Source: Phycisphaeraceae bacterium (GTDB lineage: Bacteria > Planctomycetota > Phycisphaerae > Phycisphaerales > Phycisphaeraceae). From it: a stretch of 64,000 nucleotides of DNA. Each line of letters opens with the position of its first letter. The first letter of the stretch is position 1. This document shows, piece by piece, positions 1 through 64,000 of this stretch. The stretch is taken from assembly GCA_020849625.1 (NCBI GenBank), contig JADLFV010000080.1, positions 1 to 64,000 on the forward strand, given 5' to 3'. The translations under genes were made by a program, and so were the position numbers. The notes beneath the pieces are model-generated. The model did no database searches. It worked only from the letters and a program-made list of their open reading frames with translations, and had not been told where the DNA came from.

Positions 1-384
1 CGGGGACATTGCCATCCAGTCGTAGTTCGGGGACCGCATCGGGGGCGGGGGTAGAAGTTTCACTTCCGGGGGCTGGGGTGCCACTTCCGGGAGCGGGGGT
101 TTCCTGGCGGAGGGCGGCGAGGCGCTGCTTGAGGTCGTTAGACAGGTTCTTTTCGCCGGCGGGTTCGGCGGGTTGATCCGTGGTGGCCGCCATCGGGCTG
201 GCGGGCGCGGTGACCGTCTGGTTGCTACTGGCGGCTGTGGGGGCGGCGTCACCACTTCCGGGGGTGGGCAGCGAGGCGATGGGGGCCGAGGGCTGATCGG
301 GCGAGTCCTGCCCGCTGTAATAGACCAGCACGATGACGCAAAGCACCGCGGCCACGATCAGAGAAATCTTGTACGAGCTTTTCA
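1..384 (-). CDS. Membrane-anchored Pro/Ala-rich protein, partial
   Basis: The reading frame starts at ATG 384 and runs off the window edge, so only about 128 N-terminal residues are visible. A purine-rich GGGAGG sits seven bases upstream of the ATG. Residues 1-6 are short and basic, residues 7-24 form one hydrophobic helix (ISLIVAAVLCVIVLVYYS), and the rest is low-complexity Pro/Ala/Ser/Thr with PTPGSG and PAPGSG units plus a charged stretch (KNLSNDLKQRLAALR). This is the layout of a single-pass protein with a periplasmic linker leading to a domain outside the window. I cannot name the function. Two exact copies and one variant of the CCCCCGGAA word described in the findings encode the PGS units. 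The gene is divergent from the STAS gene. Confidence 0.6.
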
Positions 385-519
385 TAAGATAGCCTCCCTG
401 CCGATGTAGATATCGTAACGGAGCCGGCCGCGGGGGCCAAGTGAACGGCCGATCTTGACACCCTCGTGCGGCGGCGATACGTTGCCCCTTGCACGGTAAC
501 GCTTTATGGAGAACGGTCC

Positions 520-882
520 ATGGCCGGTACGGAATCTCGACTGATCGTCAGCCAGGAAGAAGGCGGCGTCAGCCGCATCGGGTTCGTCGATCGCAACATT
601 CTGGAGGAGGCTGCCATCCAGCAGATCGGCGACGAGGTGGCTGCCATCATCGAACGTTCGACCGCCCCCAAGCTGCTGCTCAATTTCCAGAACGTCGAGC
701 ATCTTTCCTCGGCCGCCCTGGGCACGCTGATCACCATCAACAACAAAGTCAAACAACGCGGCGGACAACTGCGGCTGTGCTCCATCGATCCGCAGATCTA
801 CGAGGTGTTCGTCATCACCAAGCTCAACAAGCTTTTTCAGATCCTCGAGACACCTGAAGACGCCCTGGCGACTTTCAAGTGA
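520..882 (+). CDS. STAS-domain anti-sigma factor antagonist (RsbV/SpoIIAA-like)
   Basis: A 120-residue single STAS domain. In partner-switching systems such a protein, when dephosphorylated, binds a HATPase-type anti-sigma kinase. The hydrophobic strand KLLLNFQNVEHLSSAALGTL carries the conserved Ser-Ser/Ala region where phosphorylation occurs in this family. A GGAGA sequence lies seven bases before ATG 520, and I chose that start over an upstream in-frame ATG at 466 whose extra residues do not resemble the family. The HATPase gene follows after 32 bases, so the two are probably co-transcribed. A SpoIIE-type phosphatase, the usual third partner, lies at 61379. Confidence 0.88.
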   Translation: MAGTESRLIVSQEEGGVSRIGFVDRNILEEAAIQQIGDEVAAIIERSTAPKLLLNFQNVEHLSSAALGTLITINNKVKQRGGQLRLCSIDPQIYEVFVITKLNKLFQILETPEDALATFK

Positions 883-914
883 TCTGACCCGGAGCGCGGG
901 GCCTCAGCTGATTC

Positions 915-1343
915 ATGGGCGCTGCAGCGACAACCCGCATGGTGATCCCCAGCAGCCTGGATGAAATCTCGCGCGTGCAGGATGTCGTCCTGCGCGCCGT
1001 GCATAAGGCCGACTACGATCGCGATGCCGTCTTCGCCATCCGCCTGGCACTCGATGAGGCGCTGTCCAACGCCATCCGTCACGGCAACCACAACGACCCA
1101 TCCAAGCACGTCACCATCGAATACGCCATCACCGACAAGCAGGTGAAAATCTGCGTCCGCGACGAGGGCGAAGGCTTCCTGCCCGATTGCCTGCCCGATC
1201 CGACCACCAGGAAGAACCTCTCACGCCCCCACGGCCGCGGCGTCATGCTCATCCGCTCCTACATGACCAAAGTGACCTTCAGCGACTGCGGCCGTTGCCT
1301 GACCATGATCAAAACCCGCTCCTGCCGCAAGCCCAAAGGTTGA
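915..1343 (+). CDS. HATPase_c anti-sigma factor / serine kinase (RsbW-like)
   Basis: A 142-residue GHKL ATPase of the RsbW/SpoIIAB type. The N box (EALSNAIRHGN, residues 48-58), the G1 box (RDEGEGF, 82-88) and the G2 box (HGRGVMLI, 106-113) are all visible. The family phosphorylates STAS antagonists and sequesters a sigma factor or another output protein. It follows the STAS gene by 32 bases in the same direction. No strong ribosome binding site is seen, which fits translational coupling to the upstream gene. No sigma factor gene is adjacent, so the output target is unknown. Confidence 0.88.
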   Translation: MGAAATTRMVIPSSLDEISRVQDVVLRAVHKADYDRDAVFAIRLALDEALSNAIRHGNHNDPSKHVTIEYAITDKQVKICVRDEGEGFLPDCLPDPTTRKNLSRPHGRGVMLIRSYMTKVTFSDCGRCLTMIKTRSCRKPKG

Positions 1344-1432
1344 ATCTCTTCCCTGATCTGAGCTACGCTTTGCCCGTGCCTCGTGCCCATTCAAACCGCC
1401 GCCCTCCCTCGCCCCGCGATGGCAGCCTCACC

Positions 1433-1885
1433 GTGACGCTCACGCTGCAAACCTCCGACGTCCAGCCACCGCTGCGCCGCTGGCTATCCAGCAAGTTGCG
1501 ACAGGTTGCTGAACATGTCGGCCTTCGCCGCGGGCGCGTCAACCTGCTGATCCTCGACGATGCCGCCATGAGCGACCTGCACCGCCGCTACAAACACATG
1601 GCCGGGCCCACCGACGTGCTCAGCTTCGACCTGCGCGAGACGCCTAAGGATGAACTGGAAGCTGACATCGCCATTTGTCTCGATGAAGCCGTACGCCAGG
1701 CTGCACGCCGCGGGCACGAGACGCGCCGCGAAGCGCTGCTCTATGCCGTGCACGGCCTGCTGCACCTGTTGGGTGAAGATGACCACGAACCAGCCGCCCG
1801 CCGCCGCATGCACCAGCGCGAGGACCAACTGCTGGCTGCCATCGGCGTGGGCTCGACGTTCGCCCGTGGAGAAACCGCACCATGA
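1433..1885 (+). CDS. ybeY: Endoribonuclease YbeY (16S rRNA maturation)
   Basis: A zinc-dependent RNase of the UPF0054 family, involved in 16S rRNA 3' processing and ribosome quality control. The metal-binding signature HGLLHLLGEDDH is present, as is the preceding conserved stretch MAGPTDVLSFDL. The start is uncertain: GTG 1433 gives 150 residues, close to the family length, and GTG 1376 would add 19 residues of poor similarity. The frame stays open further upstream, overlapping the HATPase gene, but that part looks like shadow translation. The stop overlaps the start of the next gene (ATGA at 1882), so the two are translationally coupled, a common ybeY-CorC arrangement. Confidence 0.9.
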   Translation: MTLTLQTSDVQPPLRRWLSSKLRQVAEHVGLRRGRVNLLILDDAAMSDLHRRYKHMAGPTDVLSFDLRETPKDELEADIAICLDEAVRQAARRGHETRREALLYAVHGLLHLLGEDDHEPAARRRMHQREDQLLAAIGVGSTFARGETAP

Positions 1886-3153
1886 GCGCCGCCCTGTGGA
1901 TCGCCCTGGCCGCCAGCGCCGCGGTCTGCTATTTCGCCGCCCTCAACATGGCACTGAAGCGCTACAGCCGCTCACGCCTGGGCGATCTGTTGGATCAACG
2001 CAACCAGAGCTCGCGCATGACGGCCCTGCAGGAGCACACCACCGCTTACGTGCTGATGACCGGCGTCTTCCGTGCCGCGCTCAACCTGCTGGTGCTGCTG
2101 GCGGTGCTCTACGACATGGAGCATCGTCTGGGTGATGCCAGTCTGAGCCTGCGTTACGTGACCGCTTTTCTCATCGCCGCCGCCCTGGTCAGCGTCTTCG
2201 CCGTGGCCATCCCCACCAGTTGGAGCAATTACCTGGCCGAGCCGCTGCTGGCCCGATCGCTGCCGCTGCTGGCTGTGATGTTCGCTGCCCTGCGCCCGTT
2301 CGTCGCCGTCCTGCACCTGTTCGATCCGGTGATCCGGCGCATCAGCGGCGTGGACCTGGCCCAGCATGAGGAGAGCGAACTGAGCGACGAAGTGCTCACC
2401 GTGGTCGAGGATCGCGACATGGCCGGCGACGTGGACGAAACGCAGAAGCAGATGCTGGAAGCCGTCTTCGATCTGCCCGGCACCGACGTGGCTGAGGTGA
2501 TGACCCCGCGTACCGATGTGCAGGGCATCGATGTCAACAGCACGCTCGAACAGGTCAAGCAGGAAGTGCAGGCTTTCGGGCACAGCCGCATCCCGGTGTA
2601 CGAGGAAAGCCTCGATCACGTGGTGGGCATTCTCTACGTCAAAGACCTGATTCCGTTTGTGGGCGGCCAGGAGCAGTTCGATCTGCGCCGCGTGCTGCGC
2701 GAGCCGTTCTTCGTGCCCGCCAGCAAAAAAGTACACGAGCTGCTGGCCGAGTTCAAAACGCGCAAGGTGCACGTGGCGGTCGTACTCGATGAGTACGGCG
2801 GCACGGCGGGGCTGGTCAGCATCGAGGACGTACTGGAGGAGATCGTCGGCGACATCCAGGACGAATACGAACACAGCGAGACCGAGCCCGGCCTCGAACG
2901 CATCGATGACTACAGCTTCGAGGTTGACGGCCGGCTGCGCATAGACCAGCTCAACGATGAACTGGACCTGCACTTGCCGGAAAACGACGACTACGACACC
3001 ATCGGCGGGTTCGTCGTCAGCACCCTCGGCCGCATCCCCGACAGCGGCGAACACTTCGAGGCCGACGGCTGCATGTTCATCGTCACCGCGGCCGAACGCA
3101 CGAAAGTCACGCGGGTGCGGGTGGAGAAAATCGTGGCCACCAGCGAAGAATGA
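1882..3153 (+). CDS. CNNM/CorC-HlyC family CBS-pair membrane protein
   Basis: A 423-residue protein with an N-terminal DUF21/CNNM membrane part of several helices (roughly residues 1-150). It is followed by a pair of CBS domains (about 190-320), including the segments EVMTPRTDVQGID and FGHSRIPVYEESLDHVVGIL, and a C-terminal CorC_HlyC transporter-associated domain (about 335-415). Homologues are linked to magnesium or cobalt homeostasis; the substrate here is not visible from sequence. The start codon overlaps the ybeY stop by four bases. An inverted repeat follows the stop. Confidence 0.9.
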   Translation: MSAALWIALAASAAVCYFAALNMALKRYSRSRLGDLLDQRNQSSRMTALQEHTTAYVLMTGVFRAALNLLVLLAVLYDMEHRLGDASLSLRYVTAFLIAAALVSVFAVAIPTSWSNYLAEPLLARSLPLLAVMFAALRPFVAVLHLFDPVIRRISGVDLAQHEESELSDEVLTVVEDRDMAGDVDETQKQMLEAVFDLPGTDVAEVMTPRTDVQGIDVNSTLEQVKQEVQAFGHSRIPVYEESLDHVVGILYVKDLIPFVGGQEQFDLRRVLREPFFVPASKKVHELLAEFKTRKVHVAVVLDEYGGTAGLVSIEDVLEEIVGDIQDEYEHSETEPGLERIDDYSFEVDGRLRIDQLNDELDLHLPENDDYDTIGGFVVSTLGRIPDSGEHFEADGCMFIVTAAERTKVTRVRVEKIVATSEE

Positions 3154-3169
3154 CGCGCGGCAGGGCTGC

Positions 3170-3273
3170 GAATGACGAATGACGAAATTCGAATGACGAA
3201 TGCTTCAGGTTTCTTCATTCGTCATTGGAACATTCGTCATTGTTTCGAATTTCGAATTTCGTCATTCGAATTT
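3170..3273 (+). repeat. Word-iterated inverted repeat (GAATGACGAAT family)
   Basis: The left arm (3170-3201) iterates GAATGACGAAT. The right arm (about 3215-3273) iterates its complement ATTCGTCATT and ends in TTCGAATTTC units. The whole could fold into a long imperfect hairpin. It fills the gap between the CorC-type gene and cysS, which run in the same direction. It may act as a terminator or mRNA stabiliser, but its unit is unrelated in sequence to the other intergenic hairpins in this window. Confidence 0.8.
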
Positions 3274-3292
3274 CCCCCTGTATCATGGGGCC

Positions 3293-4780
3293 ATGCCTCA
3301 ACTTCGTTTCCACAACACCCTGACCGGCCGCGTGGAGCCGTTCCAGCCGATCGAGCCCGGCAAAGTCTCGATGTACAACTGCGGACCGACGGTTTATGAC
3401 TTCGCTCACATCGGCAACTTCCGCGCCTTTCTCATGGCGGACCTGCTGCGCCGCACCCTCGAACTTTCCGGCCTCAAGGTCCACCAGGTGATGAACATCA
3501 CCGACGTCGGGCACATGACCCAGGACGACTTGGCTGACGGCGGCGGCGAAGACAAAATGCAGGCCGCCGCCCGGCGCCTCAAGGAAGCCAAAAAGTCCGG
3601 CCAAGCGCCCGTTGACAATCCCGATGACCCTTACCAGGTCGCTGAATACTTCATCCACGCCTTCCTCGAGGACGCCAAGGCCCTGCGCCTGAAAATCGCG
3701 GACGACCCCCGGAATGACAAAGGCATTCCGCAGAACATGCCCCGCGCCACCGAGCACGTCGGACGCATGATCGAAATCATCCTCCGCCTGGTCGAGAACG
3801 GCCACGCCTACCGCGCTTCCGACGGCTGCGTCTATTACGACGTGCAGTCCTTCCCCGACTATGGCAAACTCTCCGGTAACACGCTCGACAAACTGCGCGG
3901 CGGGGCAGGCGGCCGCGTGCAGGATGAGCACCAGGCCGTCAAGAAACATCCCGCCGACTTCCTGCTCTGGAAACCCGACCCCACGCACATCATGAAGTGG
4001 GACCCCCGGAAGTGGGAAGCACCCTGGGGCGTCGGCTATCCCGGCTGGCACATCGAGTGCTCCGCCATGGCCCGCACGGCGCTGGGCCGCGATGTGATCG
4101 ACATCCACACCGGCGGCGAAGACAACATCTTCCCCCACCACGAATGCGAAATCGCCCAGTCCCGCGGGGCAACCGGGCAACCCGCTTTCGCACGGCTATG
4201 GCTGCACACCCGCTTCCTGCGCGTCGAAGGCGAGAAGATGTCCAAGAGCAAAGGCAACTTCTTTACCGTGCGCGACGTGCTGGATGGCCGCATCACCGGC
4301 AGACAGGTGGACCCCGCCGTGCTGCGCTACGAACTGCTCAAGACGCACTACCGCAAAAATGCCGACTTTACGCGCAAGGGTCTGGAAGATTCCGCCAGTG
4401 CCATCCGTCGCCTGCGCGAAGCCGCAAGCGGCGATAACGTGACGCCCGTTGCCATCGATCATCCCGACGTGCAGGCGTTCTTTGAACCGTTGGCAGACGA
4501 CTTGAACATCGCCGGCGCGTTGGCAGTCGTTTTCGAGCGCATGCAGAAGGCTGACGACCAACTTCCGGGTGTGCTGCGCCGCATCGATGATGTGCTGGGC
4601 GTGTTGCCGACGTCGCAGGCCGATGACTCGGACGCCACTGCGTTGTGCAAGCAACTTGACGCCGCCCGCGCCGCCAGGGACTTCGCCGCCGCCGACGCCA
4701 TTCGCAAGCAGCTCATCGAAGCCGGCTACGACGTCAAGACCACCAAGGACGGCACGGTAGCCACCAAAAAACTGGCGTGA
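3293..4780 (+). CDS. cysS: Cysteinyl-tRNA synthetase
   Basis: A class I aminoacyl-tRNA synthetase of 495 residues that charges tRNA-Cys in the cytoplasm. The zinc ligand Cys30 ([10 protein letters not shown]), the HIGH signature as HIGN (39-42) and the KMSKSKGN signature near residue 315 are present, together with [16 protein letters not shown] chose ATG 3293 because the protein then begins MPQLRFHNT, as usual. ATG 3284 is in frame three codons earlier, and the frame open to 3200 is translated repeat. Two copies of the CCCCCGGAA word lie in the gene (3706, 4003). Confidence 0.96.
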
Positions 4781-4785
4781 TGCTG

Positions 4786-4902
4786 CCCCCTCTCCCCTTG
4801 GGAGAGGGTTGGGGTGAGGGCCGAAGTCCCTGTGCGCTCACCCGCATACACCGTATGAGTTATTCCGCCCTCACCCTGCCCTCTCCCAGGGGGAGAGGGT
4901 TC
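4786..4902 (+). repeat. MITE-like inverted repeat, copy 1 (CCCTCTCCC arms)
   Basis: Each arm is about 40 bases and is itself a small hairpin (CTCTCCCC..GGGAGAGG). The arms continue as TTGGGGTGAGGGC and GCCCTCACCCTGCCC and surround an unrelated core of about 38 bases. It starts five bases after the cysS stop and ends just before the convergent AraC gene, so it can terminate transcription from both sides. A second copy lies at 59821-59939 in inverted orientation. Confidence 0.85.
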
Positions 4903-4914
4903 TAAAAATGTCAT

Positions 4915-5730
4915 TCACCGTCGCAGCGCACCCGGTGGTCCGCCGGTGGTGGTGCGCACATGGCGGGCCATGGTGTGCAGGCTGGCGTAGCCGGATTGTC
5001 GCGCCACTTCGCTCAGCGGCAGATCGGTGTGTGACAGCAGATCGATGGCACGGTTCAAACGAGCCTTCGACAGATACGCCGCGGGCGGTTGCCCCGTGGT
5101 TTGATGAAAAACGCGCGTCAGGTGTTCGCGTGTGCAGCCGTGCTCGGCCGCCACATCCTTGAGTGACCACGGCCGACACGGCTCGCGCAGCAAGCGCCCC
5201 ACCGCTGCCTCCACCGGCGTCAGGTTCGCCGCCCGGCTTTTCTCACCGGCCTTATCCAATTCCATCACAAAACGGTGCACCGCTTCGTCCTGCTCCAGCA
5301 ACGTGTGCTGATCGCGCTGCTGGGCCAGCGTGAGCAATCGATCGAAACAGCGGCGCAGCGCCGAGCGCCCCGTATCGGCCATCGACCCGAACTGCCGGCG
5401 ATGTTCATTGATGCGTTCGAGCAAGCCAGGCCCTTCCAGGCAGCACCAGGCGCAACGGTAAATGCCCTGCCGCTTGTCGGGCAATTGGTACGACGTCGGC
5501 TCACCGTAGGCAAACAACAGCAACTGACCCGGGCCTACGATGTGCTGGCGCCCCTCTGTGTCTTCAAATTGCAGTTTCCCCTCCAGCGTCAACTGGGCGA
5601 CCACGGTGCCCGCCGGACTGCGATCCCGGTTATCGTAACCGTAGGTCGCGCGCGGCCGCACAATCTGATCGGTCATGAAAGGCCCGACCAGCCAGAGCAC
5701 CCTCGGATTGATCGCCGCCAGATCGGCCAT
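4915..5730 (-). CDS. AraC-family transcriptional regulator
   Basis: A 271-residue regulator. The N-terminal part (about 1-150) resembles the cupin-like sugar-sensing domain of AraC proteins (VGPGQLLLFAYGEPTSYQLP). The C-terminal 100 residues hold the two helix-turn-helix units (WSLKDVAAEHGCTREHLTRV and LPLSEVARQSGYASLHTMAR). It is divergent from the GH4 glycosidase, separated by 99 bases containing a promoter, so it probably controls that gene in response to a sugar. This target is inferred from position only. Confidence 0.88.
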   Translation of the reverse strand: MADLAAINPRVLWLVGPFMTDQIVRPRATYGYDNRDRSPAGTVVAQLTLEGKLQFEDTEGRQHIVGPGQLLLFAYGEPTSYQLPDKRQGIYRCAWCCLEGPGLLERINEHRRQFGSMADTGRSALRRCFDRLLTLAQQRDQHTLLEQDEAVHRFVMELDKAGEKSRAANLTPVEAAVGRLLREPCRPWSLKDVAAEHGCTREHLTRVFHQTTGQPPAAYLSKARLNRAIDLLSHTDLPLSEVARQSGYASLHTMARHVRTTTGGPPGALRR

Positions 5731-5757
5731 GTCAAATATTGTACGCTTTTATGACTT

Positions 5758-5784
5758 TTGCATCCACTGTTTCCACGGTATAAT
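5758..5784 (+). promoter_or_regulatory. Candidate sigma70-type promoter of the GH4 gene
   Basis: TTGCAT (5758-5763) and TATAAT (5779-5784) are separated by 15 bases. This is short, as expected for an activator-dependent promoter. A TGATATCA palindrome lies downstream in the leader. Confidence 0.5.
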
Positions 5785-5829
5785 GAAAACCCTGCCTGAA
5801 GTGATATCACAATTTGTACGAGGATTGTC

Positions 5830-7320
5830 ATGACCGCCGCCCCCACCAAGCCCCAGGGCCACGCCGCCCATACCCAGAACGCCGACCGCACCATGAGCCT
5901 GCCCGGCCGCTTCCTGCGCCCCATCAAGATCACCATGCTCGGGGCCGGGTCCATGTTCACCCCGCGCCTGCTCAACGACCTGCTGCACATCGACGGCGCC
6001 GACAAGGGCCAGATCGCCCTGGTCGATGTCGATACCCATCGCCTGGAAACCATGCATAAGCTCATCCAGCAGATGCTCGATCAGCGCGGCAAAAGCGGCT
6101 GGTCGGTCACCGCATCCACCGACCGCACGCAAGTGATGGCTGACAGCGATTACCTGGTCTGCTGCGTCGAGGTCAGCGGCGTCGAGTGCGTGGCGTTCGA
6201 CAATGACATACCGCTGAAGTACGGCATCGATCAGTGCATCGGCGACACCATTGGGCCCGGCGGGCTGTTCAAAGCCCTGCGCACGGTGCCGGTGTTCCTG
6301 GACATTCTCACCGACGCTGAGCGCCTGTGCCCCAGGGCGTGGATGCTCAACTACACCAACCCCATGAACATCATGTGCCTGGCCGCCGGGCGCAGCCGCC
6401 GCATTCCCGTCGTCGGTTTGTGTCACTCGGTGCAGGGCACCAGTCACAAACTGGCCAAGCGGGCCGGCGTGCCCATCGAGGAAGTCACCTGGCAGTGCGC
6501 GGGCATCAATCACCTGGCGTGGTTCACGCAGTTCGAGCACCTGGGGCGCGACCTGTATCCGGTGCTGATGGAAAAAGCGCGCAAGGACCTGGCCGGCAAC
6601 CTGGTCGATCCGGAAGACAAAGACCTGGTGCGCAAGGAAATGATGCTGCAGATGGGCGCGTTCATCACCGAATCCAGCGGGCACCTGAGCGAATACCTGC
6701 CTTACTTCCGCCCCCGCAAGCAGGAGATCGAGCGTTATTGCCGCGAGCGCTACGACGGCGAATCGCGATTCTATGCCAGCAACTGGCCGCAGTGGCGCAA
6801 GGATGCTGACAACCAGCGGCAGGAAATGCTTGACGGCAATCGCCCCAGCCAATGGGACCGCTCGTGGGAATACGCATCCTGGATCATCGAGGCCCGCGAA
6901 AAAGACTCACCCTGCCGCATCCACGGCAACGTGATGAACTTCGCCCCCGGAAGTACATTCAACTCTTCCGGGGGCGGCGGAGGCCGGTTCACCGGCCGTC
7001 CAATTCTCGGAGAAGCCGGCAAACTCATCACCAATCTTCCCGGCGACGGCTGCGTGGAAGTCGCCTGCATGGTCGATCGCAGCGGCATTCACCCCACGCG
7101 CTACGGCGCATTGCCGCCGCAGATGGCCCACCTGTGCGCCGCGAACATGGCCGTGTTCGACCTGGCCGCCACCGCCTGCATCGAACGCAGCAAGGAAGCT
7201 GCGATTCACGCCCTGATGTTGGACCCGCTGACCGCCGCCTGCTGCACGCCCGCCCGGATCCGCGCCATGGCCGAGGAATTGTTCGCCGCCGAAGCCAGGT
7301 TCCTGCCGGGTTACAAGTAA
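5830..7320 (+). CDS. Glycoside hydrolase family 4 (alpha-galactosidase/alpha-glucosidase-like)
   Basis: A 496-residue NAD- and metal-dependent GH4 enzyme, a family that cleaves glycosides by an oxidation-elimination route in the cytoplasm. The Rossmann segment KITMLGAGSMFTPRLLND, the NAD-ribose acidic strand ALVDVD, NYTNPMN, the metal ligand region VGLCHSVQG and GINHLAWF are all visible. ATG 5830 has an ACGAGG upstream; an alternative start at 5893 would remove 21 non-conserved residues. Substrate specificity cannot be read from sequence. A perfect 12-base inverted repeat built of two CCCCCGGAA words lies in the coding region at 6942-6976. A 70-base copy of the gene's 3' end recurs at 8288-8357. 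Confidence 0.9.
   Translation: MTAAPTKPQGHAAHTQNADRTMSLPGRFLRPIKITMLGAGSMFTPRLLNDLLHIDGADKGQIALVDVDTHRLETMHKLIQQMLDQRGKSGWSVTASTDRTQVMADSDYLVCCVEVSGVECVAFDNDIPLKYGIDQCIGDTIGPGGLFKALRTVPVFLDILTDAERLCPRAWMLNYTNPMNIMCLAAGRSRRIPVVGLCHSVQGTSHKLAKRAGVPIEEVTWQCAGINHLAWFTQFEHLGRDLYPVLMEKARKDLAGNLVDPEDKDLVRKEMMLQMGAFITESSGHLSEYLPYFRPRKQEIERYCRERYDGESRFYASNWPQWRKDADNQRQEMLDGNRPSQWDRSWEYASWIIEAREKDSPCRIHGNVMNFAPGSTFNSSGGGGGRFTGRPILGEAGKLITNLPGDGCVEVACMVDRSGIHPTRYGALPPQMAHLCAANMAVFDLAATACIERSKEAAIHALMLDPLTAACCTPARIRAMAEELFAAEARFLPGYK
6942..6976 (+). repeat. Perfect 12-bp inverted repeat inside the GH4 gene
   Basis: CGCCCCCGGAAG (6942-6953) and CTTCCGGGGGCG (6965-6976) are separated by 11 bases. Both arms contain the recurrent CCCCCGGAA word. 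They encode a Ser/Gly-rich loop in the glycosidase. Confidence 0.9.
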
Positions 7321-7359
7321 GACGATCCCTGCGGTGAACCCGAGAAACACGACAGGCGT

Positions 7360-8265
7360 ATGGATGGGCACATGACCACCCTGCGCACTGGCCGATCTCG
7401 TCTGCGCCGTCTTCTGCGTTGGTTCTTACTGACCAGTTTCATCCTTACCCTGTCGGTGATGGTGGCCGCGATCTTCGTCGGCGGACGACTACTTGCCCCA
7501 GCCCATCAGGACATCGGCCCATCACCGGATGATTTACCGTGCGAAACAGTGGCGATTGCTAGTCAATCGGGCTCGACACTGGCCGGCTGGTTCGCCGATC
7601 CACAGCAGGGCCGCGGCACCGTGGTGCTGCTGCATCCGATCCGCGGCAATCGCCTGTCCATGCTCGACCGGGCGCGATTCCTGCATCAGGCCGGCTACGC
7701 CGTGCTATTGATCGACCTGCAGGCCCACGGCCAAAGCCCCGGCCGACACATCACCGCCGGCTACCTCGAACGTCTCGACGCCCAGGCCGCCGTGACGTAT
7801 GCCCATCAGCGCCGGCCCCACGAGCCGGTGGCCGTCATCGGCTGGTCGCTGGGCGGCGCTGCCGCGCTGCTCGCCTCACCACTGGACATCGACGCCCTGG
7901 TGCTTGAAGCGGTCTATCCAACCATCGAGCAGGCAGTGAACAATCGCGTGCGCATGCGACTTGGGCCGTTTTCACCGATCGCTGCGCAGCTTCTGCTGGT
8001 GCAGTTCAGGCCTCGTCTGGGCATCGATTGTGACGAACTGCACCCCATCGATCACGTGGCCGACGTCGGCTGTCCGTTGTTGATCATGGCCGGCAGCGCC
8101 GATCGCCACACACCGCTTTCCGAAATGCAAAGCCTGTTCACTGCAGCGACGGAGCCCAAACATCTGGTGATTTTTCAGGGCGCCACCCACGAAAATCTGC
8201 TGGCCAGAGATGGGCCATGCTACCAGACAGCCGTGCTCGATTTCCTGGAGCAGTCCATGAACTGA
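7360..8265 (+). CDS. Alpha/beta hydrolase, membrane-anchored
   Basis: A 301-residue protein with an N-terminal transmembrane helix (about residues 18-42) followed by an alpha/beta hydrolase fold. The nucleophile elbow GWSLGG, the acid region MAGSADRHTP and the catalytic histidine region GATHENLL are in the expected order. The catalytic domain should lie outside the cytoplasmic membrane. An in-frame ATG at 7372 is a second possible start. The gene sits between the GH4 gene and a duplicated fragment of the GH4 3' end, so it may have entered during a local rearrangement. The substrate is unknown. Confidence 0.8.
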   Translation: MDGHMTTLRTGRSRLRRLLRWFLLTSFILTLSVMVAAIFVGGRLLAPAHQDIGPSPDDLPCETVAIASQSGSTLAGWFADPQQGRGTVVLLHPIRGNRLSMLDRARFLHQAGYAVLLIDLQAHGQSPGRHITAGYLERLDAQAAVTYAHQRRPHEPVAVIGWSLGGAAALLASPLDIDALVLEAVYPTIEQAVNNRVRMRLGPFSPIAAQLLLVQFRPRLGIDCDELHPIDHVADVGCPLLIMAGSADRHTPLSEMQSLFTAATEPKHLVIFQGATHENLLARDGPCYQTAVLDFLEQSMN

Positions 8266-8282
8266 ACAGTCGCAGATGGACT

Positions 8283-8357
8283 CACCCCGCCCGGATCCGC
8301 GCCATGGCCGAGGAACTGTTTACGGCCGAGGCCAAGTTCCTGCCGAGTTTTGCCTGA
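8283..8357 (+). pseudogene. Fragment duplicating the GH4 gene 3' end
   Basis: Positions 8288-8357 align without gaps to 7251-7320, the last 70 bases of the GH4 gene, with a perfectly identical stretch at the start. The translation ARIRAMAEELFTAEAKFLPS matches ARIRAMAEELFAAEARFLPG and ends in TGA at the same position. Most differences after the identical stretch are at third positions or conservative, which suggests the fragment came from a diverged GH4 paralogue and not from a recent copying error. No start or other GH4 sequence precedes it. Confidence 0.8.
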
Positions 8358-8505
8358 AGTTCATCGGGTTGTGCAGGATGACAGGATTTAAAATAGCCCG
8401 CAGGACGCGCTGGCGCAGTGACGCGGAGCGGAAGAAACTATAATTCCATTCTCAGCGTTCTTTTTTTCTCTGCTTCAGTGCGTTATGGTCTTGTCGGTGA
8501 ATCCC

Positions 8506-9144
8506 ATGCCCCGCACGCGCATCAAAATCTGTGGTGTCCGCCACGTCGAGACGGCTCTGGCGGCAGCCGCGGCCGGGGCAGATGCCATCGGGCTGGTGTT
8601 CGCCCCGCAATCGCCGCGGCGGATCACGGTGCAGGAGGCGACGCGGATCGCCGCCGCGTTGCCCGCCTGGGTGGAGCCGGTGGGACTGTTCGTCAACGAG
8701 CCGGTCGATCGCATCAGGCGCATCGCCGCGGACGTGGGCCTGCGCACGGTGCAACTGCACGGGGATGAATCGCAGGAGGCGGCCGCGGCTCTGCGCCCGC
8801 TGGCGGTGGTCAAGAAACTGACGATCGGCCAGATCAACTGGTCGCACTGGATGCACGTCAACGCGGTGCTGTTCGATACGCCCGTAGCCACAGGCGAAAT
8901 GCCCGGCGGCACGGGGCGCACGTTCGACTGGTCGCAGTTGAGCGTGCTCGACGATGCGCCGCCGATCATCCTGGCTGGGGGGCTGAATCCGGACAACGTC
9001 GCTGCGGCCATAGCGGCGGTGCATCCCTTCGGCGTCGATGTGTCCAGCGGCGTCGAGTCCGAGCCCGCCGTCAAAAGCATCGAACTGATCGCAGCCTTCT
9101 GCGACGCGGTCCGCCGCGCCGACGAACAGCAGCGCTGCAAATAA
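8506..9144 (+). CDS. trpF: Phosphoribosylanthranilate isomerase
   Basis: A TIM-barrel enzyme of tryptophan synthesis that converts N-(5-phosphoribosyl)anthranilate to the carboxyphenylamino-deoxyribulose phosphate. The N-terminal RIKICGVR with the catalytic cysteine, the strand LFVNEP, VQLHGDE, LFDTP with the catalytic aspartate, the phosphate loop IILAGGLNPDN and GVDVSSGVES are all present. ATG 8506 makes the protein start MPRTRIKICG as in the family; an in-frame ATG at 8485 is possible. It is not in a trp operon here, though trpS lies 3 kb downstream. Confidence 0.93.
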   Translation: MPRTRIKICGVRHVETALAAAAAGADAIGLVFAPQSPRRITVQEATRIAAALPAWVEPVGLFVNEPVDRIRRIAADVGLRTVQLHGDESQEAAAALRPLAVVKKLTIGQINWSHWMHVNAVLFDTPVATGEMPGGTGRTFDWSQLSVLDDAPPIILAGGLNPDNVAAAIAAVHPFGVDVSSGVESEPAVKSIELIAAFCDAVRRADEQQRCK

Positions 9145-9165
9145 TTCTTTGAAAGGCCCTGTCTC

Positions 9166-10539
9166 GTGCAACAATTCCCCTCGATTCGGGCGTTATGTTT
9201 GTGGGTCGTATCGCTGTCCATGCTCTGCCCCTGGCCCGGTCACGCCCAGGATGCCTCGCCGCAGTGGTACAAGGGCAACACGCACACGCACAGCTTCTGG
9301 TCCGATGGCAACCAGTTCCCGGAGATGATCGTTGACTGGTACAAGAACCACGGCTACCAGTTCCTGTGCCTGTCCGATCACAATCTGCTGAGCGAAGGTG
9401 AAAAATGGGTCACGCTCTCGGCCATGATGAAGCGGGTGAAGGATCCAGCCATCGACGTGGTGGGCTTGTATCGCGCACGCTTCGGCGATGACTGGGTCGA
9501 GACCCGCCAGTCGCAGCCGGACGCCGAGGGCAAGACGGAACTGGAGGTGCGCCTGCACGCGCTGGCGGAGTTCAGGCCGATGTTCGAGGAGCCGGGCGCG
9601 TTTCTGCTGATCCAGGCCGAGGAGATCACCGAGTCGTACGAGATGAAGCCGGTGCACACCAACGCGGTGAATTTGCAGCAGGCGATCGAAAAGCAGGGCG
9701 GCGATTCGGTGCGCGACGTGATGCGCAACCACCTGCTGGCGGTGCTGGCCCAGCAGCAGCAGGTCCACGATCCGATCATGGCCCACCTCAATCACCCCAA
9801 CTTCCGCTGGGGTATCACCGCTGAGGACCTGGCCAACGTGCTGGAAGAAGAGTTCTTCGAGGTCTATAACGGCCACCCCGCCACCAACCACTTCGGCGAT
9901 GACTACCGCCCCGGCGACGAGCGTCTCTGGGACATCGCCAACACGCTGCGCCTCAGCGAGTTCAAAGCGTCCCCGCTATACGCCCTGGGCACCGACGACG
10001 CCCATCAGTATCACGGCGGCGACAACCCCGCTTCGCCCGGCAAGGGTTGGATCATGGTCCGCGCCGCCGAACTGTCGCCCGCCGCCATCATCACCGCCAT
10101 GCGCCGCGGCGACTTCTACGCCTCCAGCGGCGTGACGTTACGCGATATCCGCTACGACCCGGCCGATCGCCGCATCACCATCGAGATCGATCCCGCGCCC
10201 GGCGAAACCTACACCACCGTCTTCCACGGCACACGCGCCGGCTACGACGCCTCCCATCGCGACCCGACCGACGCCGAAGGCAAACCCATCGAGTCCACCT
10301 GCATCTACAGCGACGACGTCGGGGCTGTCCTGTCCACGCAGACCGGCAGCACCGTCAGCTACCAACTGGCCGGCGACGAACTGTACGTGCGGGCCACCAT
10401 CAGCAGCGACCGCGCCCCCGACAATCCCAGCTACGAAAACCAGGTGAAACAGGCCTGGACGCAACCGTTCGGCTGGCGCGACAACGTCGAAAACATGGGC
10501 ACGTCGCGCCTGAGCGATCCGATGCAGCCGAGCCATTAG
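9166..10539 (+). CDS. Secreted PHP-domain metallophosphoesterase-like protein
   Basis: A 457-residue protein with a signal peptide (residues 1-27, ending GHAQ). A PHP domain follows: the first metal motif THTHSFWSDG, then CLSDHN, a middle histidine region (MAHLNHPNF) and the late motif ALGTDDAHQY. PHP domains hydrolyse phosphoesters with three metal ions; secreted versions are poorly characterised. The start is GTG 9166 with GAAAGG upstream. It follows trpF by 21 bases in the same direction. The C-terminal 100 residues are beta-rich without a recognised domain. Confidence 0.85.
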   Translation: MQQFPSIRALCLWVVSLSMLCPWPGHAQDASPQWYKGNTHTHSFWSDGNQFPEMIVDWYKNHGYQFLCLSDHNLLSEGEKWVTLSAMMKRVKDPAIDVVGLYRARFGDDWVETRQSQPDAEGKTELEVRLHALAEFRPMFEEPGAFLLIQAEEITESYEMKPVHTNAVNLQQAIEKQGGDSVRDVMRNHLLAVLAQQQQVHDPIMAHLNHPNFRWGITAEDLANVLEEEFFEVYNGHPATNHFGDDYRPGDERLWDIANTLRLSEFKASPLYALGTDDAHQYHGGDNPASPGKGWIMVRAAELSPAAIITAMRRGDFYASSGVTLRDIRYDPADRRITIEIDPAPGETYTTVFHGTRAGYDASHRDPTDAEGKPIESTCIYSDDVGAVLSTQTGSTVSYQLAGDELYVRATISSDRAPDNPSYENQVKQAWTQPFGWRDNVENMGTSRLSDPMQPSH

Positions 10540-10585
10540 GGCCGGGCTCGCCTTGGCTGGCACGATCCGTCGATTGCGTTAGCCA

Positions 10586-10741
10586 GCATGATTCATTGAA
10601 CCACGAAGACACGAAGGACACGAAGAAAACGCAAAGAGAATGTGCATGGTGCAACGCACTTGATCTACGAACCCGAACGCTTCCATGATAATTGCTTCGT
10701 GACCTTCCTCGTGATCTTCGTGTCTTCGTGGTGAATCATGC
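10586..10741 (+). repeat. Inverted repeat with CACGAAGACACGAAGG words and 10-bp ends
   Basis: The ends are GCATGATTCA (10586-10595) and TGAATCATGC (10732-10741), a perfect 10-base inverted pair. Inside, the left arm iterates CCACGAAGACACGAAGGA and the right arm its complement (CTTCGTG iterated). It lies between the convergent PHP and ArsR genes. Confidence 0.85.
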
Positions 10742-10781
10742 GGCAAAGTTAGCGGTGCCCGATGCCGTAAGATTCGGCCGA

Positions 10782-11069
10782 TCAGGCTGCACCGCATTGA
10801 TCGAGCCAGCGGCGCACCCGGCGCAGGGCGGGGACGTTGCGACGATAGACCCGACGGTTGCCAACCGCATGGTGCGTCACCAGTCCCGCCTCGCGCAGCA
10901 CGCGCAGATGCTGGGACAAGGCCGGCATGCTCAGCTTCAACCCCGCCATCAGTTCGCCGGCACTGGCCTCACCATTGCCCAGCGTGCGCAAAATGCGCCG
11001 CCGCGATGGATGCGCCAACCCCCGAAACACATCCGCCCGATCCGCATCACTCAAAACTGGTCTGGCCAT
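10782..11069 (-). CDS. ArsR-family winged-helix regulator
   Basis: A 95-residue winged-helix repressor. The segment ASAGELMAGLKLSMPALSQH matches the recognition helix of ArsR proteins (sensor-type HTH_20), and FRGLAHPSRRRIL is the usual first helix. No cysteine metal site is visible apart from one C-terminal cysteine, so it is probably not a classical metal sensor. An AT-rich palindromic word starts ten bases before its start codon and recurs 163 bases further upstream, suggesting autoregulation. Confidence 0.88.
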   Translation of the reverse strand: MARPVLSDADRADVFRGLAHPSRRRILRTLGNGEASAGELMAGLKLSMPALSQHLRVLREAGLVTHHAVGNRRVYRRNVPALRRVRRWLDQCGAA

Positions 11070-11078
11070 GAAGAATAA

Positions 11079-11094
11079 ATTTAAGTTAAATATG
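11079..11094. promoter_or_regulatory. Candidate ArsR operator, copy 1
   Basis: ATTTAAGTTAAATATG contains the palindrome TTTAA-G-TTAAA. It lies immediately upstream of the ArsR start codon, is far more AT-rich than its surroundings and is identical over 16 bases to copy 2. Confidence 0.55.
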
Positions 11095-11241
11095 TTCTTT
11101 CGTCAAGCCGTCGCGGCAGCAGAAGTGGTTCATGACAGCATCAGATCCACATGTGGACGTGCATGGTACGGGCACGCCCCGCACGCAGCCGTGTCGCCCG
11201 ATACGACCGCCTCGCTCAATCAGGCCTGTTCACAACAACTT

Positions 11242-11257
11242 ATTTAAGTTAAATATG
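11242..11257. promoter_or_regulatory. Candidate ArsR operator, copy 2
   Basis: This is a second identical copy of ATTTAAGTTAAATATG. In both copies the terminal ATG opens a short frame with partly similar codons (F/I-F-x-Q-x-V-A), so the repeat may be a duplication that once included the start of a small gene. Confidence 0.5.
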
Positions 11258-11362
11258 ATCTTTTATCAGAAGGTGGCGCAGGAGCAGATGGTCGAGACGA
11301 GGGAGTGGGGTGGAACGGTGATCGCCGGGGGGATCGGCGGGTGAAGGTCGAGGCACAGGGTC

Positions 11363-11390
11363 TTGACGGGGGGCAGTGGGCTGAGATAAT
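11363..11390 (+). promoter_or_regulatory. Candidate promoter of the trpS leader
   Basis: TTGACG (11363-11368) and GATAAT (11385-11390) are separated by 16 bases. Transcription would begin near 11397, three bases before the leader-peptide ATG. Confidence 0.55.
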
Positions 11391-11399
11391 GAATGCACC

Positions 11400-11459
11400 A
11401 TGAGTCGCTTTGCCTGCTACAGCACGTCCCGGGTCTGGTGCTGGCGCGTCGGCGCCTGA
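11400..11459 (+). CDS. Putative trpS leader peptide with two Trp codons
   Basis: This is a 19-codon frame translating to MSRFACYSTSRVWCWRVGA and ending in TGA 66 bases before the trpS start. Tryptophan codons at positions 13 and 15 (TGG at 11436 and 11442) lie within overlapping hairpin sequences. There is no ribosome binding site, and the candidate promoter puts transcript start almost at the ATG, so it would be a leaderless message. Ribosome stalling at Trp codons is a known way to control tryptophan genes. Assigning it here is inference from codon content and position, and GC-rich DNA can produce TGG by chance. Confidence 0.4.
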   Translation: MSRFACYSTSRVWCWRVGA

Positions 11460-11513
11460 ACCATCCTCCTGCCCAAAATCTGTATCCTGTGGATTCGTTT
11501 ACCCGCTAACGAA
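11420..11513 (+). promoter_or_regulatory. Hairpins between leader peptide and trpS (possible attenuator)
   Basis: Three perfect small stems occur in the leader. CAGCAC (11420-11425) pairs with GTGCTG (11438-11443). GGCGC (11443-11447) pairs with GCGCC (11452-11456) and shares a base with the first, so the two compete at the junction. TTCGTT (11494-11499) pairs with AACGAA (11508-11513), just before the trpS start. No uridine run is seen, so control would be at translation or Rho level and not by intrinsic termination. Confidence 0.35.
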
Positions 11514-11525
11514 AGCGATCGGACT

Positions 11526-12500
11526 ATGAAACGCGTTCTATCCGGCATCCAGCCCTCCGGGCAACTGCACGTCGGTAACTTCGCCGGGGCCATCCGCCAG
11601 TTCGTGGAGATGCAGCGCGACCACGAGATGTACGTCTTCGTGGCCAGCTATCACGCCCTGACCTCCACCCGCGACCCCCGGAAGTTGAGCGAGAACATCC
11701 GTCAGGTCGTCATCGATTACATCGCCTTCGGCCTCGACCCCGCCCCCGGAAAGGTCAATATCTATCTGCAACACGATGTACCGGAGGTCACCGAGCTGTG
11801 CTGGTTGCTCTCGTGCGTGTGCCCCAAGCACATGATGGACAAGGCTACCAGCTTCAAGGACAAGGTGTCCAAGGGTTTGCAGGCCAGCATCGGGTTGTAC
11901 GTGTATCCGATCCTGCAGGCGGCCGACATTCTCAGTGTCGATCCGGACCTGGTGCCGGTGGGCAGCGACCAGGTGCAGCACGTGGAGATCACGCGAGACC
12001 TGGCCATGAAGTTCAACCACTACTTCGGCGAAACGTTCAAGGTGCCCGCCCACAAGCTGCGTGAAGAAGCGGGAACCCTTCCGGGGGTGGACGGGCAGAA
12101 GATGAGCAAGTCCTACGGCAACACGATCGATCCGTTCATGGCCGAGAAGCCGCTGCGTAAAAGGATCATGTCGATCGTAACCGACTCGACCCCGGTGGAA
12201 GATCCCAAGGACCCGACCCAGTGCACGGTGTTCCAAATCTTCCGGGGGCTGGCGGGGGCCAACGATCCGCGCACGGCTGAACTGGAGCAGCGCTACCGGG
12301 CCGGCGGCATGGGCTATGGCGACGCCAAGAAGGCGCTGTTCGAGTTGATCCTGGAGGAGTTCGGCTCAGCGCGGCGCAAACGGGTGGAGCTGATGAACGA
12401 TCCGGGCTACATCGAAACGGTGCTGCGTCATGGAGCCGCGGCGGCACGGGCCAAGGCACGGGAAGTGACTGATCGGGCGCGCAAGGCGTGCGGGCTGTGA
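11526..12500 (+). CDS. trpS: Tryptophanyl-tRNA synthetase
   Basis: A class I synthetase of 324 residues. The HIGH-type motif is in SGIQPSGQLHVGNFAGAI near the N-terminus and the KMSKS motif in GQKMSKSYGN. The intervening SDQVQHVEITRDLA and DVPEVTELCWLLSC are characteristic. It is convergent with fliS downstream. Four copies of the CCCCCGGAA word lie in this gene (11675, 11743, 12079, 12240), the highest density in the window, always in loops that tolerate variation. It may be controlled by a Trp-codon leader peptide upstream. Confidence 0.96.
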   Translation: MKRVLSGIQPSGQLHVGNFAGAIRQFVEMQRDHEMYVFVASYHALTSTRDPRKLSENIRQVVIDYIAFGLDPAPGKVNIYLQHDVPEVTELCWLLSCVCPKHMMDKATSFKDKVSKGLQASIGLYVYPILQAADILSVDPDLVPVGSDQVQHVEITRDLAMKFNHYFGETFKVPAHKLREEAGTLPGVDGQKMSKSYGNTIDPFMAEKPLRKRIMSIVTDSTPVEDPKDPTQCTVFQIFRGLAGANDPRTAELEQRYRAGGMGYGDAKKALFELILEEFGSARRKRVELMNDPGYIETVLRHGAAAARAKAREVTDRARKACGL

Positions 12501-12507
12501 GCAATGT

Positions 12508-12618
12508 GTGATTGCATGATTTCTTGATTGCTTGAATGAATTCAATGCGCAGCGTTATCGTGCATTCAACGCCAATTCCTTCATTCAGGCATTCAAGCAA
12601 TCAAGCATTCAAGCAATG
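12508..12618 (+). repeat. Word-iterated inverted repeat (TTGATTGCTTGAATG family)
   Basis: The left arm (12508-12543) has GATTGCATGATTTCTTGATT followed by GCTTGAATG. The right arm (12576-12618) iterates CATTCAAGCAATCAAG. It occupies the gap between the convergent trpS and fliS stops and could terminate both. Confidence 0.8.
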
Positions 12619-12621
12619 TTC

Positions 12622-13074
12622 TCACGCCGACTTCGACCACGTGCTCATCGCGGTCTGGCGGGCGCTGTCGGCGGGCTGGCTGTTTTCGGGGTCTTCCTGT
12701 TCGCTGAGCTTGGTGATCAGCATCTGCCAGGTCTGCCGCTCGTAGTCCAGCAGCTTGATGGCTTCGTCGATTTCCTCGACGCGGCGATTCATGTTGGCGT
12801 CCACCAGCTTGCGGTAGATGTAGGTGTAGAGTGCGGCCAGGCGGTCGCACAGTTGCGGATCGACGTCGCGTTTGAGGCGGGTGGAAAGCTCGAGCACGAT
12901 CTTCTGAGCGCGCACGAGGTTGTTGTAGCTGGTTTCCAGGTCCTGCTTTTCCAAGGCCAGGCGGGCCTGGCGGGCGAACTTCAATGCCCCGTCATAGAGC
13001 ATCAGCCGCAACTCCAGGGGCGAGGCGGTCATGATCTGGGTCTTGAGATACGGATTGACGGCAGCCTGTTTCAT
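12622..13074 (-). CDS. fliS: Flagellar export chaperone FliS
   Basis: A 150-residue helical protein of the FliS family, which binds the C-terminus of flagellin in the cytoplasm and prevents early polymerisation. The N-terminal YLKTQIMTASPLELRLMLYD is the family hallmark (the usual form is Y-x-x-x-x-V-x-x-A-s-p-x-e-L-i-x-m-L-y-d). The C-terminal 25 residues are a charged tail. It follows fliD in the same direction after a 180-base gap that holds a repeat. Confidence 0.93.
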   Translation of the reverse strand: MKQAAVNPYLKTQIMTASPLELRLMLYDGALKFARQARLALEKQDLETSYNNLVRAQKIVLELSTRLKRDVDPQLCDRLAALYTYIYRKLVDANMNRRVEEIDEAIKLLDYERQTWQMLITKLSEQEDPENSQPADSARQTAMSTWSKSA

Positions 13075-13167
13075 GATGAGATTCGGACCCTTGTGTCGGC
13101 CGCGGGCGATGGCGGACCATTCGCTCTATCGGCCAGTCGAGGGGTGGCTCGTGAGTGACCGGTAACG

Positions 13168-13256
13168 AATGATGATGGATGATGTATGAAGGATGATGGA
13201 TGAAGGATGTCCGGCCTTCTGAATCTCATCCCTCATCCTTCATCCTTCATCCCTCA
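13168..13256 (-). repeat. Word-iterated inverted repeat (GGATGAAGGATGAT family)
   Basis: The left arm (about 13170-13209) iterates GATGGATGAAGGATG and the right arm (13227-13256) iterates CATCCTTCATCC. The right arm reaches into the fliD stop codon. It separates fliD from fliS and could form a strong hairpin in the transcript. Confidence 0.8.
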
Positions 13257-16200
13257 ACCGTTGCTGGCGCTGAGGTTGGAGGCGAGGCTGGCCAGGTTGT
13301 TCAGCGCGCCGTTCTGGGTCTGCAGGGTGGCCAGGGCCGATTCCATGGCGGCGAACTGCGATTCGAGGCGGGCGCGTTTCTGCTCCAGCAACTGGTTGAG
13401 GCTTTCGATGCGGGCGTTGTAGTTTTTGACCTGCTGGGCCAGCGAGTCCAGCTTGGTCTGCACGGGGCTGTAGTCAACGTCGGTCAGCCGCTCGGCCACA
13501 TCGAGCAGGTACTGGCCGGGGCCCTGGGCGACCAGCACGTCTTCGCCGTCGTCGTTTTCCTCGGTCAATTCGTAGGTGAACAGGGCCTTGACGCCGACGG
13601 GATCGTTGGCCAGCGCGGCCTGGAACTTGGCGGTGTCGAGCTGGAGTTGTCCGCCGCTGACGCTGATGCCGACCTGCAGGAGGTTGTTGTATTGGCTGGT
13701 GGTGTTGGAGCCGCGTCGGATGACGGCATTGAACAGTTGCTGCTTGATCTGGGCGACGGTGGAATCGCCCAGCAGCAGGCCGCGCTTTTCAGTTTCCGTG
13801 TCGTAGCTGCTGAGGTTGTCGATGTTGGTGACGAGCGCGTTGAAGTTCTCGACGAATTTCTGCACCGTGCTGGTGATCGATTCGGTGTCCTTGGCGATGG
13901 TCACGGTGACGGGCTGACTGCTGGCGGTCTTGAGGGTGATGTCCAGGCCGGGCAGTACGTCGTCGAGGGTGTTGCTGGAGCTGATCAGGGCGATGGATTT
14001 GGCGGGATCGCCGCCACCGAAGAAGACCACGGCATCCTGTGCCTCGGTGAGATTGATGGCATTGAAGCCGAGCCCGCCGTCATCGAAGACGAACGAGCCG
14101 CTGGAGCCGGCGTTTTCGCTGCTGAGACTGAGGCGATAGGGGTCGCCGGGCGAGCCATCATTGATGATGGAGGCGACGACGCCGACGTTGGCTTCGTTGA
14201 TGGCGGTGACCAAGTCCTGCAGTGTGGTGACCTGCACGAGCGATCCCCCGCCGATGACGCCGTCGCTGTTGGTGTCGGATTTTTCGATGCCCAGGTCGGC
14301 CGCAGCGGTCGAGCCGGAGTCTGCGAAGGCTTCGACCTTGAAAGTGGTCGAGCCGGAAGTGTTGTCGGTGAGCTTGAGGCCGGCCTCGATGGCGTTGATG
14401 GAAGCGGTGACCGAGCCGCCGGTCTGGGTGGCGATGGCGTCGATCAGTTCCTGCACGGTGGTGACGCCGTCGAGGTCGATGTCATGGGTAGCGCCGTCGC
14501 GGGTGGTGATGGTGAACTCAGCTTCACCCACGGTGTTGGCGATGCCTTCGCCGTCGTTGAGTGTGGACAGGAGGGTGGCGGCTTCCAGGACGTTGGCGGT
14601 GATGGAGACGGTTTTCTCGAAGGAGCCGTCGATGTCCGCCCCGAAGGTGTCCGCTTCACCGAGGATGCCGAGGCTGGCGGCCGTGGTGGAGCCGGACTCT
14701 TCGACCTTCATCTTGCTGATGGGCGCGGCATTGGTGTCGGTCAGGAGGATGCCGTCGCCGCTGGCGTTGATGGAAGCGGTGATGTAGAGGCCGCGGCTGT
14801 TGATTTCGTTGAGCACGTCGCCGATGGTCGTCTCATCGCCCTGGGTGAGATCGACGGTGGCGGACTTGCCGGACGAGTCGGTGAGGATGAACTTGCCGCG
14901 GACGATGCCGAGAGCGTCGAAGCTGGTGGCCGGGGTGATGTAACGGAACTGGAGGTTGCCCGAGTCAACGGTGTCGGTGTCGCTGAAGGTGCCGGCCAGA
15001 CCAAGATCAGCGGCAGCCGAACCTGTGGAGTCGGAGATCACGATGTCACCACCCCCGGAAGTGGAATCGGTCAGCAGCAGGCCGTTACCGGTGTTGTTCA
15101 GTGATGCGGTGGCGCCGCCGCCGGCCGCGTTGATCAGTCGGATGACGTCGGTCACGGAAGTTGCACCGGCCAGATCGACGTCGAAGTCGTTGCCGTCGCG
15201 GGTCTGAATGTTGATGGTGCCCAGGGTGGTGACGCCGGCGCCGCCGTTGAGGTTTCGCAGCAGTTTGCTGTTGATGCCGCCGGTCAGTCGCGTGCCGCCG
15301 ATCTGGCCGTTGGCGTCGCTGTCATCGCCGAGGATGCCCAGGTCGGCCGCGGTATTGGAGCTGTTGAGGGCGGTGACGGTGAATGACGCGCCGCCGCCGG
15401 TGGTGTCGGTCAGCACCAGGCCCAATCCGTCGGCGCTGATGGCCGCGGTGATGACACCGCCGGTTTCTTCTTCGATCTCATCGATGACGTCGCCGAGGTT
15501 GGTGGCGTTGGCCAGGGAGATGTCGTAGGTGGTGGCGTCGCTGGCGGTGATGCGGAAGTCGTTTAGGCTGCCGTGCATGCGAATGCCGGTGCCGTCGTTG
15601 AGGGTGGCCAGGACCGAAGCGCGGCCGACGGTGTTGACGGTGGTGCCGCTGAGCGTGTCGGTGCCGGCGGAGTTGCCCAGGAGGCCGAGGCTGCTGGCGG
15701 TGCTGGAGGTTCCGACGTTGGCGACGATGAGGTTGCCGGTGGTTTCGCCGGACAGGTCGGTGATTTTCAGGCCGTCGCCGTTGACCTCCGCCAGCACGCG
15801 GATGCCGGTGGCGTTGTTGATCTGGTCGAGCACGTCATCGACGGTGACCGCCCGCGACAGGTCGATCAGGGCCGAGGCGCCGGAGCGATCGGTGATGCGA
15901 ATGTACCCGCGGCGGATGCCGGAGCCGCCGTTGAGCGAATCGAGGTTGGTGTCACGGTCGAGGCGGGCTTCACCGCGCTCGAAGGTGAGCGTACCGCCGG
16001 GCAGCGGCGTGCTGTTGGTGTCGCCGAAGCCGCGGGTGATGGTCTGCTGCGAGCTGACCAGTCGGCTGACCAGGAAACTGTAAGTTCCGGGGGTGGCGGA
16101 TGAACTGCTGGAGGCGGTGAGGATTTCCTCGTTGCTGCTGGCGGCAGTGGTGGCGTTGAAGCTGGCGGGCTTGACCAGGCCGTCGATCGAGGTCTTGAGC

Positions 16201-16370
16201 CCGAGCAGTTGAGCGTTGATGTTCTGAAACGCAGCCTGCTGCGACTGCAGGACGCCGACCCGGCTCTGGAGGATGGACACCGGCCGGGAATCCAGGGCGA
16301 TGAGCTGATCGATCAGTTCCGCGGTGTTGATGCCGCTGATCAGTCCGACGCCGGTGGTGATGGTTCCCAT
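13254..16370 (-). CDS. fliD: Flagellar hook-associated protein 2 (cap), enlarged FliD
   Basis: The filament cap protein that helps flagellin assemble at the tip of the growing filament. The N-terminal domain (MGTITTGVGLISGINTAELI onward, about 1-110) and the C-terminal domain (about 790-1038, with a final coiled-coil NYNARIESLNQLLEQKRARL) are typical. The centre is not. About five and a half tandem modules of roughly 110-115 residues lie between about residues 142 and 790. Each has a G-x-[IF]-x-I-T-x-[RS]-[DS]-G start, a V-x-[DE]-[VL]-[IL]-x-x-I-N helix and a G-L-x-L-T-D end, the flagellin_hook_IN pattern. The result, 1038 residues, is about twice a normal FliD. Two CCCCCGGAA words lie in the gene. 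Confidence 0.93.
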   Translation of the reverse strand: MGTITTGVGLISGINTAELIDQLIALDSRPVSILQSRVGVLQSQQAAFQNINAQLLGLKTSIDGLVKPASFNATTAASSNEEILTASSSSSATPGTYSFLVSRLVSSQQTITRGFGDTNSTPLPGGTLTFERGEARLDRDTNLDSLNGGSGIRRGYIRITDRSGASALIDLSRAVTVDDVLDQINNATGIRVLAEVNGDGLKITDLSGETTGNLIVANVGTSSTASSLGLLGNSAGTDTLSGTTVNTVGRASVLATLNDGTGIRMHGSLNDFRITASDATTYDISLANATNLGDVIDEIEEETGGVITAAISADGLGLVLTDTTGGGASFTVTALNSSNTAADLGILGDDSDANGQIGGTRLTGGINSKLLRNLNGGAGVTTLGTINIQTRDGNDFDVDLAGATSVTDVIRLINAAGGGATASLNNTGNGLLLTDSTSGGGDIVISDSTGSAAADLGLAGTFSDTDTVDSGNLQFRYITPATSFDALGIVRGKFILTDSSGKSATVDLTQGDETTIGDVLNEINSRGLYITASINASGDGILLTDTNAAPISKMKVEESGSTTAASLGILGEADTFGADIDGSFEKTVSITANVLEAATLLSTLNDGEGIANTVGEAEFTITTRDGATHDIDLDGVTTVQELIDAIATQTGGSVTASINAIEAGLKLTDNTSGSTTFKVEAFADSGSTAAADLGIEKSDTNSDGVIGGGSLVQVTTLQDLVTAINEANVGVVASIINDGSPGDPYRLSLSSENAGSSGSFVFDDGGLGFNAINLTEAQDAVVFFGGGDPAKSIALISSSNTLDDVLPGLDITLKTASSQPVTVTIAKDTESITSTVQKFVENFNALVTNIDNLSSYDTETEKRGLLLGDSTVAQIKQQLFNAVIRRGSNTTSQYNNLLQVGISVSGGQLQLDTAKFQAALANDPVGVKALFTYELTEENDDGEDVLVAQGPGQYLLDVAERLTDVDYSPVQTKLDSLAQQVKNYNARIESLNQLLEQKRARLESQFAAMESALATLQTQNGALNNLASLASNLSASNG

Positions 16371-16539
16371 GAGCAGCGGCCTCCCGACGGGCGCGGAGAT
16401 CGCCCGTCATTGAGTTATCGACCCATTGTGGGAACGGGCTTGAGGGCGAATCCCGCTCAGGTGCGGTCCGACAGTGATAGCTGTTCACCAGGGCCTTGGC
16501 GAACTGGAGATAGCTTGTCGAAAGCCCATCTTCCGGCAG

Positions 16540-17145
16540 TCAGAAAGGAATGTCGCCCTCATCGAATTCCGGAGGCACACATTTCTGGCCGGGGCGGAGA
16601 ATGCGTCGGCCATCGGGATCGGAGTAGTTCGGATCGGTCGGCCGCACATCCCAGCCGAAGCCCGTGCCGTCGCAGCCCGGTGTCGGGCACATCCAGCCGC
16701 TCATCTGAAATGCATCCTCCGGGCAATCCTCATCCACCCACCAGACCATGTCGGCGCTGGAGTAGGTCTGGCCGCATTTCTCGCAGCGCACCGCGGTGTG
16801 CTCGGCGGGCGGTTTGTCCGGATCGGTCTCCGGGTCGGGCGGCGGATCATCGCACCATTGACCCATGTCCCGACCGTCCGGGTCGGTGTAGTCCTCATCG
16901 ACTGGATGAATGTCGAACCCGAATCCCGCCCCGTCGCAGCCTTCAATCGGACAGCACCAGAACCCGTGCGGCTGGTCGTTCTCATCCTTCGAGATGCGCC
17001 ACTCCATCCGCCAACTGTCGTACTCCTGATCGCAGTGGAGGCAATGGACCAGGGTGGGAATCGACGGCGGGCGAAAGTGGTCCGCCTGTGGATCCAATGG
17101 ATCGTACCCCGCGTCGCCCTCATCGTGTTGTTCGACGTCAGGCAT
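16540..17145 (-). CDS. Twin zinc-ribbon-like protein of unknown function
   Basis: A 201-residue acidic protein made of two similar halves. Each begins with a CxxC pair (CLHCDQEY and CEKCGQTY), continues with a W-rich segment and a second cysteine group (CCPIEGCDGAGFGFD and CPTPGCDGTGFGWD), and ends with an acidic DYTDPDGR or NYSDPDGR tail. Each half could bind one zinc ion. The internal duplication is clear, but I recognise no named family. ATG 17145 (MPDVEQHDEG) is preferred over an upstream start. It is placed between fliD and gatB on the same strand. Confidence 0.75.
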   Translation of the reverse strand: MPDVEQHDEGDAGYDPLDPQADHFRPPSIPTLVHCLHCDQEYDSWRMEWRISKDENDQPHGFWCCPIEGCDGAGFGFDIHPVDEDYTDPDGRDMGQWCDDPPPDPETDPDKPPAEHTAVRCEKCGQTYSSADMVWWVDEDCPEDAFQMSGWMCPTPGCDGTGFGWDVRPTDPNYSDPDGRRILRPGQKCVPPEFDEGDIPF

Positions 17146-17225
17146 GTTTCTGATTGTAACTCTGGCAGCGGCCGCAAGCCACGCTGGATGACATTGTGCG
17201 GCGAGAGCGGAACAAGACAAGACAG

Positions 17226-17436
17226 AAACCGCAGATTGCACAGATTACGCAGATTACAAAAAGTTTTTGCCACGGATAGACACGGATGTCCACAGATTGA
17301 ACAGAAGAATCAAAAGATCAATACTATTCCATCCGTGCCTATCCGTGTACATCTGTGGCTCATTCTTAATCTGCGTCATCTGCGCAATCTGCGGTTTATC
17401 TTTCTCTGTGCTCTCTGTGTCCTCTGTGGTGAATCC
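17226..17436 (+). repeat. Nested word-iterated inverted repeats
   Basis: Outer arms iterate CGCAGATTGCACAGATTACG (17226-17256) and its complement (17366-17397). An inner pair nested between them iterates CACGGATAGACACGGATG (17269-17306) and its complement (17327-17361). A half-element iterating CTCTGTG (17404-17435) runs to the gatB stop. One family appears to be inserted inside another. It separates the zinc-ribbon gene from the 3' end of gatB. Confidence 0.85.
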
Positions 17437-18996
17437 TCACCCGCGCAGCTTCCGGATGATCAACTCGCGCACGAGCTTGGGATTGGCGGACCCCTGGCTG
17501 AGTTTCATCACCTGCCCCATGAGCGAGCCGATGGCTTTGTCTTTGCCCTCGCGAATGTCATTGATGGCTTTGTCATTCCGGGGGTCGGCCAGGGCCTGAT
17601 CGACGAAGCCTTCCAGGGCGCCGGTGTCGGAAACTTGCAACAAACCCTGCTTTTCAGCCAGTTTTTCTGCTGTTTCGTCGCTGTCACAGCACGCGCTGAG
17701 CAGGGCGTCCACGGCATTGGAAGCGATCTTGTCCTCAGCCAGCAGTTGCAGCACGCCGGCCAGTTGCGCGGCGCTGATGCCCAGTTCGTGCGCCAGCTTG
17801 CCGCGCTCGTTGGCCAGCTTCTGCACGTTGTTGCTCATCACCGCGGCCGCCTTCTTGACGTCACTTCCGCCCCCGGAAGATAATACATCTTCGAAGAACG
17901 CGCACACGGCCGGCTCGTCGATCAACGCATCGGCCTGTGCTTCAGGCAGACCAAGCTGCGCCACGTAACGGCTGCGCCGCGCCAGCGGCAATTCGCCGAT
18001 CGTTGCAGCAATCGATTCACGCCATGCGTCATCGACCACCACGGGCACCAAATCCGGGTCGGGGAAGTAGCGATATTCGTCGGCATCTTCCTTGGCTCGC
18101 TGCAGGGTGGTGACCATGCGGGTGTCGTCCCAGCCGCGGGTGGTCTTGGCCCGTTCGCCCATCACTTTGCCGGTCTCCTGCCACTCTTCGACCTGGCGCT
18201 GATGCTCGTAGGTCACTGCGCCGTGCACCGCCTTGAAGCTGTTGAGGTTCTTGATTTCGACGATGGGGGTTTTGTAGGTCTGGCCGCCCGATTCGATGAT
18301 CACGTTGATGTTGGGCTCGAAGCGGATGTGCCCCTTCTGCATGATGCCCTGCGTGACGCCGAGGTGCCGGCAGATGTCGCGCAGGGTGCGGGCGAAGGCG
18401 ACGCATTCGTCGGCGCTGGACATGTCGGGATAGGTGACGATCTCCAGCAGCGGGGTGCCGGCCCGGTTCAGATCGACGATGGAGTGATCGATCCGAATGC
18501 CGCCGGGCGCTTCGTGCAGCAGTTTGCCGGCATCCTCTTCCAGGTGCGCGCGGATGATGCGGATCGTCTTCACCGAGCCGGACTCTGCCAGTCCGCTTCT
18601 CTCCGCGCCATCTGAGCCGGACTCTGTGAGTCCGGTTCCCACTGAAACAGGAATCTCCACCGCCCCTTCCTCGCACAGCGGCTGATCGTACTGGCTGATC
18701 TGGTAGTTCTTGGGCAGGTCGGGGTAGTAATAGCTTTTGCGGTCCCACTTGGTGAAGCCGGCGATCTTGCAGCCCAGGGCCAGGCCGACCTTGATCGACA
18801 TCTCCACCGCCGCCCGGTTCATCACCGGCAGGGTGCCCGGCATACCGATGACTACGGGATTAGTGAGCGTATTGGGATCGGCCGCATCGAAGTCGGGATG
18901 AGCGACGTTGGGAGCACTGGTCCACATCTTCGAGCGGGTGCACAGCTCGACGTGGACTTCCATACCGACCATGAGTCTGGTGTTGAGGCTTGCCAT
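17437..18996 (-). CDS. gatB: Asp/Glu-tRNA(Asn/Gln) amidotransferase subunit B
   Basis: The tRNA-binding subunit of the GatCAB transamidase, which converts misacylated Glu-tRNA(Gln) or Asp-tRNA(Asn). It has the family start LMVGMEVHVEL, KSYYYPDLPKNYQISQYDQP, HLEEDAGKLLHE and the C-terminal helical tail domain ending VRELIIRKLRG. ATG 18996 gives 519 residues, somewhat long. About 20 of the extra residues (SVGTGLTESGSDGAERSGLA and a few more) are encoded by a palindromic repeat at 18575-18640 inserted in frame just before the HLEEDAGK motif. gatA and gatC are not in the window. Confidence 0.95.
   Translation of the reverse strand: MASLNTRLMVGMEVHVELCTRSKMWTSAPNVAHPDFDAADPNTLTNPVVIGMPGTLPVMNRAAVEMSIKVGLALGCKIAGFTKWDRKSYYYPDLPKNYQISQYDQPLCEEGAVEIPVSVGTGLTESGSDGAERSGLAESGSVKTIRIIRAHLEEDAGKLLHEAPGGIRIDHSIVDLNRAGTPLLEIVTYPDMSSADECVAFARTLRDICRHLGVTQGIMQKGHIRFEPNINVIIESGGQTYKTPIVEIKNLNSFKAVHGAVTYEHQRQVEEWQETGKVMGERAKTTRGWDDTRMVTTLQRAKEDADEYRYFPDPDLVPVVVDDAWRESIAATIGELPLARRSRYVAQLGLPEAQADALIDEPAVCAFFEDVLSSGGGSDVKKAAAVMSNNVQKLANERGKLAHELGISAAQLAGVLQLLAEDKIASNAVDALLSACCDSDETAEKLAEKQGLLQVSDTGALEGFVDQALADPRNDKAINDIREGKDKAIGSLMGQVMKLSQGSANPKLVRELIIRKLRG
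18575..18640 (-). repeat. Palindromic repeat inserted in frame in gatB
   Basis: Two similar hairpins lie in tandem: GAGCCGGACTCTGCCAGTCC and, 40 bases later, GAGCCGGACTCTGTGAGTCC followed by GGTTC. Each is a near-palindrome built on CCGGACT/AGTCCGG. The 66 bases equal 22 codons, so the frame is kept. Confidence 0.85.
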
Positions 18997-19176
18997 GATG
19001 GGCGATTCTACCGGGCAGTTCCGACGAGTGCGCCAATGACCTGCGCAGCGGAGGGTGTGGAGATTATTGATGCCAGTTGCTCTAACCTGGAACTGGCCAC
19101 ACGTGGAGAAGGGTTCGATCGGCAAGCCATGACAATCCATATCGACGACTATGCCGAGGTTTAAGCGTATCGATGT

Positions 19177-20397
19177 TCACCAACCATGCACGTCCCGTAT
19201 TACGGACAATGTCTGATTCAAGGCATCAGGAAATATGAAGTGACCAAACGTGTCGTTCGCGAAGAAGCTGACGCCTTGACACCGGGCCCCATATTTGCGA
19301 TACATGTCGTGTTGGAAAAGCACATTTCGCCGATCATCAAGGTGTGTCCTGTACCAATACCAGGGATCGACGAAGTCAAAGGAAAATAGTGTGTCGGGAC
19401 GTCCGCCGTAGCGACTCGCCAAGTGCAATCGACTCTTGATGTTCGGCTCAATCTGTGTGCGCTCGACGATCACAGCGAAATTTGACACCATCACGGCGTC
19501 GAGCAGCGCGTAGCTGTTCTCGCTCATCGCCCATTTTTCAATTTCGACCTCCACAGGCCAGTAGGTGTCCATCCAATAGACAAGTCGCTCTCCCATAACC
19601 GTCCGCAGTTTATGAAAGAAGCTGTGTAGGCCGGCACGGCGTTGTGGTGTCGCTGGTGGTGCTTTGTCCGGCTCCCAGAAACCTGGTAGCGCGAACTGAT
19701 TGCCTAGAAAGACTCCATCAAGATTGAAGTCACGCGTATAACAGTCTATTTGACCGACTACGAAATCACCAGTGAGCATGGCGTCAGGTATGCCATCAGG
19801 ACAAGCGGCGTAAGTGAATGCTTCTCGTTTCAAACTGCTGAGCATGTCCAGTGGTCCCTCGTGCACAATCGCGCCTGGGAAATCTATCGCTCCATACAAC
19901 GCTTCCGGATGTTTCGCCTTCCAGACACACCGACAAAACTCAGGTCCTGGATCAAGATACTCGACCAGTTTCATGTTCAGGCCCCGTTGGTCGGCCTCAT
20001 CGCGAAAGGATTGGTAGATCAGGGCCAGCTTCCCGTAGGTCATCACTTGGTCGCTGACGATAAATGAGGGACCGGCAAGATACGGGTTGAATGACCGCTC
20101 GCCGCCTTCGCGTACGCGGCGTAACCAATCCAAGTTGTGCCTCCGTCGATTTACTTCAGAACCGTTGTAGCAATTGTAACGCGCCCAATCAAAGGTCAGG
20201 TCTGAGGCACCAGTCCCATCGTAGCTCAGAATCTGATTCCCGTTACCCGTACAGAAATTAACAACCAGCAGGTCCGCGTGCTTGAACCACTTTTGATAGT
20301 GGTCAAAAAAGGCTTGTACGCCATTATTGGGAGATGACAGATCATCAAATATTTTCGGTGTCACCCAAGGACATACAATATGCTTCGATACGGTCAT
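19177..20397 (-). CDS. Unrecognised, possibly TIM-barrel glycosidase-like protein
   Basis: A 406-residue protein without signal peptide or membrane helix. Aromatic- and acid-rich segments at intervals (LLVVNFCTGNGNQILSYDGT, FNLDGVFLGNQFALPGFWE, RLVYWMDTYWPVEVEIEKWA, FSFDFVDPWYWYRTHLDDRR) suggest alternating strands of a (beta/alpha)8 barrel with a sugar-lined cleft. I do not recognise the family. It heads the low-GC block and is co-directional with the hydrolase, UroD-like and FG-GAP genes upstream of it, so a role in breaking down or sensing the same carbohydrate is likely but unproven. Codon use is visibly less GC-biased than in gatB next door. Confidence 0.7.
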   Translation of the reverse strand: MTVSKHIVCPWVTPKIFDDLSSPNNGVQAFFDHYQKWFKHADLLVVNFCTGNGNQILSYDGTGASDLTFDWARYNCYNGSEVNRRRHNLDWLRRVREGGERSFNPYLAGPSFIVSDQVMTYGKLALIYQSFRDEADQRGLNMKLVEYLDPGPEFCRCVWKAKHPEALYGAIDFPGAIVHEGPLDMLSSLKREAFTYAACPDGIPDAMLTGDFVVGQIDCYTRDFNLDGVFLGNQFALPGFWEPDKAPPATPQRRAGLHSFFHKLRTVMGERLVYWMDTYWPVEVEIEKWAMSENSYALLDAVMVSNFAVIVERTQIEPNIKSRLHLASRYGGRPDTLFSFDFVDPWYWYRTHLDDRRNVLFQHDMYRKYGARCQGVSFFANDTFGHFIFPDALNQTLSVIRDVHGW

Positions 20398-20590
20398 CGC
20401 TGTGAGTCCATGTAAGATACCTGATCTTCGTGCCTCAGTTTTCTATCTGACCCCGCAGACAGATCAGATGTTGTGCGGCTTTCTTTAAGGCGCCTGCATC
20501 CATGTTGGATAGTCCTCCAGCGGGCAGTTGACTTATCATTTATCTGAGGTGTCCATTCTGTTAAGGCGACTCGAGTCGCAGAATGGCAAG

Positions 20591-21652
20591 CTATGCCCGC
20601 ATTAGGAATTTCTTCATCCAGGCCACGCCGGTCTCAACACGGATTTCGTGGTAACCTTCGTGCAAATCCAAGGCAACGCGGTCTGCGATTCCGAGTTGCT
20701 CATAATGAAATCGGAGTCGATGGAACACTTCGACCAGTTGTGGCCACCAGGCGATACCGTCGTTCTTACCGCTCTGGTACATGATGGCGCGAGGGATGAT
20801 CAGACTCTGAAGGTCTTCGTCGGCAAAACAGCTCAGCCAATCACGCAGGAAGACATAGGTTTCGATTGAATCAAGATAGCAGCTATAACGCGGATCAGGC
20901 CGGGCGAGCTTGTTCGGACGGTGGTTGAACCAAGCGCTGGAAATGGCACACGTAATGCGTGTTTCGAGTGGTGCGAATAACTGTGTTGCCATGCCTCCGA
21001 GACTGAGGCCCCACATCCCCACCCCTTCACTTTTTATCTCAGGCATGGCCAGCACGGCGTCAAGTAGTCGCTGCAGCCGGACGAACTCAATGCCCGCCAA
21101 CGTGCTGCCCATCAATGTAGCGAGGTTATGAATCCGATTGCAATCCGCTTTGTTTGACAGGTTCAGGGGAGCGAGAACCGCGAATCCTTCCGCCAACAGG
21201 CTGTTACCCACACCGTGATAAATGCCGCTGTCATCATTAAGGGCGAACAGATGTTCGGGCGCAGCGCCCATGCCGTGCTGGGCTATGATCAATGGAGCAG
21301 GCGTAGTCTTGCTAGCAGACACAGGCAGCGCCAGAATTCCTTCCGCCGAAAGTCCGCCCAGTGGCAATTCCAGCCAGAATGCGCTTTCGGGCTTGGCCAA
21401 CAAATCCGCAGGACGGGCAGTGATTTCGCTTGAGGGCACCAGGGGTGGCGGGCTCAGGATGCTGCGCCACCGTTCGCGCATCACTGATACGCTGGCCTCG
21501 TAGGCGTGGATCGAGGAATAGTCGCGGTGCCAAAGCGATGCCGACCGATCGGCGTACTTGTCAACGCACCAGGACTGGATGTAACTTTCGAGCGTGCGCT
21601 TGTACGTATCGTTGCGCCAAGCGATGCGTACGGCCTTCGCATTGTCATCCAT
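20591..21652 (-). CDS. Alpha/beta hydrolase (acetyl-xylan-esterase or dienelactone-hydrolase-like)
   Basis: A 353-residue cytoplasmic-looking hydrolase. The strand PLIIAQHGMG provides the oxyanion region, GLSLGGMATQLFAP the nucleophile elbow, and the C-terminal LHEGYHEIRVETG a histidine in the expected place. This resembles the large carbohydrate-esterase-like alpha/beta hydrolases in planctomycete degradation loci. No signal peptide is seen. The gene shares direction and composition with its neighbours in the low-GC block. A deacetylase or lactonase acting on an intracellular sugar derivative is the likeliest role. Confidence 0.78.
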   Translation of the reverse strand: MDDNAKAVRIAWRNDTYKRTLESYIQSWCVDKYADRSASLWHRDYSSIHAYEASVSVMRERWRSILSPPPLVPSSEITARPADLLAKPESAFWLELPLGGLSAEGILALPVSASKTTPAPLIIAQHGMGAAPEHLFALNDDSGIYHGVGNSLLAEGFAVLAPLNLSNKADCNRIHNLATLMGSTLAGIEFVRLQRLLDAVLAMPEIKSEGVGMWGLSLGGMATQLFAPLETRITCAISSAWFNHRPNKLARPDPRYSCYLDSIETYVFLRDWLSCFADEDLQSLIIPRAIMYQSGKNDGIAWWPQLVEVFHRLRFHYEQLGIADRVALDLHEGYHEIRVETGVAWMKKFLMRA

Positions 21653-21823
21653 TGCTATCGTCCCTACTGCGCTTGCATTTCAGCCTTCAGCCTCGCGCCG
21701 AAGCTTGAGGCATGAAAGGTTGTGCTATCTGGCTCATAGAGGTTCGTTCCCGGTATAAGTGGTTCATCTACGGTCCTCGTTATTCGCTGTGGCAGATATG
21801 TTATGTGGAAATCTGCTCAAGGT

Positions 21824-22873
21824 CTAGGAATAATAAGTGGCGTACTTTTCCATGGCAGTCATCACCGCTTCGACATTCTGAATTGGCACGTTTGGGTACA
21901 ATCCGTACACCAACATCAGCCCGCCGTTTTTACTTCCCAGTCGTTTGACAGCATTATATATCAAATGATCGATCTGTTCGGGTGTGCCCCGCGTTGTTAT
22001 TCCTTGGCGATCAATGTCCAGGTCGATACACACGCGACCGCGCAAATGTGCTGCCAACCACTCTATGCCATTCACCTGATCCTGAACATTAATCACCTCT
22101 ATGCCGCAATCTATCAAATCATCAGTTAATGCTCGGATGTCACCATCGGAGTGCATATGCACTACGCAACCTGCTTCACGTGCGGGTGTCAGGAGTCGCA
22201 GATAAGCCGGCTTGATATACTTACGAAAACAGTCGGGTGACAGCATCGGACCGACTTGCATCCCCAAATCTTCGGGATATCTCATCATGTCTGGTTTCAA
22301 CTGAACCCATTTCATGATTACTTCGTAATTGAACTCCGTGATCATGTCGATCAGGAACGACAACTTCGGATGCTCATCGAGCATGTCATAGATCAGATTC
22401 TCATAACCACGAATATCTGCGAGGCGCAGGAAAGTATGGCCATGTGGTAAGCCACCCGAGACCAGATCGGCGTTTTGCCGCTGACGTTCAACATCACTCT
22501 TGACTCTCTGCCAGTCGATGGGGAGTCGCCCATCAGTTGTTTTGGATTCGGGCGGCCTGTACCCGTCAAAGTCACGCCAATTGCGTAACGGGTGCAAAAC
22601 AACTGTACCTGTTATCCCATTCTCGGTCGATTCCCATACGCATCCCCACGGGTCTGTGTAGGGTTCGTTCGCACGTTGATCGAGTCTGTAGCAAGGAGTC
22701 ACCAATTGATGTCTTGTAAAGTTTGGGAAGAGCAAGGGGTGTTCTTGCATCAGAGCTTGCAGGTCGTCTTGATTGTAATGATGCCAACAGGACGGATTAA
22801 TGATAAACGAGATGGGGATGTAGTCTGGCCCTTCGAAGCGTGCCGCCCTAATTGTATTCTCACGCTCACTCAT
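21824..22873 (-). CDS. Uroporphyrinogen decarboxylase family protein (UroD/MtaA-like)
   Basis: A 349-residue UroD-fold protein. The N-terminal MSERENTIRAARFEGPDYIP is typical of the non-haem branch of the family, and VHMHSDGDIRALTDDLIDCG with VINVQDQ marks the C-terminal barrel strands. Family members include corrinoid-dependent methyltransferases, and many are found in glycan or demethylation loci; the real function here is unknown. The start ATG 22873 overlaps the stop of the FG-GAP gene by eight bases, indicating translational coupling. I rejected the longer frame to 22963 because it only reads through that overlap. Confidence 0.82.
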   Translation of the reverse strand: MSERENTIRAARFEGPDYIPISFIINPSCWHHYNQDDLQALMQEHPLLFPNFTRHQLVTPCYRLDQRANEPYTDPWGCVWESTENGITGTVVLHPLRNWRDFDGYRPPESKTTDGRLPIDWQRVKSDVERQRQNADLVSGGLPHGHTFLRLADIRGYENLIYDMLDEHPKLSFLIDMITEFNYEVIMKWVQLKPDMMRYPEDLGMQVGPMLSPDCFRKYIKPAYLRLLTPAREAGCVVHMHSDGDIRALTDDLIDCGIEVINVQDQVNGIEWLAAHLRGRVCIDLDIDRQGITTRGTPEQIDHLIYNAVKRLGSKNGGLMLVYGLYPNVPIQNVEAVMTAMEKYATYYS

Positions 22874-25715
22874 CTGCTGGCTCAGCCGACAACGCACAAT
22901 CGCCTGTACGCCCATGCGCTGACAACTTGCTGTCAGTTTCATGGTGCTGTTGACAGTCTGCATGGAATATATTCACTTGCCTGACACGCGGTGTGCCTGC
23001 ACAACTGGCCGCACCCAATGCAAGCCGGTATTGCATCCACTGGCCCGTTTGGAACGCTGCATTGACACACTCTTCGTTGCGATACCAAGTACCTGGACCG
23101 TCGGGACCGAGCCACGGCACATCGTCAAGCAGAGCCATGCGGGAAGCAAATCGTAGTTGCAACTCAACCCAGGTTTTGGGCGACAGGTCAGCCTCCCAGG
23201 CAACGCGTTTTACTGTGTGATTCGGAGGCAGGTGAAACGCCTCCGATATGTAATACTCGCGCTCTCCACCATCGAAGACATTGCCCGGCTGAGTTGAATA
23301 CATTCCATGCGGTCCCGCCGTTGGCAAGCGGGTGGGGTGCTGTTCATCAAGACCTTTCGGACCATTCCAAAGCACAAACGAGTCGCCCACGTGATCACCA
23401 AAAGTCTTATGGTTGGCCACTGCCAAGTCGATATAACCGTCGCCGTTGAAATCTGCAGCCAGACATGCCGACGACGAGTGAGCCCGCAACCGGGTTCGTC
23501 GTTTGGCACAATAGTCAGCGCCTTGTCCACCCCAGTAGATGTACGCGTCGATATCGCGATCTTCCAAACCCCTGTAACTGGTGAAGAAGATGTCAGGGTG
23601 CCCATCACGGTTAAAGTCAGCCACAGCTATGCCATTTGCGCCACTGGTGGGTAGCTGCGTTTGGCGGTCGGGTTTCAAGCCATCCGGTCCGTTCCAAAAT
23701 ATATGACCATACGACTCGTGCGGCACGCCCACTCGTCCTTTGCCACCGCCGAGGATAAGGTCCAAATAGCCATTGCCGGTCAGGTCTCTTGCCAAAGCAG
23801 TACATGCGTTGTGGGATGTTGGCAAGACCAGCCGGCGAGCTGAATCCCAGCCATCAGGCCCACCCCATAGCAAAACGCAACGGTTGGCCCCTGCCGGCGT
23901 CACAACAAGGTCAAGCCAGCCGTCATTGTTGAAATCAGCAAGATAAACCCGTCGTGGGAAAATAAAGTCGCCGGGGCCTTCCAAAACATTGATGCGATGA
24001 GGGTGTTCAAGGTCGAAACCCTCTGGGGTGCCGTAGTAGATCAGGATATCTGCGTCGTAGAACAACGAAAACACCAAGTCCAGATGGCCGTCGCCATTGA
24101 CGTCAGCTGTGGTCACACACCATGCGCGACGCGTGGGAATGACTACACTCGGATCGTGGGCCAAGCCTTTCGGTCCGCCGTAAAATAGGAACGAACCGGG
24201 ATCCAAATGCATTGCGTTTTCGGCGCTATTGGCTATCACGACATCTGCCCAACCGTCGTCATTGAAATCGCACGCATCGCCTACTACCGCACCACGGCTG
24301 GCCAGGTGGACGACGCTGTTGGCATCAAATCCATTTGGGCCGCCGAAGTACACGGTGGATTCCACGTCATTGGTGGCAGTGCGCCCCAATTGATTGACGA
24401 AAATCAACTGTGGATACCTGTCGTCAGAGGTGCGTGCCATGAACACTCGACGCGCACCATGAGTGGGCAGTCGGATGGGTTCAGAATCAATGCCTGTGTG
24501 CGTGCCTCGATAAACAAGTGAATCAATGGAAAATGAATTGTCATCTTGTTTTTGACAAATAGCCACATCGGCAAAGCCATTGCCGTTCAGATCACCTAGG
24601 ACAACGTCGCATGCCCGGCAGGTTGGAATTGACGTGCGTCGGCTCTCGTCGAAGGCGTCGGGCCCACCCCAATAGATCCAAGACCGTTCATCGGAATGAG
24701 TTTTGTCGATACACGCAAACACGATATCGAGATGGCCGTCACCATTAATATCACCGACATCAACCGAAACAGCAGCACGACATCGAAACTCCAGGGGTAG
24801 CCCAAGCGTCCGGTCGGGGCGCACTGGCACGAGCATGGCCCGGTCCTGCTCTGGGATAAATAAATGTGGTGAACCGAGCTGCAATAAGATTTTTGCCAAA
24901 GGGGAGATGGCGCCAACTCGCTCTTCTTCTGATACCTGTTCTTGATCCTGAAGTGCGGATACACGCCTGGCGGTTGAAAACGGCAGCACACTGCACCGTG
25001 CGGCATCAAGGCCGTCTGGGCCACCCCAATAGATACGCGCTGGATTTCCAGGCGTCAGCACAAACAGGTCCGCATAGCCATCCCCATCCAAGTCCGCAGC
25101 ACCAATTTGGTCGGCAGATATATCCAGATCGATGAAGCGGGTTCTCTCAAAGCCGTACTGATTTTGGTAAAAGATCCGCATCTTGCCGCGGGTTATCAGG
25201 GCCAAGTCCAGTTTGCCATCGCCGTCAAAGTCTCCTGCGGCGCTGGCTGTGCATTGGTGGGCCGGCAGGTGTAGAAGCGATCGTTCGGACAAGCCGCCGG
25301 GAGAGCCATAATAAAGGAATGCATTAAGCAGCGAGGGCATGCCGCTTTTTTCCATACCCAAGACCAGGTCGTCATAGCCGTCACCATTAAAGTCCGCGAC
25401 GACACCGGTCGCAGCTCCAGCAGCCGGCAACTCCACCAGTTTACGGCACCCCAGAGGATCATGGTACACGTATGCTGGTGGTGACTCCAGATGCGCCTGG
25501 GAGTTGCAGAAGAGCAAATCAACGTAGCCATTTCTGCTCAAATCAAACAAGTGAATTCGCTGCAGAATCCCAGCTCGCGACACGTATAGATTCTGGCCCG
25601 CATTACCAAATGTGCCTCTGCGAAATGCTTCAAAGCCACACGTTTGCCAAACGTGGTCGGAGGACTTGAGTGCCGCATTATGATCGGTATCTGCCTGTTG
25701 TGGGTGTTGTGTCAT
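22866..25715 (-). CDS. FG-GAP/VCBS repeat protein
   Basis: A 949-residue protein with about twelve calcium-binding D-x-[ND]-x-[DN]-G repeats (for example DFNGDGYDDL, DFDGDGKLDL, DINGDGHLDI, DVNGDGHLDL, DFNNDGWLDL) interleaved with YWGGPDG or FYGGPKG turns, forming one or two beta-propellers. The last 140 residues form a separate unannotated domain rich in tryptophan. Such proteins are usually secreted adhesins or binding proteins, yet no signal peptide is visible at the chosen start (MTQHPQQADTDHNAALKSSD). Either the start is wrong, export is unconventional, or the protein is cytoplasmic. It is translationally coupled to the UroD-like gene. Confidence 0.88.
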   Translation of the reverse strand: MTQHPQQADTDHNAALKSSDHVWQTCGFEAFRRGTFGNAGQNLYVSRAGILQRIHLFDLSRNGYVDLLFCNSQAHLESPPAYVYHDPLGCRKLVELPAAGAATGVVADFNGDGYDDLVLGMEKSGMPSLLNAFLYYGSPGGLSERSLLHLPAHQCTASAAGDFDGDGKLDLALITRGKMRIFYQNQYGFERTRFIDLDISADQIGAADLDGDGYADLFVLTPGNPARIYWGGPDGLDAARCSVLPFSTARRVSALQDQEQVSEEERVGAISPLAKILLQLGSPHLFIPEQDRAMLVPVRPDRTLGLPLEFRCRAAVSVDVGDINGDGHLDIVFACIDKTHSDERSWIYWGGPDAFDESRRTSIPTCRACDVVLGDLNGNGFADVAICQKQDDNSFSIDSLVYRGTHTGIDSEPIRLPTHGARRVFMARTSDDRYPQLIFVNQLGRTATNDVESTVYFGGPNGFDANSVVHLASRGAVVGDACDFNDDGWADVVIANSAENAMHLDPGSFLFYGGPKGLAHDPSVVIPTRRAWCVTTADVNGDGHLDLVFSLFYDADILIYYGTPEGFDLEHPHRINVLEGPGDFIFPRRVYLADFNNDGWLDLVVTPAGANRCVLLWGGPDGWDSARRLVLPTSHNACTALARDLTGNGYLDLILGGGKGRVGVPHESYGHIFWNGPDGLKPDRQTQLPTSGANGIAVADFNRDGHPDIFFTSYRGLEDRDIDAYIYWGGQGADYCAKRRTRLRAHSSSACLAADFNGDGYIDLAVANHKTFGDHVGDSFVLWNGPKGLDEQHPTRLPTAGPHGMYSTQPGNVFDGGEREYYISEAFHLPPNHTVKRVAWEADLSPKTWVELQLRFASRMALLDDVPWLGPDGPGTWYRNEECVNAAFQTGQWMQYRLALGAASCAGTPRVRQVNIFHADCQQHHETDSKLSAHGRTGDCALSAEPADE

Positions 25716-26606
25716 CGCCGATTAGCAACTATCATCAATAACCGTTAATAGTCAAACACGTCTGCCGCTGAATGCGCTAAACGCTGTCATGGCCGGACTC
25801 AAACCCTATACACCGTTCATGTGATGAGTCCGCACCTCGCTCAACAAGATTCGCACCCACTTATCCTTCATCAACGATGAAGAAGCATTGGGTGTGCGCG
25901 GGTTCAAAGAATGGTACGACCCTACCACCACATAGGTACGGTGAAAGGCCCAACCCCAACCTTTAGATCCTCAACACCAACACGTCCGGGTGTATCTGCT
26001 TCGTGTGCTATCACGAAGTAAATCATAACAGCACACCAACCAGTCGCCGAGGTCGTCCTTGCCCGCATATCCGCTGTTCCTTGCTTTCACCTGTCTCTAC
26101 GCTGATAATTGACGTTCGATTATTTCCAACTATTCTACACCAAATAGAATTAATGTCAACGCTGATCGTGCTTATGATAAATATTGATAATATAACATAT
26201 AATAAAATAGTTGTTTTGTGTACAAGTCATTCACTTTATGTGTTGATCTAGATGTGAACGTATTAGTTTGACAACTCAGGCACAGTTTGATATGTTTCGT
26301 ATTTTGTCACGCCGTAGTGGATTTGACTGGCAATGATGATTTTTGCAGGCCAAGTAGAGCAGTTAACTGCCTTAGGCTGAGGATACCACCGCAGTGTCCT
26401 GTTTACCGGCTGGGACTCGGTTGCACACAAGTGCAATCCGTGAGTGTGAATGCCCTTTTGATTGGCGGTCATCTAAAACGCCAAACGACAACCCCAGAGG
26501 CTGGACTCTGGGTGCGAGCCGCGAAAAGCTGAACGGATCTGTGTCTGTTAGATATCGACCTGTTTCAAACTTATTGCATCATTGTGGAGATCAATAGGAG
26601 GCTGTC
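25716..26606. other. AT-rich spacer without a clear gene
   Basis: This 891-base gap separates two divergent gene sets of the low-GC block. The middle (about 26100-26250) is strikingly AT-rich and probably holds promoters for both directions. A 35-codon frame at 25831-25935 (LNKIRTHLSFINDEEALGVR and more, ending in TAG) begins after two stop codons and may be the 3' remnant of a lost gene, but I cannot assign it. Short open frames elsewhere show no coding character. An AGGAGG-like site at 26597-26602 belongs to the next gene. Confidence 0.5.
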
Positions 26607-29393
26607 ATGTCGCGACCAGGGATTGTCGGTGCAGTGCTGCTTCTGGGCTGCTTATCCGAGGTGACGAAAGGAGGTGACGCAACACTTCCTTTTCGTGTAG
26701 CGTGGGCAACGCGCATATCGCCACAGGCCACGGCCCCGGTGCTTGACGGGATGATCACTGCTAAAGACGGATGGGATGCTGCACCAACTCTTGACAGCTT
26801 TACGTTCCATGTACCAGAAGATATATCGCCTCACGAGTACGATGATGAGACGGTCGCGCACACCGAAGCGAGGCTTCTCTACGACGATGATGCCCTCTAC
26901 ATCGCAATGCGCCTGGATGGACCAGGCTGTGGTCATCTCTTGGCGGTAGAGACCAGGCGCGATGGCGCCGTCAAAAGTGACGACTGCGTGGAAGTCTTTA
27001 TTGCACCGCCTGACGCCCCGGCGTTCGACATGCAGACTCGATTTGAGCAGTACTATTTCAATTTCACCATCAACTCCATCGGGACGCAGCGAGATGGTGT
27101 CGGTTATAGGAATGCAATGTGGTGGGATGGCGAATGGTCTGCGAAGACTTCCGTGCGCGAGAACGGGTGGGATCTTGAGATGCGCATTCCGTTCGCCACC
27201 CTGGGGGTCGAAACACCGACGCTGCAATCATGGAAACTGAACCTGTGTCGCCGGTACTCGACGCCGGCGGGAGCGCGCAACAGCCATTGGCAACCGGTTA
27301 AGCATTGGGTTCTTTTCTCTTGGCGGTTTGGACGCCTCATATTTGGAGAAGGCAAGCCATCGGATCAAGAAATCGATCGCATTTATGTGCAAAGACTGTT
27401 GGAAGCCCCCCTCGCTGATTCATCTGCGGGACTCGTGCGAGTACGTGCTGAGTTGGACAAGGTGGCCGATGAGGTGCCGGCCAAGGGAGCGGTTGCAAAT
27501 CAACTGGCGTCGCTGTCGGCGAGGATCAGCGACCTCGAGGAACGAGTAGCAAATATTGATGCTGAGGCACTTGCAGGCGTTGCAGTATATCTCACGAAGA
27601 AATACACATCGAGACAGTCTCCCCTGTGGGGAGACTACGAGGTTGCAGCGCGCGATCAGCTTATCGCAGAAGTGTACACGCTTCTGGCTGATGTTCAGTC
27701 TGCCATGCGTGCAGCAGAGGTTCTGCGCATGCGTTGTGAAACGCCCGCCGGCTGGCCGTTTGTGGTCCTCAGCGGGCCTGCGATCACGGATGAACGGTTT
27801 GAGTTGAACAAACCCTTCCCGCAATCGTTTAGTCGTGCGGATCAGCTATCGGTAGTCGCATGTCGAGGTGAGTATGAGCCAACAAGTTTCGTCCTCTATA
27901 CGAATGAGACTCGCAGGGATGTCAGCGTCAGCGCGACGGATCTCGTCGGTTCGGGAGGCGCCATCCCGTCCAGCGCAGTCGATATTCGCACCATCAAGTA
28001 TTGGTACCAAGCGGGAGAATGGGGCGCCCAACCCGAGGTGAAACGCGCGGGCGGCATCCTGGTTCCAGAACTGCTGCTTAAGGACGACGGGCTGATCGTC
28101 GTCGATACTGAACGCAAAAGGAACATGATGCGCACACAAGAAGGTTTAGTGGACATTTCGGACCCGACGGAAGAGTTCACCGGGGAGGGTGAGCCTGCGG
28201 TAGACACGCCGAAACTGCTTGGCCTGAAGCCGAAGGATGCCGCGGAGCTTCAACCGTTTGACGTGTCAGCCGATGACATTAAACAGCTCATCGTAACCGT
28301 CCACGTTCCAACTGATTCACAGGCAGGCGTATACGAGGGAGAGATCCGCGTGGACGCTGGGGAAGCCGGGTCATTGTCGCTTCCGTTTTTGGTGGAGGTT
28401 CTGCCATTTGATCTGGCGCCCGCACCCATTGATTACTCTCTCTACTACCAGGGTCGCCTGGTGGACGGAGAATCCCTTGTGCCCGTCATGTCGCACCAAA
28501 AGACCGAAGTGCAGTATCGAGCTGAGATGGCGAACCTGCTCGCACACGGAATCGCGAACCCGGTCGTGCAAGAACGCTCCCTCGACAAATTCGTCCGCAT
28601 GATGCAGATTCGCGAGGAAGTGGGAATGCCCAAGGGTCATATTTATAACAATGGGCTGCGAATTGACGGCAGTGAAATTGAGCAATCCGCTTCGCTGAAG
28701 CGCTTCCAGGACACCCTTCGTCCGTTTGTGGAATGGGCAAAGGCCAACCGCTACAAAGATTACTATGCCTATGGGGTAGATGAGAAAGACGAACTTCTGC
28801 CTAAAGAGCGGCCCTGGATTGAAGGGGCGCACGAGGTCGGCGCGAAGATTTTTGTTGCGGTGCATGACGGGGGAGAATTTCTTGATCAGGTAGGAGACGT
28901 GCTGGACCTGCCCATCTACTATGGGCCGGTCACCCCCCGTTTCGCCCAAAGAGTTCACGAATACGGTAACCGTATGGGTGTGTACGGCTTTCCGCAGATG
29001 AACTCAGAGAAGCCAGCAACTTTTCGGCGTAATTACGGTATTTTACTGTGGCAGGCGGGCTACGACGTCGCAATGACCTACGCCTATCAGCACTCCTTCG
29101 GTCACGCCTGGAACGACTTCGATTTCAAGAATGCGGTTAAGGACCACAACTTCGCCTACCCGACTGTAGATGGTGTGATCGACACGCTTCAATTTGAGGG
29201 GATGCGTGAGGCGGTGGACGATACGCGCTACGTGGCTACCCTGCTGGCACAAGCTAAACTCGCGATGGAGGACCCGACCCGGCGGTCACAGGCAAAGGAA
29301 GCGATTACATGGATCAAATCAGTTGATACGCAAGGCGATCTCGATAATTTGCGCCACGACATCGTGGCCCGTATCCGCGATCTCACCAACTGA
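26607..29393 (+). CDS. CBM9-like plus DUF4091 glycan-active lipoprotein
   Basis: A 928-residue exported protein. The N-terminus (MSRPGIVGAVLLLGCLSE) looks like a lipoprotein signal with LLGC. Residues about 30-250 match a carbohydrate-binding family 9-like domain (DGMITAKDGWDAAPTL, ARLLYDDDALYIAMRLDGP, ENGWDLEMRIPFATLGV). A helical linker (about 260-360) follows, and the C-terminal half resembles DUF4091 glycosidase-like proteins with a barrel, ending in EGMREAVDDTRYVATLLAQA, the family's closing motif. GGAGG before ATG is a good ribosome binding site. It is followed by the sulfatase in the same direction, as in sulfated-glycan loci. Confidence 0.85.
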   Translation: MSRPGIVGAVLLLGCLSEVTKGGDATLPFRVAWATRISPQATAPVLDGMITAKDGWDAAPTLDSFTFHVPEDISPHEYDDETVAHTEARLLYDDDALYIAMRLDGPGCGHLLAVETRRDGAVKSDDCVEVFIAPPDAPAFDMQTRFEQYYFNFTINSIGTQRDGVGYRNAMWWDGEWSAKTSVRENGWDLEMRIPFATLGVETPTLQSWKLNLCRRYSTPAGARNSHWQPVKHWVLFSWRFGRLIFGEGKPSDQEIDRIYVQRLLEAPLADSSAGLVRVRAELDKVADEVPAKGAVANQLASLSARISDLEERVANIDAEALAGVAVYLTKKYTSRQSPLWGDYEVAARDQLIAEVYTLLADVQSAMRAAEVLRMRCETPAGWPFVVLSGPAITDERFELNKPFPQSFSRADQLSVVACRGEYEPTSFVLYTNETRRDVSVSATDLVGSGGAIPSSAVDIRTIKYWYQAGEWGAQPEVKRAGGILVPELLLKDDGLIVVDTERKRNMMRTQEGLVDISDPTEEFTGEGEPAVDTPKLLGLKPKDAAELQPFDVSADDIKQLIVTVHVPTDSQAGVYEGEIRVDAGEAGSLSLPFLVEVLPFDLAPAPIDYSLYYQGRLVDGESLVPVMSHQKTEVQYRAEMANLLAHGIANPVVQERSLDKFVRMMQIREEVGMPKGHIYNNGLRIDGSEIEQSASLKRFQDTLRPFVEWAKANRYKDYYAYGVDEKDELLPKERPWIEGAHEVGAKIFVAVHDGGEFLDQVGDVLDLPIYYGPVTPRFAQRVHEYGNRMGVYGFPQMNSEKPATFRRNYGILLWQAGYDVAMTYAYQHSFGHAWNDFDFKNAVKDHNFAYPTVDGVIDTLQFEGMREAVDDTRYVATLLAQAKLAMEDPTRRSQAKEAITWIKSVDTQGDLDNLRHDIVARIRDLTN

Positions 29394-29478
29394 CGATCGA
29401 GCATCACAGGATTCCGGTTTATGAGTCATAGACCGAAGCCGATCCACCGCTTCAGGCCGGCCGCAGGGGATGACTGAC

Positions 29479-30882
29479 ATGCAACGTCCCAACATCGTCT
29501 TGATTCACAGCGATCAGCACCGTTTTGACTGCGTCGGTGTAAACGGTCACGCCTTGGTCAAGACGCCACACATGGATAGGATGGCAAGTGAAGGCATCAA
29601 CTTCACTCACGCTTTTACTCCGACTGCAATCTGCTCACCGGCGCGGGCGTCTCTGATGACGGGGCTCTGGCCGAGTCAGCATGGCTGCCGGAGTATTCCC
29701 GGCACCGAGTTGTACCAACCTGCTGATCCACACCTCGTGACATTCAGCACGCTGCTGCACAATGCGGGTTATCGTCTCGGTTGGATCGGAAGGTACCACG
29801 GAGAGGTTGTCGGTGAGCCCACTCGTCACGGATTCGATCAATACACCAGCGACCACGGCTATGCTGCCTGGCGGGCGATGCAGGGGATACCAGAACTGGC
29901 AGATACAGGTGGATATTTGGGCTTTTTTGGTGCGACGGATATTCATATCCGTCCGGATCAGTCCGCCGTTGCTTGGTCGGCTGACCAGGCGATCAGATGG
30001 TTGGATGACGCAGCCGCCGCCCGGAAGCCGTTCTTTTTACGGTGGGATGTGGTGGAGCCCCACCTGCCTTGCCTACCGCCTGAGCCATACGCATCAATGT
30101 ATAGACCCGCATCAATCGAGCCATGGCGGAGTTTTCCCGATACGCTTGACTCCAAGCCCTACATCCAGACGCAGCAGCGCCGAACCTGGCGTGTTGAAAA
30201 CTGGGGATGGCATGATTGGGCACCAGTGGTGGCGAGATACCTCGGTGTCATCAGCCTGCTCGACGCACAAGTGGGTCGGTTGCTGACGAGGCTTGATGAG
30301 TTGAGAATCGCGGACAATACTCTGATCATCTACACGACAGATCATGGCGACCTCTGTGGCGGACACGGGATGATGGATAAGCATTTCGTGATGTATGACG
30401 ATGTAATGCGAGTGCCGTTAATCGCGCGTTGGCCGAGTCGACTCGAAGCAGGTCAGACAAATGATAACTTCGTCATCCATGAATTGGATCTGGCAGCGAC
30501 GTTCTGTGATGCTGCGGGGTTGGAAATTCCTCATTCATACGAAGGAATGAGTTTGATTTCAAGCGCTCGAGATAAGACTGCTGCCCGACGTGACGTTTTC
30601 GGTCAGTGGCACGGCGCCCAACTCGGCCTCTATACGCAGCGCATGGTTCGTGATCGACGATGGAAGTATGTCTGGAATTGTACCGCTGAGGACGAGTTGT
30701 ATGATCTGCAGAAGGATCCTGGAGAACTGATCAACATTGCGGGTCAAGCAGAACACCGGGCTCAACTCATTCGTTTGCGACAACGCTTGATTGAGTGGAT
30801 GGAATCCATAGGTGATCCGATGTGCAACCCGTGGACGCGCGGATGGCTGACTGAGACAGAACCCCGCGCAGATAAGCTGTAA
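29479..30882 (+). CDS. Type I sulfatase (formylglycine-dependent)
   Basis: A 467-residue sulfatase of the alkaline-phosphatase superfamily. The modification site CSPAR, within TAICSPARASLMTGLWPSQHG (cysteine type), would be converted to formylglycine. The metal-binding start IVLIHSDQHRFD and the late TTDHGDLCGGHGMMDKHF are also present. No signal peptide is seen, so the enzyme seems cytoplasmic, unusual for a polysaccharide sulfatase and suggesting that imported oligosaccharides or small sulfate esters are the substrate. ATG 29479 is preferred because AGGGG lies nine bases upstream; ATG 29470 is in frame. The maturase at 59999 is a candidate activator. Confidence 0.9.
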   Translation: MQRPNIVLIHSDQHRFDCVGVNGHALVKTPHMDRMASEGINFTHAFTPTAICSPARASLMTGLWPSQHGCRSIPGTELYQPADPHLVTFSTLLHNAGYRLGWIGRYHGEVVGEPTRHGFDQYTSDHGYAAWRAMQGIPELADTGGYLGFFGATDIHIRPDQSAVAWSADQAIRWLDDAAAARKPFFLRWDVVEPHLPCLPPEPYASMYRPASIEPWRSFPDTLDSKPYIQTQQRRTWRVENWGWHDWAPVVARYLGVISLLDAQVGRLLTRLDELRIADNTLIIYTTDHGDLCGGHGMMDKHFVMYDDVMRVPLIARWPSRLEAGQTNDNFVIHELDLAATFCDAAGLEIPHSYEGMSLISSARDKTAARRDVFGQWHGAQLGLYTQRMVRDRRWKYVWNCTAEDELYDLQKDPGELINIAGQAEHRAQLIRLRQRLIEWMESIGDPMCNPWTRGWLTETEPRADKL

Positions 30883-31022
30883 ACCAGTGCTCTGGAGCGT
30901 TTGAGGACGATCATCGCAATACGCGGCCTCACGCAATCATGGTGTTATGAAAATCACGCCATCACAGCAGTCCACGGACAGCCCGTATCCACGCAGCAAT
31001 AGGACAGGACAAGCAGGATGTT

Positions 31023-31595
31023 TTACGATGGCTGTAGGCGTCTGTGTTTCGAGTAGAGCGGGGATCTTGATGCGTGCGGGTTATTGGATGGTTCCACCGG
31101 GTCGTTGCTTTTGCGAAAGGTCGTCGCCAGTTGCGAAACGAAAGTGGTGATCGCGAGCAGTTCGATCGCGCCGCCCGTCATGGCTGCGCCCAGGGCCCGG
31201 GGCTGGCTGTGCATCATCATTCCCGCCATGGGCAGCGCCAGGACGAAAATCATGGTGATGAAGACGGCGGCCGCCAGATACGGATCGGCGAGCGTCGTGT
31301 TCCAGAACCGCGGCAGAGCCTGATAGGCGAAACCCATGATGAACAGGCCCACCCAACCGAATATTTGTGCATGGCCGTGGGCGTTGACATTCTGGATGGA
31401 TACGCCCGTAAAGGAGTCGGCCAAACCGATCTGCCACAAAAGTCACACACCCCAGCCTGCTCCAACGGTCAGGATCACGAGAATGCCCACGATGAAAAAT
31501 CGGCGATGAATCGTGTCCGCCATAGGGCAAGACGCCTCTGCTGTCGATGGATGATGCTTCAGCAAATCCGGCCTGATGGTATCGATGGCAGCCAC
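31023..31595 (-). pseudogene. NnrS-like / haem-copper-oxidase-I-like membrane protein, broken
   Basis: Reading from GTG 31595, the frame gives HRRFFIVGILVILTVGAGWG, then V and a TGA stop at 31445-31443, then LLWQIGLADSFTG and HAQIFGWVGLFIMGFAYQAL. The relatives I recall have a Trp codon where this TGA lies (GWGVWLLWQIG), consistent with a single TGG to TGA change. Three further helices remain, then the sequence departs from the family (SNNPHASRSPLYSKHRRLQP) after about 160 residues, whereas family members have about 450. So the gene has a nonsense mutation and has lost its 3' two thirds. The breakpoint abuts the low-GC block. Confidence 0.75.
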
Positions 31596-31598
31596 GGC

Positions 31599-31787
31599 TC
31601 AATCCTCTCTGACCGGCGTCTGCGATGCGGATGCTTTTTCGAGCTGTTTGAGCCGCTGCTGCGGCGGTACGGCATATTGAAGATTCTGCGGCAGAATGCA
31701 GCCCGGGCGTCCGGGCACGCACGAAGTGTGCAGACGTTCGCAGTGATCCGTTCGCTCTCGCAGATGGGGACAAGACCAGCTACTCAC
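31599..31787 (-). CDS. Small cysteine-rich protein
   Basis: A 62-residue protein beginning at GTG 31787, with a strong AAGGAG six bases upstream. Four cysteines are spaced as SCPHLRERTDHCERLHTSC and VPGRPGCIL, which could bind a metal or cluster. The stop lies three bases before the start of the broken NnrS-like gene, so the two were translated together. I do not recognise a named family. The position in an Rrf2-hemerythrin operon points to a role in NO stress or metal handling. Confidence 0.6.
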   Translation of the reverse strand: MSSWSCPHLRERTDHCERLHTSCVPGRPGCILPQNLQYAVPPQQRLKQLEKASASQTPVRED

Positions 31788-31814
31788 ATAGCACTCCTTG
31801 GCGGCGGCTGGTGT

Positions 31815-32435
31815 TCAGTGATGAGCGGATTGTGCGTCGAGCGAAACCGCGTGGGGGGGATCTGCTGATATCAGCTCGTGCAGCCGTTCGGTGAAGTGAA
31901 CCAGTTCGACATACGCATGCACCGCGGAGCGGCCAGACTCCACGCTCAGTTCCGCGGACGCGGCCGTGGTCCGGGCATGCTCGAAGCGATTACGCACCGC
32001 CCGCTCAACGGCCCGTTGAAGGTCAACGATCAGTGCGTCGACGGACCCTCTAACCAGGGCCGCATCGACAGCTTCGACCGCCATCGGCAAGGGTTGACCG
32101 GCCGGTTTGAGCCCCGTGTAAGGCTCGCCTTCACTCTTTCGATGCAGTCGCACGAATGTTTCAAGCAGATGCCGGTCAGCCAGCGATTCTGCCTCATCGC
32201 CGATAGCCCGTACACTCATCGCCTGCTCGAATACTTGCCGAGCTTCCTCCTCGTCTTCTATAGCGATCCATTTCATCGCGACAGCCACATCCCGCTCGCT
32301 GATGGCCCGCTCCAAGTCCTTTGCTACAGGGCCGTCAACTGCGTCGCAGTGACCGTGCGCCGGCGCGGCCAATGCAAAACCCACCACCAATATTGCCCCT
32401 ATCGCGATAGCTTTGTGTTGTAGTATCGATCGCAT
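31815..32435 (-). CDS. Exported DUF6448-like protein
   Basis: A 206-residue protein with a signal peptide (MRSILQHKAIAIGAILVVGF, cleavage near APAHG). The mature start HCDAVDGPVAKDLERAISER and the later FVRLHRKSEGEPYTGLKPAG match the DUF6448 pattern I recall, a family without a known function. ATG 32435 was chosen because GGAG lies six bases upstream; the frame stays open to 32651 and overlaps the hemerythrin gene. Conserved His and Cys at the mature N-terminus suggest metal binding. Confidence 0.72.
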   Translation of the reverse strand: MRSILQHKAIAIGAILVVGFALAAPAHGHCDAVDGPVAKDLERAISERDVAVAMKWIAIEDEEEARQVFEQAMSVRAIGDEAESLADRHLLETFVRLHRKSEGEPYTGLKPAGQPLPMAVEAVDAALVRGSVDALIVDLQRAVERAVRNRFEHARTTAASAELSVESGRSAVHAYVELVHFTERLHELISADPPHAVSLDAQSAHH

Positions 32436-32476
32436 AACTTGCTCCATGTTGATCATTGCACGCTCAATCTGTTCTG

Positions 32477-32971
32477 TCATGATTCCATGCGGCCCCGGTT
32501 GCGGCTGCGCGGGCGAAAGGCTTCGATCCGACTGGCCTCTGGTCTCAGGGTATCTAACTTTGCCTTCGCATCGGATTCGAGCGAAGTGAACAGCTCGCGT
32601 TCTTCCCAGCGGATGTGGGCGTGCAGTGACTGGCCGAGGTTGCGCATCCATTGGGCTTGCGGATCGATCTGCCTGCGCCGGGCGCGGGCTTCATCGGCAA
32701 ACTCGCGCAGTCGGCGATGCTCTTGCAGCAGTTGCGCGCGCTTGGCGTTGCCGACCAGATCGGCAAGGAGTTGTTCTTCGTCCTGGAAATGCGGCTCGAT
32801 CTCGCGTTCCCAGACATCCAGGAACTCCGCCAGCGCTTTGCGTCGCTCGATGGCATCGCTGTCAGCAGCCTTGATCAGGTGCTGAGATTGCACCAGGCCT
32901 TGATAGTGGTCGCGTGAAAATGGTTGCAGCGCCTGGTGGCGCTTGAGCGGCTCATGCATGAACTTCGGCAT
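32477..32971 (-). CDS. Hemerythrin-domain protein
   Basis: A 164-residue four-helix protein with the HHE pattern: SRDHYQGLVQ, EIEPHFQDEEQLL, LLQEHRRLREFAD and LHAHIRWEERELF. These residues would bind a di-iron site that senses or binds O2 or NO. It begins 24 bases after the Rrf2 stop in the same direction, so it is probably regulated with it. It is one of three hemerythrin-like proteins in 5 kb. Confidence 0.88.
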   Translation of the reverse strand: MPKFMHEPLKRHQALQPFSRDHYQGLVQSQHLIKAADSDAIERRKALAEFLDVWEREIEPHFQDEEQLLADLVGNAKRAQLLQEHRRLREFADEARARRRQIDPQAQWMRNLGQSLHAHIRWEERELFTSLESDAKAKLDTLRPEASRIEAFRPRSRNRGRMES

Positions 32972-32995
32972 GCGATTGCTCCTTATGACGCAGCG

Positions 32996-33454
32996 TTATG
33001 ATGCAATGTTCGCACCGTCACCCGTGATCTTCACTTCGCACAGAGGTCGGATTTTGCCGGGTGTCTTGAGCAGTTCAGCCAGCGAGGTGGACGCGAAAGC
33101 CTGCTCGATCGACGCCAGTGCATCATCGAGTTTGCGATGCAGGGGACAAAGATTGCTGCCGTGCCCCGCCAGACCCAGCGGGCAGGTGGCGATCCGTTGA
33201 ATCGGATCCACCGCGGCCACCACGTCCAGCACGCTGATGGCGTCAGCGTCACGCGCCAGCAGAAAACCGCCGCCGATCCCGCGCTGGCTGGTGACAAGGT
33301 CAGCGCGGCCCAGGGCCTGGAGCACCTTGGACAGGTATCCGGCCGGCACACGGGTGGCCTCGGCAATCTGCTGGGTCGTCTGGGGCTGCCCGGCCCGGTC
33401 AGCCAGGCAGACGGCGGCTCGCAGGGCGTATTCAGCGGTTTGTGAAAAGAGCAT
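32996..33454 (-). CDS. Rrf2-family Fe-S regulator (NsrR-like) next to norZ
   Basis: A 152-residue winged-helix regulator. The N-terminal TAEYALRAAVCLAD and QQIAEATRVPAGYLSKVLQA form the DNA-binding part. Three late cysteines in the family pattern (ATCPLGLAGHGSNLCPLH plus RPLCEVK) should hold a [2Fe-2S] or [4Fe-4S] cluster that NO destroys. It is divergent from norZ and heads its own operon with the hemerythrin and DUF6448 genes. A close paralogue lies at 46030-46500 before nosZ; the two share MLFSQTAEYALRA at the start. Confidence 0.9.
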   Translation of the reverse strand: MLFSQTAEYALRAAVCLADRAGQPQTTQQIAEATRVPAGYLSKVLQALGRADLVTSQRGIGGGFLLARDADAISVLDVVAAVDPIQRIATCPLGLAGHGSNLCPLHRKLDDALASIEQAFASTSLAELLKTPGKIRPLCEVKITGDGANIAS

Positions 33455-33514
33455 TTTTTACCTCACAGGGCGTGCCTGGCCTCTACCAGCACATCGGGTC
33501 AAATTCTGGACTAC

Positions 33515-33583
33515 TGGACATTGACATCCAATTTACCAATTGCTATGCTGGCCGTCAAGTGGACATTTGGAGATTTATGTCCA
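33515..33583 (+). promoter_or_regulatory. norZ promoter with repeated TGGACAT operator
   Basis: TTGACA (33521-33526) and TATGCT (33544-33549) are separated by 17 bases. Just downstream, TGGACAT (33560-33566) and ATGTCCA (33577-33583) form a perfect inverted pair with a ten-base spacer. TGGACATTGACATCCA (33515-33530) overlaps the -35 box. This is a plausible target for the divergent Rrf2 regulator; the binding itself is inferred. Confidence 0.65.
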
Positions 33584-33598
33584 TAATAGGAGTTACAC

Positions 33599-35938
33599 AT
33601 GCGTTATCTAAGGTTATGGGCCGTGCTGGCAGTGGTGATCATCGGATCTTTTACCGTATTAAGTTATTATGGCTTAAGAATTTATCGACAGGCACCCCCG
33701 ATTCCCCAACGGGTGGTGGCCGCAGACAGCCGGGTGCTATTCACCGCCAGTGACCTGCAGGACGGACAGAATGTCTGGCAGTCCATAGGTGGACAGGAAG
33801 TCGGCAGCATCTGGGGTCACGGAGCCTACGTCGCCCCCGACTGGAACGCCGACTGGCTCCACCGCGAATCGCTGTTTCTGCTGGACCGCTGGGCGTTGGC
33901 GGATCATGGTCAGCGCTACGATGCGCTTTCGGCCGGTGAGCAGGCTGCTTTGCGAGCCCGCCTGACCGAAGCCATGCGGACCAACACCTACGACCCTGCC
34001 ACAGGCGACCTGGTGCTCTCGGCCGATCGTGCCGCGGCATTTGAGGCGCTGTCCAGTTACTACGGCGCGCTGTTCGGTGATGCGGATGCATTCCCCGAGT
34101 CCGTGCGGGCCTATGCGGATGGCGGTTTCTCGCCGCAGAAGCTGCGCGAAGCCTATGCCATACCGCGCAACACGGTTCCTGATGCCACTCGCCGTCAGCA
34201 GATGAGTGCCTTTTTCTTCTGGTCCACTTGGGCCACCACCGCCAACCGGCCCGGCAGCGATGTCAGCTACACACAGAACTGGCCCGCCGAGTCGCTGGTC
34301 GCCAACGCACCGACCGGCTCGATTGTGATCTGGTCACTGGTCAGTTTTGTGCTGTTGCTGGCGGGCATTGGCGCCCTGGTGTGGCATCACGCCACGCTCA
34401 AGCATGACAAGGATGACGAGCCGCGCATCCCCGGCCAGGATCCGCTGCTGGCGTTACAGCCTACGCCCTCGATGAAGGCGACGCTCAAATACTTCTGGGT
34501 CGTCGTCGGCCTGATCCTGGCACAGGTCGGGCTCGGCGTGCTTACGGCTCACTACGGCGTGGAAGGGGAAGGTTTTTTCGGCTTCCCGCTGGCTGAGTAT
34601 CTGCCCTATTCCGTAACGCGCACGTGGCATACACAACTGGGCATTTTCTGGATCGCCACCGCCTGGCTGGCCACCGGTCTGTTCATCGCGCCGGCGGTGT
34701 CCGGGTACGAGCCGCGATTTCAGCGGGCGGGCGTCAACTTCCTGTTCGTCTGCCTGCTGCTGATCGTGGTCGGTTCTTGCTTCGGCACGTGGTACGCCAC
34801 GCGGCAGCAGATGGGCCATGAGATGAACTTCTGGTTCGGGCACCAAGGCTACGAGTATGTCGATCTCGGTCGGTTCTGGCAGTTGTTTCTGTTTGTGGGC
34901 TTGTTCGTGTGGCTGGGGCTGATGACGCGGGCGATCTGGCCGGCGTTCAAAAAACCCGGCGAAAACAAGCACATGCTCGGGTTGTTCCTGCTGTCATCGT
35001 CAGCGATTGCGCTGTTTTACGGAGCCGGCCTGATGTGGGGCCGACACACTCACCTGGCGATGGCGGAGTATTGGCGCTGGTGGGTCGTCCACCTGTGGGT
35101 TGAAGGCTTTTTTGAGGTGTTCGCCACCGTGGTCATCGCGTTCCTGTTCACGCGGATGGGACTGCTGCGGACCGCGGCTGCGACGGCGTCGGTGCTGTTC
35201 GCCACGTCGATCTTCCTGGCCGGGGGGATCATCGGCACGTTCCACCATCTTTATTTCAGCGGCACGCCGACGGCCGTGCTCGCGCTGGGCGCGGTGTTCA
35301 GCGCCCTGGAAGTGGTCCCGCTAACGCTGATCGGCTTCGAGGCTTACGAGAACCTGGCGCTGACTCGTGCCCGTCCGTGGGTCAGCGCTTACCGCTGGCC
35401 GATCTGCTTCTTCGTGGCGGTGGCGTTCTGGAACCTGGTCGGCGCGGGCTTGTTCGGGTTCCTCATCAATCCGCCGATCGCGCTGTACTACATGCAGGGC
35501 ATGAACACCACGCCGGTGCACGGCCACACGGCATTGTTCGGCGTGTACGGCATGCTGGGCATCGGGCTGACCCTGTTTTGCCTCAAGGGCCTGACCATGC
35601 ACAAGACGTGGCGGACCGGTTCGCTCAAGCTGGCGTTCTGGTCGCTGAATCTGGGCCTGGTGCTGATGGTCGTGCTTTCCATGCTGCCGGTGGGACTGAT
35701 GCAGGCCTGGGCCAGTGTTGAGAACGGCGTGTGGTACGCGCGTTCGGCTGAATTCCTGCAAACCGACCTGTTGCAGGCGCTGCGCTGGATGCGCGTCTTC
35801 GGCGACATCACCTTCAGCGTCGGTATTGCCGCCCTGGCCTGGTTCGTCCTCGGGCTGGTGACCGGCTGGTCCCTCCAGCGGCAAACAGAACCAGCCGCGG
35901 TGACGTCCGACCTGCAGCCGGCCGTGCAGCACGCCTGA
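33599..35938 (+). CDS. norZ: Quinol-dependent nitric oxide reductase (qNOR)
   Basis: A 779-residue integral membrane enzyme of the haem-copper family that reduces two NO to N2O using quinol. The N-terminal part has one helix and a periplasmic domain replacing NorC (QDGQNVWQSIGGQEVGSIWG, DWLHRE). The remaining 12 or so helices carry the histidine ligands in EGEGFFGFPLAEYLPYSVTR, TWHTQLGIFW, HLWVEGFFEVFATVVIAF, GTFHHLYFSG and HGHTALFGVYG. The Glu-rich EGFFE region in place of the oxidase tyrosine identifies a reductase. It starts an operon with the hemerythrin and Ric genes (20 and 30 base gaps). Confidence 0.95.
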   Translation: MRYLRLWAVLAVVIIGSFTVLSYYGLRIYRQAPPIPQRVVAADSRVLFTASDLQDGQNVWQSIGGQEVGSIWGHGAYVAPDWNADWLHRESLFLLDRWALADHGQRYDALSAGEQAALRARLTEAMRTNTYDPATGDLVLSADRAAAFEALSSYYGALFGDADAFPESVRAYADGGFSPQKLREAYAIPRNTVPDATRRQQMSAFFFWSTWATTANRPGSDVSYTQNWPAESLVANAPTGSIVIWSLVSFVLLLAGIGALVWHHATLKHDKDDEPRIPGQDPLLALQPTPSMKATLKYFWVVVGLILAQVGLGVLTAHYGVEGEGFFGFPLAEYLPYSVTRTWHTQLGIFWIATAWLATGLFIAPAVSGYEPRFQRAGVNFLFVCLLLIVVGSCFGTWYATRQQMGHEMNFWFGHQGYEYVDLGRFWQLFLFVGLFVWLGLMTRAIWPAFKKPGENKHMLGLFLLSSSAIALFYGAGLMWGRHTHLAMAEYWRWWVVHLWVEGFFEVFATVVIAFLFTRMGLLRTAAATASVLFATSIFLAGGIIGTFHHLYFSGTPTAVLALGAVFSALEVVPLTLIGFEAYENLALTRARPWVSAYRWPICFFVAVAFWNLVGAGLFGFLINPPIALYYMQGMNTTPVHGHTALFGVYGMLGIGLTLFCLKGLTMHKTWRTGSLKLAFWSLNLGLVLMVVLSMLPVGLMQAWASVENGVWYARSAEFLQTDLLQALRWMRVFGDITFSVGIAALAWFVLGLVTGWSLQRQTEPAAVTSDLQPAVQHA

Positions 35939-35957
35939 AGATCACAAGGAGATCATC

Positions 35958-36563
35958 ATGCCTGTCACCATTGGACAAACGCCCGACGCTGGGTTCGACC
36001 AACCGCTGAAACTGCTCAGTGATTGTCACCGGCGGATCGAAAAGTTCCTCAACATCCTCATCCACATCGCGGAGGAACGTCGCGGCGATGCGCTCGATTC
36101 CGAGCACCGCGATGCACTGGAGGCGGCACTGCGTTACTTCAAAAATGCCGCGCCATGGCACACCCGCGATGAGGAAGACTCGCTGTTTCCCCGCATGCGA
36201 CAGTCCGATGACCCCCGTGTCCGGGCGGTGATGAAACAGATCGATGCATTGGAGGATGACCACGTTGCCGCGGATGCCCAACATGCGCGGGTCGAAGAAC
36301 TCGGCCGCTGCTGGCTCGTTGCCGGCAGGCTCGATACGTCAGACGTGACCGCGCTGCGTAACCGGCTTGTGGCATTACGTGAGACGTATCGCCGGCACAT
36401 CGCCGAAGAGGACGACATGATTTTTCCCCTGGCCGGCGAAGTGCTCAGTGGATCGCAACTGAACCGGATCGGCCGCGAAATGGCCCAGCGCCGCGGCATC
36501 GATCCCGATCGCCCTTCGCCGCGCTGCCGGCATGCACAGAACCATCCCGGTCGCGCTAACTGA
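35958..36563 (+). CDS. Hemerythrin-domain protein downstream of norZ
   Basis: A 201-residue cytoplasmic protein with a hemerythrin four-helix bundle: SDCHRRIEKFLNIL, WHTRDEEDSLFPRM, DDHVAADAQHARVEEL and YRRHIAEEDDMIFPLA supply the histidine and carboxylate ligands. It is co-directional with norZ and the Ric-type gene and has AAGGAG before the ATG. Its likely role is NO or O2 binding near the membrane or iron handling during nitrosative stress. Confidence 0.85.
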   Translation: MPVTIGQTPDAGFDQPLKLLSDCHRRIEKFLNILIHIAEERRGDALDSEHRDALEAALRYFKNAAPWHTRDEEDSLFPRMRQSDDPRVRAVMKQIDALEDDHVAADAQHARVEELGRCWLVAGRLDTSDVTALRNRLVALRETYRRHIAEEDDMIFPLAGEVLSGSQLNRIGREMAQRRGIDPDRPSPRCRHAQNHPGRAN

Positions 36564-36592
36564 CGAGACACCCTTTCGACAAGGAGCTAACC

Positions 36593-37318
36593 ATGACCAC
36601 TATTGACATTCACACCACCATTGGCGAACTGGTCGCCGAGCGCCCGTCACGATCCCGCGTGTTCCAGCACCTCGGCATCGATTTCTGCTGCGGCGGCAAG
36701 AAGCCGCTGGCAGATGCCTGCCGCGACAAGGGATTGGACGCACAAACCGTGTTACAGATGTTGCTCGCCGGCGAGCAGGCTGCCGGTTCGCAGGATGTCG
36801 ATGCCGCCAAACTCTCGCTCACGGCTTTGTGCGATCACATCGAGCAGACTCATCATGCTTACCTCAAGCAGGAACTGCCCCGGCTGGAGCCCATGATCGC
36901 CAAGGTCGCAGCGGTTCATGGCGACCGTTACCCCTGGATGCGCGACGTGGCCGCCGTGTTTGGGCCATTCATGCAGGAATTGAGTTCTCACATGATGAAG
37001 GAGGAGCAGGTGCTGTTCCCCATGATTCGTGCGATGGAAGCGGGCGAAACACAGGCGGCCTGCCACTGTGGCGGCACCATCGCCAACCCCGTGCGCATGA
37101 TGGAGTTCGAGCATGACGATGCCGGCGAAGCACTGCGTCGCATGCGCGAGTTGACCGACGGCTACACGCCGCCGGTTGACGCCTGCAACACGTTCCGCGC
37201 CACGCTGGACGCCCTGCACGAACTGGAACAGGACATGCACCAGCACGTGCACAAGGAAAACAACGTGCTGTTCCCGCGGGCGTTGGCACTCGAAGCCGAG
37301 CAGCGTCAACCCGCATAG
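36593..37318 (+). CDS. ric: Iron-sulfur cluster repair di-iron protein (Ric/YtfE/ScdA)
   Basis: A 241-residue protein that repairs Fe-S clusters damaged by NO or oxidants. The N-terminal DUF542 motif (TTIGELVAERPSRSRVFQHL and GIDFCCGGK, residues about 7-41) is followed by a hemerythrin domain with HIEQTHHAYLKQELP, SSHMMKEEQVLFPMI, EFEHDDAGEAL and HQHVHKENNVLFPRA. It is the last gene of the norZ operon and is followed by a hairpin. Confidence 0.94.
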   Translation: MTTIDIHTTIGELVAERPSRSRVFQHLGIDFCCGGKKPLADACRDKGLDAQTVLQMLLAGEQAAGSQDVDAAKLSLTALCDHIEQTHHAYLKQELPRLEPMIAKVAAVHGDRYPWMRDVAAVFGPFMQELSSHMMKEEQVLFPMIRAMEAGETQAACHCGGTIANPVRMMEFEHDDAGEALRRMRELTDGYTPPVDACNTFRATLDALHELEQDMHQHVHKENNVLFPRALALEAEQRQPA

Positions 37319-37356
37319 AGCAGACCTGCCGCAACAGTAGCATCTAACTCACAACA

Positions 37357-37386
37357 GAAGCCCACGGACGAAAATCCGTGGGCTTC
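37357..37386 (+). terminator. Hairpin terminator after the norZ operon
   Basis: GAAGCCCACGGA (37357-37368) and TCCGTGGGCTTC (37375-37386) pair perfectly over 12 bases with a six-base loop. No thymine run follows, so termination may need Rho or the hairpin may stabilise the message. Confidence 0.65.
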
Positions 37387-37427
37387 GTGACGGTATGGTT
37401 GAGTAATACGGTTTGCGAAAAAACCTT

Positions 37428-37489
37428 GGGCGTGCCAGCTTTAGCTGGCATGCGTACCGGCCGGCATGCCGACTGAAGTCGGCACGCCC
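37428..37489. repeat. Double hairpin repeat (GGGCGTGCC ends)
   Basis: Two adjacent small hairpins, CGTGCCAGCTTTAGCTGGCA and GGCATGCCGACTGAAGTCGG, lie between GGGCGTGCC and GGCACGCCC ends. It lies between the convergent ric and NorE-like genes. The style resembles the gatB insertion but the sequence differs. Confidence 0.75.
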
Positions 37490-37525
37490 TGAAGCATGAG
37501 TTTTTTGCGGGATTGGTATAATCGC

Positions 37526-38776
37526 TCAGCGGATCAGGTACAGCAGCGGGAACAGAAAAATCCAGATCAGATCGACCAGATGCCAGTAGAGGCCGCCCAG
37601 ATCGACGGGTGTGTAGTAGATGCTGGAGTACCGTCCCCTCGCGGATGCGATGATGAGCACGAGGATGACGCTCATGCCGATGATGACGTGCAGGGCGTGC
37701 AGGCCCGTGAGCATGAAGTAGATGCTGAAGAAGAGGCGCAAATCCGCGGGGCGCAAGCCCTGCGGCATGTCATGTGCCGGCGAGGTGTCGATCGGATGAA
37801 GGTACTGGGGATTGACGCCGGTGGGCCCCACAGCAGCCAGTTGTATGACGGAGCGCGGGATGAGCAGTTCGAGGTCGGCTGCGGTCCAGACAGTTGGCGC
37901 GCCCTGTTGCTCTGGCGGCTTTTCGCCATCCGTGGATGATGCGGTCGCGGGTGCAGCAGCGGCCTGCTCATGGATCTGGCGCAGGTAGGCGATCACATCA
38001 CGCAGGTGATCGTCGGTGAGCGTGGGATTCCCGCCACGCGGCGGCATCTGCAACTTCATGGTGCTGTCAGCGTCCCAGGCCTGCCGTCCGATCTTGAGGA
38101 AAGTCAGCAGTTCCGGATCGCTTTTCTCATCAATGAACTTGCTGTGCAGCAGATCGGCGCCCTGATTGACCAGGCCTTTGGCGTCCTGTCCGTGGCAGGC
38201 GGCGCAGGTGCCGGTGAAGACCATCTCGCCACGGGTCGCATTTCCGACAGCCGCCGGAGCGGCGGACTTTTCTTCGGACGCGGCTGTCTCCTGTTCGTGA
38301 GGGATTTGTTCCTGCGTCCGGCCATGCTGGAAATGGGCGGCGAAGAATGCTTCGTCAGGGTCGAAGAACCGCCCCAGCATCATGCCGTGCTCCCACTTTT
38401 GTTTGTATTCGACGTATTTGACACTGAGGAAGAACCCGCCGCCCAGAAGTGTCAGGGACAGCAGCGTCACCAGCAGCCGACGCTGATCGCATTGAGCGGC
38501 GCGAACAGCCCAGGCCATGGTGAAACTGCTGATCAACAGTACGGCCGTGTTGAGTCCACCCAGTCGGACGTCCAGAAACTGACTGCCGGCCAGGACCAGT
38601 TCATAATGCGTGCCGCGATAGACCGCATAGGCGACAAACAGCCCGCCGAACATCAGAATTTCCGTGGCCAGGAATATCCACATCCCCAGCTTGGCCGACT
38701 CGTACTGTTGTCGTGAGCCGTCAAAGTGGTGGGCAAGGTGGGCGGGGCGATCGGATGGGTGTTCGTCGGTGCTCAT
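37526..38776 (-). CDS. NorE/cytochrome-oxidase subunit III-like protein with inserted cytochrome c domain
   Basis: A 416-residue fusion. The N-terminal part (residues about 25-125) holds the first helices of a haem-copper oxidase subunit III (KLGMWIFLATEILMFGGLFV, GGLNTAVLLISSFTMAWAV). The subunit III C-terminus (about 330-416) resumes with FFSIYFMLTGLHALHVIIGM and PVDLGGLYWHLVDLIWIFLF. Between them, about residues 175-275 form a class I cytochrome c domain with the haem site CAACH near 190 and a later Met (LQMPPRGGN). NorE proteins of denitrifiers are subunit III-like. No subunit I or II partner is nearby, so the haem domain may pass electrons to NosZ. It overlaps the nosL stop (ATGA). Confidence 0.88.
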   Translation of the reverse strand: MSTDEHPSDRPAHLAHHFDGSRQQYESAKLGMWIFLATEILMFGGLFVAYAVYRGTHYELVLAGSQFLDVRLGGLNTAVLLISSFTMAWAVRAAQCDQRRLLVTLLSLTLLGGGFFLSVKYVEYKQKWEHGMMLGRFFDPDEAFFAAHFQHGRTQEQIPHEQETAASEEKSAAPAAVGNATRGEMVFTGTCAACHGQDAKGLVNQGADLLHSKFIDEKSDPELLTFLKIGRQAWDADSTMKLQMPPRGGNPTLTDDHLRDVIAYLRQIHEQAAAAPATASSTDGEKPPEQQGAPTVWTAADLELLIPRSVIQLAAVGPTGVNPQYLHPIDTSPAHDMPQGLRPADLRLFFSIYFMLTGLHALHVIIGMSVILVLIIASARGRYSSIYYTPVDLGGLYWHLVDLIWIFLFPLLYLIR

Positions 38777-39249
38777 GGTGTGGCGGGAGTTTGTTGGTCA
38801 TGCGAAACCAGGTCACGGTAAAGACGCTTTCGGCCGGGGAATTGCGCCAACAGGCGATCAGCGGCTTGCGAAGTTGCACAGGCAGCGATGCCGCAAGCCA
38901 TGGGCGTGTGCAGTTGTTCGCTCTGCACAATGGTTGCTTGTTCAGTCGTCAACCACTGCTCGCTTTCATAGTCAGTCACGTAACGCTGCACGATGCCCCC
39001 GGAAGTGGCCTCAGCCTCGTAGCGCAGCAGGCAGCCGATGTCATCGAACACCAGGGATGTGAGTCGGCCGTCGCTCTCGCGCACGATGCACGCCGCGGCG
39101 AAGCGGCCGTCGCTGACCATCATGCGACAGAAATCGCACTCCTGGGCTCCCAGGTGCAAAGCAGGCGGCTCAATGCGCTCCTCGTCTCGACAGCTGCCGC
39201 ATATCGCCGCTGCGAACAACACCAACACGACCATCAGTCGGTGCATCAT
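38773..39249 (-). CDS. nosL: Copper chaperone NosL
   Basis: A 158-residue exported protein of the NosL family, which supplies copper(I) to apo-NosZ outside the membrane. It has a hydrophobic N-terminal signal (MMHRLMVVLVLFAAAICGSC). The hallmark CDFCRMMVSDGRFAAACI follows, and FDDIGCLLRYE lies further on. It overlaps the stop of nosY by four bases and its own stop overlaps the next start in the same way. A CCCCCGGAA word lies at 38996. Confidence 0.92.
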   Translation of the reverse strand: MMHRLMVVLVLFAAAICGSCRDEERIEPPALHLGAQECDFCRMMVSDGRFAAACIVRESDGRLTSLVFDDIGCLLRYEAEATSGGIVQRYVTDYESEQWLTTEQATIVQSEQLHTPMACGIAACATSQAADRLLAQFPGRKRLYRDLVSHDQQTPATP

Positions 39250-40076
39250 GACAGCGGCCTCCGGGCGAAGAGCAGCGCCGCCAGCGCCATCGGCGCCACG
39301 ATCCAGGCGGTCAACGCAGCGGCGAAGATTAGACCGAGCCAGCGCCCGTATTCCTGCACCGCGTAAGTCGCTGCCGGCCCCAGCACGTCCAGGCTGGCGT
39401 GCATGCTGCGCAGCACCGACATCTTGAACACTTCAAGCGGATTCAGCAGAGCCAGGTGAAACAACTCGTCCATGCGCAGCCGGAACATCAGCGATCCACC
39501 CATCAGGCCCAGATCGCTGAACAAGGTCAGGGCAAGCCACAACACGATGACCATTCCCACAGCCACCGAAGCTTTGCGCACCAGGGCGGACACCAGCAGC
39601 CCGACGCTCAGCATGGCCAAAGCGAGCGTCATGGTCATGGCGGTCAGCACCAGGAAGCCGGCCAGGCCCTGGGCGTGTCCTTTGGCGGCAATGCTCAAGC
39701 CGGCCACACCGAACCCCAGCCCCAGGGCCGCGACCAGCGACACACCCAGGCCGACGAATTTCCCGAATAAAACTTCGAGACGATTCACCGGCTGGGCCAG
39801 CAGGTATGCCAACGTGCCGCGCTCGCGTTCGCCCGCCAGGCTGGGCGCCGCGATCGACAGGGCCATCAGGGGCACAAACAGAAGCACCAGGTTGACCAGG
39901 GCAGCGGTGGTGCGGCCGAAACCTGCCAATCCCTGCAGGGTCGTTCCCGCCAGCGACAATTGCGCCATCGCCAACGCCAGCACGGTGAATGCAGCGGCGT
40001 AACATTGAAACCAGCGGTTGCGCAGGGCGTCACGTATTTCCTTGCGGCCGATGATCATGACGGTGCGCACGCTCAT
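39246..40076 (-). CDS. nosY: ABC transporter permease NosY
   Basis: A 276-residue inner-membrane protein with about six helices and the ABC-2 permease pattern. The segment SLAGERERGTLAYLLAQPVN is characteristic of NosY. Together with NosF it forms the transporter needed to mature the CuZ site of NosZ; the transported compound is thought to be a sulfur species. Four-base overlaps join it to both neighbours. Confidence 0.92.
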   Translation of the reverse strand: MSVRTVMIIGRKEIRDALRNRWFQCYAAAFTVLALAMAQLSLAGTTLQGLAGFGRTTAALVNLVLLFVPLMALSIAAPSLAGERERGTLAYLLAQPVNRLEVLFGKFVGLGVSLVAALGLGFGVAGLSIAAKGHAQGLAGFLVLTAMTMTLALAMLSVGLLVSALVRKASVAVGMVIVLWLALTLFSDLGLMGGSLMFRLRMDELFHLALLNPLEVFKMSVLRSMHASLDVLGPAATYAVQEYGRWLGLIFAAALTAWIVAPMALAALLFARRPLS

Positions 40077-42385
40077 GACGTGACTCCTTCCTCACCGTTG
40101 CTGTGGTTATCCAGTTCAAAGTCCTGCACCGTCAATCCGCCCGTCATCAGCACGTTCAACGGCCGGCCCTTGTCATCGGGGCGGACCCGCACGCTCAGGC
40201 TGCGACCATTGCGGCGAGCATCGAATCCCTCGCGGTGCAGAAGTTCCACCGCCTTGTCGAGACCAGCCGCATCCACCCAGACCCGCAGTCCCACCTGCAA
40301 ACCGAGCGTCTGCGCCAACTGCTGCGGCTCACACACCGCGGTCACTCTGCCGCGCTGCATCACCAGAACGCGATCAGCCAGGGCGGTGATCTCCTCCAGA
40401 CGATGCGAGGTGAAAAGGATGGCCTTGTCGCGCCGCCGTTGATCCTGAAGCAGGCTGAGGAAGCTGCGTCGGGCCGCGGCGTCGAGATTGGCGGTGATCT
40501 CATCGAGGATCAGCAGGGGCGGATCAGCCAGCAGGGCGGCCGCGAGGGCCAGGCGCTGTTTCATGCCGCCGGACAGCGCTGCGACTTTCTTTCGTGCATG
40601 ATCCGACAGGCCGACTTCCGCCAGCACTTGGCCCACGCGCCGCTTGTGTACGCGCTTGATTCGGGCGAAGAAGCACAGCAATTCATCGGCTTTCCAGTCA
40701 TCGTAGAACGCCAGCTCCTGCGGCACGTAGCCCACGCAGGTGCGGGCAGCTTTGCCGTGGCGTCGCACATCGTGGCCGACGATCACGATGCTGGCTCCGG
40801 CCGCGCAGCGATACAGGCCGAGGATGCAGCGAATGGCGGTGGTTTTGCCTGCGCCGTTGTCACCCCACAGAGCCAAAGCCTCGCCGCCCCGCAGATCAAA
40901 ACTCATATCCTCAACCGCCCAGACACGTCCGAAGCGCTTGCTCAGCGATTGCACCTTCAAAAGCGGCGCGGTGCTCGTCACAGCCTCGGAGTCTTGCATT
41001 TCGAATTGAGCGGCTGGGGCCGCTGTTGAGGCCGTCGCATTTCGAATCGGCCCTCTGCCCACCAAGGTCAACAGCAGGCCGCTGGCGACGATCAATCCCG
41101 CCGCCACGGCAGCCAGTGATGATGCGGATGCTTGCGTTTGCTGCGGCATGGCGATCAGAATCGGCTGCATCAGCGGGGCGCTATCCGTGAGTTTGGGAAT
41201 GGGACGAATGGTAGGCACGGTGCGGGCGGCCATCTCGATGGCCTGCTGGGCGGGACTGAACAGGAACAGGCGCAGCTTCGGCTCGCGGTCCATCAGGTTC
41301 TCGAACAGGCTTTGCGCCTGATAAGGCACGTCGCCCACGCCGTCGCCGCCGCGGTCGTATCCGTTGTAGTCGCTCCAGTAGTTGCCGCGGCCGTCTGTCG
41401 TGAAGCTGTTGCCGTCGAATCGACCGCTGCCCAGCACCGCCACCTGCTCGATGTTTTCCAGGAAGGTGTTTTCGCTGAAGTGATTGCGTTTGGTCGAAGG
41501 CTGGAAGGCCAGGGCGATATCGTTGAAAGCCAGGACATTGCGGGAGAAGTGTTGCTGGACATCGACGGAGGAGGGCGAATTGTCGAAGTAGATGCCGATG
41601 CGGTTGCCGTCGAACACGTTGCCGGTGGCGGTAACGCCGTCCATGTCCTTGAGTCCGATGCCGTAGCCGCTGGGTCCGCGATTACGGGCGAAGCGATTGC
41701 CGCGGAGGGTCAGACGCCGGCTGTACATCAGGAACGCGCCGACGGAGTTGTCCTGCAGGCTGTTATTTTCCAGCGTGTTGTCGTCGCAGTACATGAAGTG
41801 CAGGCCGTACCGGCCGCGACTGACCAGGTTGCCGCGAACAGTGACGTTGCTGGAGAACCAGATCACCACGTCCCGGCCGTCGTGGACGTTGTTGTCTTCG
41901 ATCAGGCAGCCGGGCGAATACCACAGGCGGATGCCGTCGCCGCGGCGAGGCAGATCCAGGTCTTTGCCGCCGATGCGGTTGCGGCGGATCACGCTGTCGG
42001 CCGCCTTTTTCAGATAGATGCCGAAAAGCACATCATCAAAAGTGTTGTCCTCGATGATGGCGCGGGGGGCGAGCACGACGATCCCGGCATTTTCACGATC
42101 CAGGCTGTCGCCGGTGCCGGTGATGCGCATCCCGCGCACGGTCACATCGGGTGCTTCGATGCGAATCGCGTCGCCTTTTTCATGAGCGTCTATGATCGCG
42201 CCCGGCTCACCGGCCAGGGTCATGGAGCGACGGATCACCAGTGGGCCGTCATGTCGTCCGGCAGTGACGCGCACGGTCTGGCCGGCCTGCGATTCATCGA
42301 TCAGACGTTGCAGTTCACCCTCTTGCGCACGGGCGCCAGCGGTTGTCGCCAGGATCATCACCAGTTGCATCGTGATACGGAGCAT
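40073..42385 (-). CDS. nosDF: NosD-NosF fusion: beta-helix copper-site protein joined to ABC ATPase
   Basis: A 770-residue protein. After a signal peptide (MLRITMQLVMILATTAGARA), residues about 25-380 are a right-handed beta-helix of the NosD/CASH type with repeated N-x-[IVF]-x-x-N turns (IEDNTFDDVLFGIYL, LRGNRFARNRGPSGYGIGLK). One helix (about 420-442, SLAAVAAGLIVASGLLLTLV) crosses the membrane. The C-terminal part is a NosF ATPase with Walker A GDNGAGKTT near 510, the signature LSGGMKQRLALA near 602 and Walker B PPLLILDEI. In other nos clusters NosD and NosF are separate proteins. The topology (NosD outside, NosF inside) is compatible with fusion. Confidence 0.93.
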   Translation of the reverse strand: MLRITMQLVMILATTAGARAQEGELQRLIDESQAGQTVRVTAGRHDGPLVIRRSMTLAGEPGAIIDAHEKGDAIRIEAPDVTVRGMRITGTGDSLDRENAGIVVLAPRAIIEDNTFDDVLFGIYLKKAADSVIRRNRIGGKDLDLPRRGDGIRLWYSPGCLIEDNNVHDGRDVVIWFSSNVTVRGNLVSRGRYGLHFMYCDDNTLENNSLQDNSVGAFLMYSRRLTLRGNRFARNRGPSGYGIGLKDMDGVTATGNVFDGNRIGIYFDNSPSSVDVQQHFSRNVLAFNDIALAFQPSTKRNHFSENTFLENIEQVAVLGSGRFDGNSFTTDGRGNYWSDYNGYDRGGDGVGDVPYQAQSLFENLMDREPKLRLFLFSPAQQAIEMAARTVPTIRPIPKLTDSAPLMQPILIAMPQQTQASASSLAAVAAGLIVASGLLLTLVGRGPIRNATASTAAPAAQFEMQDSEAVTSTAPLLKVQSLSKRFGRVWAVEDMSFDLRGGEALALWGDNGAGKTTAIRCILGLYRCAAGASIVIVGHDVRRHGKAARTCVGYVPQELAFYDDWKADELLCFFARIKRVHKRRVGQVLAEVGLSDHARKKVAALSGGMKQRLALAAALLADPPLLILDEITANLDAAARRSFLSLLQDQRRRDKAILFTSHRLEEITALADRVLVMQRGRVTAVCEPQQLAQTLGLQVGLRVWVDAAGLDKAVELLHREGFDARRNGRSLSVRVRPDDKGRPLNVLMTGGLTVQDFELDNHSNGEEGVTS

Positions 42386-42409
42386 GTTGCAGTCGCTTCC
42401 CTGACCACG

Positions 42410-43108
42410 TCAGTTGCCATAGGGATCGAACCAGTTGACCACGGCTTGCGAGCCCGGCGTCTGCTGCCAGGCGTCATCGAACAGATGGCTGGCGGCATGG
42501 CCGTCGGTGAACACGTAGTTGGCGGTGCGTCGATGGCGATCGACGAAGATCGTTTTGGGCAGACCCGTGGTGGTATCCCACTGTCTGCTCTGCATCATGG
42601 CGCTGGCCACGTCAGGCGGGCTGCCCCAGTACATGGGCATGAAGTGGTCGCTGGTCAGGTTTTCGACCAGTTCCGCGGCAATGATGGTGTGCGAGGGATT
42701 TTTGATTTGGCTGGGTTTGATGCCGAAGTAGGGCGGGTGATTGGGAGTGAAATAGGCGTTGATGCCGTAGGACGTGAATCGCGGCGATGTTGGATCGCGC
42801 CAGTTGTCGCTGGCGTCGGTGGGGCACTGATACACTTCGATCTCGTGCAGGTAAGGCTCGGTCAGGCGCACCCAGGAGGTTTCGATGGGTGCGGTCGCGG
42901 GCATGCGAGCGGTGGGATAGAAATTCCGCGCATCATCCGCGGCATAGAGGTCCATCACCACGGCAATGGCCCGCGTGTTGGAAAGACACTTGACTGCCAG
43001 GGCCGACTGTCGGGCCGTCGCCAGCGTGGGCAGAAGCACGCCGATCAGCAGGGCGATGATGGAGATCACCACCAACAGTTCAATCAGGGTAAAAGCATCA
43101 CGCTTCAT
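42410..43108 (-). CDS. Type IV pilin-like/H-x9-DG-type prepilin inside the nos operon
   Basis: A 232-residue prepilin. The N-terminal cleavage and methylation site and helix ([20 protein letters not shown]) and the C-terminal VFTDGHAASHLF, a variant of the H-x9-DG planctomycete pattern, are clear. The start overlaps the upstream membrane-protein gene by 11 bases and the gene is only 24 bases from nosDF, so it is part of the operon. No role in N2O reduction is known for such proteins. A second prepilin of the same kind lies at 58777. Confidence 0.88.
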   Translation of the reverse strand: MKRDAFTLIELLVVISIIALLIGVLLPTLATARQSALAVKCLSNTRAIAVVMDLYAADDARNFYPTARMPATAPIETSWVRLTEPYLHEIEVYQCPTDASDNWRDPTSPRFTSYGINAYFTPNHPPYFGIKPSQIKNPSHTIIAAELVENLTSDHFMPMYWGSPPDVASAMMQSRQWDTTTGLPKTIFVDRHRRTANYVFTDGHAASHLFDDAWQQTPGSQAVVNWFDPYGN

Positions 43109-43784
43109 GGTTGTTGGCTCCGATGGCGGGGGATTCAATGTTCTGATCAACCAGCGGTTTGTAGGCGGCCCGGTGAAACCAGAGAGCTGCCAGCACCAGC
43201 AGGGCGGCGACGGCGGCCAGGATCAATCCTGTGTCCGGCAGCGCCACGGTCGTGAACTGGCCGACCTTGCCTTCGCCCAAGACAGGCGGCACGAATGGTT
43301 TGACTGAACTGGAAAGCGGCGCATGGGGGTCGAGATTCTGCCCGAAGTGCGCCATCCACAAGTGCAGGTCCACCAGGAAGCCGGCCGGGAACAGGGCTGC
43401 GGGCAGCGCCAGCAGAGCAGCCCAGCGATTGTGGATGAAGATGGCGCCGATTAGCAGCAGGGCCAGGACGCTGGTCATCATGATGGCCAGCGAGCGTTCG
43501 AGGCGGGCCGCCTCTTCCAGGGGGCGCATGCCGATGTAGTGGTTCAGGCCGTCGATTTCATGGACGTCGCCGGTCAGTCGATTGAGGTAAGCCTGCACGT
43601 GCAGGCCTTTGGGGTACTGCGGGGCGTGCAGGGTCATGCGCCAATAGGGCGTGAAGATGGACGCCGCCAGCAGAATCGCGGCCAGCATGAGCAGAAGCGT
43701 GGGCAGCAGATAGCGGCTACGGCGTCGTTGCCATTCGTCAGCGGGTATGCGGGGGCCGAGGATGTTCTGCATCAATCGTGTCAC
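43098..43784 (-). CDS. Integral membrane protein of nos operon
   Basis: A 228-residue protein with about four helices (residues 27-47, about 98-117, 120-142 and 190-208). The periplasmic segment between helices 1 and 2 contains HVQAYLNRLTGDVHEIDGLN and HYIGMRPL, with several histidines. Proteins of this kind sit between nosZ and nosD in clade II nos clusters; their function is unknown, but copper binding or electron transfer has been suggested by context. It follows nosZ by 164 bases. Confidence 0.75.
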   Translation of the reverse strand: MTRLMQNILGPRIPADEWQRRRSRYLLPTLLLMLAAILLAASIFTPYWRMTLHAPQYPKGLHVQAYLNRLTGDVHEIDGLNHYIGMRPLEEAARLERSLAIMMTSVLALLLIGAIFIHNRWAALLALPAALFPAGFLVDLHLWMAHFGQNLDPHAPLSSSVKPFVPPVLGEGKVGQFTTVALPDTGLILAAVAALLVLAALWFHRAAYKPLVDQNIESPAIGANNHEA

Positions 43785-43948
43785 GGCAATGTTTCCGAAT
43801 CCATCCGGTTCAATGTTCCTGCGTCATTGCCAACGGGTGCGTGGCATCTCTCGCGCCGGCCGGGCACGGCACAACCATCGCGGTTCGCACCGTTGTTTTC
43901 GTTCATCGATCATCCCCGCCCACAGGGGCGAGGCTGCGGTCGGACCTT

Positions 43949-46029
<2,081 letters not shown>

Positions 46030-46033
<4 letters not shown>

Positions 46034-46500
46034 GATCGGCGCCTGATAGTGGGTTGAACCTTCCTTACCTCAGACTTGCACAAGCCGGCAGGTGTGGAAG
46101 AGGAATCATCGTGGATCAGATCGGAAATGCTCGCCTTGGCCAGCGCGGACTGCAGGGTGGCCAGGGTCTGGTCGAGCGTTTGGTGCAACGGGCACAAATG
46201 ACCGCGGTGGGCGGAAATCTTCAAGGGACAGTCGTGGATGCGCTCAATGGGCTCGACTAGGTTGATGACATCGAGCACAGACAGTTGCGCAGGCTGGCGC
46301 AGCAGTTTGAACCCGCCGCCGATGCCGCGCTGGGCGTCCACAAGACCCGCCTTGACCATCGTGTTAAGCACCTTGCTCAAGTAGCTGGCGGGAATCTGGG
46401 TGCGCTGGGCAATCTGCTGCGAGGTCTGCGGCCGGTCGGGGAATTCCGCCAAGGCCACCATGGCTCTCAGGGCATACTCGGCGGTTTGACTGAACAGCAT
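46030..46500 (-). CDS. Rrf2-family Fe-S regulator heading the nos operon
   Basis: A 156-residue regulator of the NsrR/IscR family: MLFSQTAEYALRAMVALAEF and QRTQIPASYLSKVLNTMVKA form the winged helix. Cysteines in HDCPLKISAHRGHLCPLH and LCKSEV provide three cluster ligands. ATG 46500 aligns with the paralogue at 32996-33454; the frame begins five codons earlier. Its stop overlaps the nosZ start. A near-consensus promoter with an overlapping operator-like sequence lies 36-70 bases upstream, so the operon is probably autoregulated by NO or O2 through this protein. Confidence 0.9.
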
Positions 46501-46535
46501 GCTGGCGAGCTCCACTAGACGACTTCTCGATCTAG

Positions 46536-46570
46536 ATATCCATAATAAGAAAGTGACTGACGCTTGTCAA
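46536..46570 (-). promoter_or_regulatory. Promoter and candidate Rrf2 operator of the nos operon
   Basis: On the minus strand TTGACA (46570-46565) and TATTAT (46547-46542) are separated by 17 bases, close to the sigma70 consensus. The -10 box is embedded in ATATCCATAATA (plus strand 46536-46547), which matches ATGTCCATAATA before norZ (33577-33588) with one difference. Confidence 0.7.
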
Positions 46571-46734
46571 GGGTGATGCAAAACTGCTGGCGGGCAACGC
46601 CTCCGCTGACTTTTGTAATAAACTGCTAGACAATAAGTTATATTAAATCTGCCGTTCGCGTACCATTGCTCAGATCGGCGGCAATCTCACCCATGTCCAT
46701 GAAGCGGATGTGGTTCGGACAGGTCGGCCTGCGC

Positions 46735-49700
46735 CTATCCGCCTGATGAATACCCCGGTGTGGCGCGGATCAGCTCGACCCAGTGTTGGGCACGCACCCG
46801 GCAGCCGTCGGCAAGCTGGTGGCGGCAGGAGAAGCCGTTGGCGCAGATTGCGGTGTCAGGATGGGTTTGCATCGCCTGCTGCACGGCCGGGAACAGTCGC
46901 TGCCGGCCGATGTCCATGGACAGATCGTAGTGTTCGTACCCGAATGAACCGGCCATGCCGCAGCAGCCGGCATCGACTTCCCGCACAGTTAAACCGTCGA
47001 TGCGTTTGAACAAGCGCAACATGCCTTCGGTGCCGAACAGTGCCTTCTGATGGCAGTGGCCGTGCAGCAGAATGTGCGAAGTCGCGGCGGTCAGCGTGGC
47101 GTGGATGCGGCCGGCGTCGAACTCGTCAGCCAGGAACGTGTCGAGCATCTTCACCTGTTGCCTGATCCGCGCGCCCAGCGCCTCATCGTCGATCAGGTCA
47201 GGCAGATCATCGACCAATGCCGACGCGCAACTCGGCTCCAGGCAGACGATCGGCAAACCCTGCGCGGCGAAGCGATCAAGGTTGCGCAGTGTCTGTTGGC
47301 CATCTCTGGCCGCATCGCGCACCATGCCCTTGGACAGGCGCGGCCGTTGGCAGCAGCCGGCATTGGCCGCCACCACGTGATAGCCGCAGTGGATCAGTAG
47401 TTCGACCGCGGCGGTTGCAATCTCAGGTTCGTAGTACCGTGCATAGGTGTCATCAAAGAGCACGACCGGCGGTTTGCCTTCGGCTGTTACAGCGACTGGT
47501 TGCGGCTTGAACGGCTTGCTGGTGTAAGTCGGATACGGCCGGCGGGCGTCAATGCCGGTGATGCGCTGCATCAAGTGCTTGAACGGCCCAAACTTCTGCA
47601 GCGCATTGATCAGCGGCGCCAGCGGGCCGGCCATCCACGCCGCGGTCTTCGGTGCGTTGCCCATGATGCGATATCCCAGCGGCAGGCCACGGCGATCGTG
47701 GCGCATCTGCAGCACGTCGCTCTTGAGCTTGGCCATATCCACGCTGTTGGGGCACTCCGACTTGCAGGCCTTGCACGCCAGGCAAAGCTCCAGGGCGTGC
47801 GCCACGCCGTCGCCGGCCAAGGCGTCGTTGGGTGAAGCATCGAGTTGCCCGCTCATGGCCAGGCGCAAGGCGTTGGCGCGGCCGCGCGTGCTGGCTTCTT
47901 CATCCCGCGTCGCCATGTAGCTGGGACACATGGTGCCGATGTCGATCTTGCGGCAGGCGCCCACGCCGTTGCACTGTTCGACCGCATGGGCGAAACCGTC
48001 TTGATCGCGGTAGTGGAAATTGGCTTTGACCTCGGCCAGTCGCTGCTGGTAGCCGCTCGTGCCGTGGCGCAGGTGCTCGGTCATGGCGGGCGTGTCGAGG
48101 ATTTTGCCGGGGTTGAGCAGATGTTGCGGGTCGAACAGTTGCTTGAGTTGCCCGAACGCGGCATAAAGCCGATCACCGAAGAACTCGCGAATAAACTGCC
48201 CGCGCACCTGCCCGTCGCCGTGCTCGCCGGACCATGAACCGTGATATTGGCGCACCATCTCGAACGCTTCGCAGGCGATGTCCCGCATCGTTTCGACGTC
48301 GCGCGGATCGTGCAGATCGAGCATGGGCTTGGGGTGCAGCACGCCCACCGAAGCGTGCGAGCTGACCGGCATGAGCACGCCGTGCTTCGTACACACGTCG
48401 CGCAGGCGCTGGATGTATTGGGCCAGATGCTCGACCGGCACGCAGGCGTCATCCACGAAATCCAGCGGTTTGCGCGTGCCTTTGACATTGGATTGCAATC
48501 CCACGCCGAGGCGGCGCACTTCCCAGACGTGGTTGATTGACACCGGATCATCGCACAGCGTGGAGCCGGTGCCGATGCCGCGCTGCTGCATGGCGCGGGC
48601 GAAATCTTCGGTTCTCTGTTGCGCCTGCTCGGCGCTGTCAGCCATGAACTCCACGATCAGCACGGCCGTGGGGTCGCCGCTGATGAATCCCGCCATGTGG
48701 CGCGTGGAGGGGCTGATGCGTGCTTCACGGATGATGAATTCGTCGAGCAGTTCCACCGCCGAAGGTTGATATTCCAGCATGGCCGGCACGTGGCGCAGCG
48801 ATTCAATGAGATCATCGAAGTGCAGCACGCACAGGCACGTCGCGGCCGGCAGCGGGACCAGGTTGACTTTGGCCTGGAGAATAATACCCAGCGTGCCTTC
48901 GCTGCCGCAGATCAGGCGCGAGAGGTTCCAGGCGCCGCTGGCGGGGACGCGCTCGCCGACGCCTTGTTCCGGGGGCTGTTCCGGGGGCGGGATCAGTTCA
49001 TCGAGGTTGTACCCGCCGACGCGGCGCATTACCTTGGGAAAGCGGGCTTCGATCTCATTGGCATTCTGGCGCACGATCCTGCCGACGCCGCGATAGAGTT
49101 CACCCAGGCGCGTGGTTTGCGCTTCGTGGGCCAGCCAGGTCTTCGCATCGCACGGTTCGAGCCAGACGGTCTGGCCGTCGGCCAGCATGACGCGCAGAGC
49201 GATCACGTGGTCGATGGTTTTGCCGTAGATGACCGAGCGCATGCCGGAGCTGTTGTTGGCGATCATGCCGCCGACGGTGGCGCGGCTGGTGGTGGCGGGG
49301 TCGGGTGCGAAGTGCAAGCCGGTGTGCTGGACCTGCCGATTGAGCGCGTCGCGCACGATGCCGGGCTGGACGATGGCCCAATGTTCCTCGGCATTCACCT
49401 CGACCAGCGCGTTCATGTACTTGGAGAAGTCGAGCACGATGCCGGTGCCGAAGGTCTGGCCCGCCAGGCTGGTGCCGCCGCCGCGCCCGGTGATGGGCAC
49501 GTTCAAATCCCGCGCGATGCGCATCACGGCCGCGACGTCCTGCTCATGGCGCGGCACGACCACCGCCCGCGGCATCATCTGGTAATGGCTGGCGTCGGTG
49601 GCGTACACCCCGCGCCGGGTCAGATCGGTGAACACCTCGCCCTGCACGACCGCGCGCAGGGCGCTTTCCAGCGCATCATGCTCTGGATGAACCGAAGAAC

Positions 49701-49737
49701 CGTTGCCGCTGCGGCCGGCCGTGGTGTGCATCGGCAT
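46735..49737 (-). CDS. FAD-linked dehydrogenase fused to Fe-S/CCG oxidoreductase (D-lactate or D-2-hydroxyacid type)
   Basis: A 1000-residue fusion. Residues about 40-540 are an FAD_binding_4 (VAO-type) domain (PITGRGGGTSLAGQTFGTGI, GTLGIILQAKVNLVPLPA) with its cap. A 4Fe-4S ferredoxin-type segment follows (CLACKACKSECPNSVDMAKL), and the C-terminal part has two CCG-type motifs (NAGCCQRPRLSKG, DAGCCGMAGSFGYEHYD). Such single-chain enzymes oxidise D-lactate, D-2-hydroxyglutarate or glycolate and pass electrons to quinone or cytochrome. Two adjacent CCCCCGGAA words (48967, 48979) encode a PPEQPPEQ repeat. It is the most distal gene of the sugar locus. Confidence 0.9.
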   Translation of the reverse strand: MPMHTTAGRSGNGSSVHPEHDALESALRAVVQGEVFTDLTRRGVYATDASHYQMMPRAVVVPRHEQDVAAVMRIARDLNVPITGRGGGTSLAGQTFGTGIVLDFSKYMNALVEVNAEEHWAIVQPGIVRDALNRQVQHTGLHFAPDPATTSRATVGGMIANNSSGMRSVIYGKTIDHVIALRVMLADGQTVWLEPCDAKTWLAHEAQTTRLGELYRGVGRIVRQNANEIEARFPKVMRRVGGYNLDELIPPPEQPPEQGVGERVPASGAWNLSRLICGSEGTLGIILQAKVNLVPLPAATCLCVLHFDDLIESLRHVPAMLEYQPSAVELLDEFIIREARISPSTRHMAGFISGDPTAVLIVEFMADSAEQAQQRTEDFARAMQQRGIGTGSTLCDDPVSINHVWEVRRLGVGLQSNVKGTRKPLDFVDDACVPVEHLAQYIQRLRDVCTKHGVLMPVSSHASVGVLHPKPMLDLHDPRDVETMRDIACEAFEMVRQYHGSWSGEHGDGQVRGQFIREFFGDRLYAAFGQLKQLFDPQHLLNPGKILDTPAMTEHLRHGTSGYQQRLAEVKANFHYRDQDGFAHAVEQCNGVGACRKIDIGTMCPSYMATRDEEASTRGRANALRLAMSGQLDASPNDALAGDGVAHALELCLACKACKSECPNSVDMAKLKSDVLQMRHDRRGLPLGYRIMGNAPKTAAWMAGPLAPLINALQKFGPFKHLMQRITGIDARRPYPTYTSKPFKPQPVAVTAEGKPPVVLFDDTYARYYEPEIATAAVELLIHCGYHVVAANAGCCQRPRLSKGMVRDAARDGQQTLRNLDRFAAQGLPIVCLEPSCASALVDDLPDLIDDEALGARIRQQVKMLDTFLADEFDAGRIHATLTAATSHILLHGHCHQKALFGTEGMLRLFKRIDGLTVREVDAGCCGMAGSFGYEHYDLSMDIGRQRLFPAVQQAMQTHPDTAICANGFSCRHQLADGCRVRAQHWVELIRATPGYSSGG

Positions 49738-49778
49738 ATCCTATCGCCATTCGAGCGGCGCCGATCCTGCGCTGTCCG

Positions 49779-50924
49779 TCACAGCGCCACCACGCTGGAC
49801 TCGCGCTGCGATTGCAGGGCGGCGGTGAACAACCGATGGCTCAACAGCACTTCCTCGGGACGCACGCAGCCGGCAAAGTGGGCGATGGGTTTGCCTTCGA
49901 CCAGTTCGTACAGGAACGCGGCCCACATCTGCTGGATGGAGTCGGTGAATCCGAACTGGAAAATGTTGCCGGTGATGGTCTTGTGGGCCGGTTCGTACCC
50001 GGTCTGAATCTGCTGCCAGCCCTGGGCTTTGCCTGATTCGTATTGCAGCACTTCCAGCACGTCGCAATGCACGCTCGACCAGCGGACCGAAGTTTTCGTG
50101 CCCATGATCGAGATGTACCAGTTGTTGCGCATGCCCGGGGCGATGCGCTGCAACTTCATGGTCAGCGGGAACGGCTCACCGTTTACCGGGTCGGTCACCT
50201 CGCACAACATGGTGCCGTTCTCCCATGTGCGACAGGGTGCGGTGCCGCCTTTGCCATCCGGGCGCTGCTTGACGATGTCGCTGAGGATGGCGCGGACATT
50301 CCGGGGGCGCCAACCGGCGCGGAAGGGCACGTGACAGGCGTGCATGCCCAGATCGCCCAGTACGCCGTATTCGCCGCAAAACTCGATCATGCGTTTCCAG
50401 TTGATCGGCTTGTAGGGATCGAGATCGGATGAATGCTGGAAGCCGCAGTCCACTTCGATGATGCGCCCGAATTCATTGCGTTCGATCATGGCGCACAAGC
50501 TCTGCATGGCGGGGAAGAACGGCGACTCCGACGAGCAGCGCACGAACACCTGCGGATGCTTTTCAGCGACATCGAGAATGGCCCGGCAGGCAGGCAGGTC
50601 GATGCCGAAGGGTTTCTCACCCATCAGGTGCTTGCCCGCTGTGATCACGGCGGTGTAGATCTCGCGGTGCAGATGATGCGGGACGGCGACGTACACCGCA
50701 TCGACATCGCCGTTGGCCAGCAGTTGCTTGTAGTCGCTGGTGGTCTGCTTCAGTTGCGGGCAGGCCTGCTGATACCAGGGGAACAGGGCGTCGTTGCTGT
50801 CACAGGCAGCGACAATCTCGGGTCGGGCGGGCATGTCGGTTAGATGAGCCCAGCGAGCGGCGGCGGAGGCGAACTCGCGTCCCATGAGTCCGCAGCCGAT
50901 GATGCCGAATCGCACGGTTTTCAT
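49779..50924 (-). CDS. Gfo/Idh/MocA oxidoreductase
   Basis: A 381-residue NAD(P)-dependent dehydrogenase. The Rossmann start VRFGIIGCGLMGREFASAAA and the EKPFGIDLPACRAILDVAEK segment with the catalytic lysine (here GEKPFG) are typical. The C-terminal beta domain contains DLGMHACHVPFRAGW. It probably oxidises a sugar or inositol-like compound. It has its own upstream inverted operator (50983-51024), shared in sequence with the aldolase-like gene. One CCCCCGGAA word lies at 50299. Confidence 0.9.
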   Translation of the reverse strand: MKTVRFGIIGCGLMGREFASAAARWAHLTDMPARPEIVAACDSNDALFPWYQQACPQLKQTTSDYKQLLANGDVDAVYVAVPHHLHREIYTAVITAGKHLMGEKPFGIDLPACRAILDVAEKHPQVFVRCSSESPFFPAMQSLCAMIERNEFGRIIEVDCGFQHSSDLDPYKPINWKRMIEFCGEYGVLGDLGMHACHVPFRAGWRPRNVRAILSDIVKQRPDGKGGTAPCRTWENGTMLCEVTDPVNGEPFPLTMKLQRIAPGMRNNWYISIMGTKTSVRWSSVHCDVLEVLQYESGKAQGWQQIQTGYEPAHKTITGNIFQFGFTDSIQQMWAAFLYELVEGKPIAHFAGCVRPEEVLLSHRLFTAALQSQRESSVVAL

Positions 50925-50982
50925 TCGTAAACCCTTTCAGTGCCGACACGTAAGGCTCGCAGTGGCGTGCCCACGTTGAATC

Positions 50983-51024
50983 GTTCGATCGTGTTCAATA
51001 ATGTTTATACTGAACACATCGAAC
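50983..51024. promoter_or_regulatory. Inverted operator TGAACAC-ATCGAAC upstream of Gfo/Idh/MocA gene
   Basis: GTTCGATCGTGTTCAAT (50983-50999) faces CTGAACACATCGAAC (51010-51024). The arms are complementary over 14 bases with one base inserted in the left arm. The same TTGAACAC-x-AT-x-GAAC word lies before the aldolase-like gene at 52257. Confidence 0.6.
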
Positions 51025-51096
51025 AAAATCAAGTCTCATCGTGGTTTGGATGGTGGTTATGTGCATTGCCTGGAAAGCTGTCGGACCGAGCTGTGC

Positions 51097-52128
51097 TCAG
51101 CCGGCTTTGTAGTGGCTGGAGCGCACGGTTCGCTGCATGTCGTCGGAGAGATTGCGGTAGGGTTGAATCTTGAGCTTGGCCAGCTCGCCGTGGTAGGAGC
51201 GGACAGCTTCCTGCGCATCGAGTTGCCCGTCGGCCACAGCCCGCAGATGTTTGATGAAGGTGGGCTGGTGTTCGCTGTTGTTGATCATGCGGCCGTAGAG
51301 CGCCACGCGGGCGCCGTGCTTTTTGGCTTCCCACAATTGATGGAAGGCATCGAAGGTGGTGCCCGATGATCCGCCGAGGATGCCGACGATCAGCGTGCTG
51401 TCGTAGCCGGCCAGTTGCTCCATGGCGGCGGGGCCGAGGTAAGGGATCTTCAGAAACAGCGGGCGCGCTGCACCGACCATGCCCGCCAGCGTGCGCACGA
51501 TCATGTCGTTGAGATAGCGCCCCAGGTCCGGCACCGGATTCTGCATGGTGTTGGGCTCGAAGACTTCGAGGAAGTGGCGATAGCCCTTGCTCTCGGCTTC
51601 ATAGCGGAAATCGTAGTATTTTTCGAGCGTCGCCAGGTCCAGCTCCAGGTCGTTGTTGAATGTCAGCGAATAGAGCGCCAGGTCCGCACCTTTGCCGCGC
51701 TCGTAACGGCTGCATGAGTTCCTGCCGCACATGGCGTGATCGATGGTGGCCGAGCGGAAGGGGCGCGAGGGCTGCCTGGGATAGATGCCCCCGGCCGCCA
51801 GCCAGATGTCGGTGGTGTCGTTGCCACGCACGGCCGGAGTGACGTGGCTGTTTTCAAAAAGACCTTGCTCGATGGTGAGGATGGCGTTGGTCGAGGCGCT
51901 CATGAGCATGATGTCAACCAGGCCCTGGCGCACATTTTCACGGATGTGTTCGCGATACTGATCGAGGGTGCGGTACTTGCCCGGCTGATTGCGATGCTCG
52001 GGGTCCTTGCCCGGGGCGGCAATGCCGTGGGCCATGTCCGCGTCCTTGGCGTCGGCCAGGATGAAATCGTTGCAGGAACGGTCCTTGAGGATGCGTTGAA
52101 GTTTCTGATCGAGCGATTTGATCGCCAT
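51097..52128 (-). CDS. Class I aldolase-like TIM-barrel protein
   Basis: A 343-residue protein without signal. YRHFLEVFEPNTMQNPVPDL, RPLFLKIPYLGPAAMEQLAG and STLIVGILGGSSGTTFDAFH look like consecutive barrel strands with a lysine (FLKIPYLG) where class I aldolases carry the Schiff-base residue, and a phosphate-type GGSSGTT loop. I infer an aldolase acting on a phosphorylated sugar intermediate; the exact family is not certain. ATG 52128 has GAGG eight bases upstream and is preferred over GTG 52134. The neighbours are two oxidoreductases and an isomerase. Confidence 0.65.
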   Translation of the reverse strand: MAIKSLDQKLQRILKDRSCNDFILADAKDADMAHGIAAPGKDPEHRNQPGKYRTLDQYREHIRENVRQGLVDIMLMSASTNAILTIEQGLFENSHVTPAVRGNDTTDIWLAAGGIYPRQPSRPFRSATIDHAMCGRNSCSRYERGKGADLALYSLTFNNDLELDLATLEKYYDFRYEAESKGYRHFLEVFEPNTMQNPVPDLGRYLNDMIVRTLAGMVGAARPLFLKIPYLGPAAMEQLAGYDSTLIVGILGGSSGTTFDAFHQLWEAKKHGARVALYGRMINNSEHQPTFIKHLRAVADGQLDAQEAVRSYHGELAKLKIQPYRNLSDDMQRTVRSSHYKAG

Positions 52129-52235
52129 GTTCACGGCCTCTTCACTTGCGCCCGGTTCGGGGATTCTGATTCTACTCTGCTCGCCGGTCCCAGCGGATCC
52201 CGCCGGCGGCGAGGTCGAGGGCGGGCGAAGCCGGT

Positions 52236-52273
52236 ATTATAACAGATTCGATCACGATTGAACACAATAGAAC
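52236..52273 (-). promoter_or_regulatory. Promoter -10 and operator of the aldolase-like gene
   Basis: TATAAT reads on the minus strand at 52241-52236. ATTGAACACAATAGAAC (52257-52273) covers the -35 region. It matches ATTGAACACGATCGAAC (minus strand, 50999-50983) with three differences over 17 bases, and a half-site ATTCGATCACG (52246-52256) precedes it. Confidence 0.6.
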
Positions 52274-52334
52274 ACGCAAGCCGCTGAGCTGTTGCCTGTT
52301 ACGGCGCTACAACCGAACCAAACGCGGGCCGGAT

Positions 52335-53345
52335 TTACAGCTTGACTGGCACCCCTTCGGCGATGCTGCGGTTTTCCGCTTCCACGATGCGCACCGACTC
52401 GGCCGCCTGATCCAGCGTGACCGTGTCCGGTCGGCGATTGTGCTTGATGCAGTCAAGGAAGTAGGCGATCTCGTGGGCATAGCCCATGCCCTCGCTCAAC
52501 TCGACCATGCGCGGCTCCTTGCCCGGCTCGCTCAAGCGCAGGTTGTCCTTGCCGTCGAAGTGGAACACGGCCGTGGCTCGCTCGAAGTTGACGGTGTATT
52601 GCATCTGGAAGCCGAAGCCCTTGCTCATGGCCCAGCCGCCCTCCGCGGTGATCATGGGGCCGCCGTCGTAGAGATAGTGCGTCGTCAGGTGATCGATCTG
52701 GTTGGTCTCCTTGCGGTAACCGCGACTGAACACTGCCTGCGGGGTGCCGAAGCAGAACTGCACGAAGTCGGTGTCGTGAATGTGCAGATCGAGGATGGCG
52801 CCGCCGCAGGCATCGCCGTTCAGGTAGAAGTTGCCGCCGGGGTGGGCCGCCACGCGGCGGAAGTGGGCCGCCAGCACTTTGCCGTAGGTCTGCTGGTCGA
52901 TCGCACGCTTGAGCCACACCCAGCCCGGCCAGAAGCGCATGCACATGGCGCACATCACCAGACCTTTGGCTTTCTTCGCTTCTTCCGCGAGCACCTTGGC
53001 CTCGGCATACGTGCGGCAGAGCGGCTTCTCCAGCAGCACGTGCTTGCCCGCACGCAGCGCCGCGATGGCGTATTCCTGGTGCAGGTGCGTCCACAGGCAG
53101 ATGTCCACCAGTTGCACGTCCGCATCGGCGATCAACTGCTTGCCTTCGGGATAGCGCTTGGCTTTGGACAGAGCGAGCCCGCCTTTGGCCTGGCCCTCGA
53201 TGTTGCCGCGTGCGGATTCCTCGCCGCTGAGCCGTTTGGGATTAATGTCCGAGATGGCGGCAATGTTCACATCGTCGCGCTTGGCATACACGTCCAGATG
53301 GGTCGAGCCCATCATGCCCAATCCGATGACACCGACTTGAATCAT
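52335..53345 (-). CDS. Gfo/Idh/MocA oxidoreductase
   Basis: A 336-residue dehydrogenase with IQVGVIGLGMMGSTHLDVYA as the Rossmann start and LLEKPLCRTYAEAKVLAEEA with the catalytic lysine. GGAILDLHIHDTDFVQFCFG is the substrate-site segment of the family. It is 28 bases downstream of the isomerase gene on the same strand, with AAAGGA before its ATG, and so is part of the ROK-linked unit. The substrate is unknown. Confidence 0.9.
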   Translation of the reverse strand: MIQVGVIGLGMMGSTHLDVYAKRDDVNIAAISDINPKRLSGEESARGNIEGQAKGGLALSKAKRYPEGKQLIADADVQLVDICLWTHLHQEYAIAALRAGKHVLLEKPLCRTYAEAKVLAEEAKKAKGLVMCAMCMRFWPGWVWLKRAIDQQTYGKVLAAHFRRVAAHPGGNFYLNGDACGGAILDLHIHDTDFVQFCFGTPQAVFSRGYRKETNQIDHLTTHYLYDGGPMITAEGGWAMSKGFGFQMQYTVNFERATAVFHFDGKDNLRLSEPGKEPRMVELSEGMGYAHEIAYFLDCIKHNRRPDTVTLDQAAESVRIVEAENRSIAEGVPVKL

Positions 53346-53373
53346 GGTGAAAATCCTTTGGCGGTTGTGTGCG

Positions 53374-54216
53374 TTACATCTTCATAATCTTGTCCATGGC
53401 TGCGCTGGTGCGCTCGAGCAGACCGTCGCTGTGCGGGAGCATCTCCGCCACCAGTGTGCCGTCGTAGCCGACCTTGCGCAGCGCCTGCATGGTCGCCTGC
53501 CACGGCACGTCACCTTGCAGCAATTCGCAGAAGCTGTAGCTGCCGCTCCAGTCGAAGTTGAGCTTGTAGTCCTTGATGTGCACCCGGCGGATGCGCTGGC
53601 CCAGCAGTTCGATCCAGTGCGGCGGATACTGGTGATAGCCTAGCACATTGCCCACGTCGAAGTACACGCCCAGTCGCTTGCTGGCGAAGCTGTCCACGAA
53701 CTGGCACAACTCCAGCGGCGAATACATCAACCCGTTCCACACGTTCTCGATGCGCAGATCAACCCCAACGCGCTCGGCTGTGTCCAGCAGTTGCTTGCAG
53801 GCCTCACGGGCGCGATCGACTGCCACGTCGTAGCGGATGATGTCGGGGCAGATGGGGCTGGCCACCACGCCGGGCACGAAGAGCATGGCCTGACATCCCA
53901 GCCAGGCGGCCCGTTGCAGGGCGGCGGCGTGCAGCTCGATGCTGCGACGGCGCACGGCCGGGTCGTCGCTGGTGGGGTTGCTGCCCCAACTCATGCCGCT
54001 GGCCAGCGTTTGCAGGGCGAGCCCGCGCTGAGCGGCCAGGTCGCGGAAGCGTTCGCAGTCCGCCTGACTGGTGGCGACGTTCAGTGCGCCTTCGGGCCCG
54101 ATACACAGCTCGATGCCGGCAAAGCCCGCCGCTTTGGCGGCGTCCATGGCCCGGTCGATGGGTTCGGTGTTGCTCAGGCCGTCCCTGGTGGACCAGTAAC
54201 TGATGCATTTGATCAT
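53374..54216 (-). CDS. Sugar phosphate isomerase/epimerase-like TIM-barrel protein
   Basis: A 280-residue AP-endonuclease-2/xylose-isomerase-like barrel. Metal ligands are in the expected order: GIELCIGPEG, LRIENVWNG, GVYFDVGNVLGYHQYPPHW, RVHIKDYK and LVAEMLPH. ATG 54216 (MIKCISYWSTRDG) is chosen; the longer frame to 54279 reads into the operator. It is divergent from the ROK regulator and probably its main target gene, together with the Gfo/Idh/MocA gene that follows. Confidence 0.88.
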   Translation of the reverse strand: MIKCISYWSTRDGLSNTEPIDRAMDAAKAAGFAGIELCIGPEGALNVATSQADCERFRDLAAQRGLALQTLASGMSWGSNPTSDDPAVRRRSIELHAAALQRAAWLGCQAMLFVPGVVASPICPDIIRYDVAVDRAREACKQLLDTAERVGVDLRIENVWNGLMYSPLELCQFVDSFASKRLGVYFDVGNVLGYHQYPPHWIELLGQRIRRVHIKDYKLNFDWSGSYSFCELLQGDVPWQATMQALRKVGYDGTLVAEMLPHSDGLLERTSAAMDKIMKM

Positions 54217-54263
54217 GGCCGGCTCGCGGTGTGAGGGTTCAAAGTATCGCCAGGTCCCCCGGC

Positions 54264-54297
54264 ACATAATTATGATCACACACGATCATAATTGTGT
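54264..54297. promoter_or_regulatory. ROK operator palindrome
   Basis: ACATAATTATGATC (54264-54277) and GATCATAATTGTGT (54284-54297) form an inverted repeat of 14 bases with one mismatch and a six-base spacer. It lies between the divergent isomerase and ROK genes, ten bases before the TATAAT (54307-54312) of the ROK gene, so one site can control both directions. Confidence 0.75.
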
Positions 54298-54319
54298 CAA
54301 GCCTGGTATAATGCCGGGC

Positions 54320-55408
54320 ATGAGCCTGCCGGCCCGGCGAAAACGCGCAATGTTCGAATTGCTGGCCGCGGGGTCGCTCAGCCGCACGGAACTGGTGGCA
54401 AAGACCGACGTGCGCCGCAACACGATGTATGGCGATGTGACGGCATTGCTGTCGCAGCAGTTGGTGCGCGAGAGCGACGCTCTGGCCGCGGGAGTGGGTC
54501 GGCCGCGCACACCGCTGGAGATCGATGACCAATCGCGGCACGTGCTGGGGGTCTGCTTCCAGGCTGGTCGCATCGAGGTCGGCCGCTTCAATCTGCTGGG
54601 CCGGCCGCAGGGTGAATTGCTGATTCGCCGCACCAGCGCCCGATATTCGGTGCGGGCCGCAGCCGAGCTGATCGCTCGCTTGCGTAACCGAAAGACTTTT
54701 GCCGTGGGCGTCGCCATTCCCGGCTTCGTGGACCGCCAGCAGAACCGGGTTGCTTTCTCCATGGTGTTTCCACGACTCAAAGCGGTGAGTCTGGACCCGA
54801 TCCGCGAGGCGGCCGGCGATCAGCCTCTGGTGATGGAAGCCGAGTCGCAGGCCGTGGCCGCCCGCTGGTTGCTGACCCACGCCCGCGCCCCGCAGCAGGA
54901 CACGCTGCTGATCTATTTTGAAGATGGCGCGCTGGGCGCGGTGTTCCTCGTGCACGGCCGACCCAATCAGGGCTGCATCAGTGGCGCCAATGAACTGGGC
55001 CACAACCGATTGCAGGTCAAGACGCGGCGCTGCTACTGCGGCGGGGTGGGTTGCCTCGAGCGCATCTGCGACAGCCGCGATCTGAGCGCGCATGGCCTGC
55101 GCGGCGGTCTGGCCCGCGCCCTGGCTGCTGGGCGCGTCGATCATCCTGCCATTCAGCGCATGGTGAGACTGCTGGGCGTCGGTTTCGCCAACGCCATCAA
55201 CTTCACGCGGGCTTCCCACGTCATCATCGCCAGTCACCTGCCCGGCAGCGGTCCGCTGATCGATCGGCTGATCAGCGCGTCACGCAAACAGGTGCTGCCG
55301 CAGTTGCGCCAGCGTGTGCGCTACGATCGCTGGCCCGAGGCTCACGGCCGGTCCGCCCAGTCGGCGGCGTACCTGGCCCTGACGGCACTGTATTTTGAAA
55401 ACTGGTAA
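54320..55408 (+). CDS. ROK-family transcriptional regulator
   Basis: A 362-residue ROK regulator. The N-terminal winged helix (RKRAMFELLAAGSLSRTELV, KTDVRRNTMYGDVTALLSQQ) is followed by a sugar-kinase-like fold (FAVGVAIPGFVD). The zinc signature, a GH followed by CYCGGVGCLE (in GANELGHNRLQVKTRRCYCG), is complete. The ATP-phosphate motif of true ROK kinases is altered (IYFEDGALGAVF), so it is a regulator, not a kinase. TATAAT at 54307-54312 overlaps an in-frame ATG at 54311, so the message may start at or near ATG 54320 and be leaderless. Confidence 0.88.
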   Translation: MSLPARRKRAMFELLAAGSLSRTELVAKTDVRRNTMYGDVTALLSQQLVRESDALAAGVGRPRTPLEIDDQSRHVLGVCFQAGRIEVGRFNLLGRPQGELLIRRTSARYSVRAAAELIARLRNRKTFAVGVAIPGFVDRQQNRVAFSMVFPRLKAVSLDPIREAAGDQPLVMEAESQAVAARWLLTHARAPQQDTLLIYFEDGALGAVFLVHGRPNQGCISGANELGHNRLQVKTRRCYCGGVGCLERICDSRDLSAHGLRGGLARALAAGRVDHPAIQRMVRLLGVGFANAINFTRASHVIIASHLPGSGPLIDRLISASRKQVLPQLRQRVRYDRWPEAHGRSAQSAAYLALTALYFENW

Positions 55409-55645
55409 ATCATTCGGAAAATCAAGGATTTTTACACCGCTGCTCAGCCGCGGCGGGTGGATGAGCAGGAACGCTGCACAGCAGAAACGCGGCAACTGGT
55501 GGACGCCCTCGACCTGTTAATCTGGGTGGTATGCGCCTGGTGGTTGGGCAGGGCACAACAAGGCACCACGATTGCCGGCTGGATGGATCTGATCTGGCCG
55601 CCATGGAAGGCGTCCGCGGATCGCTCAATATTTGTTCAAAATCCC

Positions 55646-55673
55646 TTGCATTCGTAATATATTCGGCTATAGT
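55646..55673 (+). promoter_or_regulatory. Promoter of the first LamG/PEP-CTERM gene with long leader
   Basis: TTGCAT (55646-55651) and TATAGT (55668-55673) are separated by 16 bases in an otherwise GC-rich region. The gene starts at 55935, giving a leader of about 255 bases in which I see no known riboswitch. The stretch 55409-55645 holds nothing else recognisable. Confidence 0.55.
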
Positions 55674-55934
55674 ATTATTAACGGGTAAGTCACCGCCTCG
55701 TTGCAGGCATGCTGCCCGTTCTGGAGAAAGACACGGGCTTCCAAGCCCAATCCAAATCAAAACTTACCTTGGACAGCGACGACTTGTCTTTATGTCTTGG
55801 TGGTGTCGGTAAATGCTGACATGCGATGCAGGAGGTACATGGTTCACAATGCAGGCTACAAGTGACATGTGATTGGTTTGAGTTGTTAACCTGAACGAAC
55901 AACTCTTCACTTACTCATTTTCAGAGGAGAACAG

Positions 55935-57047
55935 ATGATGATTCCAAACAAGAAACGCTTCGTGCAATCGCTTTGCACAGCAGGTGTTCTGCTGAGCTGC
56001 TCACTGGCACAGGCCGCCATCAGCACGGGCCTGCAAGGCTACTACAAGCTGAACGAAAACAGCGGCACGGCCCTGGGCACCACGGTGGTCAATTCCGGTT
56101 CGGTTGCTGAGAACGGCGTGATCTTCAGCAGCACAGGTCAAGCAATGGACGCGGTCAATGAGCCGGGCCAATTGGGCACCAGTTATCACTTCGACGGCAT
56201 CGGCGGCGCCGACGCGACCACCAACAACGCCGTCCTGGTGGGCACGACCATCGGCAACAACCTCAATGCCACCGACACCGTGACCATCAGCGCCTGGGTC
56301 AATCCCGACCTCTACCGCAGCGGCACCACCGCCAGCAGCCGCAGCTATATCCTCGGCACTGACACTGACATCGTGCTGGCCGTCGGTTTGGCCAACGCCG
56401 GAACAACTGGAAAGATCCTCTGGAGCTACAAGGCCGGCCTCAACACCGATCAGACCGTCAGCTCGACCAACCTGGTCGTGCCCGTCAATGAATGGTCGAT
56501 GGTTTCCATTACTCGCGCCGGCGCTACCTCCAAGATGTATTTCAACGGTGTGCTGATTGACACCTTCACCAGGGACACCGGCAACTTCCAGCTCAGCGCC
56601 TTCGACCACGACCTCGACGGCGGCACCACGCCCGTGGACGTCGGCCTCTACCTGGGCACCATCTTCAACACCCCCGCCCGTGACTACATCGGCTACCTCG
56701 ACGAGGTCGGCATCTGGGTCGCCGAAGCTCGCACGGAAGAGGAAATCGCGGTGATACACGGCCTCAGCTACTTCGCTCAGGTCGAACTGAACGACACCGC
56801 CATGGATGATGTGCTGGCTGTGTTCAACGCCGCCAGCGGCAGCGCGCTGGCCGGCGGTTACACCTGGGGTTATGTCACCGGGCTGGCTTCGACCACCAAA
56901 GGCGAGATCGGCGGCTCGACGGCCGGCGGCGACGCCTGGATCGCCCTCGACGCCAGCGGCAACGGCGTGCAGATCATTCCCGAACCTGCCAGCATGATGT
57001 TACTGGCGGCCGGCGTCTCGATGGTTCTGTCCCGTCGTCGCAAATAA
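55935..57047 (+). CDS. LamG-domain protein with PEP-CTERM sorting signal
   Basis: A 370-residue exported protein with a signal peptide (about 1-28, ending AQA). One concanavalin A-like LamG domain (about 30-260) has the typical start GLQGYYKLNENSG, the segment TVTISAWVNPD and the C-terminal IGYLDEVGIW. The C-terminus IIPEPASMMLLAAGVSMVLS followed by RRRK is a PEP-CTERM signal processed by exosortase. It is a paralogue of the next gene (shared VAVxHGL and GNGVQI regions). Good AGAGGAG before ATG. Carbohydrate binding at the cell surface or in an exopolysaccharide matrix is likely. Confidence 0.9.
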   Translation: MMIPNKKRFVQSLCTAGVLLSCSLAQAAISTGLQGYYKLNENSGTALGTTVVNSGSVAENGVIFSSTGQAMDAVNEPGQLGTSYHFDGIGGADATTNNAVLVGTTIGNNLNATDTVTISAWVNPDLYRSGTTASSRSYILGTDTDIVLAVGLANAGTTGKILWSYKAGLNTDQTVSSTNLVVPVNEWSMVSITRAGATSKMYFNGVLIDTFTRDTGNFQLSAFDHDLDGGTTPVDVGLYLGTIFNTPARDYIGYLDEVGIWVAEARTEEEIAVIHGLSYFAQVELNDTAMDDVLAVFNAASGSALAGGYTWGYVTGLASTTKGEIGGSTAGGDAWIALDASGNGVQIIPEPASMMLLAAGVSMVLSRRRK

Positions 57048-57064
57048 TGCGGTTCCACTGAACT

Positions 57065-57098
57065 CACCGGGCGGCCCAAAGGCCGTCCGGTGCTTTTT
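57065..57098 (+). terminator. Rho-independent terminator
   Basis: CACCGGGCGGCC (57065-57076) pairs with GGCCGTCCGGTG (57081-57092) over a CAAA loop, with one G-T pair, and is followed by CTTTTT. The stem resembles that at 58681. Confidence 0.88.
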
Positions 57099-57303
57099 AA
57101 CAGGCGTGTTCCCGTGTGTTTGTGGTTGAGAACGTGGGTAATTCAACCTCAATGGGAAATCTTCATGGCCGACGCCTAATATGCTTGGCGGTATATGTTC
57201 CCTTCGCTGCCAGCCGCGGTGAAACGGTCCAGATGGAGACTCTGGCATAAACAACGAATTGCGTGTCTTGTTTTACTTGGTCCTACATTGAAGGAGATTC
57301 AAT

Positions 57304-58659
57304 ATGTATCAAAAGTTCACGTGGCACATCCTGTCGGCATGCGCGCTGGGCGTGGTGCTCAGCGGCTCGATGGCATTCGCTAATGTCAACGACAACCTGC
57401 TCGGCCACTGGAGCCTCAATGAGACCAACGCCGGCAGCACCACCGTGCTCAACACCGCGCCCGCTGCCCCCGTCGATGGCGAACGAACTACCACCACCGC
57501 CATCAACCAGACCGCGCCCGTGGGTACCGGCTATTTCTTCGACGGCCAGAACACCGACCCGGGCCGCCTCGACAACGTCTTCGTCGGCAACTACATCAGC
57601 GACAGCCTCATCAGCACCGACAAGCTGACCATGAGCATCTGGGCTAATCCGACCTATCTGCGCAGCCCCGGCAGCACTGTGGCCGCCAGCCGGCACATGA
57701 TGATCGGCGCCAACAGCCAACTGCAATTGGCCATCCGCGGCAATCAGAACCTCTACTTCAACTACGTGGTCAACACGGGCACGGAAGAAACACCCGTCCT
57801 GACCAACACCAACGTCGTTGGCGCATCCCTGAACCTCAACGAATGGGCTCACGTCGCCGTCACCCGCGATGGCACCGCCGTCAAAATCTACGTCAACGGC
57901 AAGCTGACCAACGATATCACCAGCCTGGCCGGCAACCATTACCTGGCTGCCTTCGATCACGACTTCGACGATCCGGATCCCATCAACAACCCCAATCCCC
58001 TGGCCACGCCCAACATCCGCGCCCTGTGGCTCGGGACCACCTCGATCAGCAGTGGCCTGACCCTGCGCGACTTCGATGGTTACCTCGATGATGCCGGCAT
58101 CTGGTCCGGCCGAGCTTTGTCCGCGCAGGAAGTCGCGGTGATGCACGGCTTGGCCAAGCACGTCGGCGTAGGCTTGAACGTCTATTCCCTGGATAACGTG
58201 CTGGCCAGATACAACGCCGCCAGCGGTTCCACCGGCGCCGGCGGATACCAGTGGTCCTACGCCACCGGCCTGCCCTCCAGCACCGTGGGCGAGACCGGCG
58301 GCAGCGCGGCCGGCCTGGACGCCTGGATCGTTCTGGATGCTGCCGGCAACGGCGTGCAGATCACCGGCACCCTGCACGACGGCGACGCCAACGGCGATGG
58401 CATGGTCAACCTGGCTGACCTTCAGATCCTCGGCGACAACTGGCAATCCAGCGGCGCCATCTGGGACCTGGCCGACTTCAGCGGCGACGGCACGGTCAAC
58501 CTGTCCGACCTACAGATCCTGGGTGACAACTGGGGCTTCGGCGTCGGGCCGGACATCAGCTTCGACGAAGCGCTGGCCATCGTGGGCGTGCCCGAGCCGA
58601 CCAGCTTGATTCTGCTGGCCGCGGGCGCTTCCCTGGTGGTGTCCCGTCGCAGAAAATAA
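57304..58659 (+). CDS. LamG-domain protein with dockerin-like repeats and PEP-CTERM
   Basis: A 451-residue exported protein. A signal peptide (about 1-28) precedes a LamG domain (about 30-285: DNLLGHWSLNETNAGS, LTMSIWANPTYL, FDGYLDDAGIW). Next comes a pair of EF-hand-like, dockerin-type repeats (DANGDGMVNLADLQILGDNW and FSGDGTVNLSDLQILGDNWG, about 360-410). The tail VPEPTSLILLAAGASLVVS followed by RRRK is a PEP-CTERM signal. A dockerin with PEP-CTERM suggests assembly on a surface scaffold or calcium-dependent contact. The upstream paralogue lacks the dockerin. AAGGAG precedes the ATG. Confidence 0.9.
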   Translation: MYQKFTWHILSACALGVVLSGSMAFANVNDNLLGHWSLNETNAGSTTVLNTAPAAPVDGERTTTTAINQTAPVGTGYFFDGQNTDPGRLDNVFVGNYISDSLISTDKLTMSIWANPTYLRSPGSTVAASRHMMIGANSQLQLAIRGNQNLYFNYVVNTGTEETPVLTNTNVVGASLNLNEWAHVAVTRDGTAVKIYVNGKLTNDITSLAGNHYLAAFDHDFDDPDPINNPNPLATPNIRALWLGTTSISSGLTLRDFDGYLDDAGIWSGRALSAQEVAVMHGLAKHVGVGLNVYSLDNVLARYNAASGSTGAGGYQWSYATGLPSSTVGETGGSAAGLDAWIVLDAAGNGVQITGTLHDGDANGDGMVNLADLQILGDNWQSSGAIWDLADFSGDGTVNLSDLQILGDNWGFGVGPDISFDEALAIVGVPEPTSLILLAAGASLVVSRRRK

Positions 58660-58680
58660 TGTGGTGCTAACAATCTGACA

Positions 58681-58712
58681 CCCCGGGCGGTCTGATGGCC
58701 GTCCGGGGTTTT
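58681..58712 (+). terminator. Rho-independent terminator
   Basis: CCCCGGGCGG (58681-58690) pairs with CCGTCCGGGG (58699-58708) with one G-T pair and an eight-base loop, followed by TTTT. It is similar in stem sequence to the terminator of the upstream paralogue, so gene and terminator were probably duplicated together. Confidence 0.85.
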
Positions 58713-58776
58713 CACAGCTATAATCAGTATAGTTGGATATAGTTGCAGCGGTCACCCCTCTCCCTCGGAGCCTGTC

Positions 58777-59628
58777 ATGGCAGCAAAACGAGCCGCTCGG
58801 CGCACAGCTTTCACTCTCATCGAACTGCTGGTGGTCATCAGTATCATCGCACTGTTGATCTCCATCCTGCTGCCGGCCTTGCGCAAGGCCCGCGCCGCCG
58901 GCCGCATCGCCGCCTGCCTCAGCAACGTTCGCCAACTCGCCGCGGCGGGTGCGGGTTATGCCGTCGATCAGAAAGGTGCTTTCCCATTTCACTATCCCAG
59001 ACAGATTGAAATTCCGCTTTCAACGCAGGGGTACAACTTCACTGAATTTGCAGAGGATGTCGAGCATGCTTCAATGGGTGCGACTTTAAAGCCGGGTCCT
59101 GATGGGCAGAACATCTGGTATGGCGGTTGGGCCTATTACATGTACAAATACATCAGGACTCAGCCGGCTTTCATCTGTCCTGCACAGCTCGATGATCCCA
59201 GAATGCAGGCGGTCTCGAATCTGAATGTTCGTAACAGTTATCGTGCCAACGGCATTGTCACTCGGTTCGGCCTCGACTTCTTCAAACGACCCAGCACGGT
59301 GGTCTCGGTCTGTGACAGTCAGTCCACCACGTGGTTGAGCACCATCGGCTGCCGCAGCAATTACAGCGAAGTGGGAAAAAGCTGGGAAACGGACGCGGTC
59401 TGGAGCGGTTGGATGCGATTGGGCAGCGGCAGCAACATCGCACTGGTCCCGCACGATAAAGGGCGAAACTACGGTTTTGGCGATGGTCACGGTGAATACA
59501 TCCCCGGCAGCGAAATCACCAGCCTGAAGTTCGGTCTGCTCATTCAAGGCGAGGACAAGCCGGAGGCTGGGCCGGATACCGGCAACAGCTACACCAATCC
59601 CGGCCGCCTTGGTGCGATCTTTAACTGA
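58777..59628 (+). CDS. Prepilin-like protein (H-x9-DG type)
   Basis: A 283-residue prepilin with the processing site and helix [20 protein letters not shown] at residues 12-31. The C-terminal half has [19 protein letters not shown], the planctomycete H-x9-DG-type pattern. Such proteins are thought to be assembled by type II secretion or type IV pilus-like machines. It lies directly after the two PEP-CTERM genes. Codon use in the middle section is less GC-biased than in the N-terminal part. Confidence 0.87.
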
Positions 59629-59820
59629 GGCCGCGATCCACTGCCTGCCCGTCCCGCGCGACATGATGTATTTATCCCGCGTGCCCGGCCCGGGTCTGAC
59701 GATACTCATACCCTTAGATTCAATATCTGGCACGCCGAGTTGATCCATGACTGATCCGCCGCTGCGGGTTGCCTATCATTCCAGGCCTCGGCGGTCTTTG
59801 TTACACTCACTGGCTGATTT

Positions 59821-59939
59821 ACAACCCTCTTCCTCGGGAGAGGGCAGGGTGAGGGCGGAAAATCAAGGGGGTCGATTCGATGATTGGTAACACATGGAAT
59901 TCGGCCCTCACCCCAACCCTCTCCCTGGGGGAGAGGGGG
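59821..59939 (-). repeat. MITE-like inverted repeat, copy 2 (CCCTCTCCC arms)
   Basis: The arms (59821-59860 and 59902-59939) match the arms of the element at 4786-4902, but in inverted orientation. The 40-base core between the arms is unrelated to that of copy 1. It lies between the prepilin gene and the sulfatase maturase. Confidence 0.85.
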
Positions 59940-59998
59940 ATTAAGAGAGCCTCTTCTACCCACGCAACAGGAAAAAGCAGCCTTATTCTCGCTCGGCC

Positions 59999-61378
59999 AT
60001 GACCCAGATTTCTCCGCAAATCCTGCACAGCAGGCTCGGTCAGCCCCATCGGCGGGCTGCGCCCGGCTTCCACGTCATGGTCAAGCCCATCGGGCCGATC
60101 TGCAATCTTGACTGCACCTACTGCTACTACCTCGAGAAAGAGCGCTTTTATCCCCAGGAGCGCACCTGGAAGATGAACGACCAGGTGCTCGACAATTACA
60201 TCAAACAGTTCATCGACGCCTATCCGGCCGAAGCACAGGAGATTCCCTTCGCCTGGCAGGGCGGTGAGCCGACGCTATTGGGCGTGCGCTTTTTCGAGAA
60301 GGTGGTGGAGATTCAGAAGAAATACGCTGCCGGCCGCACGGTGACCAACGCTTTACAAACCAACGGCACGCTGCTGGATGACGAGTGGGGCGCTTTCCTC
60401 GGCCGCAACAAGTTCCTCATCGGCATCAGCATCGACGGCCCACCGGAATTGCACGATCACTACCGCGTCGATAAGAAGCAGCAACCCACTTCGCATGACG
60501 TGTTGCGCGGGCTGGGCGTGCTCAAAAAGCATGGCGTTGATTTCAATACGCTCACCGTCGTCAACCGCGTCAACTCGCTGCATCCCATACAGGTGTATGA
60601 ATACCTCCGGGGGTGCGGCTCGCGCTTCTTCCAGTTCATTCCCCTGGTCGAGCGCCTGCCCGAGCAGACGCTGCCCACCGTGGAGGGCAAACACATCCTG
60701 GCTGAACCGCTGGCCCCGGGTGAAACCAAGCGCACCGCGGTCACCGACTGGAGCGTCGAGCCCAAACAGTTCGGCCGCTTCCTGTGTGAGATTTTCGATC
60801 GCTGGGTGCGCAGCGACGTGGGGCGCATCTTCGTGCAGCAGTTCGACGTGGCGTTAGGCAACTGGGCCGGCGCGGGCAGTTCGCTCTGTCACTTCGCCGA
60901 GACCTGCGGCCGGGCGGTGGTCATGGAGCACAACGGCGACGTCTATTCCTGCGACCACTTCGTCTATCCCCGCTATCACCTGGGCAACATCGAGCAGACC
61001 ACGCTGGGCGAGATGCTCGAATCGCCCGAGCAGATCAAGTTCGGCAATGACAAGGCGGACACCCTGCCGCGCTATTGCCGTGAGTGCGAAGTGCGCTTCG
61101 CCTGCAACGGCGAATGTCCCAAGCACCGTTTCATCTACACCCCCGACGGCGAGCCGGGCCTGAATTATCTGTGTGCGGGGTACCGGCAATTCTTCAATCA
61201 CATCGATCCCTACATGAAGACGATGGCGCAGTTGCTCCAGGCCGGCCGCGCCCCGTCGCAGATCATGGGCATGCTGGCGCGGCCGAATCCCGGCGACGAA
61301 GCCAAAGTCGGCCGCAACGATCCCTGCCCCTGCGGCAGCGGCCGCAAATACAAAAAGTGCTGCGGGCAATCGGCCTGA
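59999..61378 (+). CDS. Anaerobic sulfatase-maturating enzyme (radical SAM) with SEC-C tail
   Basis: A 459-residue radical-SAM enzyme that oxidises Cys or Ser of sulfatases to formylglycine in the cytoplasm. CNLDCTYCYYLEKERFYP is the radical cluster motif, WQGGEPTLLG the SAM-binding strand, and CRECEVRFACNGECPKH with an earlier CHFAETCG and CDHF hold the auxiliary clusters (SPASM). The last 25 residues (DPCPCGSGRKYKKCCG) are a SEC-C zinc motif not typical of characterised maturases. The cytoplasmic sulfatase at 29479 has the matching CSPAR site. Its stop is immediately followed by the phosphatase ATG. Confidence 0.93.
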   Translation: MTQISPQILHSRLGQPHRRAAPGFHVMVKPIGPICNLDCTYCYYLEKERFYPQERTWKMNDQVLDNYIKQFIDAYPAEAQEIPFAWQGGEPTLLGVRFFEKVVEIQKKYAAGRTVTNALQTNGTLLDDEWGAFLGRNKFLIGISIDGPPELHDHYRVDKKQQPTSHDVLRGLGVLKKHGVDFNTLTVVNRVNSLHPIQVYEYLRGCGSRFFQFIPLVERLPEQTLPTVEGKHILAEPLAPGETKRTAVTDWSVEPKQFGRFLCEIFDRWVRSDVGRIFVQQFDVALGNWAGAGSSLCHFAETCGRAVVMEHNGDVYSCDHFVYPRYHLGNIEQTTLGEMLESPEQIKFGNDKADTLPRYCRECEVRFACNGECPKHRFIYTPDGEPGLNYLCAGYRQFFNHIDPYMKTMAQLLQAGRAPSQIMGMLARPNPGDEAKVGRNDPCPCGSGRKYKKCCGQSA

Positions 61379-63451
61379 ATGCCGAATGCGATGAGTCTGG
61401 ACCCCGTGTGGCGGGGAAGGTCTGATTCCAAGTCGAGTGCGCGTATGCAAGCCAATCTTCCGCGGCCGCATCCGGTGATCTCGCGTTGGTCGATCCGCTG
61501 GGCGGTGCCGGTGCTGCTGGCTGTGCCCACGGTGGCGGCCTGTCTGCTGCTGGTCGTGCTGGCGACGTATCGGTTTCGGACCGCGGTCGATGAGCTGGCG
61601 CTGGGCAACTTTGCCGACACGCACCAGCGCATCATCGCCCACATCGAGGGATTTCTCGCTCAGCCGCCGCGCATCAACACACTCAACGCCCACCTGCTCG
61701 ATGCCGGCAAACTCGACGTGGCCGATCTGCCCGGCTGGCGGCCCATCCTCTTCCAGCAGTTGCACACGTTCAATGAATTAAGCTGCATCAGTTGGGACGG
61801 CGCTGACGGGCGGCATGCGTGGATCACCCGCTATCCCGGGCGCGATGAGATTTACTTTGCGGTCAACAACACGGCCGAGACGCGCCAGGTGGTCGAACGT
61901 CGCTGTGATGGCGGTGGCGAGCTGAGCGCGGACCCGGCCCGAACTTATGAGATCGATCCGCGCCAGTTTGCTCCCTTCAAGGCCGGCGCTCATGCCGACG
62001 GTCTGGTGTGGACCGATCCGTTCGACTGGGTTAGTGAGGACGGGTCCATCCTCACCCGCGCCCTGGCCAACGTGACGGCCTATCGCGATGCGCAGGGCAA
62101 ACTGCTGGGCGTGTTGACCGCGCAACTGACGCTGCACGATGTGAGCCTGTTTCTGACCCACGAGACGCCCAGTCCCAACGGGCGCATCTTCGTGCTCGAT
62201 AACCAGGGCCATCTGCTGGCTGATTCGCGGTTGTCGCCCTTGCTGGATGAGCAGCATCGTCCGGTGCGGGCCGCCGACTCGACCGAGCCGGACTTTGCAG
62301 CCGCCGCATCCTTCGTGACTGCCGAGCACCTGGACCAGGAGCCCGGCCGCCGATTGATGCAGATCGCCGACCAATCGTGGTTGCTGGTGGCCACGCCGTT
62401 TCACCACAAGTCGGGCCTGGACTGGACGATCGTCACGTTCGCGCCGGAGCGTGACTTTCTGTTCGGCCTGGAGCGCGCCCGCCGTGACGGCCTGCTGATG
62501 GCTGCGGCAGTCACCGCCTTCACGGTGGTGCTGGGCCTGGTGCTGGCATCGGTGGTGGTGCGGCCGATGATCGTGCTCAAGGATTACCTGCGCCGCCTGG
62601 GCCAAGGCGATCTGGATGCCCGCATCGCGCTGCCTTACAGCCGTGAGTTCGTGGAAATGTCCGACGACATTAACCGCATGACGCAGGACCTCAAAGCCCA
62701 TCTGCGCCTGCGGCAGGACGTGGCGGTGGCTGAGCAGGTGCAGAAAAGCCTGCTGCCGGCAACCATGCCGACCTGGCCCGGCCTGGAAGTGGCAGCCTTC
62801 AATCGCTTCTGTGAAAAGACCGGCGGCGACTACTACGACTTCGTGCAGATCGATCGTGACGGTTCGCGCGAACTGGTGGTGGCGGTGGGTGACGTGATGG
62901 GTCACGGCCTGCCGGCGGCTCTGCTGATGGCCACCGCCCGCGGCATCCTGCGCAGCCGCTGCGACAGCTCCAGCGATCTGGCGGACATCCTGCATCACGC
63001 CAACCGTCACGTGATGGATCGCGGCCGCGCGGACAGAGAACGATTCATGACGCTGCTGCTACTGGCCCTGGAGGCGCGGACCGGCCGCATGCGCTTCGCG
63101 TCCGCCGGGCACGGCTGCCCCCTGGTTTACGATGCCGCCGGCGACCGCTTTCTGCCGATCGATGGCGGCGGCGTGCCTCTGGGTGTGCTCGGTGATCCGG
63201 ATTACCAGGAGCATGCGATCACCCGGCCGACGCCCGGATCGATCATTTTGCTGGGCACCGATGGTCTCTGGGAAACGCGCAATCCCGCAGGCAAAATCAT
63301 CGGTTGGCCGCCGCTGCACCAGGTCATCCGCGGTCATGCTGATCGTACCGCCGCCGAAGTTCTCAGCGCACTGGAGCAGGCGGTTGATCGACATCGCGGT
63401 CAGCGTCCGCTGGAAGACGACCTGACGGTGGTGGTGATCAAGATCGCATAG
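61379..63451 (+). CDS. Membrane PP2C/SpoIIE phosphatase with sensor and HAMP
   Basis: A 690-residue sensor phosphatase. Helices at about 38-62 and 370-395 flank an extracytoplasmic sensor region of the Cache type (about 65-360). A HAMP domain (about 396-450, KDYLRRLGQGDLDARIALPY) leads to the SpoIIE/PP2C domain (about 460-690) with the metal-binding GGDYYDFVQID, VGDVMGHGLPAALLMATARG and LFASAGHG-type (RFASAGHGCPLVY) motifs. The family dephosphorylates STAS antagonists, so the STAS/HATPase pair at the window start is a possible downstream partner, although 60 kb away. ATG 61445 is an alternative start. Confidence 0.93.
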   Translation: MPNAMSLDPVWRGRSDSKSSARMQANLPRPHPVISRWSIRWAVPVLLAVPTVAACLLLVVLATYRFRTAVDELALGNFADTHQRIIAHIEGFLAQPPRINTLNAHLLDAGKLDVADLPGWRPILFQQLHTFNELSCISWDGADGRHAWITRYPGRDEIYFAVNNTAETRQVVERRCDGGGELSADPARTYEIDPRQFAPFKAGAHADGLVWTDPFDWVSEDGSILTRALANVTAYRDAQGKLLGVLTAQLTLHDVSLFLTHETPSPNGRIFVLDNQGHLLADSRLSPLLDEQHRPVRAADSTEPDFAAAASFVTAEHLDQEPGRRLMQIADQSWLLVATPFHHKSGLDWTIVTFAPERDFLFGLERARRDGLLMAAAVTAFTVVLGLVLASVVVRPMIVLKDYLRRLGQGDLDARIALPYSREFVEMSDDINRMTQDLKAHLRLRQDVAVAEQVQKSLLPATMPTWPGLEVAAFNRFCEKTGGDYYDFVQIDRDGSRELVVAVGDVMGHGLPAALLMATARGILRSRCDSSSDLADILHHANRHVMDRGRADRERFMTLLLLALEARTGRMRFASAGHGCPLVYDAAGDRFLPIDGGGVPLGVLGDPDYQEHAITRPTPGSIILLGTDGLWETRNPAGKIIGWPPLHQVIRGHADRTAAEVLSALEQAVDRHRGQRPLEDDLTVVVIKIA

Positions 63452-63562
63452 GTCATGCCCGGCGCCCGCCATGACGGTCGCGTTGCAGTGCCGGAGCGGA
63501 GATGTAAAATATCACTCTTATGGCGGGCTTCCCGGTTGAAACCCGCGAACGAGCAACCCATG

Positions 63563-63599
63563 CAACCGGCAGGCTGGTCCTGCCGGTTGATTGTTTTTT
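63563..63599 (+). terminator. Rho-independent terminator
   Basis: CAACCGGCAGG (63563-63573) pairs perfectly with CCTGCCGGTTG (63579-63589) over a five-base loop, followed by ATTGTTTTTT. It ends the maturase-phosphatase unit. Confidence 0.9.
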
Positions 63600-63611
63600 G
63601 CGGGCGCAGAG

Positions 63612-64000
63612 TTGAACGCTGATCCATCACAACATGGGGGTCCTGCAACCGTCACGGAGGCTGAACTTCAGCGCGGGATGAAGCTGCTGCTGGCCTCCGG
63701 CGGGTTCGCCCAGACCATGGGCACGCTCAACGGCGGGGCGTTCCTGGTGGCCTTCGCACTGCTGCTGGGCGCCAACAACATCATCATCGGTCTGCTGTTC
63801 GCCGCCACCCCGCTGGCGCAGATTCTCCAAATGCCGGCCGTGTATCTGGTGGACAAATTGCGCAGGCGTCGGCTGCTGCTGGTCGGCTCGGCGGTGATCG
63901 GGCGTCTGGCGTGGCTGCTGATTGCGGCGCTGCCGTTCTTCTTCGAGCCGCGCCTGCGCGTGCCGTTGCTGCTGCTCGCGCTGGCGTTCTACTTCGGCAC
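63612..64000 (+). CDS. Major facilitator superfamily transporter, N-terminal part
   Basis: The frame continues past the window edge, with about 129 residues visible. From TTG 63612 (or ATG 63678) it encodes a polar start and then hydrophobic helices: GAFLVAFALLLGANNIIIGL, LFAATPLAQILQMP, LLLVGSAVIGRLAWLLIAAL and VPLLLLALAFYFG. The loop YLVDKLRRRRLLLVG between helices 2 and 3 is the MFS-like D-x-x-[GR]-R-R-x pattern. The substrate cannot be told. GGAGG at 63655-63659, well placed before ATG 63678, supports the later start. Confidence 0.7.
   Translation, partial: MNADPSQHGGPATVTEAELQRGMKLLLASGGFAQTMGTLNGGAFLVAFALLLGANNIIIGLLFAATPLAQILQMPAVYLVDKLRRRRLLLVGSAVIGRLAWLLIAALPFFFEPRLRVPLLLLALAFYFG

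Follow-up and report, generated by a model that had tools for sequence, protein, structure and literature searches.

A haem-carrying oxidase subunit III at the end of a planctomycete nos operon: a candidate tethered electron carrier for clade II NosZ

Nitrous oxide reductase, NosZ, is the known biological sink for N2O, and the route by which electrons reach the clade II form of this enzyme is poorly worked out. A gene that closes a nos operon in a Phycisphaeraceae bacterium (assembly GCA_020849625.1, a draft in 154 contigs) brings this question to the fore. The window analysed here is a stretch of 64,000 nucleotides, positions 1 to 64,000 of contig JADLFV010000080.1; its first-pass annotation described a cytochrome c domain placed in the middle of a NorE/subunit III-like protein, and proposed that this domain could be the electron donor for N2O reduction. 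What kind of protein is encoded here, and does its setting argue for such a role?

The minus-strand open reading frame at 37526-38776 encodes 416 amino acids with no internal stop, and its product is a haem-copper-oxidase subunit III of five helices, one periplasmic loop of which accommodates a complete class I cytochrome c. The interruption of the subunit III helices by a domain with a CAACH haem site, as initially read, is borne out by an AlphaFold2 model, by fold matches and by Pfam, whose COX3 family matches two stretches flanking the cytochrome c (E 7e-15; 56 bits against a curated cut-off of 23.8). The models Cytochrome_CBB3 and Cytochrom_C (PF13442/PF00034) cover residues 179-267 (E 2e-8, above cut-off), the haem motif being C191-A-A-C194-H195 and the Met ligand lying within a conserved MPPRGGNP motif. 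The gene and its parts are as follows.

37526-38776, minus strand: subunit III-cytochrome c fusion, 416 aa (open reading frame, Pfam, AlphaFold2, fold match)
38390-38776, minus strand: first subunit III part, residues 1-129, canonical helices 3-5 (Pfam COX3; AlphaFold2 helices 21-56, 70-95, 99-129)
37955-38242, minus strand: inserted class I cytochrome c, residues about 179-274, CAACH at 191-195 (Pfam, AlphaFold2, fold match)
37526-37750, minus strand: second subunit III part, residues about 343-416, canonical helices 6-7 (Pfam COX3 349-413; AlphaFold2 helices 343-379, 389-413)

The AlphaFold2 model, obtained from an alignment of 33 sequences with a mean pLDDT of 77.9, begins with three helices; a low-confidence linker then leads to a compact cytochrome c, and a longer one, likewise of low confidence, to the last two helices. 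The cytochrome forms a separate unit (about 180-274) between the two linkers. When this model is compared with known folds, its membrane part superposes on helices 3-7 of bovine subunit III (Z 22, 183 residues, 1.7 Å), and the insert, which occupies the loop joining canonical helices 5 and 6, matches cytochrome c-554 (Z 10.9). Subunit III topology puts this loop in the periplasm, the side on which haem c attachment must take place. The architecture, that of a membrane-bound oxidase subunit III with a tethered cytochrome c, is confirmed. The NorE-like identity had to be abandoned: the closest named families are the aa3/bo3 subunits III (CtaE, CyoC, QoxC), the protein is of the caa3 type, the family-model search reported no NorE-named model for the protein, and no cNOR genes are adjacent.

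The operon to which this gene belongs starts with an Rrf2 regulator and continues with nosZ, a membrane protein, a pilin-like protein, a nosD-nosF fusion, nosY, nosL and, last, the subunit III-cytochrome c fusion; both the terminal position and the four-base overlap with nosL, claimed at the outset, are confirmed, and overlaps of the same length join Rrf2 to nosZ, nosDF to nosY, and nosY to nosL.

38773-39249, minus strand: nosL, copper chaperone (PF05573; four-base overlap with the fusion)
39246-40076, minus strand: nosY, ABC permease (named by position and by similarity among nos loci)
40073-42385, minus strand: nosD-nosF fusion (PF05048 NosD and PF00005 ABC_tran)
42410-43150, minus strand: pilin-like protein with N-methylation motif (PF07963)
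43098-43784, minus strand: membrane protein of unknown function adjoining nosZ, kept in most nos loci
43949-46033, minus strand: nosZ, Sec-type clade II, with lipoprotein-like N-terminus (TIGR04246, PF18764)
46030-46515, minus strand: Rrf2-family regulator, first gene of the operon (PF02082; four-base overlap with nosZ)
46542-46570, minus strand: predicted sigma-70-like promoter, TTGACA-17-TATTAT (11/12; pattern match only)

The window NosZ belongs to clade II, the Sec-dependent form: it scores 835.6 bits with TIGR04246, whose cut-off is 625, and has a lipobox-like AGC behind its signal sequence, in agreement with the lipid-anchored clade II enzyme originally described. No further c-type cytochrome was found in the operon, the fusion being the sole one, and an Rfam scan of the window between 30 and 50 kb gave no matches. 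As to the other genes, NosD and NosF form a single protein of 770 aa (40073-42385, minus strand), being encoded by two genes in many relatives, while the pilin-like gene within this operon (42410-43150, minus strand) is absent from the other nos operons examined. The membrane protein at 43098-43784 (minus strand) has no Pfam or NCBIfam match; proteins of its type are encoded beside nosZ in most planctomycete nos operons, and are fused to NosD in loci L045, L156 and L070. The statement that no subunit I or II gene is adjacent stands for the operon itself, but a qNOR gene (33599-35938) lies nearby, on the opposite strand and outside the nos operon, and is the haem-copper oxidase subunit I gene nearest to the fusion. 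A COX1/NnrS-like sequence at 31023-31773 (minus strand) extends across two frames with an in-frame TGA, and is possibly a frameshifted or decayed gene.

The same domain order was searched for in other genomes, and the 41 copies examined all keep the CxxCH and Met motifs. A full-length or nearly full-length fusion is present in about 38 of 400 genomes of the order; in a phylum-wide sample of 392 genomes five exceeded the profile threshold, and four were left after removal of G222, whose candidate, encoded in an oxidase operon, is a subunit III without haem. Among the matches listed for a species-level genome collection, contiguous fusions come from Planctomycetota only, and none of the 68 subunit III reading frames from the collection's other listed loci (including Acidobacteriota, Myxococcota and KSB1) has a haem motif. 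A single origin is rejected neither by the subunit III tree (AU p 0.41), from which long-branch rows were left out, nor by the haem tree (0.59); on the former, the clade of the window protein stands next to the caa3 subunit III of its own family (support 82). In the open-access literature no account was found of a fusion between subunit III and cytochrome c, or of such an arrangement in nos clusters.

The genomic contexts of the 41 copies are diverse: 12 are at the end of a nos operon (the window and 11 other genomes), 12 in molybdenum-oxidoreductase/EB_dh clusters, eight after narI-narK, eight unlinked, and one beside a probable cbb3 oxidase. In this last case (L235:5000-9456), at a contig edge, the fusion is directly upstream of the probable oxidase (CcoNO/CcoP-like). 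Co-occurrence with nosZ, put forward earlier as a check for the clade II form, is seen in those 12 copies, but only nine of 118 nosZ-positive genomes sampled in the order carry the fusion inside the nos operon. Specificity for nos is ruled out by the 20 copies associated with nitrate or molybdenum reductase clusters, one of them the second copy of the source genome, and because 29 of the 41 copies occur without nos linkage, such linkage alone does not define the partner of the fusion. Being encoded together with subunits I and II, a trait of the subunit III family, is not shared by the fusion, and none of the 41 copies adjoins caa3 coxI/coxII; a location mainly beside oxidase operons and never with nosZ, the pattern that would speak against the first reading, was looked for and not found. 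The fusion family is broader than nos, and the nos placement is a minority variant.

What related nos operons carry in place of the fusion bears on the donor role. Among 51 nosZ loci (DISPLACEMENT), in 38 the gene directly upstream of nosZ encodes a homologous mono- or dihaem cytochrome c and the fusion is missing, whereas none of the seven fusion loci with sufficient flank (at least about 950 bases upstream of nosZ) has a homologue of this cytochrome; no locus carries both, and six have neither homologue, two of these being cut short and most having some other cytochrome nearby. The comparison of 38 in 44 other loci with 0 in 7 fusion loci yields a Fisher p of 1.5e-5, valid if the loci are independent, kinship being ignored. 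On the NosZ tree the states switch five times on the best tree and twice on supported branches, too few for a significant phylogenetic test, and in independent pairs the other trait never shifts in the same direction. The haem domain of the fusion is clearly similar to that of the cytochrome encoded before nosZ in sibling operons, and the haem tree places it with domain 2 of these cytochromes, apart from the haem domains of NarI, ActE and CoxII, in a weak grouping (SH-aLRT 80, 98 columns). Replacement of a donor cytochrome by the fusion would be expected to leave such a non-overlap, which is suggestive of it rather than a proof. The proposal of a donor for N2O reduction is hence strengthened by the 11 further nos-terminal copies and by the upstream cytochrome that has no counterpart in fusion operons, but not in the form of a nos-specific protein. 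G492 (L239) has a monohaem cytochrome upstream of nosZ while relatives in its genus carry the fusion, which suggests replacement of the whole operon. In a separate case, isolate OFTM41 carries nosZ (L055:3402-5432); the paper on the OFTM genomes reports one nosZ only, in OFTM356 (PMC10732223).

If the cytochrome were to serve NosZ, where would its electrons come from? With invariant residues defined as those present in at least 90% of a canonical subunit III set, the window protein retains 57 of 61 and most complete fusions keep 57-61. This near-complete retention indicates a scaffold constrained like that of a working subunit III, and suggests that the fusion probably still docks on alternative complex III (ACIII) or an ACIII-caa3 supercomplex; assembly with an oxidase subunit I could also fit. 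In four diverged copies (L070, L075, L046, L225) many subunit III residues have decayed and the cytochrome c is conserved, so docking may not be general. In the ACIII-aa3 supercomplex of F. johnsoniae the contacts run through the five-helix subunit III (PMC8361435), and in Methylacidiphilum IT6 a nos cluster with two nosC genes lies within the ACIII genes (PMC11102522). Phycisphaerales have been reported to possess ACIII and to lack bc1 (PMC11266412). ACIII is the only quinol:cytochrome c oxidoreductase found in the source genome, where no cytochrome b (bc1) match was detected. The ACIII subunit ActC was found in 35 of 37 fusion genomes, a co-occurrence that is uninformative on its own because ACIII is reportedly general across the order, and since 13 of 28 fusion genomes have a cytochrome b-family match, ACIII need not be the donor everywhere.

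The source genome also harbours relatives of the fusion. Its caa3 oxidase operon, downstream of the ACIII genes, keeps its own subunit III, which is 55% identical to the window protein and carries, in the equivalent loop, a long insert without haem. A second fusion (401 aa; L007:9336-10541) is encoded ahead of the genes for a molybdenum oxidoreductase (twin-arginine-like N-terminus, distant DMSO reductase II-type match), its NarH-like iron-sulphur subunit, and an EB_dh-domain protein. In one small-genome genus (L265, L266, L268, L269, L278, L279) the caa3 operons lack a subunit III gene, coxI being followed directly by the gene for the next small subunit.

From these comparisons of sequence and gene order it seems somewhat probable that the fusion is a membrane-anchored, tethered cytochrome that relays electrons from ACIII to NosZ, a subunit III serving as its scaffold. 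Its five helices would hold it in the membrane, docked on ACIII or an ACIII-caa3 supercomplex, and the cytochrome, hanging in the periplasm on flexible linkers, would take electrons from ACIII and hand them to the CuA site of NosZ. It would stand in for the separately encoded mono- or dihaem cytochrome c whose gene immediately precedes nosZ in related operons, and paralogues of the same design may serve nitrate and other molybdenum reductases. The donor role for NosZ is moderately supported; electron transfer to NosZ and the docking partner are what we infer.

The high retention of subunit III residues could also be accounted for if the fusion were an alternative caa3 subunit III, one that replaces the haem-less form under some conditions and adds a haem to the oxidase or to an ACIII-caa3 supercomplex, its nos or nar placement serving low-oxygen co-expression and NosZ not being reduced by it. 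A caa3-type coxI match in 36 of 37 fusion genomes, and caa3 operons without a subunit III gene in G512, G459, G516, G728, G450 and G520 (one genus) and in G617, agree with this; however, the fusion never adjoins caa3 coxI/coxII, the source genome's oxidase has a subunit III of its own, the four diverged copies retain the haem while their subunit III residues decay, and the missing upstream cytochrome of fusion-bearing nos operons is left unexplained, so that we judge it unlikely. Somewhat less likely still is a general pool of membrane-bound cytochrome on which several periplasmic reductases draw in common, no copy being dedicated to the enzyme of its own operon. For this, the recurrence of one design in nos, nar, molybdenum-oxidoreductase and unlinked settings, and unlinked copies in genomes with no NarI match, could be cited; separate copies linked to different reductases in a single genome (the source genome, G480) rather suggest specialisation.

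NorE is a subunit III homologue found in a denitrification setting, as is the fusion, and the neighbouring qNOR gene ends 1.6 kb away, which could evoke a NorE-like accessory of that enzyme. Such a role is very improbable, given that qNOR is on the opposite strand with two genes between, that the other nos loci examined have no qNOR close to the fusion, and that the aa3/bo3 subunits III are the closest families; NorE itself differs in having no haem domain, and the fusion has no norCB beside it. Lastly, a draft assembly could in principle have created a chimeric or decaying gene, but the chance of this is negligible: 41 copies from many independent assemblies share the architecture with invariant haem ligands, and the frameshift named as a possible refutation was not found.

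A tethered carrier of this kind would combine traits of several known systems. Fold, helices 3-7 and most invariant residues are those of the five-helix CtaE/CyoC-type subunit III (PF00510), which differs in having no inserted cytochrome c and in being encoded with subunits I and II, and the insert has the CxxCH, distal Met ligand and fold of a class I cytochrome c (PF00034/PF13442). Like the NosC-type cytochromes of clade II nos clusters and the planctomycete upstream cytochrome, whose haem domain it resembles, the fusion is the only c-type cytochrome of its nos operon; those proteins are single-helix or soluble, whereas here the haem domain lies within a five-helix subunit III, and the gene is last in the operon instead of adjoining nosZ. 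Membrane-tethered mobile cytochromes, such as cyt cy and the N-terminal haem domain of F. johnsoniae ActA, similarly keep a haem domain at the membrane on flexible linkers, and a CcoP-cyt cy chimera (6xkx) is a PDB sequence match; the fusion is distinct in its oxidase subunit III anchor and in its linkers on both sides of the haem domain.

A broader and more tentative view, possible though not likely, is that Phycisphaerales plug an exchangeable haem-carrying subunit III into the ACIII (or ACIII-caa3) supercomplex. Each operon for an anaerobic reductase would have its own version, docking at the site of the aerobic subunit III, with a tethered cytochrome that draws electrons away from oxygen and towards N2O, nitrate or a different acceptor; in one genus the haem-carrying form may now be the oxidase's own subunit III. 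The fusion family offers a testable route, from quinol through ACIII and the tethered cytochrome to NosZ, and suggests that subunit III may be a swappable docking module by which one quinol:cytochrome c oxidoreductase is shared among several terminal reductases.
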